Made by a program: the position numbers and the translations under genes. Positions 1 to 64,000 of a stretch of DNA of 64,000 nt are shown piece by piece (within the stretch, counting starts at the first letter, position 1; every line of letters begins with the position of its first letter). The stretch is from Trogon surrucura. Taxonomy: Eukaryota; Chordata; Aves; Trogoniformes; Trogonidae. The stretch lies in the NCBI GenBank assembly GCA_020746105.1, contig CM036626.1:18279001-18343000 (forward strand). Reading direction: 5' to 3'. The notes beneath the pieces are model-generated. The model worked only from the letters and a program-made list of their open reading frames with translations, was not told the origin of the DNA and made no database searches.

Positions 1-2729
1 CAGTTGAAAGATATTTTTTTCATTTTTATTCCTCCCCCCGCTTAAATTCTTCAACACAATCCCAGTGCTCCATCCTAAAGAAGTGGTTAGTCTCGTTGAA
101 AACTACCGGTTACGCTGTGAACCTATGCCAGCTGCAAATCACTCCAACCGCCCTGGCACCATCATTTAAAGTCATTTTCCATTTAAAGAGTCTCACATCA
201 GCGCCAGCGCAGCCTTTCATTACCCATCCCACTTAATACCCACAATCTCTCCGCAGCTCACTGGGCTCGGTCTCCACTGACCGAGCAACACACGGAGACT
301 GATGTGCGGATTATTGGGATTCCTAATGCCTTTCCTCCCCGCTGGCTGAGCGCTTGGCAGCCTGCCTGACCCGCAACACGTGTGGGTTTGTCAGCCCTAA
401 TGCACTGTGTCATCTGGAGAGTCTCGGGACGAAGCGGGGCTCGGCCGCACGGCAACGGCCAACAGCTCCAACGACTTCCAGCAGCGGTGGGGAAAGAGGT
501 ACAGGAGTGAGCAGCTGGGTGTTTGCTACAGCTTGCTTTCCGAGAGGTAAATACGCAAGGGAAGAGCAACAGAATTCATCTCAATCCTTTAACCAAAGGC
601 TGGAGAGTCAACACAGGGCTTTCCCCGTACAAAACATCCATCCTGACTTGATTGTTGTCTTGAAATGACTCAAAATGTGCTCATCAGGATTCTGGATTTG
701 AATAATTCTTCTTTCACATAACCTACCTTCTGTTAACTAAGTAGTGATAGTGAAAATTCAGAGATATGGGCTCAAAAATGAGTTGTGACTCATTCAATCA
801 AATCAGTTGTCACTCATCAACTTAAGAGGTTGCTATTAAACCATGTCTACATGCCCAGCATTTAGGCAGGGCAGGAAGAAATAAGGCTCGGGCATTTTTC
901 CACATAAAAGATATACTGAGCTATTGTCAAGTGTGAGGCAACACACCAGCCCCGTAAACCCCACTGTAAATTCTCACAGGATGAACAGACAAAAGGAAAT
1001 ACCACGCAACGTGCAGACAGCAAATAAATGCAAATTTAACATCACGCCTAAGTAAAAAGTGTAATGAAAGCGAAACTGGTTTGTAGATGAATGAAATACA
1101 GAAGCTGGCGGAGATCTTACTTGGAAATGAAAGAAAAGAATACGCCGAATACAGCTGGAGTTTCACTTCCTCAATACGATAAAACATAACAGAAAGCTCA
1201 GGCACAGCACAGGGCACATCCTCTGTAACCTTCTCAGTCAGCACACGCTGTCCATGCACACCAAGATTTTCTTCTTTACATCTGATGTTAGGTCACAGAT
1301 TTTTCATTAATTATCTGAGCAAGGATAAAGACTACCAACTATAACACTACCTACAGGAATTTTCAGACAATGTATTATACACTTATTTTTTCTGCTCATA
1401 AACCCTAATTATTTTATAATAGCAAAGGACTGAAGGAAAGTCTTGAAAAGCACTACTAAGCAGCCCAGCCACGTTGGGTTCGGTTCTGGTTTAACCATGT
1501 CATCCAGCTCTTGGCATCAACAATATCCAAGCACCTCAGTTTCCAGCGTGTTTATCAAGCCACCCCTTGGTTACGTTTATTTCCATTTAACTGTGGGGAA
1601 ACTCTGACAAACAGTGTGTTGCTTGCTCGAGGATGACTAGAGCAGAAGTACAACAAATTAAGTTTTTTTCTGAGCCCTGGGACTACACCACACCGGCGAT
1701 ACACATCTACCAGATTAGAGAAATTACTCGCTTCTGGAGACTTGCAAAAATGACTCGGTGAGATTCTACTATGTCATGTTGCTTCCTCCTCTAATTTCTT
1801 CCTGGATTTGTGCAGCTAACTGCTTATCACCAGAATTTCCAAGTTAGAGCAAGCTGAAAACAGAACCTTGTTTTTACTCAAACGCATTGCGGAAAACAGC
1901 AGGGACCGAGTTGAGCAACCACTTCCTAAGGAGTTCGTATCCTCGCTCTGCACAAAAACTGGGGAGTGAAAAGAGTAAAAGCTTTTGGGGCTAGCACAAC
2001 TCTGTGAGCAATTACACCCATACAAACTATCCAGAGGCAAAACCCAGAAAATATCTGCTCATCATCATCTCTTTCCACAGTCTCTAGGGTCACTCGCAGC
2101 ACTAGCCAAGTGCCAGGATTCAAACCAACCCAAAACTGCCCCGCCTGCCCGCACAGCTCCCTCCTGCTCCTGCCCCCGGCTTTTCAAACGCCCCGCTCCC
2201 CCTCACCAGCTCCCCACGCAGCCACGAAGCCAGGGGGGTCACCAGCAGCACAGCGGTAGCTCCAGCGCTCACAGCGACTGGCAGCGAGCACTGACACCCC
2301 AAGTATTTGCATCCTGACCTGGAACTCCAAAAGCCTATCTTTAAAGACTGAGTGCCAACACACAGGCTTAAATTCACTACCTGCAAAGTTACTCCTGCTG
2401 GAAGACACGGGGGTACACAAGGCAGGAAAGGCTGAAGCAACCACCTTAATGCTGCAATAACACAACTGCTCACTTTTCAAATAAATTTCCTCAGAAGGAA
2501 CCGAGAGCAATCAAACAACACAGAAAAACACATGGAAATTATCATTACGGCACGAAAACAAAAGCAGAAAAGCTTTTATGTGCCTCCTTTTAACAAAAGT
2601 CTAATTTTGAAACAGCTGCTTCACTAAGTCAAGCCCACGCCCCGAGGCAGGGGCTAGGTTTGGTTTTGTTTCTGTTTATTTCACAGTTTCCCTGTTTATT
2701 CAGCTTCTTTCCTCTCCCAGTGGCAGCCG

Positions 2730-2747
2730 GGGCAGCAGAGGGCAAGT
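2730..2747 (+). promoter_or_regulatory. Possible CTCF core motif
   Basis: GGCAGCAGAGGGCAAGTGG resembles the CTCF core CCASYAGRKGGCR at most positions. This is a single motif match in an intron and is weak evidence on its own. Confidence 0.25.
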
Positions 2748-4007
2748 GGCTTCATCCAAAACCAACAAGCAGTCCTCGAGCCCAGCAGGCAGTCCGTGCT
2801 GCTCTTCCAAGCCCAGGTAGCTAGGGCCATCTGAGACTTGGAAGGAGCTTCAAGTCTTTTTGAAAGGGAAAGGCAGCAAATCGCCTCAGAGCTTGCTTGA
2901 AAAAAATCCCTCCAAGTGTCATGTTAAGCTGAAAGAAGGTAGCAAAGGTGAAGAGGGAAGAACTACGTAGTCTAAGCTCGATGTAGCTTAAATGCTGCTT
3001 ACACAACTGTTAAAAAAAGAGAGTCTCTGCTCCCTCCCAGGAGGCTGAAACACCTTTCCTGGAGATGCTACTACGGTCACCACACGCTTGGGAAGGGTCA
3101 GACTGCTCTGCTCACAGACAAATGCTTTGGTGCTGTTTCAGACGATCCATCCTACGCTGAAGTTTAATCTCAGTGATCCCAGTGCCACCATCTTCAAGCA
3201 AACAACTTCTGCCTTAGGCACACAAAGGACTGAGTTACTGCAGGATTGGGTAACCACGTGAGGCTTTTAAACAGATTTGTAGCAGGAGATCTGGATATTG
3301 AACATTCTTTGCAAGCAGGTATGCTCCTTCTGGCAACAGCAGAGCTCTTCTACAGAGATTTCCGCAGAAAGCCAGCATTTTGACAGAGCACAAGTCTTGC
3401 TCTACTTCCTTTGGGAATGGTGTGCTTGCATTAAGGTGTAAATCCAGGTGTAAAGTTCTCCCAACTGTCAGGAATTGTTCTACAGCCACATGTGCATTCA
3501 CCATGCAGATACAACTTCAGTCTGAACAGGACTTTTCCATCACCATACTGCACCAACAATCCCCCTGCTCCTCTTGAGGAAGGGTCTTTGCAGTAGCAGC
3601 CAAAACAGGAGTTGCAGCCCAACTCACTCCCACCAAAGTATCCAATAAAAGAAGTCACCAAGAGAAGGCATTTCTCAGAGAAGTGGGTTTTTAGGTTAAA
3701 CAGATGTTGTCTCTTAAGGGCTGCCGTTTCGACGGCTGGCATGTAGTGCCACAAATACCTGCCAATAAGCTTAGGAAAAGAACTCTGAATCACCAAGTCT
3801 AAGGAAGCTGGCCCACTGAGGAGCGGCAGACAAAGCACGCCCACGCACAGTGCCCACTGCAAAAGCAGGACCCACGTCGTTCACAAACTATTTCTTCACT
3901 GCTTCAAAAACTAGTAAAACCACCACAGAAGCTTCACAAGCACAACCATCCACCACTTTTATAAGACAGGTTCCAGGAATAAATCCTTTCTGGTATTTCT
4001 TCTTCTC

Positions 4008-4027
4008 TTTTTTTTTTTTTTTTTTTT
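4008..4027. repeat. Poly(T) tract, 20 T
   Basis: A homopolymer follows a TTCTTC-rich stretch. I see no retrocopy body or target-site duplication beside it. Confidence 0.8.
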
Positions 4028-6875
4028 AATTTGTATCAGCAAGAACTTCGGGTCATTTCTTCCCCTCTGGCCCATTCACAGGAGAAAAATCACTCGCCTA
4101 ACATCAAGTCTGACGTTTTTTTTCAGAATTTTACAGACAAACGAAGTTCTCCGTGCAGTTCCAGTACGTCAATCCTACACGCACACATCCTCCCCACCCT
4201 ACACAGGTGCACAAACAACTCACCTGGGTTACAAGTGCTCAGGGATGAGTAAACCTTTTGGATGCTGCAACACCCATACAACAACATTTTACAGAAAGCA
4301 GTCATCTTAAATTCACACTCATCTAAACTTGCCCCCCCTTTTCAAAACTCTCAGGAGAATCCTGAGCGGGTCAGGATTATCCCTGATGCCTTGGGATAGA
4401 GATAAGGGTAGAACACTGGTGGGCAAACACTCCTGGAAAACTAAAAGACACTGAAAGAGCCTAAGAATAACTAACACCTGCCTGCCCACTGAGTACAGTA
4501 ATTAGAGAGAATAATTGAATGACTGCTTTCCTTTCTCAGAGAGGCGCAGATAAGAGGTACAGGTCTGCTCAAACCTCAGAGGCAAGTCTAAAACGCTCTC
4601 AGTCGGTAGCAAGGCACAGGAAAAGTCGCCGGCTGCGACAATTAACAGCTTCATTTTAAGTCTCTTTTGTTCAAGTGAATAACTCCTCTACTCAGACATA
4701 CCACATGAAACAACCTTTCTGAACTACATCAATATATTCAAGGCACACAGCTAAAACCTGTTGGGAAGCAGTGGAGACCAAGCCTCACCAGCCCTGGCTG
4801 CATGCACAGAAGGTGTGAAGGGGACGACGAGGGCTCCCGCGTCCTCCTACAAGCCCCCAGCAATACTCTATCAACTCCTGCTTTTTTAAAACCAGATTCT
4901 CAAGGAAACTCAAAAACGAGACCACACACCAGCCTGCAGAGGAAAAGGAGCGATGTCTACAAAATGAGTTCTCTGGGGACATGCACAGACATGTGAAAAA
5001 GGACCTAGAACTTGGTGTAAGCAGTAAATCCTTACATGAGATGTGGTGAAGTAAGGTATGGATAGATTTCATGTAAGATACGTTTACTAGACTATTCCAG
5101 AGAAAATACATCTCAATTTAGCAGGCCTGTGTGGATTTTATCCACCACACAGTCTGTCCACCTGATCAGCACTTCTCAGAATCAGATGCATGGTGGGAAC
5201 TGAATTTCTTTGTGCAAACAGGTGTGGAAATTCATGGAGCTGCACACAGTTCTGCCTTAACTCTGTTACAAACACAATGCAACCTTCATTAAAACCTCTC
5301 CATTAAAATATCTCAGTTGTGGGATTTATTTTGTGCCACTTACTGCCTGATTTTTTTTTAAAAAAAAAACACCACTTTTCTTTTTCTGTAATACACTTTA
5401 CAGAGTGGCTGAAAAGAGACTGCTTGCATAACAAGTATTATGCAATTTACCAAATAAATAATACCCTTGTAGGGGGGGAAGATTACAAAGTCTCGAAGAC
5501 TTCCAAGGTTGCAGATTTGGCTTTAAAAGCAAAGAGCCTGTAAAAATGGCATACTGTCCCAAATAATCCTGATAACTATCAACACCACCTCAGCACCCAA
5601 AGATCCTATCAGGAATAGGGCCCTGTTGTGCATTAACAAAGGACAACTTGGCAAAATACAGAATATAAAATACACAATTTACCACCACAGTACCTTCTCT
5701 CAAGAAGGTAAAGAGGTTGACATCAGTTTAAAAAAGAAACAAAACCAAAAGAACACTAAAAACTAGGAAGGATACAGGTATTCCTATAAAGCTGTGCTTT
5801 TGGCTTCTTCTAAGACGGTTCTATTAAATAATAAAAAAAAACCCACAAAAAAAACCCCAACAACCCACCACAATCTCAAAAACAAAACTTGACTAGTTGC
5901 GTTCGGCCCAGAGTACTTTGCCAGCGCTAATACAGCAGTAGAGCATCTCACATGGAAATCCCACCCTGAGAAAAAAGCCCAACAAAATACCACGCGACTG
6001 AGTGATCATCACGGAGACGTTTAAAAAACGAGCAGCCCTCGCACAGAGAAAAATAAAAAAACAAAGGATTGGCAAACACACCAGTGCCCACCAGTCCCCT
6101 CCCATCAAATTTTGACAAGTAACGTTCACAGGCCTGAAAAAACACTTAATTTTTTGTGGTTTTATGGTTCAGCCTTTCCCCTCCACTGGTGTTTCTCTGT
6201 CTCCGCTCAGATCCCAGCACTGGGGGGCCTGGCATGTTCCAGCCAAAGCCGACACCGACCCTGTTCTGGAAGAAGAAAGTCCCTGCACGGGACAGGAATT
6301 CCCACCCAGTGCACAACCACAGCCTTGTATTGGCACTGGAAATAGGGTGAAAGTGAAAAAGTGATTTAGTAAGTAAAAGAAGCCCCTATTAGCATAAAAT
6401 CATTTTCATTGCAAATTGAAGAGTTTCACTGCGAGTTTCAGATCCTGGGAGATTTTCACCAACAACTTCAGCCGGGTATCAGGGAGCAGAGAAGAGGGAC
6501 ACCAAGTTTTGCAAAGGCAGCATCCATCCTGCCAGAAACTACAGACATAAATTACATTTTCACAAGTGAGCTAATCAGCCACGTTCCAAGCATAAGCTGC
6601 ATTTATCTCCTCAGAACAGCAGACTTTTTTCTTAATTATCCAAGGTCAGTGGCAGTGACTACTGAGCAAACTGACACTCGGGGAAGCAATGTAGATAGAA
6701 GACTGGAGAGCAGGCAGCATGAAGTTTGCTTAACAGTAGTATTGCATTTTAATATAAAGTTGCTCCTTTTAGACATGGGAATTAACTTCTAATTAATCAC
6801 CGATCAACACATTTGATAAAGTACCTTTTTAGAAACAGAAATACCAAGTTCTGTATCAGCATAATTCATTCTTTT

Positions 6876-6989
6876 TCATAGAATCATTTAGGTTGGAAAA
6901 GACCTTTAAGATCATCGAGTCTAACCACAAACCTAATAGTGTTAAGCCCACTGCAAAACCCTGTCCTTAAGTGCTACATCTACATGTCA
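6876..6989 (-). mobile_element. CR1 LINE 3' fragment (CR1-Y-like)
   Basis: The sequence begins TCATAGAATCATTTAGGTTG and continues GAAAAGACCTTTAAGATCAT, the reverse complement of the 3' end of a CR1-Y-type element. The similarity fades after about 110 bp near ACATCTACATGTC. The element is therefore on the minus strand, strongly 5' truncated and non-coding. It lies in RYBP intron 2 in the sense orientation. Confidence 0.85.
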
Positions 6990-7450
6990 ACTAGGAAGTA
7001 AAACATATTTAAAATGTATCAGGGTTTAAGACAACTGGAGCCAGTTGGGCCCAGTCAGCCACAGGAATAATTACATGAATTTTTGTATCAAACTCAGCCA
7101 GAACAACAGCAACACCTCAGAATTTTGATCACCATCTCTGGGTGCTTGAGATATCCACCGAAGTTAATACAAAACTTGAAAGCACAACACCTCCAGTTCA
7201 AGACCTACAAAACCGAAGGGTCTCAGGCGCACAGTCTCATCCACTGTATTGCTGAAATATATCGCTTTTCCAGACAGGTTTGACCTTGTCACAAAACTTC
7301 TTTGAGAATTTCACTATTTCAGCTTCCCTAACAACAAATGTCACAAAGAGCTGACAGTTTTACTAGTACTGTATAAGAGAAAGCTATTGCATAATTTCAC
7401 AGAAGTTTCTGTTCAAAAACACAAGGACAAAAACACACGTTATTCTCATA

Positions 7451-7539
7451 GAATAGTTATTAACTATTTGTAGGTGTTAATCACAACTTTTTTTCCTTCC
7501 AATAGGATACTGTTTCCCTTGTAAGACTTCAGTTAGCAT
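7451..7539. repeat. 89-bp local duplicate, copy A
   Basis: Begins GAATAGTTATTAACTATTTG and ends GACTTCAGTTAGCAT. It matches 85 of 89 bases with copy B at 9076-9164, without gaps and in the same orientation. Flanks diverge at once on both sides. It contains the palindrome-like AGTTATTAACT. It is not part of any element I recognise. Confidence 0.85.
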
Positions 7540-8739
7540 TCTCACGAGCTGAAAAGTTATTTCACATAGGATCCATAATTAAAGATCTCTGCAATCACAG
7601 AAGCAAAGAATAGCTCCAAATAGCCTACGGTGAGCAGGGCTTTTGGTTTGACCGTGTCCTGATGCTAAAGATATTGGAGGAGAAAAGGGACAGAAGGTGA
7701 AAGGTGCAGAAAGGTGCTTCCATACATCTCGAGATGGAACCAACACGGACAGTTCCCTAAGGGCCGCAGGAAGAAACGCATCATCCTTTGGATGTGTGGT
7801 GGTCCTTTGGCAATGCAGCGATTGCATGGGGCTGTGTTTCTTTCCGAGTTACATTCTAGCTTCCTAAGCTTGTTGATGACATTATATAACTATTAATTAC
7901 ACCGCTGTTCAGCATGCTTTTAACTGCAATGATTCAAACTGCTTCCACTAGCTCACTAATCCAAAGTACAATCCTCTTGACAGCAGCTGACAGATTCGGA
8001 GTATTCAGTTCTAGCTGAAAGGAAGAAAAATCAAACCCCTCATCTGTCCAATGAAAGAACAGCCAATATTCCTGCTGATCAGCCTCACAGCTCCGTCAGG
8101 GGCTGGGACACGCTGCCGACAGGACTCCAAGCCTTGAATTAACGCACTAAGCTGCTCTCTCAGCCCAATGAACAGCAGACGAGGAGCAGCCCAGATCTAC
8201 AGCGCGGTAAAACACAGAATGTGGCTGAAACGCAGAGAAGAGCGGTGTGCCAGGCGAGGCAGCGAGCTGCTGGGATCAGCAGCCTGACTCAATACCATCT
8301 CGGGGCTTTCCCATCCTTCTGATGGCACAGCTGGATCCCAGCTACTCCAACAGGCAATTCTCCAAGAGGGCGGCGGTGCTGGCACCCAAAACTCCAACTG
8401 AGAATCTTATACTGTGCTTTTATACTGTATTTTTGTACCACTTTTTGATAAGTAAAGTGTTTCCTTATTTATAGACAAAAACTTCCCGCCCACCTGGGAC
8501 CACACAAGCAGCTCTGCGAAGCAGTGGGAATCGGGTTGTGCTAACACCGCAAAGGAACATTTCTTCTTGAAGCTCTGAGAAAAACAGAAAACTGGGTCTC
8601 TTTTGCACCTTCCTCATCACAGGCACGGGAAGGTTTCAACCCTCAGCTACCAGGCCTCCTCCTCGGCGGTGTGCTCTGCCTTCGTCCTTCCCATCGGCTC
8701 TGCCGGCGCCAATCTTCCTTGCAAGCTCCGACGCAGTTC

Positions 8740-9010
8740 TACACGCGTTATTTATCCTCTTGCTAAGTCATGCAGTGGGATAATTACTTAACTATTGTAA
8801 TGATATTTCGCAATGGCTGTACTCTATTATTCTAATTGATTTTCATGGGATTGCTTTCGTTGCCTGTTCTGAGCACAAGAGGCTATTCTGGCGGAGTACA
8901 AAAAGTTAAGTTTCACATTCATTTCAAGCCTACGAGCTGGATGTCAAAATTAATTTTTCAGGAGAATACCAATGTATTTTTAATTAAAACAATATTGATA
9001 TATAACTCAG
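8740..9010. promoter_or_regulatory. AT-rich homeodomain-motif block, candidate conserved element
   Basis: A 270-bp block in RYBP intron 2 is rich in TAATT/ATTA words (GATAATTACTTAAC, CTAATTGATT, AAAATTAATTTT, TTTTTAATTAAAAC), with no repeat signature. Composition of this kind is common in vertebrate non-coding enhancers. Conservation cannot be judged from one sequence, so this is a low-confidence pointer. Confidence 0.22.
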
Positions 9011-9075
9011 ATTTTTGTCATCTCTCCTAAAAACCACCAAAGACATGTCTTTTTCACCAATCTAATAAAATATAG

Positions 9076-9164
9076 GAATAGTTATTAACTATTTGTAGGT
9101 GTTAATCACAATGTTTTTTCCTTCCAATACGATATTGTTTCCCTTGTAAGACTTCAGTTAGCAT
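9076..9164. repeat. 89-bp local duplicate, copy B
   Basis: The partner of 7451-7539, 1,625 bp away in direct orientation, with four substitutions. It sits just beyond an AT-rich block (8740-9010). It is either a local duplication or two insertions of an unclassified repeat. Confidence 0.85.
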
Positions 9165-9620
9165 CATTACCAAATATTTGAAAGGTGAGATCTGCAACAT
9201 TTTTTTTAACCAACTGAAAGCTTAAAGTCAAAACGCATTTGTATGCCTTGCTTAACACCACATTAAATTTTACTAAGATAAATGCTCAGCTTAGGACTTG
9301 GAGCAAACTGTTACAGTGAACCACTGAATAAAACCAGTCCTTTCCATATACTCCACATGATATAAGCTACACAGCAGAGCAGCCCAATTAAACAATTATT
9401 TATGTCTCCCTGCCCCCAGGATATTCCTCAGGCTATGCATGATTTAAGATGTACTTGTAACAGTTTTGTGAAGTGATAAATAGTGTTTCAAAAAACACAA
9501 TAGTCCCCACAGTTCTAAACTGGTAAGAAACTTTTTCTGCCTCAAGCTAGAAACTTTTCCATGAGGGACTTGACTTTAAAAGCTGCTAATGATAGTACTC
9601 TGAGCTAGAGCAGGGAGGAC

Positions 9621-9663
9621 AAGCAGTAACCACTGATAATCGAGCAGTAACCACTGACAATCG
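9621..9663. repeat. Two-copy tandem repeat, 21-22-bp unit
   Basis: AGCAGTAACCACTGAYAATCG occurs twice head to tail with one substitution. It is a simple local duplication in intron 2. Confidence 0.85.
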
Positions 9664-10465
9664 ACCTGTCTTACCTAGTAATTGCTGGCTACAGAAGCAA
9701 AGGCATGGATACAACTGCAGGGAGAAGGAACAAAGTATTTCTGACCCAAGTGAGCACACGGGTATGTGAGGACCAGCATACTTGTACGCTAACATCAAAT
9801 CCAAAAATTTTATGCAATTGGTAGTAGAAAGGCTAAACTTGAGACAGATAAGACTGAGAACTATAGGCCTGCAAAACTTGGTGAATATGGTGGACCTTCT
9901 GGGTATTTTCTTTCTTTTCGCATAAAAGAAAGAAAAAGTTTGGTCACCATCTATGACACTTCCTTTAAAAAAACTAACAGATTTGAGTTTTATCAGTCTC
10001 AGCCCCTGTTCAAACTTTAGAAACTCCAGGATGACCGAGAGCAACGGGTGGTCTGAGGAACCCTCTGCTTAGACAGACACAGTTCTTCTCGAGTCTCATT
10101 CAGGGCTTTATGCAACACACTTCCCAATTCTTTATCTACTAAAAACATCTCCCTGGGAAAAAATAGCCTTGGAACAAAGCAAGATTACAAAAGATAACCG
10201 TGTTAAGTTGTATGTCAACTTACTCCCTTCCTTATCAATGCACCCGTCTCAGGGGCCTGATCCAGCCCTCGCAGCTGACAACGAAGTGCTGCGCTGACTT
10301 CTGCAGCCTCCGGACACGATTCAGAAAAATCAATGCAAAGAGCAAAAGGTCACATTCTCCACGAGCATCAACTACCTGTCGAAGCAAGATGGAATTGCAA
10401 ATGCTAATACACTCAGAAATAAAGCAACCAACTGCTATTAAACTAATTTCTTAGCGCAGCGTCTA

Positions 10466-10503
10466 TATTCCCACACCCACGACTAAGTAAACCTGTTCCT
10501 TAC
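10466..10503. repeat. Diverged local duplicate, copy 1
   Basis: TATTCCCACACCCACGACTA and the following bases match 11421-11454 at 31 of 34 aligned positions plus a 4-base gap (TAAA). Weaker similarity seems to continue for about 40 bp downstream (GTACAACTC versus GCACAACTC). Confidence 0.6.
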
Positions 10504-11420
10504 ACTATATGCCTTTGTGTAAAGGAAAAAAAAAAAAGTACAACTCATGCTTGCAACAGGCTTTTAAAAACAAGTCTAGTACACAGCTTTGAATTCAGAG
10601 TGCCAGTGGGAAAGTCGGTCTGGCTTACAATACAAAAAAAAAAATAAACCCAAACTACTACTAGGTGTCATACCTCACTCTCTCTGCACGTTAGGAAAAA
10701 CCCTGAGAACTGGCACAGAATCCCAACAGGTACCTTATCATGGGCCGTTTGCCTTCACTTGCTTGACATGCCTGGCTGTTGGCAGAAGTGATGCCTCTTT
10801 CAAGCACAAGCAGTCCTCACATTCTACATCTTTGTGAATGGCAGACGCTGAACATGAAGGAGTGACATCCCGTGCATTTGCAGCTTAGCTAAGAGGCACA
10901 GAGGCACGATGTTCCACCGCCCAGTTTCTCAATTTTTGTATCGATTGTTTATTTTGTAAGTGGGGGAAAAAAATAACATCATCTTCAAGGGACAATTTTA
11001 TTTATCAAAGTTTCACTATTGCTTCTTTGAATGCTGGTTGAATCAACAGTGACTGTCAGCACAGCAGCATAAATTCCCAGCACACAATTTTACGCTCTCA
11101 GCTTATGCTACCTGGGAGCCTTAATGAACCCTTCACAGGTCTAAACTTCTGAATGCAAATGCGTGGTCCCAGCTTGCAGAGGCGCAGCAAAACTGTCACT
11201 GCAAATAAGTCATTCAACAAACCTCAGAATTTCACAGTTTGAGCTCTGGTTTTACAGACTGTCCCTGTGGATAGCCCCGCAGTCCTGTGGACACTAATAA
11301 TGCGCATGTCTCAGGTGTATTACATCTTGACCTAGAAGCTAAGCAACTTAAAACTAACTTGAGTCACATCCGGTAATAAGTACTTCTAATTAATGACTCT
11401 TAATTGCTGCCAGAGTACTG

Positions 11421-11454
11421 TATTCCCACACCCATGATTAAGCATGTTCCTTAC
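11421..11454. repeat. Diverged local duplicate, copy 2
   Basis: The partner of 10466-10503, 955 bp away in direct orientation. No known repeat family is recognised. Confidence 0.6.
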
Positions 11455-12329
11455 CCTGCTAACTCACGTGTAGAATTGCACAACTCTAACGATCCCAGGC
11501 CTTTAGCACCCATCCAGCTGCGGCTGTGCCATTCCCTCGGTGCTGCAGGAGCAAAGGCATCGCGGTACATGACGGTGAAACGAAGGGTAAGAAGCCTACC
11601 CAGCACGAGTCCTCATCATTTGCTTTCTTGCTGCCCTTACTCTTAATTTTCAACAATTATCTAGACAGTTCAGAGAAAGGACGACAAACATTGCTTTTCG
11701 AGTCTGGCTTCATGTGCAGTTTTTGAGAAGACACTTAAAGATTTTGAAGGGTTTTCCAAAAACTAACTTAACCTCCTCTAGGTGATGGGTGGTAGGGACT
11801 TGTTACTGCAGTTGCTTTACAGACAGGTAAAGCTACACACCTGAGTTACCTAACTGCCCAGAGGCACGGTGAGTTATAAAAAGAGAGGGGGGAAAAAAAA
11901 AAACCCAAAATCACAACACACAGTGCCCTGGGTGGCCCTCGGACAAGCCACCCACCATCACTGCCACGTGCTTTGTCTTTTGCTTTGACAAGAAACCATC
12001 ACTATTAGAGTAACTTCTGCAACCCACCAGCTTCACTTTAACACTTCTCTGATTAAGATACACGGTCCTTCAAATCCCATCCTGGCATCAGGCAGCTGCC
12101 AGTCCTTCCTACAGAAGTCAACCTACTTGTGCGTAAACCCAATGAAATCCACATCACTCCCCCAAAATAATTCACCAGTTCTTACCACGAGCAGTTTCAC
12201 GCTGAACTGGAAACGTTTCCTAGAGCTTATTAAATATTTTTGTTAAATTGATCCACACCCGTGACTGTTACAGAGAACAAATGAAAGCGGGTTTGTTTCT
12301 CCATGAAGCACCTGTAATAACGGAGCAGC

Positions 12330-12640
12330 AGCAGCAAATTCGGCACCAAGTAGAGCTTTCTCACCCTATTAGCATGACAGAGGAAAGCCTCCCCTTTTGC
12401 TGCTAATGATGTGCTCTACCCTGTGTGCCCAGGAGACAAATGACTGCAGCGGCTGATTGACTCCCTCACAGGGCCATCGTCCATCAATGTATTGCCTCTC
12501 TCATTGAAATCTCTTCTCGGGAAGAGAAAGTGCCCAGTACCCCTTCCGAAAGAAAACAACAGTGAAAGCACTTTCAGAATAAGAGCTCCAAGATATCTAA
12601 TTAGAGCCAAATGTTTCAGCAGGAAACGCATATTTCCAAT
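12330..12640. promoter_or_regulatory. Candidate conserved regulatory block in RYBP intron 2
   Basis: The block contains ATTAGCAT (an octamer-type POU word) near 12370, a TGATTGAC PBX/MEIS-type word at 12454-12461, and TATCTAATTAGAG near 12595. The DNA is repeat-free and mixed in composition. This is motif density only; conservation is untested. Confidence 0.25.
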
Positions 12641-13545
12641 AACCTGAACCTAGCTGCAATGCTTTGTCCAACAGGACACGTGAGATTTATGTCATTCTGC
12701 TAATCTAGATAATTACTTTGTATATATTTTTCAAACTCAGAAATTAAACCTAACATAGACATAAATTTCTTGATTAGATTAAAACACAGACAGCGAATAC
12801 AATCAGACAGATTAAAAAATGGCAACTGGAGGATATTTTGCTGGTTGATTCGCTAAAGGATGAATTCCAGCCTCTTTTACAACAACTCAAATCACACTAA
12901 CATCATATTATCCCCACTGACACCTGCAAATAGAAGTGAAAGAAAATAAGAATCCTTACATGTATTTATTTAGTACACAGATAATTAAAAAAACAACTGT
13001 AAAACAGAATAACTCTATTGAATTAGGAGCTACCACCTATAATTTAAAAAATTGAGACTGAGGAGCAGAGGGTAACCCGTGCTCACTCACAATCATGGGG
13101 CAGCTTTCTCATCAACTTTACAACATCACCAAAGCCACCAAATCTTCGCACTTCTACACCCTTTGTCCACCTCCTCAGTTTGGCCACATTAAGTTGCACA
13201 TTAATTACCCAGGCATAGTTACAGACACACAAAAGTAATTTGGCGCTGGAAAAATATTGCAGATTATGATCAGTCTCATGTCTGTCTACTCAACAATATA
13301 AATCTGGAGAAGGCAGCTTTATCTCAGGCAAGATATTTTGTCTCACTTAGCACCTCTGCGTGTTACAAGCAATCCATCATAACTCTGAAATCCCAAAGAA
13401 CAATCTGCTTGAGAAAACACGTCTAACCATTTATTCCTTGTTTAGCCCTAAACAATCTAAAACCCGACTTGTTTTGCCTCCATTTTATTTAAAGACAACC
13501 AACTTGATAAAATCCTCCAGCTGAAGTTTCTGGAACTCCTAAACA

Positions 13546-14446
13546 CAGAATCATAGAATGGTTTGGGTTTGAAGGGACCTTAGAGATCATCTAGTTCCAT
13601 GTCCCTGCCATGGGCAGAGACACCTCCTACCAAATCAGGCTGCTCCAAGCCCCATCCAACCTGGCCTTGAACACCTCCAGGGAGGAGGCTTCCACAACTC
13701 GTCTGGGCAACGTGTGCCAGTGCCTCACCACTCTCATAATGAAGAGTATCTTCCTTATCTCTCATTTAAGTCTACACCCTTTCAGTCTAAAACCATAACT
13801 CCTCATCTCTCACTACACTCCCTGATGAAGAGTCCCTCTCCAGCTTTCCTGTAGCCCCCTTCAGGTACTAGAAGGCCGCTCTAAGGTCTTCCCAGACCCT
13901 TCTCTTCTCCAGGCTCAACAACCCCAATTCTCTAAGCCTGTCCTCATAGGCGAGGTTCTCCAGCTCTCTGATCACCTTTGTAGCCTCCTCTGGACCTGCT
14001 CGAGGAGGTTTATGTCTTCCTTACACTGGGGGCCCCAGAGCTGAACACAGTGCTCAGGTGGGAACGCAGTATTCATTGAGCAGAGGGGCACAATCTCAAC
14101 CAGCCAGCCACACTTCTTTTGAAGCAGTCCAGGATGAGATTGGCTTTCTGAGCTGTGAGCACACGTTGCTGGCTCATTCTCAGGTTTTTATCCACCAGCA
14201 CCCACAAGTCCTTCTCTGCTCTCAACCCACTCACTGCCCAGCCTGTGTTTGTGCTTTGGATTGCCCCAAACCAGATGCAGAACCTTGCACTTGGCCTTGC
14301 TGAACTTCATGAGGTTTGCAGGGACCCAGCTCTCAAGCCAGTCCAAGTCCCTCTGGATGGCATCCCTTCCCTCCAGCGTGTCGACACACAGCTTGATGTC
14401 GATGGCAAACTCACTGTCCATGTCATCATGTCCATACTCCTAAATA
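13546..14446 (-). mobile_element. CR1 LINE, 0.9-kb 3' part with reverse transcriptase remnant
   Basis: It starts with the CR1 3' end read backwards (AGAATCATAGAATGGTTTGG) and runs through the typical ORF2 C-terminal sequence. On the minus strand, 14188-14421 still encodes recognisable CR1 pol: [32 protein letters not shown] and GNPKHKHRL. Elsewhere stops and frameshifts break the frame, and the 5' end is truncated at about 14446. The upstream reverse transcriptase and endonuclease domains are absent, so it cannot move. It lies in the sense orientation inside RYBP intron 2. It is the longest mobile element in the window. Confidence 0.95.
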
Positions 14447-17400
14447 AGCTGTAAATCCAGTTTCTGGAAGATTGCACCTCCGTATAGCAACCGACATAAA
14501 GCATACACTGTGCTTTCTTACCTATGGAACACTTCAGCTCTCAACAAATTGCCATAAAACGTATGTTTCAAAATGTTTATCAGTGAGAAGGTTAACATCG
14601 ATTTGACTCCTGCAAGACTTCTGCAGTCAAGAACATAATTACAAATTTTTTGTACTTTGATCCTTGTAGCATAGGGGGTTACCCCACAGTTGCAGGTCAG
14701 CATCCCAAAAAAGACCACATATGGCTCAAAATCAGGACTCCTGGGTTCACAATCCATACTTTAGATCCCTACAACCCCTTTTACTCATGCATTTCCAGTA
14801 TTACTTGGCAGAAAAATGGCTGTGGGTGTACTTTCAACTTTCAGACATGCAGGCAGCATTTCAATAATAAAATACTATCAAAACAATGCCCTGTTTTAGC
14901 CAGTTTGTTTTGGTTTTTTTCTAGGAACAAGTTGAGATTCACCTGACTGAAGACGCCAAGTTACCAAACAGTCAAACACAAACCACCAGGCCAGCAATGA
15001 GAAGTGATGTTCTTCCCTCTCATTTATATTCAAGCCAGTCAGAATTACAATCTTTCCCATGTTTAACAGGCAGTGAATTTGTTGATGTACCAATTAGCAC
15101 TCTGCTACAGAGAACATGCTCCTAATTAATAGCTGGCTTATGGGAAGAGCGATGTTAAGGATTTGGTTGTACCTCCAGATGTACCAAAAAAGTGTGAAAG
15201 GAGCTCTGGCTGATGTAAAGAAAATCTGTCTGCACAAAGAGACAATCAATGTATTTAGCATGTGTCAGCTGTAAAAGCAACTTACATAAATGTAATAGAG
15301 GCATTTCCATATTATTTCCGTCATATCGTGTAATCCTGGACATCTGCTTAGGGTAGCATGTATGGGTTACTCAGTACTCATAATCTGCTTTTGTTTTTTG
15401 CTGTGTCTCTAATAAATGCGAAGTGGCAATAACGATAATTTGCCCTTACCTGTCTGCAACATGCAACAATTTAAATAAATACTCACAAACCCTCCTGTAA
15501 GTCTCCTTCCCTCTGCAAATGCACAGATTTCTCCTTTTACCTTCTGAAGGAGCCCAGTGCAAAGCAAGACATAAAAGTACAGCTGCAAAAGACAGCCACG
15601 GAGAGAGTTTGCACAAAGCTTATTTCAGGTCAGAGCCACGTGTTACGAAACTCCAGCGCACCTTGCGAGTGACCTACATTGCGGGACTGGAACCCACTAA
15701 CCTAGAGAACCACCCGAAATCCTTCAAAACAGGTCAGTGGGTTTTTCCTCGCGAGATGAATTACTCAGACAGGGAGAGACGCACATAATAAAGAACAAGC
15801 AGAGCACATCCTTCACCTAACTCTCCCTGCGAGCCGCATCTCTCGCCCAGCTGCCGTATTCCTGCACACTACCAGGACTCCTTAGAAGTGCCGTGAACTT
15901 TGGCATTTCTTACCGAGGGACCCTGGAAAAACTTGCTCATTCAACCACCATGGCAAGGAATGGTGAGCCTACTAACAGCAAAGTCATTTAATTCACATTG
16001 CTAAGGCAAAGTGGGTCTCACAGCAGCCAGAGTACGAGGGACACCTGATTCATGATCAGCAGCGAACTAGCCTGAAGTTACAGCAGGGGTGTCCAAGGAA
16101 TAGCTCAGAAGGCGGATGTAGCCAGCCAAAGCAATCCACCGAGACGACAGCACATTTCTTGACTTCTTTTATCCCTTGTGGGTCTTGGGTCCCATGCATT
16201 TTTTTTTTTTCCAGGGACCTATCAGTTCAGCAGGAACAGAGCCCCTCCCCGCACTATGAGCTGCTGGGCAACGCTAACACACGGCACAGGACAGTCAGCC
16301 AAGATCCCGCGGGAGTCGAGGGTGGCCACAGAAAACCGCATGTCACGTCCGCTCCTTCCTCCCCTCAACTATCAGTCCAGGCAACACCGCACGCTTTCTT
16401 ATTTTCAGTTAATGCCAGGTTCCACTTACTAGATGAACCTACATCAGGGCGCAAATACGCATGCCAGTCGTGGAAACGCAGCAGCCCTTCTGCAGCCAGC
16501 TGATGGGAACGTGAAACAATCAGGGCAATCAGGAAAGGCACGCAGCGCGAAAGCTGCTCCACATTCCTCTGCCTACCAGCTCCCCACAAGGACCTGCCAA
16601 GAGCAAGGGGTCAGTATCTCAGTGGACACGACGTCTGTTTGCAGCAATAAAAGAAAGTTGCAAGCCCTCTCCTCCTACGTGCACATAGATACTTTGATCT
16701 AGATTCCCGTCTCTCAAAAAAGCAGTCTATGGAGGAAGTGGAAAATGAAGAATATCCACACTGCGTATTATCAGGGATAGATTAACACGCTCAGTGTCAC
16801 AGTTTATTAGATTTTTATACAGTTTCCAACAGAAAGCAGAGATTGATATTAAATCCTACCACCCACAAATACTTAACCCAAATTGGTAATCTACATAAAA
16901 TTAGAATACATTTTATCCATGCTAAATATTTTACCGTTTAACAGAAAGATCTTCCCCACCCCATAAAAAAGCAGGTATAGCTATTATTCCTTAACAGGAC
17001 CTACAGGAACAAAAAGTGGTAGAACCAAAGTGAGTCACAGCAGCCACCACACTACCTACTGTGTTTGTCACCTACAGCGTTTCAGGTACCCAAATCTGAC
17101 AACCATAGCAAAGGGGTACTGCCTTGGTGCTGCACATCAATACTGAGGATCCTCCCTGCTGAGGAGGATTTCCCCAAGGTGCCAACACCAAGAGAAATCC
17201 TGGGGTGATGGGAATGAGATCATTAAAGCCAGAGCCAAGCACTAGCAAAGAGCAAATCAGGACACAACTCTTACTTCTTTCAAACAGCCGAAGTACAAGA
17301 CACAGATCTTACGCCAGGGTTATGCTTGCACCAGGATGACAGATAATAGCTGATCTGAAGCTGAACAGCTCTATGTGCTCGGATGAAGTCTCACAGGCTA

Positions 17401-20171
17401 ACTCTATGCTACTTAAAGTGCAGCATGAATCTGTACTAGTAGTGGTTTTACAATGGATCAATGCTCCAAGCCACGTGGCTGAGACACCAGGGGTTCACAA
17501 CGCAAGTCACGAAGCTGAAGTTAGTGTATCATCAAACCACAGCCCTGGAACTCAGGGCTTGCTGCAAACCATCAGCTTGTAAAAACGCTAGGTTTGCAAA
17601 AGGCCCCTCCTGTCCTTAGCCCCTCTGCCCTGCTGGGTTTGTCAAACCTAGCAAAAGGACTCCTCGCCTACAAATTCAGAAAGTAACAGCTAATTACTTT
17701 TAGACGGTGCTGGTAAACAAGCTATGAGACAACAGAGGTCTGAAAAACTCCTTGCACACAGGCAAACATTTTGCAAATAGGTATCAGGCATCCCAGCACT
17801 CAGAACTACCTAGGCAGAACTATTCATTATCAATGAAACAGTGCCCAAGGGGACATGTCCTCAGGACCTGGACAGCCCCACGGAGCACCAGCCCAGTTGC
17901 AGACTGGTCCAGATCATGTTTTGCTCCATCTGCTCCAACTGCCTTAAATTTAACTTCAGCCATCAACAGGAGAAACAGGGATGATTTAACCAGAGATCTA
18001 AACAGCCAATTAGTAAAACGTATTCCAGAGCGAAGGCACCAATGCCCCTTCTGCAACAAATTTATTCCAGATAAGTCACATACTCCATTTTTATAGAAAC
18101 TAGCCCACTTATAAGCCAGCTATGATGCTAAGTAAAACCCACCTTAATGCAGGTGAATGTTATTTAACTTGAAAGAAGTGAATGAAACCACTTGCTTTCA
18201 ACCTACCCCACAGCTACAATAGGCATTTTGTAAGAACAGACCTGCAAATACATGGCAAATAAGCAGGGCATATACCAACTGTACGAAGGTCAGGATTATG
18301 AGCCTGATTCCTCATTCCAGGAATAGCAGGACTATCTGGTGTCTATTCTGGTCAGCCCAGCTTGGATGCATAACAAGAGAATACTCTTTCAGTGGTGACA
18401 CAGACAGTAGTTTACATCCTTCAAGATGCTAGCTCAGATCCTGCAAACACGTGAAAGAATTTTCTGGAGAACTGAAGGAAAACAAAGGCCAGTATCTGAC
18501 ACACCTGTTCCACACAAGAGAAAATTAATTTTGAAGTTATGATGAATAGTTTCAGCTCAGCTGGCCTCCCCTCAAAAACAAGGCTGGCAGAAGAGTGAAG
18601 TGCTACTGACACGCACTCCTTGAGCACTCCACAATGAAATATATGTTCTAATCACTCGACGCAGACTCCAAAGCATGCACTTCAGGCCTACAGGTACTAG
18701 CAATAAATACAACAGAAATGCTTATCAAGTGCATGCCTTGCAGAGGACATAGACACTAACTTGTTAATTTTGTACTAAAAAGCCCCATTGGTTGGTTAAT
18801 TTGCACATCAGATATCCAGCTGTTGCTCTTGTATCTTCCACTGACTTTTTTTAGGGCATTCCTCTGCCATCAAGGCACAGTCATGATAGAGGACGTGAAC
18901 TTCGGACGAGGAAAGTCCCAGAAAAATTATCACCAGAGAATCTCCACCACATCACAACATCTATTTATCCAAAACGAAAGCCTCAGAAAACAGTAACTAC
19001 CTCTGTGAGAGGAAGGAGAGAAACACAACGATGTCTGAAAGCAATCCCATGTGGAAACATGCTGCGTAGCAGTGCCAGGGAGGAGAGAGGAAGCTACAAG
19101 AAGAGGTGTACAGGAACACAACATATATAAACTGTGAGAGAAGCAAAGGGGGAAAGGAGCAAGAATACCATTAAGAACAACAAATGGTAACAGGGAGCAA
19201 TCGTCTGCGTCAAACAGGAACGCACAGCTCCACGTCATGGGAAATACGAGGCCAAATTCTGCCCTCACACTCCTAGGAAATCCACAGAAAACTTTCCTTC
19301 CTCACTTGAAAAAGTAATGGATATTGGAAGGGAAGACATCTGTGGAACAAACTTCTCATCAGAAGCTTTAGTTCAAGCCTTCTCCTGTATGGAGGAGCTG
19401 GTGGAGCTACACCAAAGCAAACGATCAGCATAACAAAACTGGAAACAGTGGCCAGACCCAGTTCCCTGCACCGTTACACCAACACAAAAACCTTTGGGAA
19501 GGCAAAAAAAGTATTGTATACCCCAGCAAACACGTCGCCATTGCTTGCTCCCAAGCTAGCCAGTTAAATCATCATCTTGTCCCACCAAACGCTGTGTTGA
19601 ACATAGCTTGAATCTTTGCCGTGAATCTCACTACAGATAACGGCAGAAAAACTCAACATACTTGCTTAAGGAGAACATCATCAAGTGTAACCATGGAAGA
19701 GCAAGAATGAGGCTGAGGAAAGGGAGTTTGTGACATGCTGTAACAAATCCAGTATTCAGGTAAGTACTACAGGTTTAATGTAATCTTTGCACAACAACTC
19801 CTGATTCTCTCCAGATGGATTTGACCTCATTTTCATTTAAAAGTGCAACTGAAATATTGATAAACAGCCTCTTGGGGAAAAAAAAAAAGTATTCAGGAGC
19901 ATCTACAGTGATTTTGACCTTGCAGGTCAACTCTAAAACTCACTATGTTTGAAGCTCCTTTTACGAGATCCCAGGGAAAGGGCATAGTTGGATCTGAGAA
20001 AGTAAAACTTCTAACAGCTGCCAGCCACCCCTCCCACACACCAACAGATTATATCGAGTCTGAAAAAAATACACACAGTGAGAATTAGCGAATGTCCTGA
20101 CTAGCTCTCAAATCAGAGAATATTTATCAGCCACAGTAAATTCTACTGCAAATAATTGGCTTCACACTGGA

Positions 20172-20185
20172 GGGGGGGGGGGGGG
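20172..20185. repeat. Poly(G) tract, 14 G
   Basis: An uninterrupted 14-G run sits in otherwise AT-balanced intronic DNA. It is C-rich in the RYBP transcript. Length is likely to be variable or miscounted by sequencing. Confidence 0.8.
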
Positions 20186-20629
20186 AAGTAGGTCACACCA
20201 GATCTTAACAAGAAAAGCAGGCATACTGTAACTGCACACAATAAATTGATGAAAATCAGTCGCCTCACCACGTCTACGATGTGTCTTTCACTACTTTGTC
20301 GAGTTCTTTAAAAAGTGAGTTTGATAAATTTCTGCTAAGCGTTATTGAAATAAGCCTTAATGAAGCAAGGCAGTTCTCCATGTGGAAAAGTGTCACCGAC
20401 TTGTCAAATTGCAACTTAAAAGTCAAGCTCATCAGACACCTTATATTTCAAGTAATAAATTATCAATCATAACTCGTTAAGTGTCTTCACATCAGCCATT
20501 TCTTTTAAAAATTCTGAAGAATTTCCCCGGCATCGACTCATACGTAACACTCAAAGCAATACCACAACAAAGAACTCTGACCTCCCAGGTCTTCCCAACA
20601 GACGATGCTCACTCACAACATTCAATCAC

Positions 20630-20860
20630 TCCGGCTTTCAGTTATATTTATTCATAAATGATATAAATATGCAAGAAGACATGATGGCCCATTGAATATT
20701 TTAAATACTTTCTCAAATTCTACAAACAAAAGCAATTTAAAAAGCAGCAAGAATGAATAGAAAGCTGATGAATTAAATGAATTAAAATTAGAAGCCATTC
20801 ATAAGGGTCCATTAAAAGCTAAACAAAGTACAATGTTCTAGACCCGAGGACCACATCTGC
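20630..20860. promoter_or_regulatory. AT-rich block, candidate conserved element
   Basis: A repeat-free, strongly AT-rich stretch contains ATATTTATTCATAAATGATATAAATATGC-type words (split here into parts), GATGAATTAAATGAATTAAAATTAG and CCATTCATAAGGGTCC. It is 1.8 kb downstream of RYBP exon 2. Low confidence; based on texture only. Confidence 0.2.
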
Positions 20861-22602
20861 AAGTACGGCTACAGTTTTTAACCTGGAATCATCAATTGCT
20901 ATCCCTCTTAACGGCCCTTTACACATCCTTCTAGCTCAAACACTTTGAAAATTATTGGGTGTAAAAAATAAAGGAACAGTTATGGCAAGCAAGGAAAAGC
21001 TGCTGCTCTTAAAAAGAACATCAGGACAGTGGCCAAAGGAAAATGACCGAGACTGATACAAGATACAGCCCATATGGACTCCTACATCTCATTAAGGCGC
21101 TCCTCCTACAAACACTCCTGCACATGCTTGGCGTGGTGCTGCGAGAGCTTGCGGTGACTGCAAGGCTACACACTGTAGTAGCACAGCTAAAGGCCAGGGA
21201 CTGCAGGATCAACGTGTTTCACCCAAGCCAACGGGGATGCCAAGGAAAGAGAAATCCACAGAAACCAAGCACGCCACGAAGGCTTAGTCGCACGACAAAA
21301 CGAGACTGAACAAGTGAAGAATCAGCTCTAGGTACATACAGAACACTCCTGTCCCAAAAGGTCAACCTTATTCAATGCTGTAACTACACAATTTAAAATC
21401 GTCTGCAGTTCAACACCGCGGTTTTTTTGTGCAAAGTGCAGAGGTACTTGTAGCCAACATGCATCATAAAACGCACAGCAAAGCACTACAGCGCTCTGTT
21501 GCTGCAACTCACAGAGTTTCAGTGGCCCAAAAGCACACTCCCCCTTAAAAATGTGGGCACTTCACATTGTCTAAAGCACAGCACGAACAATAACCAACCG
21601 AACGCGCTTTCACCTCCTTTGTCAATCAAGTCAAGACAGCCAAGTCATGCAAACAGCCTGCTGATGAGAGCATCTCAATACACTGCTTCACTCAAAGGAA
21701 AAAAATGATGCCTTTCAACAATGGAAATCTTACAGACCGCTTCCCTGGCAGAGCAGAGCAACGGGAGCTCAAATTTGGAAGGTACAATATGAACAAAATC
21801 ACAAGTCACATGGTGGAATGAACCAGAGAAAGAAAAAAAAAAAAAAGCAGAGCACCACATGTCTGTTTTAGCACCAACCGATATTTCCAGGACAAACTTT
21901 CTGAACCCATTAACTGGGAGAGCACAAGTTTTGGGTGGGGTTTTGGGGGTTTTTTTTTAAGATTGAATTAACTACTGTATGTCAGCTTCACCTTCTTATA
22001 AAGACTTCCACAGTTACTCAGCACAAGGCAGTCAAGGGAGACCTGACAGCTAAAGCTTTCAGAAATCCGCACCATTCCCACACTGAGCACAAAGCCGATT
22101 CCTTTTGGATGACAACAGGCACCGAGAGATCAACATCTCGGGAAGGGAGTTGTTGTTCTCGTGGCATCTTTAGTTTCAGCCATTTCATTTCTCGCTCCCT
22201 AATCCTCAATCATTTTTGCTCCTGCAGAAAACACAGGCAAATCTCCACCTAAACCACAGAAAACCATCTGCCCCAAACCACAGTCGCAACATTTCTGGCT
22301 AGTTGTGGATCTCCAGGAGGTCCTCCGTACATCAGTGACAAAAAAGCACATAACAACAAAAAGATCCAGGTCGCTGCCATATCCACGAAATACATCTTCC
22401 AGCTCCAATTAAACGCTTGAAAGAGAATTTTTAAAATCCACAAGCTTTTGAACAGGGACAGAAGGGACCACATTGAGGGTAAAGGGGTACACAACCAGCT
22501 GATATCCAGGCAACAGCAGGGAAAAAAACCCAATGATTCAAAAAAAATCAACAAGTGCAGCCCAGCGTGGGGCCAAAGCCGCGTTGAAAGGTGGGGACGT
22601 AC

Positions 22603-22728
22603 CTTGTGGAGGTGCCTTTCCTGACGTCGCAGATGCTGCATTTGAAGGCTTCGGCGCTGTTCCTGAAGGTGCACACGCTACAATCCCAAAAGCCTTCGTC
22701 GGCTGCAGGTTTGGCTTGCCTCTTCGGC
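22603..22728 (-). CDS. RYBP: RYBP coding exon 2: RanBP2/NZF-type zinc finger
   Basis: This 126-bp exon has 1 + 41 codons + 2 bases. It supplies the last base of Arg11, then residues 12-52 beginning [12 protein letters not shown], and ends in GTST plus two bases of the next Arg/Lys codon. The acceptor is CCTCAAG and the donor GTACGT. The zinc finger has the W-D-C-x2-C-x10-C-x2-C layout: Trp25, Cys27, Cys30, Cys41 and Cys44. Thr31-Phe32 sit where the TF pair of NZF domains contacts ubiquitin. In RYBP this finger binds ubiquitin, including H2A ubiquitinated at K119, the basis of PRC1 positive feedback. AAADEGF-type and CSICD residues match RYBP; YAF2 has PSSDEGY and CMMCD there. Basic residues 12-17 precede the finger. 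The coding sequence is intact, with no stop or frameshift. Phase 2 at both ends means skipping would stay in frame. Confidence 0.96.
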
Positions 22729-22756
22729 CTTGAGGAGGGGGAGGGAGACGGGGAGA

Positions 22757-22784
22757 GTGTGTGTGTGTGTGTGTACGTGTGTGT
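22757..22784. repeat. (GT)n/(CA)n microsatellite beside the RYBP exon 2 acceptor
   Basis: A 28-base GT repeat, interrupted once by AC, is read as CA in the RYBP transcript. It ends about 28 bases above the exon 2 acceptor, next to a C/T-rich tract. CA repeats near splice sites are known targets of hnRNP L, so length variation here could affect exon 2 inclusion. Confidence 0.85.
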
Positions 22785-23070
22785 TTGGGGAGGAGGAGAG
22801 AGGCGGCGGGAGGAGGAGGAGGGAGAGGAGGAGGAGAGAAAGAAAACACACACATGAGAAACCATGTTACAGAGCTCCGAAACCCAGCGCCTGCTCCTAC
22901 CTCCCCCCCGCCCCGCGCCGGGAACAGCCGCCCAACACCTCCCGGGACCGGCGAGAGGTGCGGGGCGGCCCCGCGCTCCGCCCCCGGCCCCGGCAGGGCC
23001 CAGACGCGCCGGGCCGCGCCGAACCGGGCCGGGCCGGCCGCCTCCCCCGGCACCGCGGCGGGGGCCATCC

Positions 23071-23110
23071 CCCTCCCTTCCCTTCCCTTCCCTTCCCCTC
23101 CCCTCCCCTC
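23071..23110. repeat. CCCTT/CCCCT short tandem repeat
   Basis: A run of CTTCC and then CTCCC pentamers lies within RYBP intron 1 in the CpG island. It is purine-only on the gene strand, the kind of tract that can form triplex or be sequenced poorly. Confidence 0.75.
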
Positions 23111-23316
23111 GGAAGGAGGGTGGGAGGGTGGGTGGGAGAGTTTGAAGGCTGGGAGGCGCGTTCCCTCCTCCACCTTGTTAAACCTCCCTTTGTCTGGGAG
23201 CAGCGAGTGCGCGGAGCGGGAGCGCAGCGAGCGGAGCCGCCATGGCTGCTCTCACGCCGCACCAGCCCTGGCACCGGCGCCGAGACACCGGCACTCCTCC
23301 TCCTCCTGCCCTTCCA

Positions 23317-23334
23317 CGCTCCCTCCATCTTAGG
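23317..23334. promoter_or_regulatory. YY1-core repeat word, copy 1
   Basis: The word CGCTCCCTCCATCTTAGG is identical here and at 23440 and 23641. The reverse strand reads CCTAAGATGGAGGGAGCG. The published YY1 motif is close to AAGATGGCGGC, and this word matches 9 of those 11 positions, with the invariant ATGG core intact. Copies 1 and 2 share 22 bp (AGCC follows both). The sites are in RYBP intron 1, 0.1-0.45 kb downstream of the start codon. YY1 binding is inferred from sequence only. Confidence 0.6.
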
Positions 23335-23439
23335 AGCCTCCCTCCCTCCCCTCCCCGCCCGCAACCCCTTCCCCCCTCCTCTCCCCGGCCCCCCGCGTAC
23401 CTGGCGGGGCGGTGCGGGCACGCCGCCCCCCTCCCCGAG

Positions 23440-23457
23440 CGCTCCCTCCATCTTAGG
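23440..23457. promoter_or_regulatory. YY1-core repeat word, copy 2
   Basis: This copy is identical in all 18 bases to copy 1, 123 bp away, and the match extends 4 bases further (AGCC). The sequence between copies 1 and 2 is not repeated between copies 2 and 3, so this is not a simple tandem array. Confidence 0.6.
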
Positions 23458-23640
23458 AGCCCCTCGCCGCCGCCGCGCCCCCCCCCACCTCTTCCTCCCT
23501 CCTTCCCTCCCCTTTCCCCCGCGGCGGAGCACACGCACGCAACTACCAGCCAGGGGCCTACCCACCGCCATCCCCTCCCGCCGAGCCGGGCCCGCCGCCG
23601 CCGGCGGGGCAGGGGCAAGGGGCAGGGGCGGCCGCCGCCG

Positions 23641-23658
23641 CGCTCCCTCCATCTTAGG
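23641..23658. promoter_or_regulatory. YY1-core repeat word, copy 3
   Basis: This third identical 18-base copy lies 201 bp beyond copy 2 and 62 bp from the exon 1 donor. The flanks differ: a CCG run precedes it and TACCTC follows. All three copies have the same orientation. Confidence 0.6.
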
Positions 23659-23719
23659 TACCTCTTCCCCCCCACCCCATCCCGCTCCCCGCCCGCCCCC
23701 CCCCCGCGCCCCCGCTCAC

Positions 23720-23751
23720 CTGGTCGGGCTCTTCTTGTCGCCCATGACCAT
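23720..23751 (-). CDS. RYBP: RYBP coding exon 1 (start codon to first donor)
   Basis: Read on the minus strand, this exon gives ATG GTC ATG GGC GAC AAG AAG AGC CCG ACC AG, i.e. MVMGDKKSPT plus two bases of an Arg codon, followed at once by the donor GTGAGC. Human RYBP begins MTMGDKKSPTR, so only residue 2 differs, and the paralogue YAF2 begins MGDKKSPTR. The first ATG has a weak context (T at -3), while the second (codon 3) has G at -3 and G at +4. Leaky scanning to Met3 would give a YAF2-like N terminus. The upstream leader contains no ATG for at least 240 bases. If intron 1 is retained, the next in-frame codon after Arg11 is TGA, so the unspliced RNA encodes only 11 residues. The exon is too short to be seen as an ORF; it is supported by match and splice phase. 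Confidence 0.92.
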
Positions 23752-24012
23752 GGATCGGGGCCGCCCCTGCCCTGCGCACAAAGAAAGAGGCGAGGGGGAG
23801 GGGAGGGGGACGGGGCTGCCTCCGTCCAGCAGGCTCCGGCTGCTCCTCACCCCCGCGCCGCCGCTCCTGCCGCTGCCAGGCTCCGCTCCAGACTAGCAGC
23901 GCAGCGCAGCCCGGCGCCCTCCCTCCTCCTCCTCCTCCTCCCTCCTCTCCCTCCCCGCGCCGCTCCGGCGGGCGGAGCAAGCCGCCGCGCCGCGGCCAAT
24001 GGGGGCGGCCCC
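23752..24012 (-). promoter_or_regulatory. RYBP: RYBP 5' leader and core promoter
   Basis: This TATA-less, CpG-rich promoter lies directly above the start codon. A CCAAT box (plus-strand CCAAT at 23996-24000) is flanked by GC boxes at 24001-24009 (GGGGGCGGC) and 23968-23975 (GGCGGGCGG). NF-Y and Sp1-family sites typically sit 50-100 bp above the start of transcription, which would put the start near 23880-23950; this is an inference. The leader is C-rich in the RNA sense and contains no ATG, so there is no AUG-initiated upstream ORF. Confidence 0.7.
23794..23815 (+). promoter_or_regulatory. G-quadruplex-capable tract in the RYBP leader
   Basis: Four G runs of 4-5 bases separated by one or two bases (G5-A-G4-A-G5-AC-G4) lie on the plus strand, which is the template strand for RYBP. 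The RNA is correspondingly C-rich. The pattern fits the standard four-tract quadruplex rule; function is unknown. Confidence 0.5.
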
Positions 24013-24530
24013 GCCGCCGGCCCTGGCGGGGAGGAGAGCGGGGAGCGCCCCCTGCGCCGCACCGCCTCCCCGGCGGGTCCCCCCCCCGCCCCGCCGCGGC
24101 CCCCGGAGCCCCCTCGGGCCGCCTCGTTTCCCTGCCCTCAGCGCCGCCGGCGCTGACCCCCGCGCCGGGACCCCGCCGCGGCGGGAGGGAGGGAGGGAGG
24201 GCTGGCTCCTCTCAGCCGGCGGTGGCGGGTGGCCCCTTCCTTTCCCGTCCCTTCCCCCTCGGAGGGCCGGTCCCCGGGGGAGCGGGGCTGAGGGCGGCGG
24301 CGCCGGGGCCTGCTGCGGGCGGGGAGAGCCCTTGAGGGGAGAGCGCGGCCCTGCGGCTCCCTCCGGCCCGCGGGGCGGGCGCGGGCTCCGGGCGGGGCGG
24401 CAGGTACCGGCGGCGGTCGGCGGCGAATGGGGCCCGCTCCGGGAGGGGAGGAGCGGCCGAGCCCGGCCTCACCGCGCCGGGAGGCTGCGCTGGGAGTTGG
24501 CCGGTCGGGCTGGGCAGGCGGGAGCGAACT

Positions 24531-27500
24531 GCTGCTCCCTGCCCTGTGCTCGGGCAGCGCTCCCTGTGCCCTCACGGGTCCCGCGGCTGCCACTTTTACC
24601 AGTTCCCACCCCGGGCCGGGTCACTAGCCCGTATGGAGCCGAAGGTGTCCCGACAGTCTCCCAGAGACGTTCCCATCGGTCCCTCGACTCGAGTGAAAGC
24701 ACAAGGCGTGGTTCTGCAAAACTCCCAAAGTGGCAAAAAGTGGCACTTGCCACAAAGCAGCAGTGCTGCCCCAAGCGCAGCCTTGCTGCCCCTCGGGGCC
24801 TGGCGCGGTGGGCTGGCCGGGGACCTGCCGAGGAGAAGCCGCGGCCGTGGGTGCTGAGCCGCTCTTCACGCGAGGCCCGTTCCTCGGAGGAGGAGATGGG
24901 GGCAATGGGCAGCGGAGGAAGGACCAGGGTAGTGAGCGATGAACGAAGGCGAAAGTCGGTCCCACTGCTCCTGACTGCGAGCACAAGCCTTGTAGGGTAG
25001 ATGCTTTTTTGATGTGCTTTCCCGGTGGCGGCCGAGCCAAGCCAGCAGCTCTCCCCAGTGAAGGGCAGACTTCGTGCCCAGGCAAGAAGCAGCACGGGCA
25101 GGAGGGACGTCTGTGGGCTGAGCAAGGCTGAGCCGGAGAGCACGCAAGCAGGGCTGCAGGGTGAAGGGAGTCTGAACAAAGTTAACTTATGGCTCGATAC
25201 GAGGGGAAAACGAAGAAAATTGTTACCTAAAAAAACAAGCCAATATAAGTGGCTTAAGGCACGATTCACTCCTTGCTGCGGAAGGAGGGGAGTATAACCG
25301 TGTCCTGTGCTTTAAAGCTTCAGTGATTTGGACTCGTTCACAAGCCACAGAGGGCTTTCTTCCTTCTACCAAAACCCATTTTAACAGTCACATCGTTCTG
25401 ACAGAGTCACCTCCCCATATTTCATAGCTACATGTAACCCACTTACCCTACCCAGTCCCCTCATCCCCACACAGGTAATTTAACCCTTGCCAGCACCTCT
25501 GCCAACCGCTTTGACTCCAGTTTGCACGGACGAAGCTTTCCAATGACTTTTTTGTACGTCACGCAAGTTCCCAAACAATACAGCGAGAAGCAGACATACT
25601 CCAAGGGCAGAGTTAAGGTTGCGCAATTATCACACGTAGGAAGTGTCATTTTCCCATTGCATCTGCTGTTTTCCAAACATTTTTGCTCTTTTAGATTACA
25701 GCAGTAACGTTTGCTTCGGGAATCTCTGTAGGAACAGTAGCTCAGCAGTGCTCGCAGGGTCTGGTAAACGCAGAGTCCTGGTGTGCAATGTCTACCAGAG
25801 CTTCGTGGCAATGATGCTTACAGGGACAATGAGAACACCGTGTTTGGGGACAAGGTCAGTGAAGAGCATGAGAAGAAGTGCAGAGTGACAGAAAGCGCTG
25901 AAATTTGGACTCCAAAGGAGATCTAGGCACGGTCTCACTCCTGTTTTCCGCCACAGCTGCTTCCCTTAGCTCCCCACTGCTGCATTAAGCAGAGCGACAG
26001 CCACCACAGGCACGGAGTAAGTTATTGTGGAAACACCAAGGAGCTGCAGCTCATTTTTAGAAAGCAATTTATCTCCTCAAAAAAGTTCCAGGGTTGCTGT
26101 TTTCTTTTCATAGCAAAAGTTGTTTTCCTTCCAAAAACCTACTACATCCTTTATTATCAATTCCCCTGGAAACTTTCCTTCTCCTCAGCAAACAGCGCTT
26201 TCAAAGCCCCATGTTAAAAGCTTGGCAACCCAAGTGCAGCGTGACTTCCTTCAATCACGTATGTGCAACAGGAGCTGATCCTTCCCAGTCTGTTGAACAC
26301 CCTTCAAGCTACAGCTGAGTGTCTCTACTTTCATGGATAGTTCCTGGAGGAGCGCTGTGGCCCCTGGTGGGCTCACACACTGATCCAGATGGAGTTTTTG
26401 AGATGCTGCATCTCGCAGGCAGGACTTGCCTCTTGAACCTACCGGACACCGACGCACCAAGACAGGCAGAAATCAGGGCTGAAAATACAAACTAGATGAC
26501 AGCTGCCTTAGTGGGGTATTTGTTTCACACTGTGGTGGTAGTACGGTGAGTTATCCTGCCGGCCTCAAAACTCATCGAGGTGACATGGGTGGTGCAACCC
26601 ACTGAACATTTGGGGATTTTTTTAATGGAGTTTGGGCTCTCATGCTCACAAGGCAGCCTTGGGCAAGTCACTGAGCACTTCTCATTAACTCCAGCGGTCT
26701 GGATTTGAAAAGTGAAAGGAGTGAATTTCTAGGCTCACACATGAATGCATGGCAGAAGTTTTCAAACCAAACTTACTCCAGCTAAACATTTTGGACTCCA
26801 TGATGCTGTTCAACTGGTGGTAAATCCACCAGAAGAAATTTCCACCCTTGCTTTCGGAAGATGCTGCTTTCTCACCAGTGCCCACTGTGTGCAGCTGCTT
26901 GCTTGAAAGCACTCTCAATGGCAAGGGGATCCTGTTAACCCACTTCTTCCAACTTCTCCCTCCTCCACGTGTATTTTTAGCAAATACCTTGTAAAGAGAT
27001 GCTGGTTGCAGATGCTTCCAGGGAATGACAAAAGACACAGCACAGGAACAGGCATGCTCACAGCTGCTGGGAGGGCAGAAACCTCTCGCGCCAGCCTGGC
27101 TGCCACAGCCTGTGCTGGGAATTCACGGGCAGATGGCTTCACCCAGCGAAGCTCTGGCTGCGTGTCAGTACATCCTTCATGTCAGGTATGGTGATGTTGG
27201 AATGAGACAGATGGGGGATTGTTACCCCGCACCAGCTCGGCATCCTCTTCCTCACCCCCCTTTCTTGAACCATTGCTCACTCCAATGGCATCACAGCTAC
27301 TCCTGCTTCTTTGCTTCAGCCCTAAAAACAGGTGACAGCCCAAATCGACGGTCTGTACCCTTCTCTGAGCAGCTCGGAGGCATACCCCTGAGCTAAGCAC
27401 CCTTTTAAGAGCCTCTTCCGAGGGGCGAGACCTCTGTGAACTGGGGTGTCAAGAGCACAGGGATAATTACCTGCAACTGGAGCATCAGCATAAATGGATT

Positions 27501-29140
27501 TAAAAATAAACTGGGATGCTATGCACGCAGCCAAAGTCAGTATTTGTGCACAGAGTTCAATGCCAAATATAAATATTAACTTGAGCTTCTCAGCCCCATT
27601 GGTCATTGTGGTAAATAAGCATTTTTCTAATTTGCATCAGATGTGCGTAACTTCTCAGAAGTGACTGCTGTCCTGAACAGCCCAAAGTCTAACCACTAGT
27701 CAATGACTTTTCTGTGAATTTAAGAGGGAATTTGTTACACAGGAACTGGAATCAGGCTCAGGACACAGGTCTCTCTATTAGTTTACCAGAGCTGAAAAGA
27801 TCAGAAGTGATGCTGCTGCTCTCTGGGGCAAGGAAGTTGTGTATCACCACACAATTAGCACCTTTTAGTAGAAGTGGATGGAAAGGGAATTAGCAATTGA
27901 GGGTAGAAATAGTGAACCAGATACACTAGAGCACCTTAGCAGTGAGCATTCATTTTGCCATGTCCTGCTGAAGAGGATTAAATATGTTTGGCCTCCCCAG
28001 GTTTCCAGGATGAGGAGAAGATACCACGGGGGAGAAGAAAAAGAGGCTGTGTGAAAGCCAGTGGACTTCACACAAAGTAACGTGACGTTAGTCATACTGT
28101 AAGAGCATCCTTGGCAAGGAAAACAGGAGCCTGTGCTCGGAAGCCTGGCAGTCTTAACCACGAAACAAAATACCAAACCAGAAAGCATGCATTGGCCAGA
28201 GACACTGGTGGCCAACTAACCGCACCCTCTCTTGCTTTCCAAGCACAGCATTAGCTGCCGTCGCCCTCAGGTGCCGATGCCAGCAAAAAGTCAGGAGGAA
28301 ACTACTTGTAAGTCTCACTGAGCGCTTGACAGCATCTTTGAAAAGGTGGCCCAGGCCGAGTTTGTAAGCTTTTTGGGAAAAGCGTTGTGCTAGGCATCGT
28401 GTAAACACAGAACTGGCTGATGGATGGCCCTGGTGCACCACAGAGATTTATGCATGCTCCAGCAAAACACGCTGAATTAACAAGCATCTCAGATGAATGC
28501 CGGGACACTAAGAGACTTTACTGATAGTTATGGGAGAGAAACAAGTGAAAAGGAGGAGCTGGCACACAGCGGTCCATTTTCCAGACTTCAGTAAAGACTC
28601 AATGTGTGGTCAGATGGGATATTTTTAGCTGTGCTAGGAGCACAGGCATGGCAAAGTAGGCAAGCGATGAGGCAAGGAGAACCATGGGGCTGGGGGAAGA
28701 TTGTTGGTAGAGCTCCTCAAAAAACTGCCTTGGGATGAACATTACTTGATATTTTCCGTAGTGATCCCATTAGGAGAAGGAGAGGTTGTGCTAATAACCT
28801 GAAGATGAGAAGCAGAAGGAACACTGGATGGAAGGAATAACTTTGAGAGAGGACTAAATAGAAGTGGGATGAAATACAGTGTTACCAACTTAGCAGCCAG
28901 GTAGTAAAACTTTCTGATTTAGAGCAGAAGCTCATTGGTATGGCACACAGGAGAGAGAAGACCTGTCTCATGTGTTTGTGTGCCACTGGTGTGACTTAGC
29001 TGCTGAAAAGGCTAATGTCAAGCAGAGAGTGTCAGAAGAGATATCAGTGAATGGAGACAAGGAAGCGTAAGGGCACTGTACAGTGCACAGCCAGGATCTC
29101 ATGGGAATTACCATTCTCCAGACAAATCTCCAGGTGAATT
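24531..29140. other. Intergenic DNA above the RYBP CpG island
   Basis: No repeat, RNA or protein-coding exon is recognised. G+C declines from the island edge to background by about 25.3 kb. A CRE-like TACGTCAC lies near 25555. The open frame that crosses the island edge at 23999-25000 is explained by GC content. Confidence 0.6.
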
Positions 29141-29149
29141 AAAAAAAAC

Positions 29150-29440
29150 ATGCCTTCAAGGTGGGACAAGCATGGGGAAGAGTTTTGAGAATGGTCAGAA
29201 TAATGGAAGCCTGTTTCATGAGAGAAGCCTTTACAAACTCAACTTCTTCAGCCTAGGGAAGCAAAGGGTGGGAGGAGATAGGACCACACGTACCACACTG
29301 GGGAAGGAGGCAGCAGACTGCAGCGACGAAAGAGCTATTCGACAGGAATGAAGAGCACGACTGATCTATGCTGGACATGTAGGCTGGAAACTAGACATCT
29401 GTTTCTAACCTTCAGAGAAGCAAGGAACAGAAACAGCTTT
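29150..29440 (+). mobile_element. Ancient L3/CR1-like LINE remnant
   Basis: Read on the plus strand, several stretches fit the ORF2 end of old CR1/L3 elements: GAATGGTCAGAATAATGG, GAGAGAAGCCTTTACAAACTC followed by CTTCAGCCTAGGGAAGC, and later AGGCTGGAAACTAGACATCTGTTTCTAACCTTCAGAGAAG (given as one region, about 29380-29420). The order and spacing match an old reverse-transcriptase tail with many substitutions. It may extend left toward 28.7 kb. It is far more diverged than the CR1 copies at 13.5 and 46.5 kb and lies in the opposite orientation. Confidence 0.5.
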
Positions 29441-32400
29441 GCAAAGAGAGGAGCACAGGCACTCAATGCAAAGATGGATCTTGATTTCTTGCAGGAGGAA
29501 TCATGCAGCGGAGCAGCTCACACGGTCCCTCCTGCCCCTGTGGTGTCGCTGAGATCAGATGCTACTGCTGTCATCAGAGCCCTGTCTCTCTGTCCTCACC
29601 CACCCACACCAAATAATCTTCTCTGACTTGTTTCCAGCCAACAGATTTCAGTAGATGCTCTCTCAAGGGAAAGGGAGAGGTACAGGGAGAAGAAAACTCT
29701 TCATCCATCTTTTGTGCTAGAAATGAATTTCTCAAACACTCAGGGATTTCCAGTGTGCTTCTAAATTTGGTATATATTTTTTTTCCTCCTGGAAAACTTA
29801 AAACTTCCTCTATGCAGCAAAATAAGGGTATATTTAAAGTAATCCTTTTTTTTTTTTAAATATAACCTATTTATAGATAGCCTTTCATGGGTTCTTTGGA
29901 GAATAGTTTTAGAACTGAATTAGCAAGTGATCAAATGCCAACTATCAGGAACTTCAAACAGCAAGCCAAAAACTTTCTATCAGAAACAGTCTGCTGAAGA
30001 ACAACGTAGTTGAAAAAGGATCTGAAAGATGAGGAGCAATATGCAAGCAACAGCCTCTGCCAAGAATCTCCAGGGTCTGCAAACCCTTAAAATGCCAGAC
30101 AGACAGGAGTAGAAAAGAGCCTGCAAAGGTAGAGGCATAAAAAACTCCCAATGCAACAGCGTTAAGTATAAAACTCATCTGAGTAGAAAAGAAAGCCCAC
30201 AAAAACTAGAGGTTCTAGCTAAGCATCCTGCACGTTGTACTCTACAGATAGCAAATGCTGGTGCAATTTAAATCTGTAATCCCTTCCCAAGCAAAGAGGC
30301 TTTTGCAATCTGGATGTCACCAGCATATGAATAGGCACCTTGGGACTGCTCTGGAGAGCAGAGGTCAAAGTTTAGTGATGTATGTAGTTGTCTCTTTAAT
30401 GGGTCTTATTGATTATCATCCATAGAAACAAGCGGCATCTCCAGATCTGCCTCCCTCTTTGTGCTAGATGCTGGCAAAAAAAGAGAATGCACCTTGATCT
30501 TCTAGCTCCATGCAGTCTGTAGGACATCGAAGCCCGCGACAAGGGAAGACAAAAAACTGCTGAACAAACTTTTGAAACACAACGAGCGGGAAGTGGTGAA
30601 CAGATGTGTGTAACATCCGCACAGCAATGATACATGGGAGCACAACTTCAAAAAAAAATAACTAATACAATATCCCAAAAATTTAAAATAACATGGGGGG
30701 GGGGAAGGAGGAAGGGAAACCAACAAATCATCGTTGTGATTCAGTCACTTATGTAAATTGTGCATTGTGGAAGGGCTGAAAAGCCTCAGTACAGATAAAG
30801 CCAATTTCATACTTGTCCAACCACAGGTATTCCAGCAAGGCGTGGAATAAATATTGCAGTGAAATTGTCAGATCTGTGATACAAAATGGTTGGTATCTTC
30901 ACAAGACAAGCACAATTCTGTTGTGGCAACTTCAACAGGAAAGTAAAAACAGGAAAAGCACCAGAAGGACTGGACCAGAAGCACCAATGCTATTTGTTCC
31001 TATTCTAGCAAGGATTGCTGTGTCAGCCAGCCAGCACAGTCAGGTGAGCAGAACCATCGCCGGTAGCACACTGGGAATCCCTTCGTGTGGAGACTAAGCT
31101 GATAAATAAGCATCAGTAAGGATGATTATCTGACCTCTTCAAACTTCCTGAGTTTGCAAGACAGAGCCAGAGAAAGTAGACTCACTTTCGAGACTTTAAT
31201 ACTTCCCCTTCCGGCTGCTGCTGGAAACTGGAAGCGGGGAAGAAAAAAACAACCAAAACCTGTCTGCAATATTCCAGAATGTCAGAAGACATCCCATTTG
31301 GGTTCAGGGTTAGGAACCACCTCAGGCAGCGGGGAGCTCCTAGCTCTCTCTGGAGATGTTTGCCCTCCTCCATACGGGGGTGTGAGGCCGTTAAGGCTGG
31401 CTCTACTGATGTGCTGCCTGAGGTCAGGCTGCCTGCTCCGTCCATCCTCGCCCATCTCACAGCTCGCTGGCTGAAAAGGGGCAGAGAAGGTTGGCAGTGC
31501 CCCAGGGCAGCCAGGGACCCAATGCTGGTCAGCAACAGCTGGTTCCCACCCGTGCCAAACCCCAAGTTCCTGGGCTGCTCCTCTTGAACCCGCCTCGGCA
31601 CGCAAAAATTCCTAATGTGGAAAAGCCTCCCTGCAAGAGCCCTGTGCACACACGTAGCGAGTTCTCCGTGCAAGGCAGGGATGAAGGAAGGCTTGCTGCC
31701 CCGCAGAGGACCACGTAAGTGACTCCTGCTCCTGGCTCTGTGGGACATGCAGCTCGCTAGCGCATGTTATACAAACCTAGTCATCTACCCCCACACCCTC
31801 ACTTTGAAGAAGATGGGTGTGCACACCTGAAAAAGAAGAAAAGCTTGTGAGTATAGAGCAAATATGTCATCAAATCTGTCATCAATAGTGAGGCCGCAGC
31901 ACAAACCAGATCAGCAGTAACTGCGTACAGTGGAACCATAACAACATCATCTCAGCCCCTGCCAGGGATGTTGTTGTTCAATGCACACCTAAGTCACAGA
32001 CCAGCAGCAAGCCTGCAACACAATTTTCTTACAGGTACAGCAAACCTGGCTTGCTCTGAGGTGTGCGAAGGGATCAGCTCCAGGCAATCAGAAATACAGT
32101 GCTCTGTACAGCTGGCATCAGGATCACTGGCATCTGGTGGGAGTACAGCTACTCAGGACTCACCAAAACAACAGCAACAAAAAAGCCTCTTTCCTCGTAG
32201 AGTACGGCTGAATTCCCTTCCTCCCATTCCCTTAACAGATGTCAGGAAAAAAGCATGAATGGCTGCAGCTCTGTGCTTGACTCACAGCTTTCACACTTAC
32301 TGCAGAGCTGGCCTACTGCTTCTAAACCCAGTTTTGAAACGTGTTGCTTTTTGAAAAGAAAAAAGAAAGAAAGGAAGAAAAAACCCTAAAATTAAACACT

Positions 32401-33898
32401 TAATAGTAAACTCCTTCAAAGAAAACTTGCTTCAAGCCAAAACACATTTGCCAAGTTTCAAGTAAATGTGAGTTTTCACAATGCTGTAATAAACACCTCA
32501 ATATGGGGGTTTCAAAATGAGAATGCTGAGACAACTTTGCTCCAAGCAGTTAAAACATATATGTAATATATAGCTTTTGTTTTTTAAGGAAAAATCAAAC
32601 TACCCCAAGGAGACATTTAATGGTGCTTCAGTTATATATATATAAACCCCCCCTAAAAAACACAAACAAAAACCACAAAGAAAACAAAATGAAAAGCCAT
32701 GGATTCATCTGTTGTCCACCATCCCAGCCACACAGGAGGGTGCAGGCAGGAGCAGGTCTCTCCCCAGAACCAGATCACGGGTTTGGATGCTGTTGCAGCA
32801 GATTAGCCTGGGAACACGACAGGAAGGAAGAGTTTCCCGGAGAGAGAAGTTGTCTACTGCAGAAATGCTCTTGCAGAACCTACCTGGCCATTTTACCTTG
32901 TCCAGATTCCAGCCAGGATTCCCGTGGACTCTGTGACACTCAGAGCTGATTTCTGAGCCCAACGCTTCCTTGCCCCAGCACCGCACTGTGGCTGTAGGCA
33001 CCGTATGGCCTCCAGCGAGGTTTTCCAGCAACGCATAGCGATGGTGTGAGCCATCGAACATTCCTGGGACTGGAAGAGTCTCAGTTCTCGGCTGCTCAAA
33101 TGCGGAATGGCTTTTCTTGTCCTTTGGCTGGTGCATAAGGTGGTTATCCCATACAAAAATGCCTTTAAATCCAATTTAGGCATTAAGAGGGAAAAACCCC
33201 AAAACATCCGTGAGTGCCGCGTGGTAGCTTAGGTGCTGTGGTCAATTTTGTGGCTGCAGAGGGGACAGCGGTGCTGCTGTCTTCAGTCCAAAATTAGTGT
33301 GTGGTGCTGCCAGTTCCAGCATCCCTGCAGAGACGAGCGGCAGGACCTCGCTGCCAGGGGCACCAATGGCCTTAGGCTGGTTTTAATTCTGTTCAGCGCC
33401 CTCGTGCCATTACAGACAAAATGGATTGGGAAAGCTGGAGCCAGAGAACAAGCCACGTTTCTTTGGGGGAAGAGGCCACTTTTGGGACCATAGCCATGAG
33501 TTAGCTGAACTTGTCCAAATAAAGGGAGAAGAAAAAGCTACTTACGTTGTTTCTGCAGCCTCAGAGCAGTACGTTTCCCTAGGATCAATTTGCAACAGGT
33601 TGCTGTATTCCAAGACAAAATTAATCTTACACCAGGACAATGAATTAAAGAAAAAAAAAAAAAGAAAAGCTTCCTGCCTTCATTGCTAAAAGAATTAATC
33701 TTCTGCTGAGAGCTTCCTTTTCTACTTTCTGAGTGGCCACCTTGCTTTCATTCAAGGAAAGCCCAAGCAGGAAAGTAAAACCGTTTCCAGGTGGTTTTGG
33801 TTAAAGCAAACAAAGAGCTGTGAATCGTGTCAGAGCCTGGTTTCAGGCAGGGCAGAAGGTGGAGGGTTAGCCAGAAAGAAAGAACCGCTGCCACTGGT
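29441..33898. other. Intergenic DNA, nothing recognised
   Basis: Contains a 10-G run (30695-30704) and a short TA repeat (about 32633-32644). No repeat family, exon or RNA gene is recognised. Open frames on both strands at 31.2-31.7 kb are overlapping and contradictory, typical of stop-poor GC-rich DNA. Confidence 0.5.
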
Positions 33899-33960
33899 CT
33901 AATTAGGTGGAATAGCTATTAGCAATTCCACCTAATTAGATAATTAGATTAATTATCTAA
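33899..33960. promoter_or_regulatory. Double hairpin with five TAATTA words
   Basis: Stem 1: CTAATTAGGTGGAAT (33899-33913) pairs perfectly with ATTCCACCTAATTAG (33925-33939). After one A-A mismatch, GCT/AGC pair further around an ATT loop. Stem 2: TTAGATAATTA (33936-33946) pairs perfectly with TAATTATCTAA (33950-33960) around GAT. The stems overlap by 4 bases, so they are alternatives. TAATTA, the core of many homeodomain proteins, occurs at 33900, 33933, 33941, 33950 and 33958, the last four spaced 8-9 bp apart. It is either a dense homeodomain binding element or a small palindromic insertion. Confidence 0.55.
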
Positions 33961-36900
33961 TTAACTGAGATTGTTGTTAGACAAAGGCAGGTAGAGCCTC
34001 AGAGGTGATAAGGAAGATATCAGGGCAAGGTTACTCTGTGATTTATATTGATTTCTTTAACAGTTCAAGAACTCCCCTGGTTCCCACATTTATTTACCCT
34101 AGTCTCACTCCTCCAGGATTGTTTTAAAGTGATTAAAGCAGGGAAAAGGCGGGGCTGGCTTTTTTTAAATAAAGGAGAGGGAAAAGAATATTTCCCTGCA
34201 AGTTTCTCCCGTGCTACTGAAAACTCAGGACTCGACAGAGGGGAGGAACCTGGCTGGGCAGGGGGATGCCTTGCAATGAGGACTGCCTGTGTCCCTCTGC
34301 TTCTTGCACCTGAATTTTTCTTCACCTCCTCCCTGCGGCCCTTCTTGGCTCCTCAGCTTGCTTGTCTTTGGGGAGAGAGGCAGCCCATGAGCTAATGATG
34401 CATCAGCACCGAACGGCAGCCGTGGTGCTGGCAGATTTGTCTCCGTTGCTTCTCCTTCGCTTGCAGTGCTGGTGGGAACCACAAGCCAATTAAGGAGGCC
34501 TCGTTGCGGTAGATGTGGCGTAAAAGTAGCATTAGAGCATCCTGCCCCAGAGACCCGGCAGTCCTAAATACCCAAGGGCTAGCGCAAGGCAGGTTTGCGA
34601 GCTTAATAAGCTACGTCCTTCTCACTCAGGCATGAAGCTAATATTATGCCAGGCAGGCCAGGGTGGAGGCAGCACAGCCGGAGCCTTCCGGGTTCCATGA
34701 TTGCAGCCACCTGCTTTGAATTTCACCACCATGGAGCCTGGCCCACAGAGGACCCCAAATTTCAGGAGGCACAGGAGGGCATGCAACCAATGGACCCTAC
34801 CCTTCCTGTCCTACATCTATTGTTAGATGCATCGAGGAATTGGACACATTTTGGGAGTTTCTGGTGGTTTTTCACATTCCACTTGTCCTTTCTGACTAAC
34901 ATTTCACTGTCATGTGTCACAGCCCTGGCTTTGCTCACTGTGGTGGATGCTCAGATTGCTGGAAAAAGATCCAGCTGCCGTATCCCACTGTGTTTAGAGC
35001 TTCTAAGCTCTGAGCAGATCCACGACACTACCCACACTGAGTTTTGAAGCATCCTCTGCACATGCCAGCTCCACCTAGCATCCTCCCTTCTCACCGAGCT
35101 TCCCTCCTCCTTCTCTTTGCACACTCACACCAAATAAACAGGCTTTGCAGACTACAACACAGTTTTTGAAGAGGCTCATAAGAAGTGCTGTCCCAGGTGG
35201 GCTCTTCCCTGAGTATCGGAGCTCGGCTGGTCTCTGCTCACGCTGCAGAGCACAACAGCATTTAGAGATCTGGTGAGTAGGATGCACAGAACCAGCTCTT
35301 TTACTCACGTCCTGGAAGGAAGCCTCACAAATCAGCTGTATGGCAGGAGAAAACGGTTTACACGCCTTGTCAAGAGCTCAAAGGTGACTTACGGTTTATC
35401 TTCTCTAGCTTCTGTTGGTCTCACAGCAAACCAGCCCCTTCCTGCTACAAATGCCTCATCATCGCTTCACCTAAATTCCCCTGTGCACCTCTGAGTTTTC
35501 TCTTTTGTACACCCTCATAACACTCAACTTCTTCATTCCAACTTAATACCTGTATGTAATAATAGCTCAATAACTTTATAATAGCTCCAGCCTGTCTCCT
35601 GAGAGATACAGAAATAAACCTGCCTCCCCTAGTTGCGGAGACTGTGTTAGCAGATCCGTTATTGGTCAAACCAGAATCATTAAAACTCTTAGCACCCATC
35701 GTCGCTGCTCTGGTGAGGGTGCCTTGGCATCCTTTTCAGCGAGATGCTCCACCCAGGCTGTAGCAGCATCCGCAGAAGAGCTGAGAGTATAAATGTCGCG
35801 CCGGTGCCTCGGGTACTGTGTGGAGCTGGGCAGGCTGTGGGGCTCCCACTCTCCTGCCTGTGTCCCCCTGCACCCCAGAAGCCATGGCTGCGATCTCAGA
35901 ACTTGCTCTTTCCTAACAAAATGTTTACGTCTTCACAGAAGCTGAAGGGTTGCAAGTGCAGACCAGCCACATCACTGCAAGCAGGCATCCATCAGTTAAG
36001 AGTATTGGAGCAAGCAACTCTCAAAGCCAACAGATAGTTTTTTCCACTGTAAAGAGTATCCCCAAAACTCTTCTATTGTATTGTAATACTGGTAACTAAG
36101 AGAGATTTTTATCATTTTCAACAAACTCTGAAAACTGGCCCAGGCCTTCAACCAGCCACCCCAGCAACCTCGGAGAGTCACTTCACCTCTCTAGAGAAAA
36201 ACTTCTCTTGACAGTTTTGACCTCCTTGGAAATCTGTCATCAGAGTGCCAAGGCTGATCCCCATCAGCTGGTGGGTTGGAGAGAGAACACAAACCGAGAG
36301 GAATGAGTTTTAATCATGAATTTTAATTCCTATTGCAAAATCTGGCTGTTCTGCTACTATTTCACTCGGTTCACCAAGTCTGCAGGATTTGGACGGCAAA
36401 AAATCAGATGATTTGACTTAAAGCTGGAGGTTGGTCATCTGCAGAATCTAGTGGTGTTAACGTGCTGATCACATCTGGTGCTGAAGGGCCCGGGTGGGCA
36501 GTTTTTTCATTTTCAGAGCTTGGAAATCAAGCAGCACATCTCACTGCAGCCCCAGAGTTCAAACCCTGGAGGACAGTAAATCAGGGAACAGTGCACAGGC
36601 AGCGCATTGACACTCCTCAGCATAAATATCAATTTTCACACTGTGGTCAGGTTCCGTAAGTGTGGGGAATTATTGTGGCAACAGGATTTTAACAAGGTCT
36701 GGTTGCGATTAATCCCTTTCTAAGCAGTTCTTCTAACCAACTTGATTCCTTGCGATCACTCAGTAATTGCAAGACTAAAGCAAACTCTAAGAGAGTGCAA
36801 TGAACACACGCATTAAACTATCCAAGGCTGGAAAACAGAAGTACTTGCTGGAAATTATCAAAATTGTACAAAAGCATGGAACTTACCTCAAATGGAAGGT

Positions 36901-38289
36901 ATACTGGAATGAGTAACAAATATCATACTACAATTGTACAGGAGACTACAGCAGGATGGAGCCTACCTACGAAAGAGCGTCACAACACTGGAGCAAAACC
37001 CACAGCCGAGCCCGGCTGCCACAGTGCAGCTTGTGCTGGGCTGCCCCCATCCACGCTGCTGCTCTGTGGAGGACACCCATCGCGGGTGGGGGAGGTAGGA
37101 AGCAGCCACAGCCCCGACAGAGCGAGATAAAGCAGAAGTCTACAAATAAACTGAAATCGGTCACTCAGGTTCCTGCTCTTACATCATCCATCCTCTCACT
37201 TTTAGCCCTGCGGCAGAGCATATTCCCTGCCCAGAAGGCAGCCCGGCCGCTGCCAGAGTGTGCTGGGGAAAGGCACAGAGAGTTTGCTTTGCAGGGGAAG
37301 CAAACGCCTTCCTCCAGCCGATCTCCGTCGCTTTTTATCTGCTCACAGCTGCTCACAATCTGGCCCCGCAGATAAGGCAGGCAGCGCTCCCCATCCTTCC
37401 CGTTCCTCCAGCCGGCGAGGTCTGGCAGCTCCGCGTTTTCTGGAGCTGGGGACGGCAGCGCCGCGTGGCAGACGAGCGCATGGCCAAGTCCCACGGCTTT
37501 GGCCAGGAGGTGCTGTGGGATGGCAGCCGGCCATGGGCATGGCAGCCACGGCAGAGCCGGCACACGGGCTTGGCACACATCTGCTCCCTCCCCACACTCC
37601 AGGAGGGTGGCAAGGGCAGGCGCTGGTCTGGATCCGTCCCAGATCCATCCCTCCTCTCCATTCCTTTTGCCACCTCCTCGCTGGCTGCAGCAGTAACTCG
37701 GTACCTTCCTTTCTTCCAGCTTAGCAGTATGGCTCTGTCAAATGCATCCGCTATAAAAGGGCCAAATTCATCCCAGGTGTCCACACAGAGGCTTAGCTGG
37801 AGGGACACTTGGGATGGATTTAGCCGATTACAGAGCGTGTTAATCATATTACTGCAGAAACCTGACACAGTTCCCAAAGCACAAGCCGATGAATCCTCCC
37901 GGAGCCCGACGGGCCTTGGAGCCTCGTTCCAGCATGCCAGAAGTTCTTTTATTCATTAATCATATTTGCTTAATAACCTTGTATCTCTCCAGTGGAGGAA
38001 ACCACCAGGCTCACATAAAGTAATTGTGGGATGGCTCTTCTGGAGAGCTGGAAGTACCGGCATTTTCAGCCGGTGCGTGTGGCACAGCTTCGTGGTAATT
38101 TCCTTCTCTGTCCTCAGCCACAAGGTCACAGGGAGGGACACAAAGACCTGTGGATGCCATGTACCCTTTTGACAGCACTTCTCCCTCCATCTGTCAGCAA
38201 AACTTATGACAGTGAATTTATGATGTTCTGGGTCTGAGCTGCCTCTTGATTGACAAGCCCACACACAGCAGCAGCGTGTTTAGCACAGG

Positions 38290-38460
38290 TAATTACTGAT
38301 GATGTCAAGGAAAAAATTGCAGAGAAGATCTTGTACGCAGCCTGCTAATTGTACCTGTTCCTCTCGCTAAAAGTTTTGATAGGTATAATCCATCAAATAT
38401 GCTTTATGAAACTTTGGAGTGGTTGACTAAAGGCCAATTTTATTGCTTTAGAATGCAATG
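38290..38460. promoter_or_regulatory. Candidate conserved regulatory block
   Basis: A repeat-free AT-rich stretch contains GGTAATTACTGATGATGTCA, GCTAATTGTACCTG and GGTATAATCCATCAAATATG. It stands out from the GC-richer neighbourhood. Texture only. Confidence 0.2.
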
Positions 38461-40608
38461 GGAGCAGCACTGATGGAAACAGAAGATCCCGCTGGTGTTT
38501 TCCGTCTCCTGTATCAGCACCCAGCGTGTGAGAGGATGATGCCGACGATTCAAGAGCCTGTTTCTCTCTACTTCTTACTTGCTCTGTGTGGTGTCTACTG
38601 TTGCTGTCCCAGGAGCATTTTCTGCTCTTGTAGTCTACTGAAGCCTCTGAGATTAGCGCTCATGTTGTTACAGCATGGGGTCTCACTTCGTACCTGAGGT
38701 TCCGGAACTTCACTTTGGTTAGGCTCGTTGAGAATCAAGCTTTTTAAATATCTTGTGATTGCATCACCAAAAATCTCTAAACCAGCACATTTTCCAAACT
38801 CTCTGCTCTTTGCGTGATGTTTATCAATCAGCCTGGGGGTCTCCACCCTCCCAGTACCCTCGTTTCTGTATGACATCACATAGTGTCAGTCGCGGAGCAA
38901 GGCAGAGTGACACCCTCTATAATCCCAAATGTATTTTTTCCCCCTGCTGTTGACCACAGAAAGGATTCCTGGCTGGCAAATACTGTGGCCAAAGCATGGT
39001 AGAAATGGTATATTTGGTTGCTTGTTCCCACGCATATTTTGCACTTAATCCACAATGTAGTTGCACCCCAGCAGGGGATGCACCATGTCTTGTAGGGCCA
39101 GGGGGCTCAGAGGGGCCGGGCAGTGCCCACAGGGACAATCTGGCAGCTGCCCTTTCCTCTCTCTTCCTCCTCCCAGGTGAGAAACAGTTTCCCATCAGCA
39201 GCCTCACAAATGCCGTTAAACTGGGCTGGTTTTAAATCAGTCTCAGATGAGCCACCTCCTTTCTCCAGGGGATGGTAAATCCACTTTGAGTCCTGCCGTC
39301 CTCAGAGGTGCTGGGTAAGATTCCTCAGACTAGCAAGATGCAGCTTTTACCTGGCGTCCTGCGTGCTGCCAGCCCTCCAAGATACTTGTTAATCCTCACG
39401 AGATGGACGATGAAACCACGTTCACCTCCCATTTACAGATGGAAAAATGAGAGAGGACAGGCACCCCGGGACAGCCGGGCAGTGCACGTGAGGGGTGCTG
39501 CTCAGGGCGCAGCGAGATGCTCCTCTGCTCCTCCTCCTTGGCTCATCCCGCCGGAGCAGCACACCCCGCTCCGACGCAAAGCAGAGATGATGCTGATGGA
39601 GTACGACGGGAACGTCAATGCTCTTCCCATCAGTGGCACACGGAGACCAGGGAAGGCAGATGTGTCTGGAGCCGTGTCACTCTTTTTTTCTGAAACATCC
39701 TGCCCAAGTGCCCATTCTAGAAACAAAAGATCAGGGACCTGCTGGCGTATACGTATGGTGGAGAAGAACTTAGGAAATTCAATTGAAATGCTTCTTAAAA
39801 GCAAAGGGAGAGCAGACACTCTCCCAAGACAAGGAGACTAAAAAGTGCCTTGGCTATTGGGAACAGCTACAAATACGGGCAGGGTGGTTCTGATGGAGTC
39901 ATGATATCATTTAAAAACATTGCTGGAAGGGTAATTGCATAGTTTAAAAGCAAACTTAATAAGTAATACCTATGAAAATGTTAGTTCTGAAGTTACAGGC
40001 TTGTAAGAAAGCAGACTAGTCTATGCTGTATGTTAATGGCTGAAACAACACACTAGAGCAATAATCTGCACTTGGTCTAGCTGTATAAACCTGCTCAATA
40101 TTTCAGCAGTGAGATATTTTTGCCTTGGTTCTCACAGAGAAAAATACACTCATTTATTTCCCCAAAATAGCATATTATGATGGATGCAACTGCCAGGCTA
40201 CAGCTAATGGATGTAACATGATGGAAAACATCATTATTTAGGTGTGGGAAATTGTTCTTTAGGAATCCAGTGTCTGTAGCAAACCTGCACTCCTTGAACC
40301 TCAATCCCACAACGCCTTTCAGATGTGGATTTCAAGTGACTGTTTCTAATTAGCGTTATCACAGAGCCCTGTCAAAATACCTTTTGGTGAATGGCAATAA
40401 TGTGTGCACAGGATTTTAAATCGCGTCTCGAGAGCTGCTGTGGAACACAACGCCTGGCCGAGCAGCAAGAAGACAAGCAGGGTGACTGGTCCCAGCAGCC
40501 GTGGGTCCCATAACACTCGTCCCCCTGCACCTTCTTATAGCAAAGGCACCGGGGAGATGATGCAGCCGGCAGCTCAGATCAGTCCAATATTACTACAAGA
40601 GCCTGCTC

Positions 40609-40680
40609 CCGAGGGCCACGCATCTTCCGAGGGCCACGCATCTCCCACCTGCCACAGCACGGGTACCCGAGGGCCACGCT
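40609..40680. repeat. Short tandem repeat, 18-bp unit, 2.8 copies with a gap
   Basis: CCGAGGGCCACGCATCTT occurs at 40609 and, with one visible change (C for the last T), at 40627. A partial third copy (CCGAGGGCCACGCT) lies at 40667. Confidence 0.8.
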
Positions 40681-43600
40681 GCGAGGGTGAGATGCCTGGC
40701 ACCACTAAGAGACATTCCCAGCTGTGCCGGGAAATTGTAAGCTCCCCGGTGACACGTGGCGGGGGAGGAGAGCTTTTTCTGCTATTCCCCCAGGAACAGA
40801 AAAAGGAGCGATCAAGACATGTGAGTGCTGGGAACAGCAATGCGCCCAAGCAGCCCAGCTGCCGCAGAGAAAATTCAGTCTCGGCTTGGGATTTCCTTTG
40901 CTACCCAGACCAATGGAGTCAGCCTGATGTAGCGCCTGCGGAGAGCTGCTCTCTGCCCACTGAGGCTCAGGGACCGACCTACGCTGAGCTTCTTTTGACA
41001 ATGGTCCAGCATTGATGCGCTGTAATGCCCCGTCACACTGCACAGCCCAAATGACAAAGGCCAGAACCCAGCAGCCCCAACCCAAAAGCACTTACTTGTA
41101 GCTTACACAGCACTTCCTCACGGCAAAGGAAACCCCTCTCTGCTCCCTCGGCAAGGGTATGAATATAAACACTTGCAGCTGGCTCCCATCAGCCACGCAG
41201 AGGCCTGTGCTTCAGGTGCTTGATAAATGTTCCTTGCTTTCTATGAATGTTTCTGCTGTGTATCAAAAGAGGCATTAAAGCTGCCTCTCCAGCCATAGCA
41301 GTGGCACTCCTGACAGTTTTGGCTGTGCTGGAATAACACACTTTGCTACTCGGTTGTGCTCCTGGAGGTGTACAAGAAACTCCCATTGAATCCGGTCTGT
41401 TCCAGTGGGTTTCCAAGCACTTCGTGGGTGCCTTAGCCAGCTTTGAGAGGTGCACAGCAACCCAAATGCTGGGTGCTTTGGGATGCTGCCAAATCATCCC
41501 TATGCTCAACAGGAGGGTAGCATTGAAAGTGCACCAACATCGTTATCTCTCATTACCTGGTTGTGAGCATAACGATAGGCAAAACCTCCGACTCTGTCAG
41601 TTGTGTGACTGTCACACTCATGTTAGAGTCCTCTCTTGCTTCTACAAATTGCCCCAAGAAGCTGGTCCACACATAGCCTTGATGATCACAGCACAGAAGA
41701 AATGAAGTGGAAAATAATTACTCTTCTAGAATCTCAATTTTTAGATCACTATTTCTAGCACTAACTGTTTGTTTTTAAGCACCTGGCACAGTCCTAAGTG
41801 TTAAAGGAAAATATACCATGCTGGATCTGACAGCCTGAGATGGGGGGAGGCTGCTGCAGCTCCATGTGCCCAGCAGGTATGGACAGTATAGATATATATA
41901 GAGAGATACATATGTACATGACTGGCCACAAAGATCACAGCCAGGCTCTCAGAGCACCCACACACCCAGAGTCGGCATTAATGGCCTCATCCTGCTCCTC
42001 TCTCTGGCTGGAAGAAATGGAAGTCCACATGTGGACAAGGTGGGTCATGGACCCCTTCTCCTACCAGCAGCAAACCCAGTTCCCGCATGACCCTTGCCAG
42101 GGAAGTGTCATGCTGGGAACTGTCTGTCACAAGCCACCACATGTGGCCCCTCCAGTTATCCTCGTTAGAGCGGGTACCTGTTGCAGAGCCAGGCTGGAAG
42201 GGAAATTGCATTAAGCTGTTTAATAACGAGAGCAAAGCTGCCAGGAGGAGAGCTGTGCCGCAGCAGCCGAGCAGGGAAAGGCTCCCCAGGGGCAGCAGTC
42301 CCAACCCAGCAGCTGGGAGCCACAGCCACCTCTTGTGGGTGCAGCACCCACGCGGGGCCAGTCCCTGCAAACAGCCCTTGTGGAGGGGGGTCATGACACC
42401 AAAGGAGTGGGGACATCTCCTCCGAGCAGTCGACAGCACACGGGTTAGTGCATTGTTCCTGCCACGCTTTTTCCTGGCCGTCATGCATGGAGAGAGCTTG
42501 CCTGCCCAGGCTGCTGAGCAGCTGCTTGAGGGGGTTTGTTTGGCTTTTTTTTCTTTTTTTTTTTCCTCTCTCTCTCTTAGCCGAGAGCTTATTGTGCATT
42601 TCCAAACAGCGACTGGGTGACCCAGGTGATAATTCAGCTGCCACTCGGCCTGGCACCAGCACAACTTGGACATGTGTCAGACACCTGGCATCACCCAAGG
42701 AGGGAGGGAGACAAAGGGGATCGATACCCTCTGCCCCAAAGGCAAACAAACTGCATTGATTAACTCCAGCGGCAGCCGCAGAGACTTGCACGAGCGATCT
42801 GAATGTCAGCAGGTCTCACAGAGATACACTCTCCACGTGTTTCTCCCCTTAGGGAAGTGGTTTGCCATCCCCCTGTGGCTCCTTCCCTGAGGACAGCCGT
42901 GGGGTGAGCCCCCCATTTGCTCCATCTCTGAGCTGTCTGAGGCCAAACCCTCCAGGAGCACACACAGGACCCAGAAACCCACCAGCCTCCCCTGGGATCA
43001 TTCCTCGGAGGAGACAAACATTAACAGAAAACGTGTTTCTTTGCCGGAACCTAAATATGAACAATGCAAGTACAAGGTTTGGAGACAGGTGTGCAGAGAG
43101 AGAAGCAATCCGTGCCTGTAGCTGCTAACGCTTCATTTCATCTCCAAAGCATCCTCTCTTTGAAGCAGCTGAGCAGCTGCTGGGGTGCACGCACAGCTCC
43201 CATGGCCCAGGACCACAGGCTGGGTCCTGCTTTCATGGAAATGGGTTTTAGTCTGGGGGCCTTTATACACACGTTCTCCTCCAGGGGTTCAGGTCAGACT
43301 TGCTCCTCTTCCCCATGGCCCCTCCCAGCATTTCCTGCAATTCATGCTTGCTGGAAGTCAGGATTTAACACTTTTCTTAAATTGGTCGCTCTGCGCTGAA
43401 TTCTCCTCTAAAGTCTGGAGTTGCTGACGTTCCCCTGGCATGGCTCCGCAGGACCCGCCGCAACCAGACAATGAGCAGAACTGCCCAAGCCGTGTCTCAG
43501 AGCTTACCTGTAAACAGGTCACAGCCTCCTGCGAGGGGGACACTGCTCTTTAGGACAAAAATCCCATCCTCACCAGCACTGACGTGTGCCCTGAGCCCGC

Positions 43601-44385
43601 CTGTGATACAACCACACCAAACGACGAGCAGCCCTCATACAAAACCGCTGGGCAGGTGAGGCACTGCTCTTTTTGGGTGGTGCTGACCAGGAGCGGGTGT
43701 GGGAGAGGGTGGCTACTAACTGTGGCTCTCAAGGGCCAGATCTGGGCCAGCAGTGCTGCTGGCAGCCTGCTGCTGCTCTTGGAGGACCCAGGGGCTTTCC
43801 CAAAGAGCCGTTGTGCTCCCGTTGCCTTTCCCTCTCCTCTCCCTTCATCCTTATGATGTTCTTCTGGCTGCCCGGCTTGATACTCAGCCAGTGAGGACAT
43901 AAGCCACTGATAAAAGGAGAGAGGCTTTTATTTATTATTCAGCCATCTCCAGGGTTTCAGTGCCACAATGCATTACCCTACTTCCCCTATACATTATTTA
44001 TTTCCTGGTTCAGCACAGGTAAAGCTGAAGCAAATGTGAGAGATGTTTGAAGCCTATACACAAAAGACTAATCCAGCCCAGCTTCCCCAAGCTGAAATCC
44101 TTTCCTTGCTCAAAACCCAGCCTAAAGATGAAATCCTGCTCCCACTGAAGTCAAAGAGACTTTTTAAGAACGGATTTCAAGGGCTCAAAGCCTTAACAGA
44201 TGTCTGAAGGAGAAGTGGCCCTGGATGGAGATGTCCCCTCCCAAAGTGGGTCTGCCCAACCAGCCATCCGTTTTGGGGCAGGGCTGCCCCCTCCGCCTCC
44301 AGCACAAATGGCTACGAGCTCTCAGGCAGCAGTGACACCAGCACCGCTAAACCAAAACGTCTTGGGATCCTGCTGCTTCTTCTTC

Positions 44386-44406
44386 TTTTTTTTTTTTTTT
44401 TTTTTT
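44386..44406. repeat. Poly(T) tract, 21 T
   Basis: A homopolymer follows CTTCTTCTTC. I see no retrocopy body on either side. Confidence 0.8.
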
Positions 44407-45829
44407 GGCATTGAGCATCCAAAGGGAAGCAAATTCAGGAACCGGAGATGTTCCTGAGCCTTTGGGTCACAGCCTTACTGCCATCTGCAAAGGAAGCAAT
44501 CAGATGTCACCTCAACCCCAGCGACTCCCCAGCCAGCGCTGGTGGCTGTCCCCAGGGGCTGCCCGCTGCGGGAGGGCGACAGCAGCGTGTGCCAGGCAGT
44601 GGCCATGCCCTCCCCTCCCCACACTGCCTGGGACAGACCCCGGCTCTGGTCCTTAGTGCTGAGTTTCTGTGGACACCATTTCTTTAGAGAACAACAGGAT
44701 TTCTTCGGATAAGCTGTGTTTCCAGAAAGGAGGGAGAGGAATTTGATCCTCCACACCTCAGTTCCAAGAAGGGAGCGGAAAAAAAATCAGCTGAGATTAT
44801 TTAGGCATTCACGTTTTGATAAAAGCCAGCATTTGCCAGGAGTTGCCTTGCAAAGGAAACACTCTGGTTTTTGTTCACCCTTCTGCAAAAGATTGACAAA
44901 GTCAGACAGGGTGGGCTCGCAACACTCACCCTTCAGGGAAGTGCTTTGCCATCCCTAGACACACACGCAGGGACATCGAGGGGGAGATGCTGGCTTCCCT
45001 CCTCACCTTCTCTCACCTCTTCCCACCCGCTGTCCCACCCTGATGGTAACTGGCAGAGCAAGCACTATTAAGGTGCAGCCTTTAGAGAACACTTAGCCAG
45101 CCTTCTCTGTCCTCCTCGTGGGCTGTAAATGAGCCCCCATGCCTCACCCTGTCGTCTGTTTCCTTGCTCCATGACTGGCTTTTGAATTCAGACTTCAGCT
45201 TTTTAATCCAGTCTTCAGCTTTGCCGAGAGGCAGCAGGATCTGGGCAGATGGCCAACAGCTGCTTGCACTGGGCATGAGCATCACAGGGACCCCCCAGTC
45301 CCCTCCCGCCAGGGCCAGCTGGGACGAGAGATGCCATTTAGGTGGGCAGGGTGCTGCCAGTGCCTGGCATTAGGCACCAGTTCCCAAACCCCGTGTTCTC
45401 CCCCGACACCTCTGCGACTGCTCGGCCAGGGCCTTCCGAAGCAGCATGGTGGAGGATGGAGATTTGCTGGGCACCTCTGTTCCCCCACCCCTCCTCTTCA
45501 AGATCACGGGTACAAGAGGATGATCCCCCCGTGCCTGCCACCCCTTTTGTCTGTGACAGCCATGCCAAGCCCAGTGGCTCTCCCTGCAGCCAGCTCCAGG
45601 GAGCTGAAACCCTCCTCAGATACCCAAGATATCCCAGCCATGAGTGTTGATACAATGATTATCGTGTTTGTTATGTTAAATACCACTACTTAAACAAGCG
45701 GTGCCCTTAAGCGTGGTGTTTGGGAGCCCGTGTCAATATTAGCTTGTGAGCAGCAGCGAGCAGATAAGCTGCTGAGGACGTCCTCTCCCATGTGCCACAA
45801 CAAGTAATGCCTTCGCCTTAACTTTCAAA

Positions 45830-46240
45830 CCTTCTTTGATCACTTCCCGCAATTGTCTTGTCATCAGAAAAGGAATGTGGCTCTTTATAAATAACGTTTG
45901 CTTTGATGTAACGTCTCTACATTTTCTGCTAATAAAATGGCCTCGATTCAGCCCAGCCCCGCGTAAAGCCTATAAATATTGCTTTTCCCTCCTTAAGAGT
46001 GTGCTTAAGTCCCTCCAATAGCAAGGGAAGGTGTGCACATGCTGCAACGCTTTGCCAGCGTGGGGAGGATTCACCACACGCTGCAATTTAACCGTGCACT
46101 TAAGTGATTTGCTGAACTGGAGCATTAAATGGGAAGCAGCGATTTCTTTTAACTGCCTATAAATACCATAACTTCTTCTCATAGCTGCAGCTATTTTTTA
46201 ATGACTGGTGCTTAGCTACATTGAAGTTTAAAACCCCGCG
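45830..46240. promoter_or_regulatory. Candidate conserved regulatory block with paired MEF2/TATA-like words
   Basis: The 11-mer GCCTATAAATA occurs twice, at 45968 and 46155, in an AT-rich repeat-free block. CTATAAATA fits a MEF2 site or a TATA box. Other words include CTTTATAAATAACG and GCTAATAAAATGG. The block ends just before a CR1 insertion at 46539. Confidence 0.28.
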
Positions 46241-46538
46241 GGAAAAAAAATTAAAAAAAAGGCCCTGCTTCGGCACATGGCTAACACAAAAGCAACATTT
46301 CTTGTCCATATGGAGAACATATTGGCTGAACTCAGCTATGAAGCGACCTTTATCTTTGCTCGTGAGATGAGCCCAATTAAGCCGGTGGTGGCAGTGCTGC
46401 CGGTGAGTTATCGCTCTCCTTCCCCAGGCAGATAAAGGTCAGGCGTGAGGCGGGCGATGCGATGCTCGCTGCGCGGCGCCTCGCTCTGCTACCTGTTGCC
46501 TTGAGACAACCGCGGATGCCCAACGGGCCACTGCTCCT

Positions 46539-47086
46539 CACAGAATCACACAGAATCACAGAATGTTAGAGGTTGGAAGGGACCTCAAAGATCATCTAGT
46601 CCAACCCCCACTGCCGGAGCAGGATCACCTACAGCAGAGCGCACAGGAACGCGTCCAGGCGGGTTTTGAATGTCTCCAGAGAAGGAGATTCCACAACCTC
46701 CCTGGGCAGCCTGTGCCAGGGCTCGGTCACCCTCACAGTAAAAAAAGCTTTTCCTTATATTTTTATGGAACCTCCTGTGTTCCAGCTTCCACCCATTGCC
46801 CCTTGTCCTGTCAGTGGACGCCACTGAAAAGAGCCTGGCTCCATCCTCCTGACACTCCCCCTTGACATATTTATAAACATTGATGAGGTCACCCCTCAGC
46901 CTCCTCTTCTCCAAGCTAAAGAGACCCAGCTCCTTCAGCCTTTCCTCATAAGGGAGATGCTCCACTCCCTTCACCATCTGCGCTGGACTCTCTCAAGCAG
47001 CTCCCTGTCCTTCTTGAGCTGAGGGGCCCAGAACTGGACACAATGTTCCAGATGCGGCCTCACCAGGGCAGAGTAGAGGGGCAGAA
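46539..47086 (-). mobile_element. CR1 LINE, 0.55-kb 3' part
   Basis: It opens with a double CACAGAATCA tail, then GAGGTTGGAAGGGACCTCAA and the usual CR1 3' sequence, and ends abruptly at GAGTAGAGGGGCAGAA. On the minus strand (46977 downward) it still encodes CR1 ORF2 C-terminal residues: [42 protein letters not shown] and [20 protein letters not shown]. The frame degenerates after that. It is 5' truncated, less diverged than the copy at 13.5 kb, and cannot move by itself. Confidence 0.95.
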
Positions 47087-47981
47087 GCTAATTTTCAGCT
47101 AAATGGGAGATTTTGGAGCCCCTCCACCTTGAGTAGGATGCTGGAGAGAGGATCTTCAAATACATACGTATATATACACACCCTGACAGTGCAAATGGAG
47201 AAGCTCCAAACTGAGCAGCCTGAACCAAACGTCTTTTTCAGCCCTGGGGGCCTCTCCCCCCTGCCGCCAGCCCTGTCCCACCATGGGGCACAGCCGGGGA
47301 CCGCAGGGCACGCAGTGGCCTTCGAGCTGTTTATCACCACAGCTGGGTATCACGGTCTGGGAGCAGGGCAGCCGCCTGCCCCAGGGGATGAATTACGGAG
47401 CAATAAACCACGGTCGTCTCAGCAGGGAGGGTTTTATACCCACCATCAATCAGGAGACACAAACAGCTCCGTTCCCAGCCGAACTGGCAGAAAGCGAGGC
47501 AGAAATGGGTGTGCAGGGATCCTGGGGATTTATGAGGGGGTTCCTGGCCAGGGTGGGAGCACCTTGACACCCCCTGGCCCCAAACCCCCCGCACTGTGAA
47601 GTGCTGCAGCATTGGGAATGTGGTAACAACTTACCTATTACTCTCCCAGCCTCTCTCAGAGGATGTGGCCGTGGGTGTCCCAGCTGCTGGGTCTTATTTA
47701 AGCCACGCACGTTTAATTTAAAATAGGGCTGACAAGCCTGGCAGCTCCCAGGCTGAGGCTCCTGGAACTTTTACCTGTGTGCCCAACACTGCCCAGTTCA
47801 AAAATTCAAATCACAAAGTAAAAACCCAGACTTGCCCCGAGGAGCGAGGGAGGTTTCGGGAGCCAAGGCGGAGGCTGGCAGCAGCCTGCCTGCAGCAGAG
47901 GTGTTGCAGGTGAAATCTTGCCAGCACCTGGCTCCCTGCTCATCCCTTTGATCTCTAATTGATAAAAGAGAATCAAATGTT

Positions 47982-47999
47982 AAAAAAAAAAAAAAAAAA
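47982..47999. repeat. Poly(A) tract, 18 A
   Basis: An uninterrupted A run. The sequence before it shows no poly(A) signal and no gene-like body, so a processed pseudogene is not supported. Confidence 0.8.
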
Positions 48000-48749
48000 G
48001 CAACAACATCTTCGTTCTAGAGATTTGGGAGGGAGGGAGTTGAAGATGTGCGTTTGGGCTTTGCAAACCCTATAGCGGCAGTTAGTGCCTTGCTGAATAT
48101 GGCCCTAAACATCTGCTTTCCCATTACATACAGTCAGGAGAAAGAGCAAAGTCGAAGCCAGAACATCCAAATGACTGTATCCTAAGCACAAACACCTGGA
48201 CAGAGAGAATATCTCTCACCTGATACCCAGCCTCTGGTGAATTTGTATTTTCCTAATAGGCTTGTTTCACTGACAGGGGTGAGTCGCTCTCGGAAGCCCC
48301 CTAAGCAGCTCGCTGCCAGCTCTCTGGGACGGTCAGCTACCAACCAGCCTTCTTGTGAAGACCTTAACCAAGATGAAAAGGCAATAAAACTACAGAACCC
48401 GGCTCATCCTTCAAGAGAAAACTCAGAGTCGAGCAGTAGAAAGACTTCAAACCTGGTTCAGTGTGGTGCAAAGGGTCAAACGAGCTGCAGCAGCTCAGAG
48501 TCACATCCTGACCTTGAAACCCCTCAGGATGTCCCCCCTCAGTTTCTTTGGGCAGATGAACGGCCTCTCATCGCTGGGCACGCCAGCCACGGGCCAACAC
48601 CTCTCCTCCCCTAGCCCAGTCAGAGGTCAAAGCCTTCCTCCCGGCCAGAGCCCGCTCCCCCTGCATCGGCAGCGAGTCTCATCTCCATGGGATCCTGACA
48701 TGCACATTTTTTTCTTCAGGAGATGCTTCAAGGACATGAATAATAGGAG

Positions 48750-49340
48750 GTAACGGCACAACAAAGTGCCATTCATTTATTTATGTACGGTCTTTTCCCC
48801 GGCTCCAGTTAGCTTCTATAAAGCCGTCAGTTTTAATGAGCGTTTTGTTGTTACCCTCGTGTCGCAGGATCTTATATCTTTTTCCTTGCTCTGCTATGAA
48901 AGTTTTCCTTTTTGTTGTATAGATGTTTCTCCAAGCTAAAAATAGGATTATCTTTTTTACCAATCAAGCCAGCCTGGGATTATGCATTCAAAGAGCGTGA
49001 TATAGAGACGTGGAATAAAGGTTTAATGAATCACAAAATCGAATTCTTTAGGGGCTGGCAGCATTTTTCTGAATAAAACAACAACTTAATGTCCTGCGTG
49101 TTGTACTTTACAAACTGGGACCTAAACTTATCTTGTACAAAGGAAATTACAGAGGCAATCATGGGAGGTCTTTTATTAGTATTTCTTCTCTCGCCGGCAC
49201 AGAGTAGAATATGAATTGATTGTCAGAGATTTTTTAAGTGCCTTTGATTGAAGAGATGATCTCTGATAAGCTGCTGGAGGAAAATAGAAGCCAACAGCTG
49301 CTCCATTTAACATCAGTTAGCCTCCAGTTCTGGCGGTTTG
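48750..49340. promoter_or_regulatory. Large AT-rich block, candidate conserved enhancer
   Basis: About 590 bp of repeat-free DNA differs sharply in texture from its GC-rich neighbours. It has CCATTCATTTATTTATG, AGTTTTAATGAGCG, ATAGGATTATC, TTTAATGAATCAC and a PBX/MEIS-like TGATTGTCAG at 49217-49226. A 60-codon open frame on the minus strand (48781-48963) looks peptide-like but has no known match. This is my best texture-based candidate for a conserved element in the upstream region. Confidence 0.3.
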
Positions 49341-52300
49341 CTAAATAACTATTTTACATTCATAAACACATCTCTGTGTCACGACCACACTTGCACACAC
49401 CTCCCCGTTTCGGTGCAGTGCTGTGCGATGCCAGCTCCTCAGTGGTGCTGCTGGAGGAGGTAAGTTGTGGTGCTGAAAACATACATCTCCATCTCGCCAG
49501 CCTGGACGTTGGCATTTTAAAATACCCCAGCACTTTCCAACAGTCTATACATGCCTTGTTAAACTGGGGGAAGGATCACCATCCGTGTTTCAGAGCCAAG
49601 GAGAGAAAATAAGCCATTTGTTGTTCAGGGCATTGTGTCTAGCGAGCAGTTAAGACATAAATACTGAATCTTTGCTGTTAATAAATTTTGAGGGGGCTGC
49701 TGATCCTTGGATAACTCTGCCATGCTTTCCCCCAGCTTGCAGCACGTTACATCGAGTCATTGCCAGACCCATTTCATAACTCCAGTAGCTGCTTTTTTGC
49801 CACAAGCCACCTTCGCCCACACCATGCAAATTGTCTTTATTTTAACACCATCGCTGCCCATTTGCCTCCCGGGCTGCGCAACGGCTCGCAGCCCTGCGGT
49901 GCCCAGGAAGGGGACTGCCAGCTCCACGCCCAGTTTTCGCCTCCCCAGCCTCCCAAATCAGGACAGATGTGAGCATGATCCGCCCCAACATGTGGATAGT
50001 GCCAGGGAAAGAGGCAGCATCGATCTCTGTTGCTGGGGACGGGGACCCCCAGCTGGGATCTGCTCCCCGTGGGGAGCATTCCCCAGCGAGACCCTTCCCT
50101 GTCACCATCTCAGGGTGCCGCATCTCTAAAAAGCACTTAAACGACCTCCAGTTCCTCAAACAGCACCGAGTGCATGGGTTGTACAGCTGTGATGCCTACA
50201 TTTGCCTGCGAGAGCAGCCCTACATGAGCACAGCTGTGGGATAAAAAGCCTCTCAGATGGCACTTTCCAGCAATGGGTCAGAGATGAGTCCCCAGCCCTA
50301 GCTGTCCCCTGACTTACGGTCACCTCCTGCACAAGCTCACCCCACAGATGCAGGAGCAGGACCGGAGCGACGGCCCCGGGCAGCAGCCTGCCCTATTCTC
50401 CCCCCTTGCCTGGCTCCAAAGCCCGACCCAACATAAGAATATATGTCCCATGGCTCCTCTGCTAGCAGTGCCCCTGGGCACCAAAAATGAATCCCTCAGC
50501 ACGGTTTTATTGCTCAGTTCAAGGTGCAGTCGAAAGATGTATGTTCAACACAGCTCTGCTTTCCTCCCCCTCCTTCCCTCCTTGTAAAGGAGAGGAGGAA
50601 AATCAAGTTGCTGGCTGCCATCGGCACCTTCTCTGCCCTGAGCACTCCCGCGCCGGACCCAGCAGCCCTTCCGCACGTGTTGCAGCCTGGGGTTTTTGGC
50701 AGCCTCCATTTGATGCGATCCTGGAAAGGCTCTGACAAGCTCCCAGGCTCTGTGTTTCGCACGAGCAAAGCCTTTTCCAAAGGGAACGCTTAAAGGGTTA
50801 TGCAAGAACAAAGCTAAAAGGGCTTGTAATTATTCCGAGTTGGGCAGGGGCTAAATTAGCCAAGCAGAGTCATTACCCGCTTCAGATCTTCACTGCAAGG
50901 CAGCGAGAGGATGCAGATCTCCTCGAGCTACAGAACCAGCTGGTTTAGAGGGTTTATTTAGCCCAGGAAACCTCCGGTCTCCCAAACCAAGAGCAGCTGC
51001 AAACCACCGAACCTGCAGAGCAGCCACCTTGGCCCTGCTGTGGCAGAGAGGAGGAGCCAACGCTAAGCAGCTGAAACTTGCTGCAAATTGCCCTGACCTG
51101 GCCTAGCCATGGTCTGCAGAGAGTTTCATGCCTCTGATCCCTCTCACAGCCAACTGACCTCGCTGCGCCAGTGGGGGGGCAGAGCAACTGGTAAAATTTG
51201 GGGTGCAGCATCTCTAAGAGCGAGTTTTGCCCCACATTGCTGGGGCTTAAAGAATGAGGGGGAAGAAATGGCAGCTTTCGGCCGCTGTTCCTGATGCACT
51301 CGCCGAGGTGGAACCGACTTCTTCCTTCAGCCACAGGGCTCTTTCTGCTGGAAAATATCCCCTGGACCGTGCCTAGGGTTGAGGGATCAGAGCAGGCCAA
51401 GCAAAAGATGCCAGATGCCAGAGCATGTGCAGCGGTGCCCGCACAGTAGCTGCAGGACACTCCAGCACTGGAGGTCCCAGCTCCTCCCTGCAGTCTCCGA
51501 AACGCAGAAACGAACCCAGCATAATTTGTGTTTGAGACATAATTTCACTATAATTGCTGTCATAAATATTAAACCAAACAAACCCTGCTGCGCCCTGCCA
51601 CCCCGGGAGCGCTGCCTGCGAGACGCACGTGTGGCAGCGCGGGCTGGATTTCTGAGCGCTGTAGTTATAGCAACAGGCGCTGCCGTTCCTCGGCACCAGT
51701 TACGCAACTCTCGGCTGCACCCTGAAAAGTGCAACTCGCCGCACAAAGCCGCTGAGCACCAGCAGCAGCCAAAACCCCACGGGCACAAAAGGCAGCTCAC
51801 AGGCACAGCACGAGCCCCTTGGGGCAATGCTTCTGCCTCCGGTGCCCTGGGAGCCTCCCCAGCCACCTTTGCACCGTCACCCGTGGGCACAGGCCCCTAA
51901 AAAAGCAAGCGCCATGCGCCCCCTTTGCTTGCACAGCCCCCGAAGTGTTCACTCAATGTTATGCAGAACCAGCACGGATGCCTTGCTGCTGCCCGTGGAA
52001 GCGAAGATCTCTTTGGCGCTCAGCACACGCGGGGTCAGCAAGGCACACCGGTGTCTTTAAACGGCACTTGGCTGATTTTCTCTTCTTCACGACATGCAGC
52101 CAGGCTAAAGAGCAGTTCCCTTGCCTGCAACTCGGACACCCTGCTAAAAAATCAATAGTCATTCAGTGATATTCTGGCCGGCTGCATCGCGATGCCTTGG
52201 GAGCAGCAGCTCCGATTCGCCAGCCTCCTGAGTAAGCAAAACCTAATAAGGGTCAGACTGGCCTTGAGCAAATACTCTGAGGCCATTCAAGCAGCACAGC

Positions 52301-53939
52301 CCGATAAATCCATCTGAAACTTCAGGAGCTGCATTTTGTGCCCGTCAAAGGGACCATCCCAGGTATCAGGTGGCCGAGAGAAGGCTGGAAATGTCCCTTG
52401 GGTTCCCACACTCCCTCCACCCCTCGCAGCACGGTGCACGCCTCACTGCAGCCCTCCTCCTCATCCTAAAAGTCCTGAAAAATGAGGTGCACACCTCGCA
52501 TCAGCCTCACCGGAGCTTTGACAGGTTTATATGTTGAATATATATGAAACATGTCGCAGCTGACGCTGGCAACAGGCACGGCCGGCTGGCCCCAGGGAGG
52601 AGCACAGAGACTTGGAGCATCTGTGAGAGGAGAACAGGGAAAGAGCTCCCCAAGGGCTGATCCGGGCACACAAACTGCTCCAGAAAGACTACGGGGTATG
52701 AAGAGTAGGCGCTGGCTTATTTTAGCTTATTTACCTACAGCAACAGAGAGAACAGGAATGACAGGATTGGGTGCTAGAGTCAGGATGGCTGCATTAGGAC
52801 CGGGAACCGGCCGTGGATTTCTGAGTCGGTGCTGGACCAGGCTAAAGCAATTTGTTGCTGTTCGCTGGCTTGGCCAGGGAGCCAGGGAGCAGCAAAAGGT
52901 GGTCACACCAAGCACCAGCCACTTTTTAAAACAATCGGGAAGCTTAAAATAGATTTGAGCAACTTTGAACCGCTAAAACAAAAGTCAATGGCATCTTTGT
53001 TTAATGAAGAACAGAAATTGCTCTTCGCTGCGAATTAAGGCCAGCACCAGCAGGACTGGGTTTCAGCAGGTTTCAAAGGGCAGGAGCCGTATTATTTTTA
53101 AATGATAAATAAAATGTAATAGCCCGGCCTCAGGAATACAATCGTCTGCTTTTAATGCACTCCCGTTTCTCTAATTCTTCTCCGTCAGCGCAGATATATG
53201 AACTGCCACAAATCCCTGCCACCTCCCCATCTGCCTGCGTTACAGCCTGAAGTGCAGGACCTGCTCTGGATTACAACCTGACCGGGAAGCAAATCCCTCC
53301 CGGAGAGCAGGAGGGGAAGGACATGACTCTTTCCCCTGGGCACTGTCTGCGATAAGAGGAGAATTAAGACTTCCAATCTATTTCTAATGGAGAGGTTACG
53401 AGAGGGCATATTGGAAGCAATTGAAAGGTTGGTAAAGGGGCTCCAGCCTGGAAATGTATGGAGTCTCATTACCTTTTATCTTTCCAGCATATAAAGTTTG
53501 CAAAATCTCTGTTTAGGTTAGCAGGAAACCTCTGCAAGAATTATATATGCTGCCCACGTGCTTATCAAGGGAGAAAGAGCCGTGCTCCATCAGCCAGCTG
53601 TGGGGCTCGTCGGAGATAAAGATATCCCCCGCCCAGCAGTGACTCGGGATAAATCATCCTGTCCTCGCGCTGCCATTACGCCTCACCTCTGCTTGGCCCC
53701 TTCCAGCCGTCACACGATTTAGCTGCCAGAGCCAGGGCGAGGGAGCTCGGCCGAGTCTTTTTCAGTCGTCCTCGTGCTCTCCCCGCAGTGTGGGAAAGAA
53801 GGGAGCGCTTAATTTACAGCTCAGCTGTAAATGCCCCATTCTAGACAGCCCACTGAGCTTAAATACACCCCTGGCTGGACCCTGGGAAAAACAGCATTTG
53901 GATCCGGTTGGTTTTTAGGCTGGATCCCAGAGCTATCTG

Positions 53940-54260
53940 GCCATTAGACGTACAGCGTAAGGCCTGCGATATTTGCTGTCGGCCAATGCCACCAAGTCAT
54001 GAAAAGTAGTGAGGCATGTAACCAAAATCCCAGAAGACTCATTAGTTTGTGTAAGCACCACATCTACACCCGGAAAATCAAACTGCGTGTGTGAAAGAGA
54101 ACAAATTAAAATTCCATTTCATGTATACCAAATAGAAGCTATCATCAGTGGGAGGATGTTAGAGATATATTGGTACTCGCATAATTCCTTGGTGAACTTT
54201 TATGGGCCAATTGATAAAAAATATTCTCATGAGAGCAATGCACATTATTTCTAGAGCTCC
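53940..54260. promoter_or_regulatory. Candidate conserved regulatory block
   Basis: A repeat-free block runs from GGCCATTAGACG to GCACATTATTTC, mostly AT-rich, with GGGCCAATTGATAAAAAATA and CAAATTAAAATTCC. It also holds an 81-codon open frame (54009-54254, plus) with no recognised domain; a coding exon is less likely than regulatory DNA. Confidence 0.25.
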
Positions 54261-56819
54261 AATATTTTACTAGCGAGCCAGTGCAGAGATGTGTGATTTA
54301 CACAACCGACACAGCACAGGGCTACCTCGACACGGGTAGCACAAGCACAAGTGCTCCGTGGGGAATTCTCCCCTGGAATCCATTCACAATGACTCTGTTT
54401 GGCCTGGGGAGAGATGACGATCTTAAGCCAGGATTTATGTGGATCTCTCCTGTCAGAAAAGTAGCAAATGCTTTCAACAGCAATGTTCCCAAGCAGGACA
54501 AAATCCAGCGTGATGAAAAAAATAAAAGCCACAGCAGTCCTTCATCTTTCCTTACTATTGTCTCAAATGCCTTCAGCAAACTGGAGCAATTTCTTCCAGC
54601 TCTCACAAAAAAACCCATGAGAATCTAGATAAAATACCTTCATCTGTGCCTTCTTCCAGATGCACGGCACTGGGCCAAATCCTTGCAGAAAAACAAGTGG
54701 CTCTGATAAGGTCAGGGCTGTTTGCTAACCACGATGTCCATCCTCACGCAGCCAGTCCGTGCCGCGTGTGGGCACAGTCACATTCAAGGTTCCTGACACC
54801 TGAGGATCTCGAAGCACTTCTCAAATAGCAGCGACCTGCCAGCTCCTCGCCCTGTAGCTCTCCTGGAAATCAGTCACAAGGTTCTTCGTGGGACAGAGGA
54901 CTCTGGGTCTGACCTCCCCATAGATCATCGCTCAGGATTTGCTTGCGGGAAACAGATGGAATCTGTGCTGTTTCAAATGAGAACTGCGTTCACTGATTTG
55001 GTCCCGTGGAGTTCAGGGGTAAAATATCAGCTGCCAAGACTCCATCTCTGCCTGTTGGCAGCTGGGGTGGCACGTGGGGCTCACAAGGGATGTTCGTGCA
55101 GCCGAAAGACGTGGTCACCCCTCTGCAGCACCTCCAGCGCGCTTCTGTGTGTGCAAAGCCCTCCCTCTGCTCTCAAGGCACCCAAAACTTAAATAAAAGA
55201 AAATGAACATCGGTTTTCTGAGCTCACCGGCCAGGTGCAGTTTCTGATTTCACAAATCATATGGAAGAGAGCTCATTTAGTTAATTGTGTCGTTTATGTA
55301 GAGAAGTGCATTCAAGTCCAAACCTGAAGCAGCACAGCAGATTTACCCTGAAACTTGGAAATCAGGTGCTTAACTGATAACAGCATTTCTGCATTTTACT
55401 ACACCCGTGCCGCCTGCCCCTGCTCTGCTGATTCAGGCAAATCACGGGGGCCCACGACTCCAAGGATGCTTTTCTACGTGACTGACCTTGTCATTCACCG
55501 TAGCAGGAGCAGCCGAGCTCAAGCTCTTCACCTCAGGCACGAAGAGCTCTGCAGGCACAACCTCTCATCCCTGCCCTTGCGAAGGAGGTGAAGTCACTCA
55601 GCTCTTTGCGCAGTGAAGGCTGCGAGGGGAGGGCAGTAAATATTTACCGGGGCTCAAGATTCACCTGAGAACAAGGACCAGGATGAGTCTCTAAGGAAAA
55701 AAACTGCAGAACACGACAACTTCATTACTTCCAGCCGGCACGGTACTAGTCACCCACCGTAATCAACTTTGTCGTGGTTTAGCCTATTCAGCAGATTTGT
55801 CTCCGCTCATCTGTCTGTATTAACATAGGTAACTCTTTTATTAAGATGTAATCCAACTATGGAATAAATAAAAATCCAATAGTAATACTGAGGTCTAATG
55901 AAAGACAAAAACCTGTTGCTGTCTTTCTAAATTAAACTGTCTTCATTCTACCTCACCAATTTGTACTCATGTAAAACAGCCCATCAGGATTTTTTAGGTA
56001 CGTAAATGCCTCCAAGAGAGGGATGGCAGGACACCCCTGGGTGACACAACCTGAGCACTGCTCAGGAAGGTTCAGGTACAGGAGCATTTGACTCTACTGA
56101 TTGCATCTTGGGTTGCGTGGGTCACATCTTACTTTCCAACAGGCATTTCCCATGGCTGCTGACCACCTTACCTTCTTGCTTCATACCAGTCAGCAGGTTT
56201 TTCACTGCGAGTGTTGATCCAGCAACCGTGTTTGGTATTTCTTGGCTGTTCTCAACAGCAGGAATAGCTGCTGCATCCCTCAGCCAGAGATGCCAAATTT
56301 AGCATCTCGTGGGATGCAGCGCCGGTTGCAGCTTGCAGGACTGACTTGGGGACTTCAGCCTTCATAGACCCTGTGTGCGACAGATCTTGAATGTCTGCGC
56401 CCTGATACCATTTGGGTCCGTGAGATCCCAACAAATTCTGCAGGTCCACGCACAAAGCTCACACCAGGGAGATCAGACATAGAGGATTTCCAGGCTGACC
56501 GTCGGGCTTGAAATCAGATGCCATCGCCACGTCAGCTCCGGCTTGGCACTGCAACGTCGTATTCTCTTCTCCACGCTTCCATTGCTTTCTTTAAATAGCG
56601 AAAGGAGCTTCTTGGAGTGCCAGAACAAACCTGAACTGTGAGAAGACACAAGGATGTGACCTGTGAAGCGCTGCAGTGGGCGCAGCTCTCAGCCCTCCGC
56701 AGCGCTCTCAGTGGTAACAGCACCCGATGGATTTGCACCAATGTGCCTGCACTGCCTTGTGGGGCTGGGAGCATTTCTCTAGCTTCTCAGACTACAACAA
56801 ACACACAGAAAAACGTGTC

Positions 56820-57230
56820 CTAGTCAATAATTTATTATATGAGATGGCAGCATAATTAAGTTACCAGAGAGCTTTGGGCAAATATCTGGCAGCATAAGGT
56901 GCTACGTGCTTTTGGCACGAGCTTTATTTAAACACGTTGGATCAATTTGAATCAATCTGACATGTACACACTTCAGGGCACGGCTGGTTTCAAATCAATT
57001 AAACTCCTTATGACTTTATGATTAGAAACCTGAGGTTATAAAACATTAATATAAAATCACAGTTTATAAAGTGAAAAATAAAATCCCAGCGTAATGTTTC
57101 ATGAAGATCACAGGAATCGTTATATAAGCTTCATTAAACAAACAAGGTAAGGGTAATTAGGCTGTAAATTGAGTACAATAGTTTAAAAAAGGAGAAACTA
57201 CAATTAGGAGGTGATGGCCACTTAACCAAA
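56820..57230. promoter_or_regulatory. Candidate conserved regulatory block
   Basis: A strongly AT-rich, repeat-free stretch holds GGCAGCATAA twice (near 56846 and 56889), AGTCAATAATTTATTATATG, ATCAATTTGAATCAATCTG and GGGTAATTAGG. No open frame of note. Inferred from texture only. Confidence 0.27.
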
Positions 57231-58242
57231 AATAAGCAAGTATGGATAACTAGTTACCTTCTGCATGATTTCAAACAAAAACTCACTTGACTCCTTCATG
57301 AGATGGTGCATCTGAACAAAACTTTCAGCCATAGAAGTTGGTTGCAGCAAATGGTTGCAGGACAAGGGAGGCAAAGAAACTGATTTGCAATTTGCCTGGA
57401 AAAATTAAAAACCCATGCCGAGCAGCAAGGTGCACATAGGTCTTGTCCAAAATACTGAATAAAATCCTAAATTGTATCATAGCCACAAGTTGTGCCCTAA
57501 GGATGTGATTCAGCAGAGAAGGTGTAGAAAATGTAAATGCAGGGGCTCACCTGGAAGGGCCGGTTTAAATCTCACTAAGGTGGACAGGACCGAAATACAC
57601 ATTTTAGTGCCTGGCTGATGAGAAATGAGTTTAAACTGGGGGCTTGAGAGCATTTCTAGAGGAAAGCCTGCCCATAGATTTTACCTTCTGCATTTAGTGT
57701 AGGAATTGTCAAATTCCGAAGTGCCACCCCCTACTACGCCAAATTTTCATTAGCAAGAGTCCCAGGGGAACGACATCCTCCCAAGTGTGCATTTCATCTG
57801 CAGAAGGAGCGTGGTGAGCTCGCTGCTTCTCTGGCTCGGCAGAAATTACCCAAACAGATTGAAATCCTGGCCAGCACAACCGCGTTTCTTGGGCAGATCC
57901 AGGCCAGCACACCTTTTCAAATGCTGTGAAAGCGATCCTCCTTCAGAAATACAGATTTTACAGGTGGCCTCTTATACAGGGGGCACCAATCACTTCCTAT
58001 AGCACCCAGGCCTATTTGCCAAAGGGCAGGGTCGAAAGTCCACTAAGTCAGCAGAAAAACTCATCAGCTTCAGCGGACTTTGCCCCAGACCTGGCTCCTT
58101 TCCTCTTTGTTTTAATGTTTGAAACCCAGGAGAGCCACCCACAGCTTTCCTAGCTTAGAGTTTGGGAGTCACACCCAAATGGATTCTTGTTGAAAGATGT
58201 AGAGGGTCTGAAGAAAAGAAAGGAAAAAAAAAAAGTAAAATG

Positions 58243-58311
58243 TAGAATCGCAGAATCATTTCGGTTGGAAAAGACCCTTAAGATCGTCGCATCCTGAGTG
58301 GGACAATCCTA
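58243..58311 (-). mobile_element. CR1 LINE 3' scrap
   Basis: AGAATCGCAGAATCATTTCG then GTTGGAAAAGACCCTTAAGA is the reverse complement of a CR1 3' end. Similarity is lost after about 70 bp. An A-rich stretch lies just before it. Same subtype look as 6876-6989. Confidence 0.8.
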
Positions 58312-59865
58312 ACTGATACGAGGCAGAGGAAAGCCATTCCCACAGATGCAGGCAGCCCAGGTCAGTTGTTGACCTGCCGCAGGAACCCCAGGCAGGTTAG
58401 CATGCCCAGTCTGCCCAGTCCCAGCAGCCAGCTGAATAAGAGAGAATCCTCCGGCAGTCCAGCCTGGCTGGAAACGCCGGGCATTTTCACACAGCCCAGT
58501 TCCTGCGACCTCCTTTCCCCATCCTTCCACCCCAAAGCCCCCACAGCGGCCTCACATAGCCCCGTGAGGGATGCCTGTCTGTCTGTCCGTCACTAGATGG
58601 TTTCACTCCCCATGCAAAGGCATCCAGCCTGCTCCGCTCCTCTCCTCCTTGCCGGTGTAGGGGGGAGCCAGTGGCTGCTGCTCGGGCTTGGCCATCAGCA
58701 CCCTGTGTTTGCTGGCCACAGGGGTTCTGCAGCAAACCTACGAGCTGTTCCAAAGCCGAGCAGCCAGCCGGGCTGGGAGAGCCTTCCAAACCCCCATAAT
58801 AGCATCCCAACGGCTCAGAAAATAAGGTATCAAGACTCTCGTGACGCTCGAAACAAGCCCCAAATCTGGATCGCTTCAGCCTCGTGCTGCCACTTTGAAC
58901 TTCTTGGCAACCGGTTCGGAGCCTTTGAAGCTGTATCCCAGTCCCACCTCCCTCCCAGTTCAAACACGGGGCGGCCGGCGTGCCTCTCCATCAGCTGGCC
59001 GGCACATTGGCGGCAGCACGTGGCCGGGTGACGGCTGGACGGGCAGCTGCGGCACCCTGTCAGGCCCACCAGCACCCTGGCAGCAGATTGGTCTGGATGT
59101 GGTGTCTCGAGGAAGGCACCAGCTTGTGGGTTGGGGGGGTTACTGCACAGAATTAATAAGCAGAATGAAAAGTTGAGCCTTTTGCGGTGAGCTGTCAGGC
59201 CCCCAAGAATCAGACCCTAAAGGTTGAGGTACCTGAATCCAGCCCCCAAAATCATGACCTTGGGTTAGAGCACGGGGATGTTTAACTCTGTGCCCGAGGC
59301 TTGGCTGGTTCCCCGGTAGGTTTTGTTTTGATTTTTGAGGGTGGGATGAATCACTTCTCCATGCTTTCCCCCGTCTGTAAAGGTGAGAAACAGCTAAAAC
59401 CGAAAGAAGGCCCAGAAGTCAGCGATACTTCCCGTAGCTTTGCTGCAGACGCCAGAAACCTCCCGATCCCCGGTGAGAGGGCTCCGCATGTGTGCAAAGG
59501 CGGAGGAGAAAAACTGGTTCCGTCACAAAAGCCGTGGGGACGCCTGGGTGACGCCGTGGCCAGAGCTCTTCTCCTCCCCACTGAGCACAAGGCGACGAGT
59601 CTCAAGTTGGACTCGGTGGGGGGCATCTCCTGTGACCCCCCCATATCTGGCTGAGCCTCCACAGGGGTCTCAAGTGGGGAACGGGAGACGGCGAGGGAGG
59701 GTTTTACGAGCCGGCGTACGGCAACTCGCCAGGGACGCCGGCACACTGGCCGGGAGCCAGCACGACGCTCCTGCATTTATTAGGGGACCTGCTGGCTTAC
59801 CAGGAAATTACACAGCAGTTAAATACTTTATACATTGAGCTAGTTTATTAAGGAGCTGCTCGAGA

Positions 59866-59885
59866 TTTTTTTTTTTTTTTTTTTT
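59866..59885. repeat. Poly(T) tract, 20 T
   Basis: An uninterrupted homopolymer with no associated element recognised. Confidence 0.8.
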
Positions 59886-61514
59886 CATAGAGGGACCATT
59901 CTGGAAATTCTGATGCTGGGAGCAGGAGCCAGCCCTGCGATGCGGCACGGCTCAGTGGCACGGCGCTGCTGCGTCGCCACTCGCCGGGAACAGGAGCTGA
60001 GCGTGAAGGAAAAAAAAAGCCATGAAACAGGAGATCTCTCCCAGGAGCCTGCAAACAAATATAAAAGAGCAGAGCGAATCCCAACAGGCAGGCACGAGCA
60101 GGGCTGCAGCTACGGCTGCAGCACGGGCTGGCAAACCCACGTGGGTTTTAATCTGTGAGTGTGGGCACCGCTGGACAAAATCCATGGCAGGATAAATCCC
60201 ACAGCAAATAAATGCTTGTTCCTTGCCTGGGCCAGGCTGGAGAACAGGCACATCCCCACCGGGGCTCCCAGCGCCAGCACCTCTGCCCCTCTGGAGATGA
60301 GCCCAGACCCCAGTGCTACTTCTCAGGTCACCTCCAATTCTCCATGGAAGAGAATCCACGTGTGCCCCAGTCTGGCTTCACACCCCAGGCAGGAGCTCAA
60401 GGCTGCCAGGATGGTGGATGCCAGCACAGCGGCTCACAAGGAACAATCCCTGCCAGGTAAGGAGTGACTCAGGCGCATACCCCGGGGTTTGGCAGGTGCC
60501 AAAGCCAACACAGATAAATGACAAACAATGAACCTTGAGACTAGAAATAAAACAACATCCTGAGTGAAAAGATCGTCATAAGGATTGACCAGAAAAGTCA
60601 CCAAGGCTGTTATGCAGAAAGGAGGAAAAATAACCCCACAACTTTCTTATCACAGTGGGAGGCGGCGAAGGAGCGCTGGGGTCATCCCCGACACCTTCTC
60701 GGAGACCTGCCAGGGGCACGGGGACTTTGCAGAGGGACACAGACACAGCCCAGGGGTTTCATGCTCATTTCTACAACCCACCCAGCCCCAGGGAGCACCC
60801 AGGTTCTGTTCAGCAGGCTCAGGCACAGCAGCAACCATCTGCAGGGACAAGGAGGAGAGGGCGACTGTTTCTGATGTAGGGAAACCAAGGAGCTGGGATG
60901 GCTCTGACCCATGAGGTCCCCAACAGAGTGAGTTAAAACTGTCCCTACCAACACAAAACAAAAGGGTCACCCACGGCAGGAGGGCGTGCAGCCGTTCTTG
61001 GGGTAACAGCGGCTGTTGGGCACATCCCGGCGGAAAAATGAGTTTTCCGTGGCAGGCGTTAACTGTCAACACAGCGTTTGCGTTGCATCGATTATCCCTG
61101 GAGAAAATGGGGACAGCGAGTGTGCTGACCTTTACAGGGAAAGCACCAACATCTGCAGGCTCCCTGCTGCAGAGCAGAAGCGCACTCCCGTTACCACAAA
61201 AACCAGGGGTGTCTCTCTACACCCTGCCCCGAGGCACAGGGATCGTGTCCTTCCAGCACCTCGGCTGTGCCCAGAAATCACTGCGCGGCTGCACAAATCC
61301 TTCTCCCAGCACCCATCTCCTAGGTTTTCACTCCTTTGCCTTTCGACTTTGAAGGTGAGGTTGTGGCAGATGCCGGTGGAGCTCAGCGGTAGCGCCCTGC
61401 CCTCACCCACCTCACCCCGGGCAATCCGGGCACGGCCGGGCCACGGTGGTAAATCACGGGCAACTGCCCAAGTGTCACCAGCGAGGATGTGTCAAGCGGC
61501 GGCCACGGCCGCTC

Positions 61515-62110
61515 ACCCATGAAATGTAAATTTAATGTAACTATTTGCAATGTAAAGTGCTCTGCACTTTGAAAAATATGCTATTATTCGTGCCATTTAT
61601 TGGAGAGAGGGGGGAAAATGTATTCAGAAACAGTCTCCTGAGCATGTTCACTTCTTTCTGCATCCAGAGTTATGGAGTGGATATTGAAATTTAGCAGCTG
61701 TGGGATACGCGGACCAACAGTGCCATCACCACTAAATCATCTCTTATTTAGCTAATGCCCTTCAGCGCTCGCAGCCTCCTGCAAAAGCTACATATAGAAT
61801 AGAAAATGACCTGCCAAGCTTGCAGCACACTGGTCAAAAAAATACCACCTTCCTTCAGTTCTTCCAAAATGCACGTCCCAATAATAGCAACAAGGTGTTT
61901 ATAAATATTTCAGGGCTAATAAGTTTATTCTTAGGCAATAACATTTTCCTAAGAGTCTTTTTTGTTTGTTTGCTTTCATCCACATTACTGAAAGTGTCCA
62001 CCTCAAAACAGTTAAATCAATTGCAAAGGAAGATATGTAAATGAATGAAAGAATATCTAATCCACTATTGCCACTATTAGAATATTTTATTCTATTTTGA
62101 ATTACGATTA
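61515..62110. promoter_or_regulatory. Candidate conserved regulatory block with AATGTAA triplet
   Basis: AATGTAA occurs three times in 33 bp (61523, 61534, 61549) at the left end of an AT-rich, repeat-free stretch that follows GC-rich DNA abruptly. Further words include AATATGCTATTATTCGTGCC. No factor is assigned. Confidence 0.25.
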
Positions 62111-63108
62111 AAACTTCTTAACTTTCTAGTCTCACACGGCATATTAAGGAGCTGTCTTTTTGTAACTGTACATGTGTAGACATTAACAAAGCAAGGGGGA
62201 AAAAAAAGGCTCGCAAACTGAAGTATTTCAATTATTTCAAAATAATGTGGGGTTTTTTTGCTCTCTCCTGACTTGCAGATTCATCTTTCTCTCACTTTTA
62301 GGTCAACATCATAAATTAGGAGTTTCACAGCTGAGGAACTGGCACCACTGATAACTCAGAAATTAATACATTGGGGAGGAAGCAGTCGAGAAAAACAATT
62401 ATTGTTAGAAAGAATGCAAAAAACCTTCTTTATAACTGTTACTCTGTATCCACGGACTCAAGAGGAAACACCTCCAGCAAGTCCCTTCAGAAGATGGTTC
62501 AAGCAGTCACATTACCATGGACTATTCATGCTCATGCAGTCAATTAACTGAGTGCAGAAGGGATAACTTCTCTGCTCGTGTAAATCACTCACAAGCATCT
62601 GGCCTCCTTGGTCTTCACTGAAAAGACGACACTTGGCGCGAGGTAGGTGACCTGCCCTGACCAGCTCGCCTACATCCGCAGCGGCTATTTCGGCGAGTTT
62701 TGGCCAGAAGAACGGGGCACATCCACCCCACCTCGCGCAGGCAACGTGACGTCCCTTTCTTCTGCTTAGATTTAACAAGTTAACTGTTGCAAGCTATTTA
62801 AATCTTTATAAATACCCTCCCCCCAAAAGAATATACTTTTGTCAGTGAAGCCAAATTATGAAAGACCATGTGGCGTGACCTACGAGACAGCACAACTGCT
62901 TGCTGATTTTTTTCTTTCTTCGGTTCAGAATAAATTAGTGGTTTGTTTTGTTTTGTTTTTTTTTAACTGCAGGTCAAAGACTTGGTTTTGCTTCAGAAAA
63001 TGTGTCTGTTTGACCAGGCTTAAACTGGTGAGCATCAGTCAATGGAGGTGACAAGTGCCTTAACAGCCTCAGATACTTGGTAAGGAATGTCCCCTTGTCA
63101 AACCCTAA

Positions 63109-63138
63109 CTGGTGTCCTGGTATCTGGTGTCCTGGTAA
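63109..63138. repeat. Two-copy tandem repeat, 15-bp unit
   Basis: CTGGTGTCCTGGTAT followed directly by CTGGTGTCCTGGTAA; one mismatch in the last base. Confidence 0.85.
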
Positions 63139-64000
63139 GAGAGCAGATACACTTCATCTCAGGGTGTCACCATCCCTCATCAGAAAGGACAGAAGGTGGC
63201 TGCAAGGAATGGTCATCAAGAAGCCCTGCAGAGACAGCCCCAAACCCCCATCCCTCAGCCAGGTGGGCTGAGGGGGCCACCTGTTACCTGGGACCCACCT
63301 GCTGACACCGAAAGTTGGAGATTGATGATGGTGACCAAGATTTTCATCATTCAGTGAGATAGCAAGAGGCAGAGACAAATAACTTCTGTAGGCTGCGAGG
63401 CTGGTAGGAGTGGTCTTGCCTCATGGTTCATTGAATTTCCAGAAAGCTTCATCTGCTGTCGTTAAGCGCTACGCTAACGAGACTGCGTGGTTTTCCAGTG
63501 ATTTGACTCCAGCAGACACAGCAAAACTTCAAGTACTTCTTTAAACCACAGCCTTAGTGATGACTAATATCAAAAACCCGAGAAAAGGGGGCAATACGGG
63601 TCACTAAAAGCTCTAAGCGTGGTTCTGTCATCAATTCGTTGCACTGTGAAGGATGGGCAGCAGTAGGAAGGAAGGGGACCTGGGGCAGAGACATCCCAAA
63701 GTGTTATTGTAAGACCTGCAGTGCCTCGAGCATTAGAAAACAAGCACACACAGCACTGTGTGCAGCAGGGGATTATTACGGAAGACTTGATCGCTTTCTG
63801 ATTTATACCAGTGTAAATTTGGAGTACCCATACGAAAAGTCAGATTGTGCTGAGCTGGTCCCAAGCGTGAGGACATCGGCCCCAGGTCCCCTCCCAGGGT
63901 GCAGAGAGGACACGTTTGCATCTGCCGGGGGCTCGGGCAGAGCCCGCTCACGGGTGTACCTGTCCCCGCTCCACCACACAAGCCACACACCTCACCCACT

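Follow-up and report, generated by a model that had tools for sequence, protein, structure and literature searches.

Three identical copies of an 18-bp word with a YY1-like core in the first intron of RYBP in Trogon surrucura

Three exact copies of an 18-bp word, each with a YY1-type core, stand in the first intron of RYBP, and this triplication is confirmed as real and non-random. We hold with about as much belief as doubt a reading, drawn from the sequence, in which the three words are copies of a locus-specific composite element that is probably bound by YY1 below full strength and tunes the transcription of RYBP. If so, a simple and mutable three-site element would tie how much RYBP, a variant-PRC1 subunit, is supplied to the level of YY1, and the link between YY1 and Polycomb could be tested at a single endogenous locus.

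The triplicated word and its gene

The window, a stretch of 64,000 nucleotides, carries on its minus strand a gene that was identified as RYBP by the match of its spliced exons to the RYBP chains 9dby_M and 8pp6_K (50 of 50 residues, E about 3.5e-30). The coding end of exon 1 (23720..23751, minus strand), which was placed by the spliced reading with the donor GTGAG, encodes MVMGDKKSPT and ends in the AG of a split codon, and exon 2 (22603..22728, minus strand) encodes a RanBP-type zinc finger (Pfam PF00641, E 9.9e-10). Intron 1 (22729..23719, minus strand) is 991 bp long, with the donor GTGAGCGGGG and the acceptor CTCAAG, and most of it is covered by a CpG island; between 22800 and 23799, taken as five bins of 200 bp, GC content is 0.71-0.79 and CpG o/e 0.66-0.89. 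The spliced reading and the chain match together support the placement of the words in the first intron of RYBP, as an earlier note on this DNA had proposed.

A search of the window recovered the three exact copies of CGCTCCCTCCATCTTAGG that had been reported at 23317, 23440 and 23641, all in the same orientation. Word A (23641..23658, minus strand; CCTAAGATGGAGGGAGCG on the gene strand), word B (23440..23457, minus strand) and word C (23317..23334, minus strand) lie 62, 263 and 386 nt past the donor, respectively, so that together they cover nucleotides 62 to 403 counted from the intron 1 donor, or 342 bp in all. The identity extends to 22 bp between B and C and to 19 bp between B and A. The spacers are 105 and 183 bp long, as had been stated, and a tandem-repeat finder with the default score reports no array over the words, in agreement with the claim that they do not form an ordinary one. 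Apart from the three copies, the 64 kb window holds no match to the 18-mer at up to 3 mismatches; the next-best match has 4 mismatches, and intermediate copies are absent. Shuffled controls gave a mean of 0.09 matches and none of 100 shuffles gave three. The longest word occurring thrice in RYBP intron 1 has 18 letters, compared with a maximum of 12 in 500 dinucleotide shuffles and of 14, reached once, in 500 order-2 Markov sequences.

We then searched the whole genome (1,165,559,148 bases in 164 contigs; the counts for repeats are lower bounds). At up to one mismatch, three places were found, all in RYBP intron 1, and none for the reversed control. At up to three mismatches, the 492 places found are hardly more than the 476 for the reversed control, and there is therefore no dispersed family. 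With no further genome copies at up to one mismatch, a dispersed repeat or transposon fragment is ruled out. The exact 18-mer had no match in viral contigs, and searches for relatives of the RYBP peptide returned none from 137 pattern stretches in the genome contigs and none from 17 in viral contigs. In the open-licence literature, four sub-words of the 18-mer were not found, and none of the titles and abstract openings listed there mentions YY1 sites in the first intron of RYBP. A paper by Kang, Chung and Kim from 2009, reportedly on genome-wide clustered YY1 sites, as its title has it, would be the most likely to include this intron.

The core as a candidate YY1 site

The gene-strand core of the word is AAGATGG, and 9 of 11 positions fit the longer motif AAGATGGCGGC, exactly as the earlier note had counted; at 9/11 positions, the high-affinity YY1 consensus is not matched. 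The intron thus holds three AAGATGG cores of the YY1 type, spread over a few hundred bp. A scan with an approximate YY1 matrix was less favorable to the proposed YY1 cluster: two other sites in the window scored higher, and the words took no more than the third to fifth ranks.

How commonly each form of the site is used was assessed by counting genome places against reversed patterns, with ratios that are rough because, for some forms, the pattern and its reversal are not matched in CpG content or GC boxes. On these terms, the consensus form CAAGATGGCGGC is enriched (481 places vs 4), whereas the exact form at RYBP, TAAGATGGAGGG, is not (95 vs 124); TAAGATGGCGGC and CAAGATGGAGGC were found at 62 and 131 places vs 3 and 29 in the control, and for TAAGATGGCGGG (14 vs 10) enrichment is not clear. 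These counts imply that a core preceded by T and a core followed by A are each used, and that the combination found at RYBP is not widely used. RYBP is also the only locus among all 95 exact places of TAAGATGGAGGG at which more than one of them lies within 1 kb.

Published evidence on a site of this kind comes from the ATP6V1A promoter. In the accessible text of the study, a competitor oligo for its YY1-1 site, with AAGATGGAGG in its sequence, was able to compete against a YY1 probe for the lysate complex in an EMSA (PMC5462774). The RYBP word shares AAGATGGAGG with this oligo, although the competition was that of the ATP6V1A oligo and the bases flanking the common core, as given there, are unlike those in the RYBP word. 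From the core and this one published oligo we infer binding of YY1 at the RYBP words, and the core is, on its sequence, a plausible YY1 site, probably of sub-maximal strength.

Comparison with the YY1 gene and other loci

The YY1 gene of the same genome, on contig C10, has a cluster of cores shortly past its own intron 1 donor. Two ATGG cores (C10 33912643 and 33912672, minus strand) lie just after exon 1, followed on the plus strand by an imperfect core (33912695) and by AAGATGGCGG three times (33912711, 33912772 and 33912790). According to the accessible text of Kim, Yu and Kim 2009 (PMC2743690), the YY1 intron 1 of most vertebrates has a conserved cluster of five mostly consensus sites in about 100 bp, two in one direction and then three in the opposite one, with the third overall being imperfect. 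The cluster was tested there by ChIP and reporter assays; mutation of the sites cut promoter activity, and excess YY1 repressed the YY1 gene through them. The species list in that text contains no bird, and RYBP goes unnamed in the paper. With six cores (two plus four) rather than five, the cluster in this genome is close, but not identical, to the published one.

In both genes, which belong to one protein circuit, several YY1-type cores are gathered in a few hundred bp early in intron 1. They differ in that the published YY1-gene sites are mostly consensus and in two orientations, whereas the three 18-bp words of RYBP are identical, depart from the consensus and all point the same way. Moreover, at the YY1 gene of this genome the bases around the cores vary from site to site, so that identity past the core is absent there, unlike in the RYBP words.

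This difference bears on the question of which protein the word serves. YY1 is a four-finger protein, and its footprint is shorter than the 18 to 22 bases of identity. Another protein with a long footprint, or a fixed pair of proteins, might therefore be what recognises the word, with the YY1 core incidental or forming only a part of it. The excess of the identity over the YY1 footprint, the lack of genome-wide enrichment of the exact YY1-like 12-mer and the variable flanks at the YY1 gene all favor such a factor. On the other side, AAGATGGAGG is present in a working YY1 competitor oligo, as far as the accessible text describes it, and a generally acting factor with the exact 18-mer as its motif would be without other targets, since the word at up to one mismatch was found nowhere else. 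We regard this explanation as rather unlikely.

To place the RYBP cluster among other genes, we compared 52 loci, each 2.5 kb or longer and together 234 kb when overlaps are counted, among which the YY1 locus was included on purpose. Three same-strand AAGATGG cores within 350 bp were found only at the RYBP place, represented by four overlapping loci, and at the YY1 gene. A paralogue of RYBP on C1 was named YAF2 because its exon 2 is 85% identical over 41 residues. Its short intron 1 carries ATGGCGGC once in sense and AATGGAGG once in antisense orientation; the same cluster is absent from this paralogue, and AAGATGG was not found in the 3.1-kb YAF2 locus, which counts against the YY1 reading.

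The Peg3 imprinting control region, to which the cluster had been likened, is similar in having an unusual YY1-site cluster near the first exon, and mutation of that cluster pointed to control at the level of transcription (PMC5526879, accessible text). As described in that text, Peg3 is imprinted and mammalian, unlike RYBP, at which there is no sign of imprinting, and the words of RYBP, unlike the Peg3 cluster, repeat one another exactly.

Two further groups of YY1-type sites were noticed in the genome. At C1:50662700-50663100, three CAAGATGGAGGC and one AAAATGGAGG, all in the same orientation and with an A-form YY1-like core, lie within about 90 bp of CpG-poor sequence (o/e 0.31). A CpG-rich stretch at C2:110595500-110595800 has a pair of consensus YY1 sites that face opposite ways, their starts separated by 22 bp.

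Flanks and origin of the copies

The right flanks of word C (23335..23380) and word B (23458..23503), each a possible diverged copy of the other, agree in register at 33 of 46 positions, a score reached in none of 1630 other registers, although four of these positions are part of the 22-bp identity. Without these first four bases, 29 of 42 positions agree, which 2 of 1630 registers reach. The outcome of this test varies with the length chosen: the flanks agree at 12/20 positions (6% of registers as good) or 44/80 (0.25%), and, without the four word-adjacent bases, at 11/20 (318/1630 registers) or 36/60 (6/1630), so that over 20 bases nothing is notable. The right flank of A agrees with that of B or C at 24/46 positions, and about 1 in 10 other registers is as good. 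The left flanks agree at 6/20 positions in every pair; over 80 bases, A shows weak agreement with the other two (39/80 and 40/80, with 2.0% and 0.7% of registers as good). In a local-alignment test, 10% of null alignments were as good as that of the B-C right flanks and 2.3% as good as that of the A-B left flanks.

These comparisons suggest that copies B and C stand on a diverged local duplication in which the flank has decayed and the word has not. The B and C flanks are thus perhaps related, and of the earlier statement that the spacers are unrelated only the lengths hold firmly, the unrelatedness being uncertain. If the duplication is right, an 18/18 word beside a decayed flank would point to the whole 18-bp word, and not just its YY1 core, having been kept by selection or homogenised. 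It is easy to make too much of this, because the limits of the word were set by its identity.

Local duplication also opens a simpler explanation, that short neutral duplications arose in a GC-rich, slippage-prone island and have no function. The possible relation of the B and C flanks speaks for it, and short, sharp-edged local duplication is seen elsewhere in the window: an 88-bp segment occurs twice (7451-7538 and 9076-9163), its copies being 95% identical up to sharp edges, beyond which the flanks are unrelated; genome-wide, only these two copies were found, and the segment has no obvious function. A comparable event may be recorded at the CpG-rich C1:215142900-215143300, where two CAAGATGGCGGC consensus sites, each preceded by GCCTCGTTG and set in related flanks, are spaced by 66 bp, so that a YY1 site has apparently been multiplied through local duplication. 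What speaks against neutrality is the word itself. If B and C are duplicated, the flank has kept 72% of its positions and the word 18/18; 0.72 to the power of 18 is 0.0027, a figure that assumes uniform divergence and, with word limits chosen by identity, overstates the case. Word A, in which clear right-flank homology is absent, is still identical at 18/18 positions. We consider a purely neutral origin unlikely.

A possible YY1-dependent control of RYBP

On our preferred reading, a composite element bound by YY1, local duplication would have multiplied the element and selection would have kept its sequence. YY1 would bind the AAGATGGAGG core below consensus strength, and the constant flanking bases would provide an extended or composite contact. 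Several sub-maximal sites could render RYBP transcription responsive to the amount of YY1, with activation of RYBP at normal YY1 and damping at high YY1, as in YY1 intron 1; such dose sensing at RYBP is proposed because of the analogy with the intron 1 cluster of the YY1 gene. The YY1 reading of the earlier note has thus held in several respects, namely the core, the position in intron 1, the non-random and locus-only occurrence and the parallel with the YY1 gene, while the lack of enrichment of the exact form and the perhaps related pair of spacers weigh on the other side.

The autoregulatory loop that had been suggested, in which YY1 acts at RYBP, may be drawn by analogy with the YY1 gene. 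Recruitment of RYBP itself to the words by YY1 is a weaker step and remains speculation. A broader version is tentative and rather doubtful: RYBP and its partner YY1 might both be dosed by intron 1 clusters of YY1 sites through one sensor, with the cluster of RYBP built from a genome-unique 18-bp composite word of a sub-maximal core and a fixed second contact.

Some published work counts against a direct reading. The link from YY1 to the level of RYBP that was found in print runs via miR-9 (PMC4511530, accessible text), and another printed link between YY1 and RYBP is a miR-29 loop. In the accessible text of a review, the regulators named for RYBP transcription are KLF4 and SP1 (PMC5867070).

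The words might also act as downstream promoter elements, with sense YY1 cores placing or supporting alternative transcription starts. All three words are sense and within the CpG island, and in human LINE-1, YY1 bound at the 5' end determines the transcription start site, according to the accessible text of PMC11602158. The position of the words past the coding part of RYBP exon 1 argues otherwise, and we judge this role improbable.

Less probable still is an element at the RNA level, a small pre-mRNA hairpin near the splice donor. Words B and C do fold into a 6-bp stem with the loop AAGAUGGA, but the stem is partly broken in word A without compensation, the fold z-scores are -0.57 (A), -2.30 (B) and -1.38 (C), and Rfam gave no match at the gathering score in the window.

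Elsewhere in the window, an inverted 16-mer, ATTCCACCTAATTAGA, was noted at 33898-33940, with its arms 27 bp apart from start to start.
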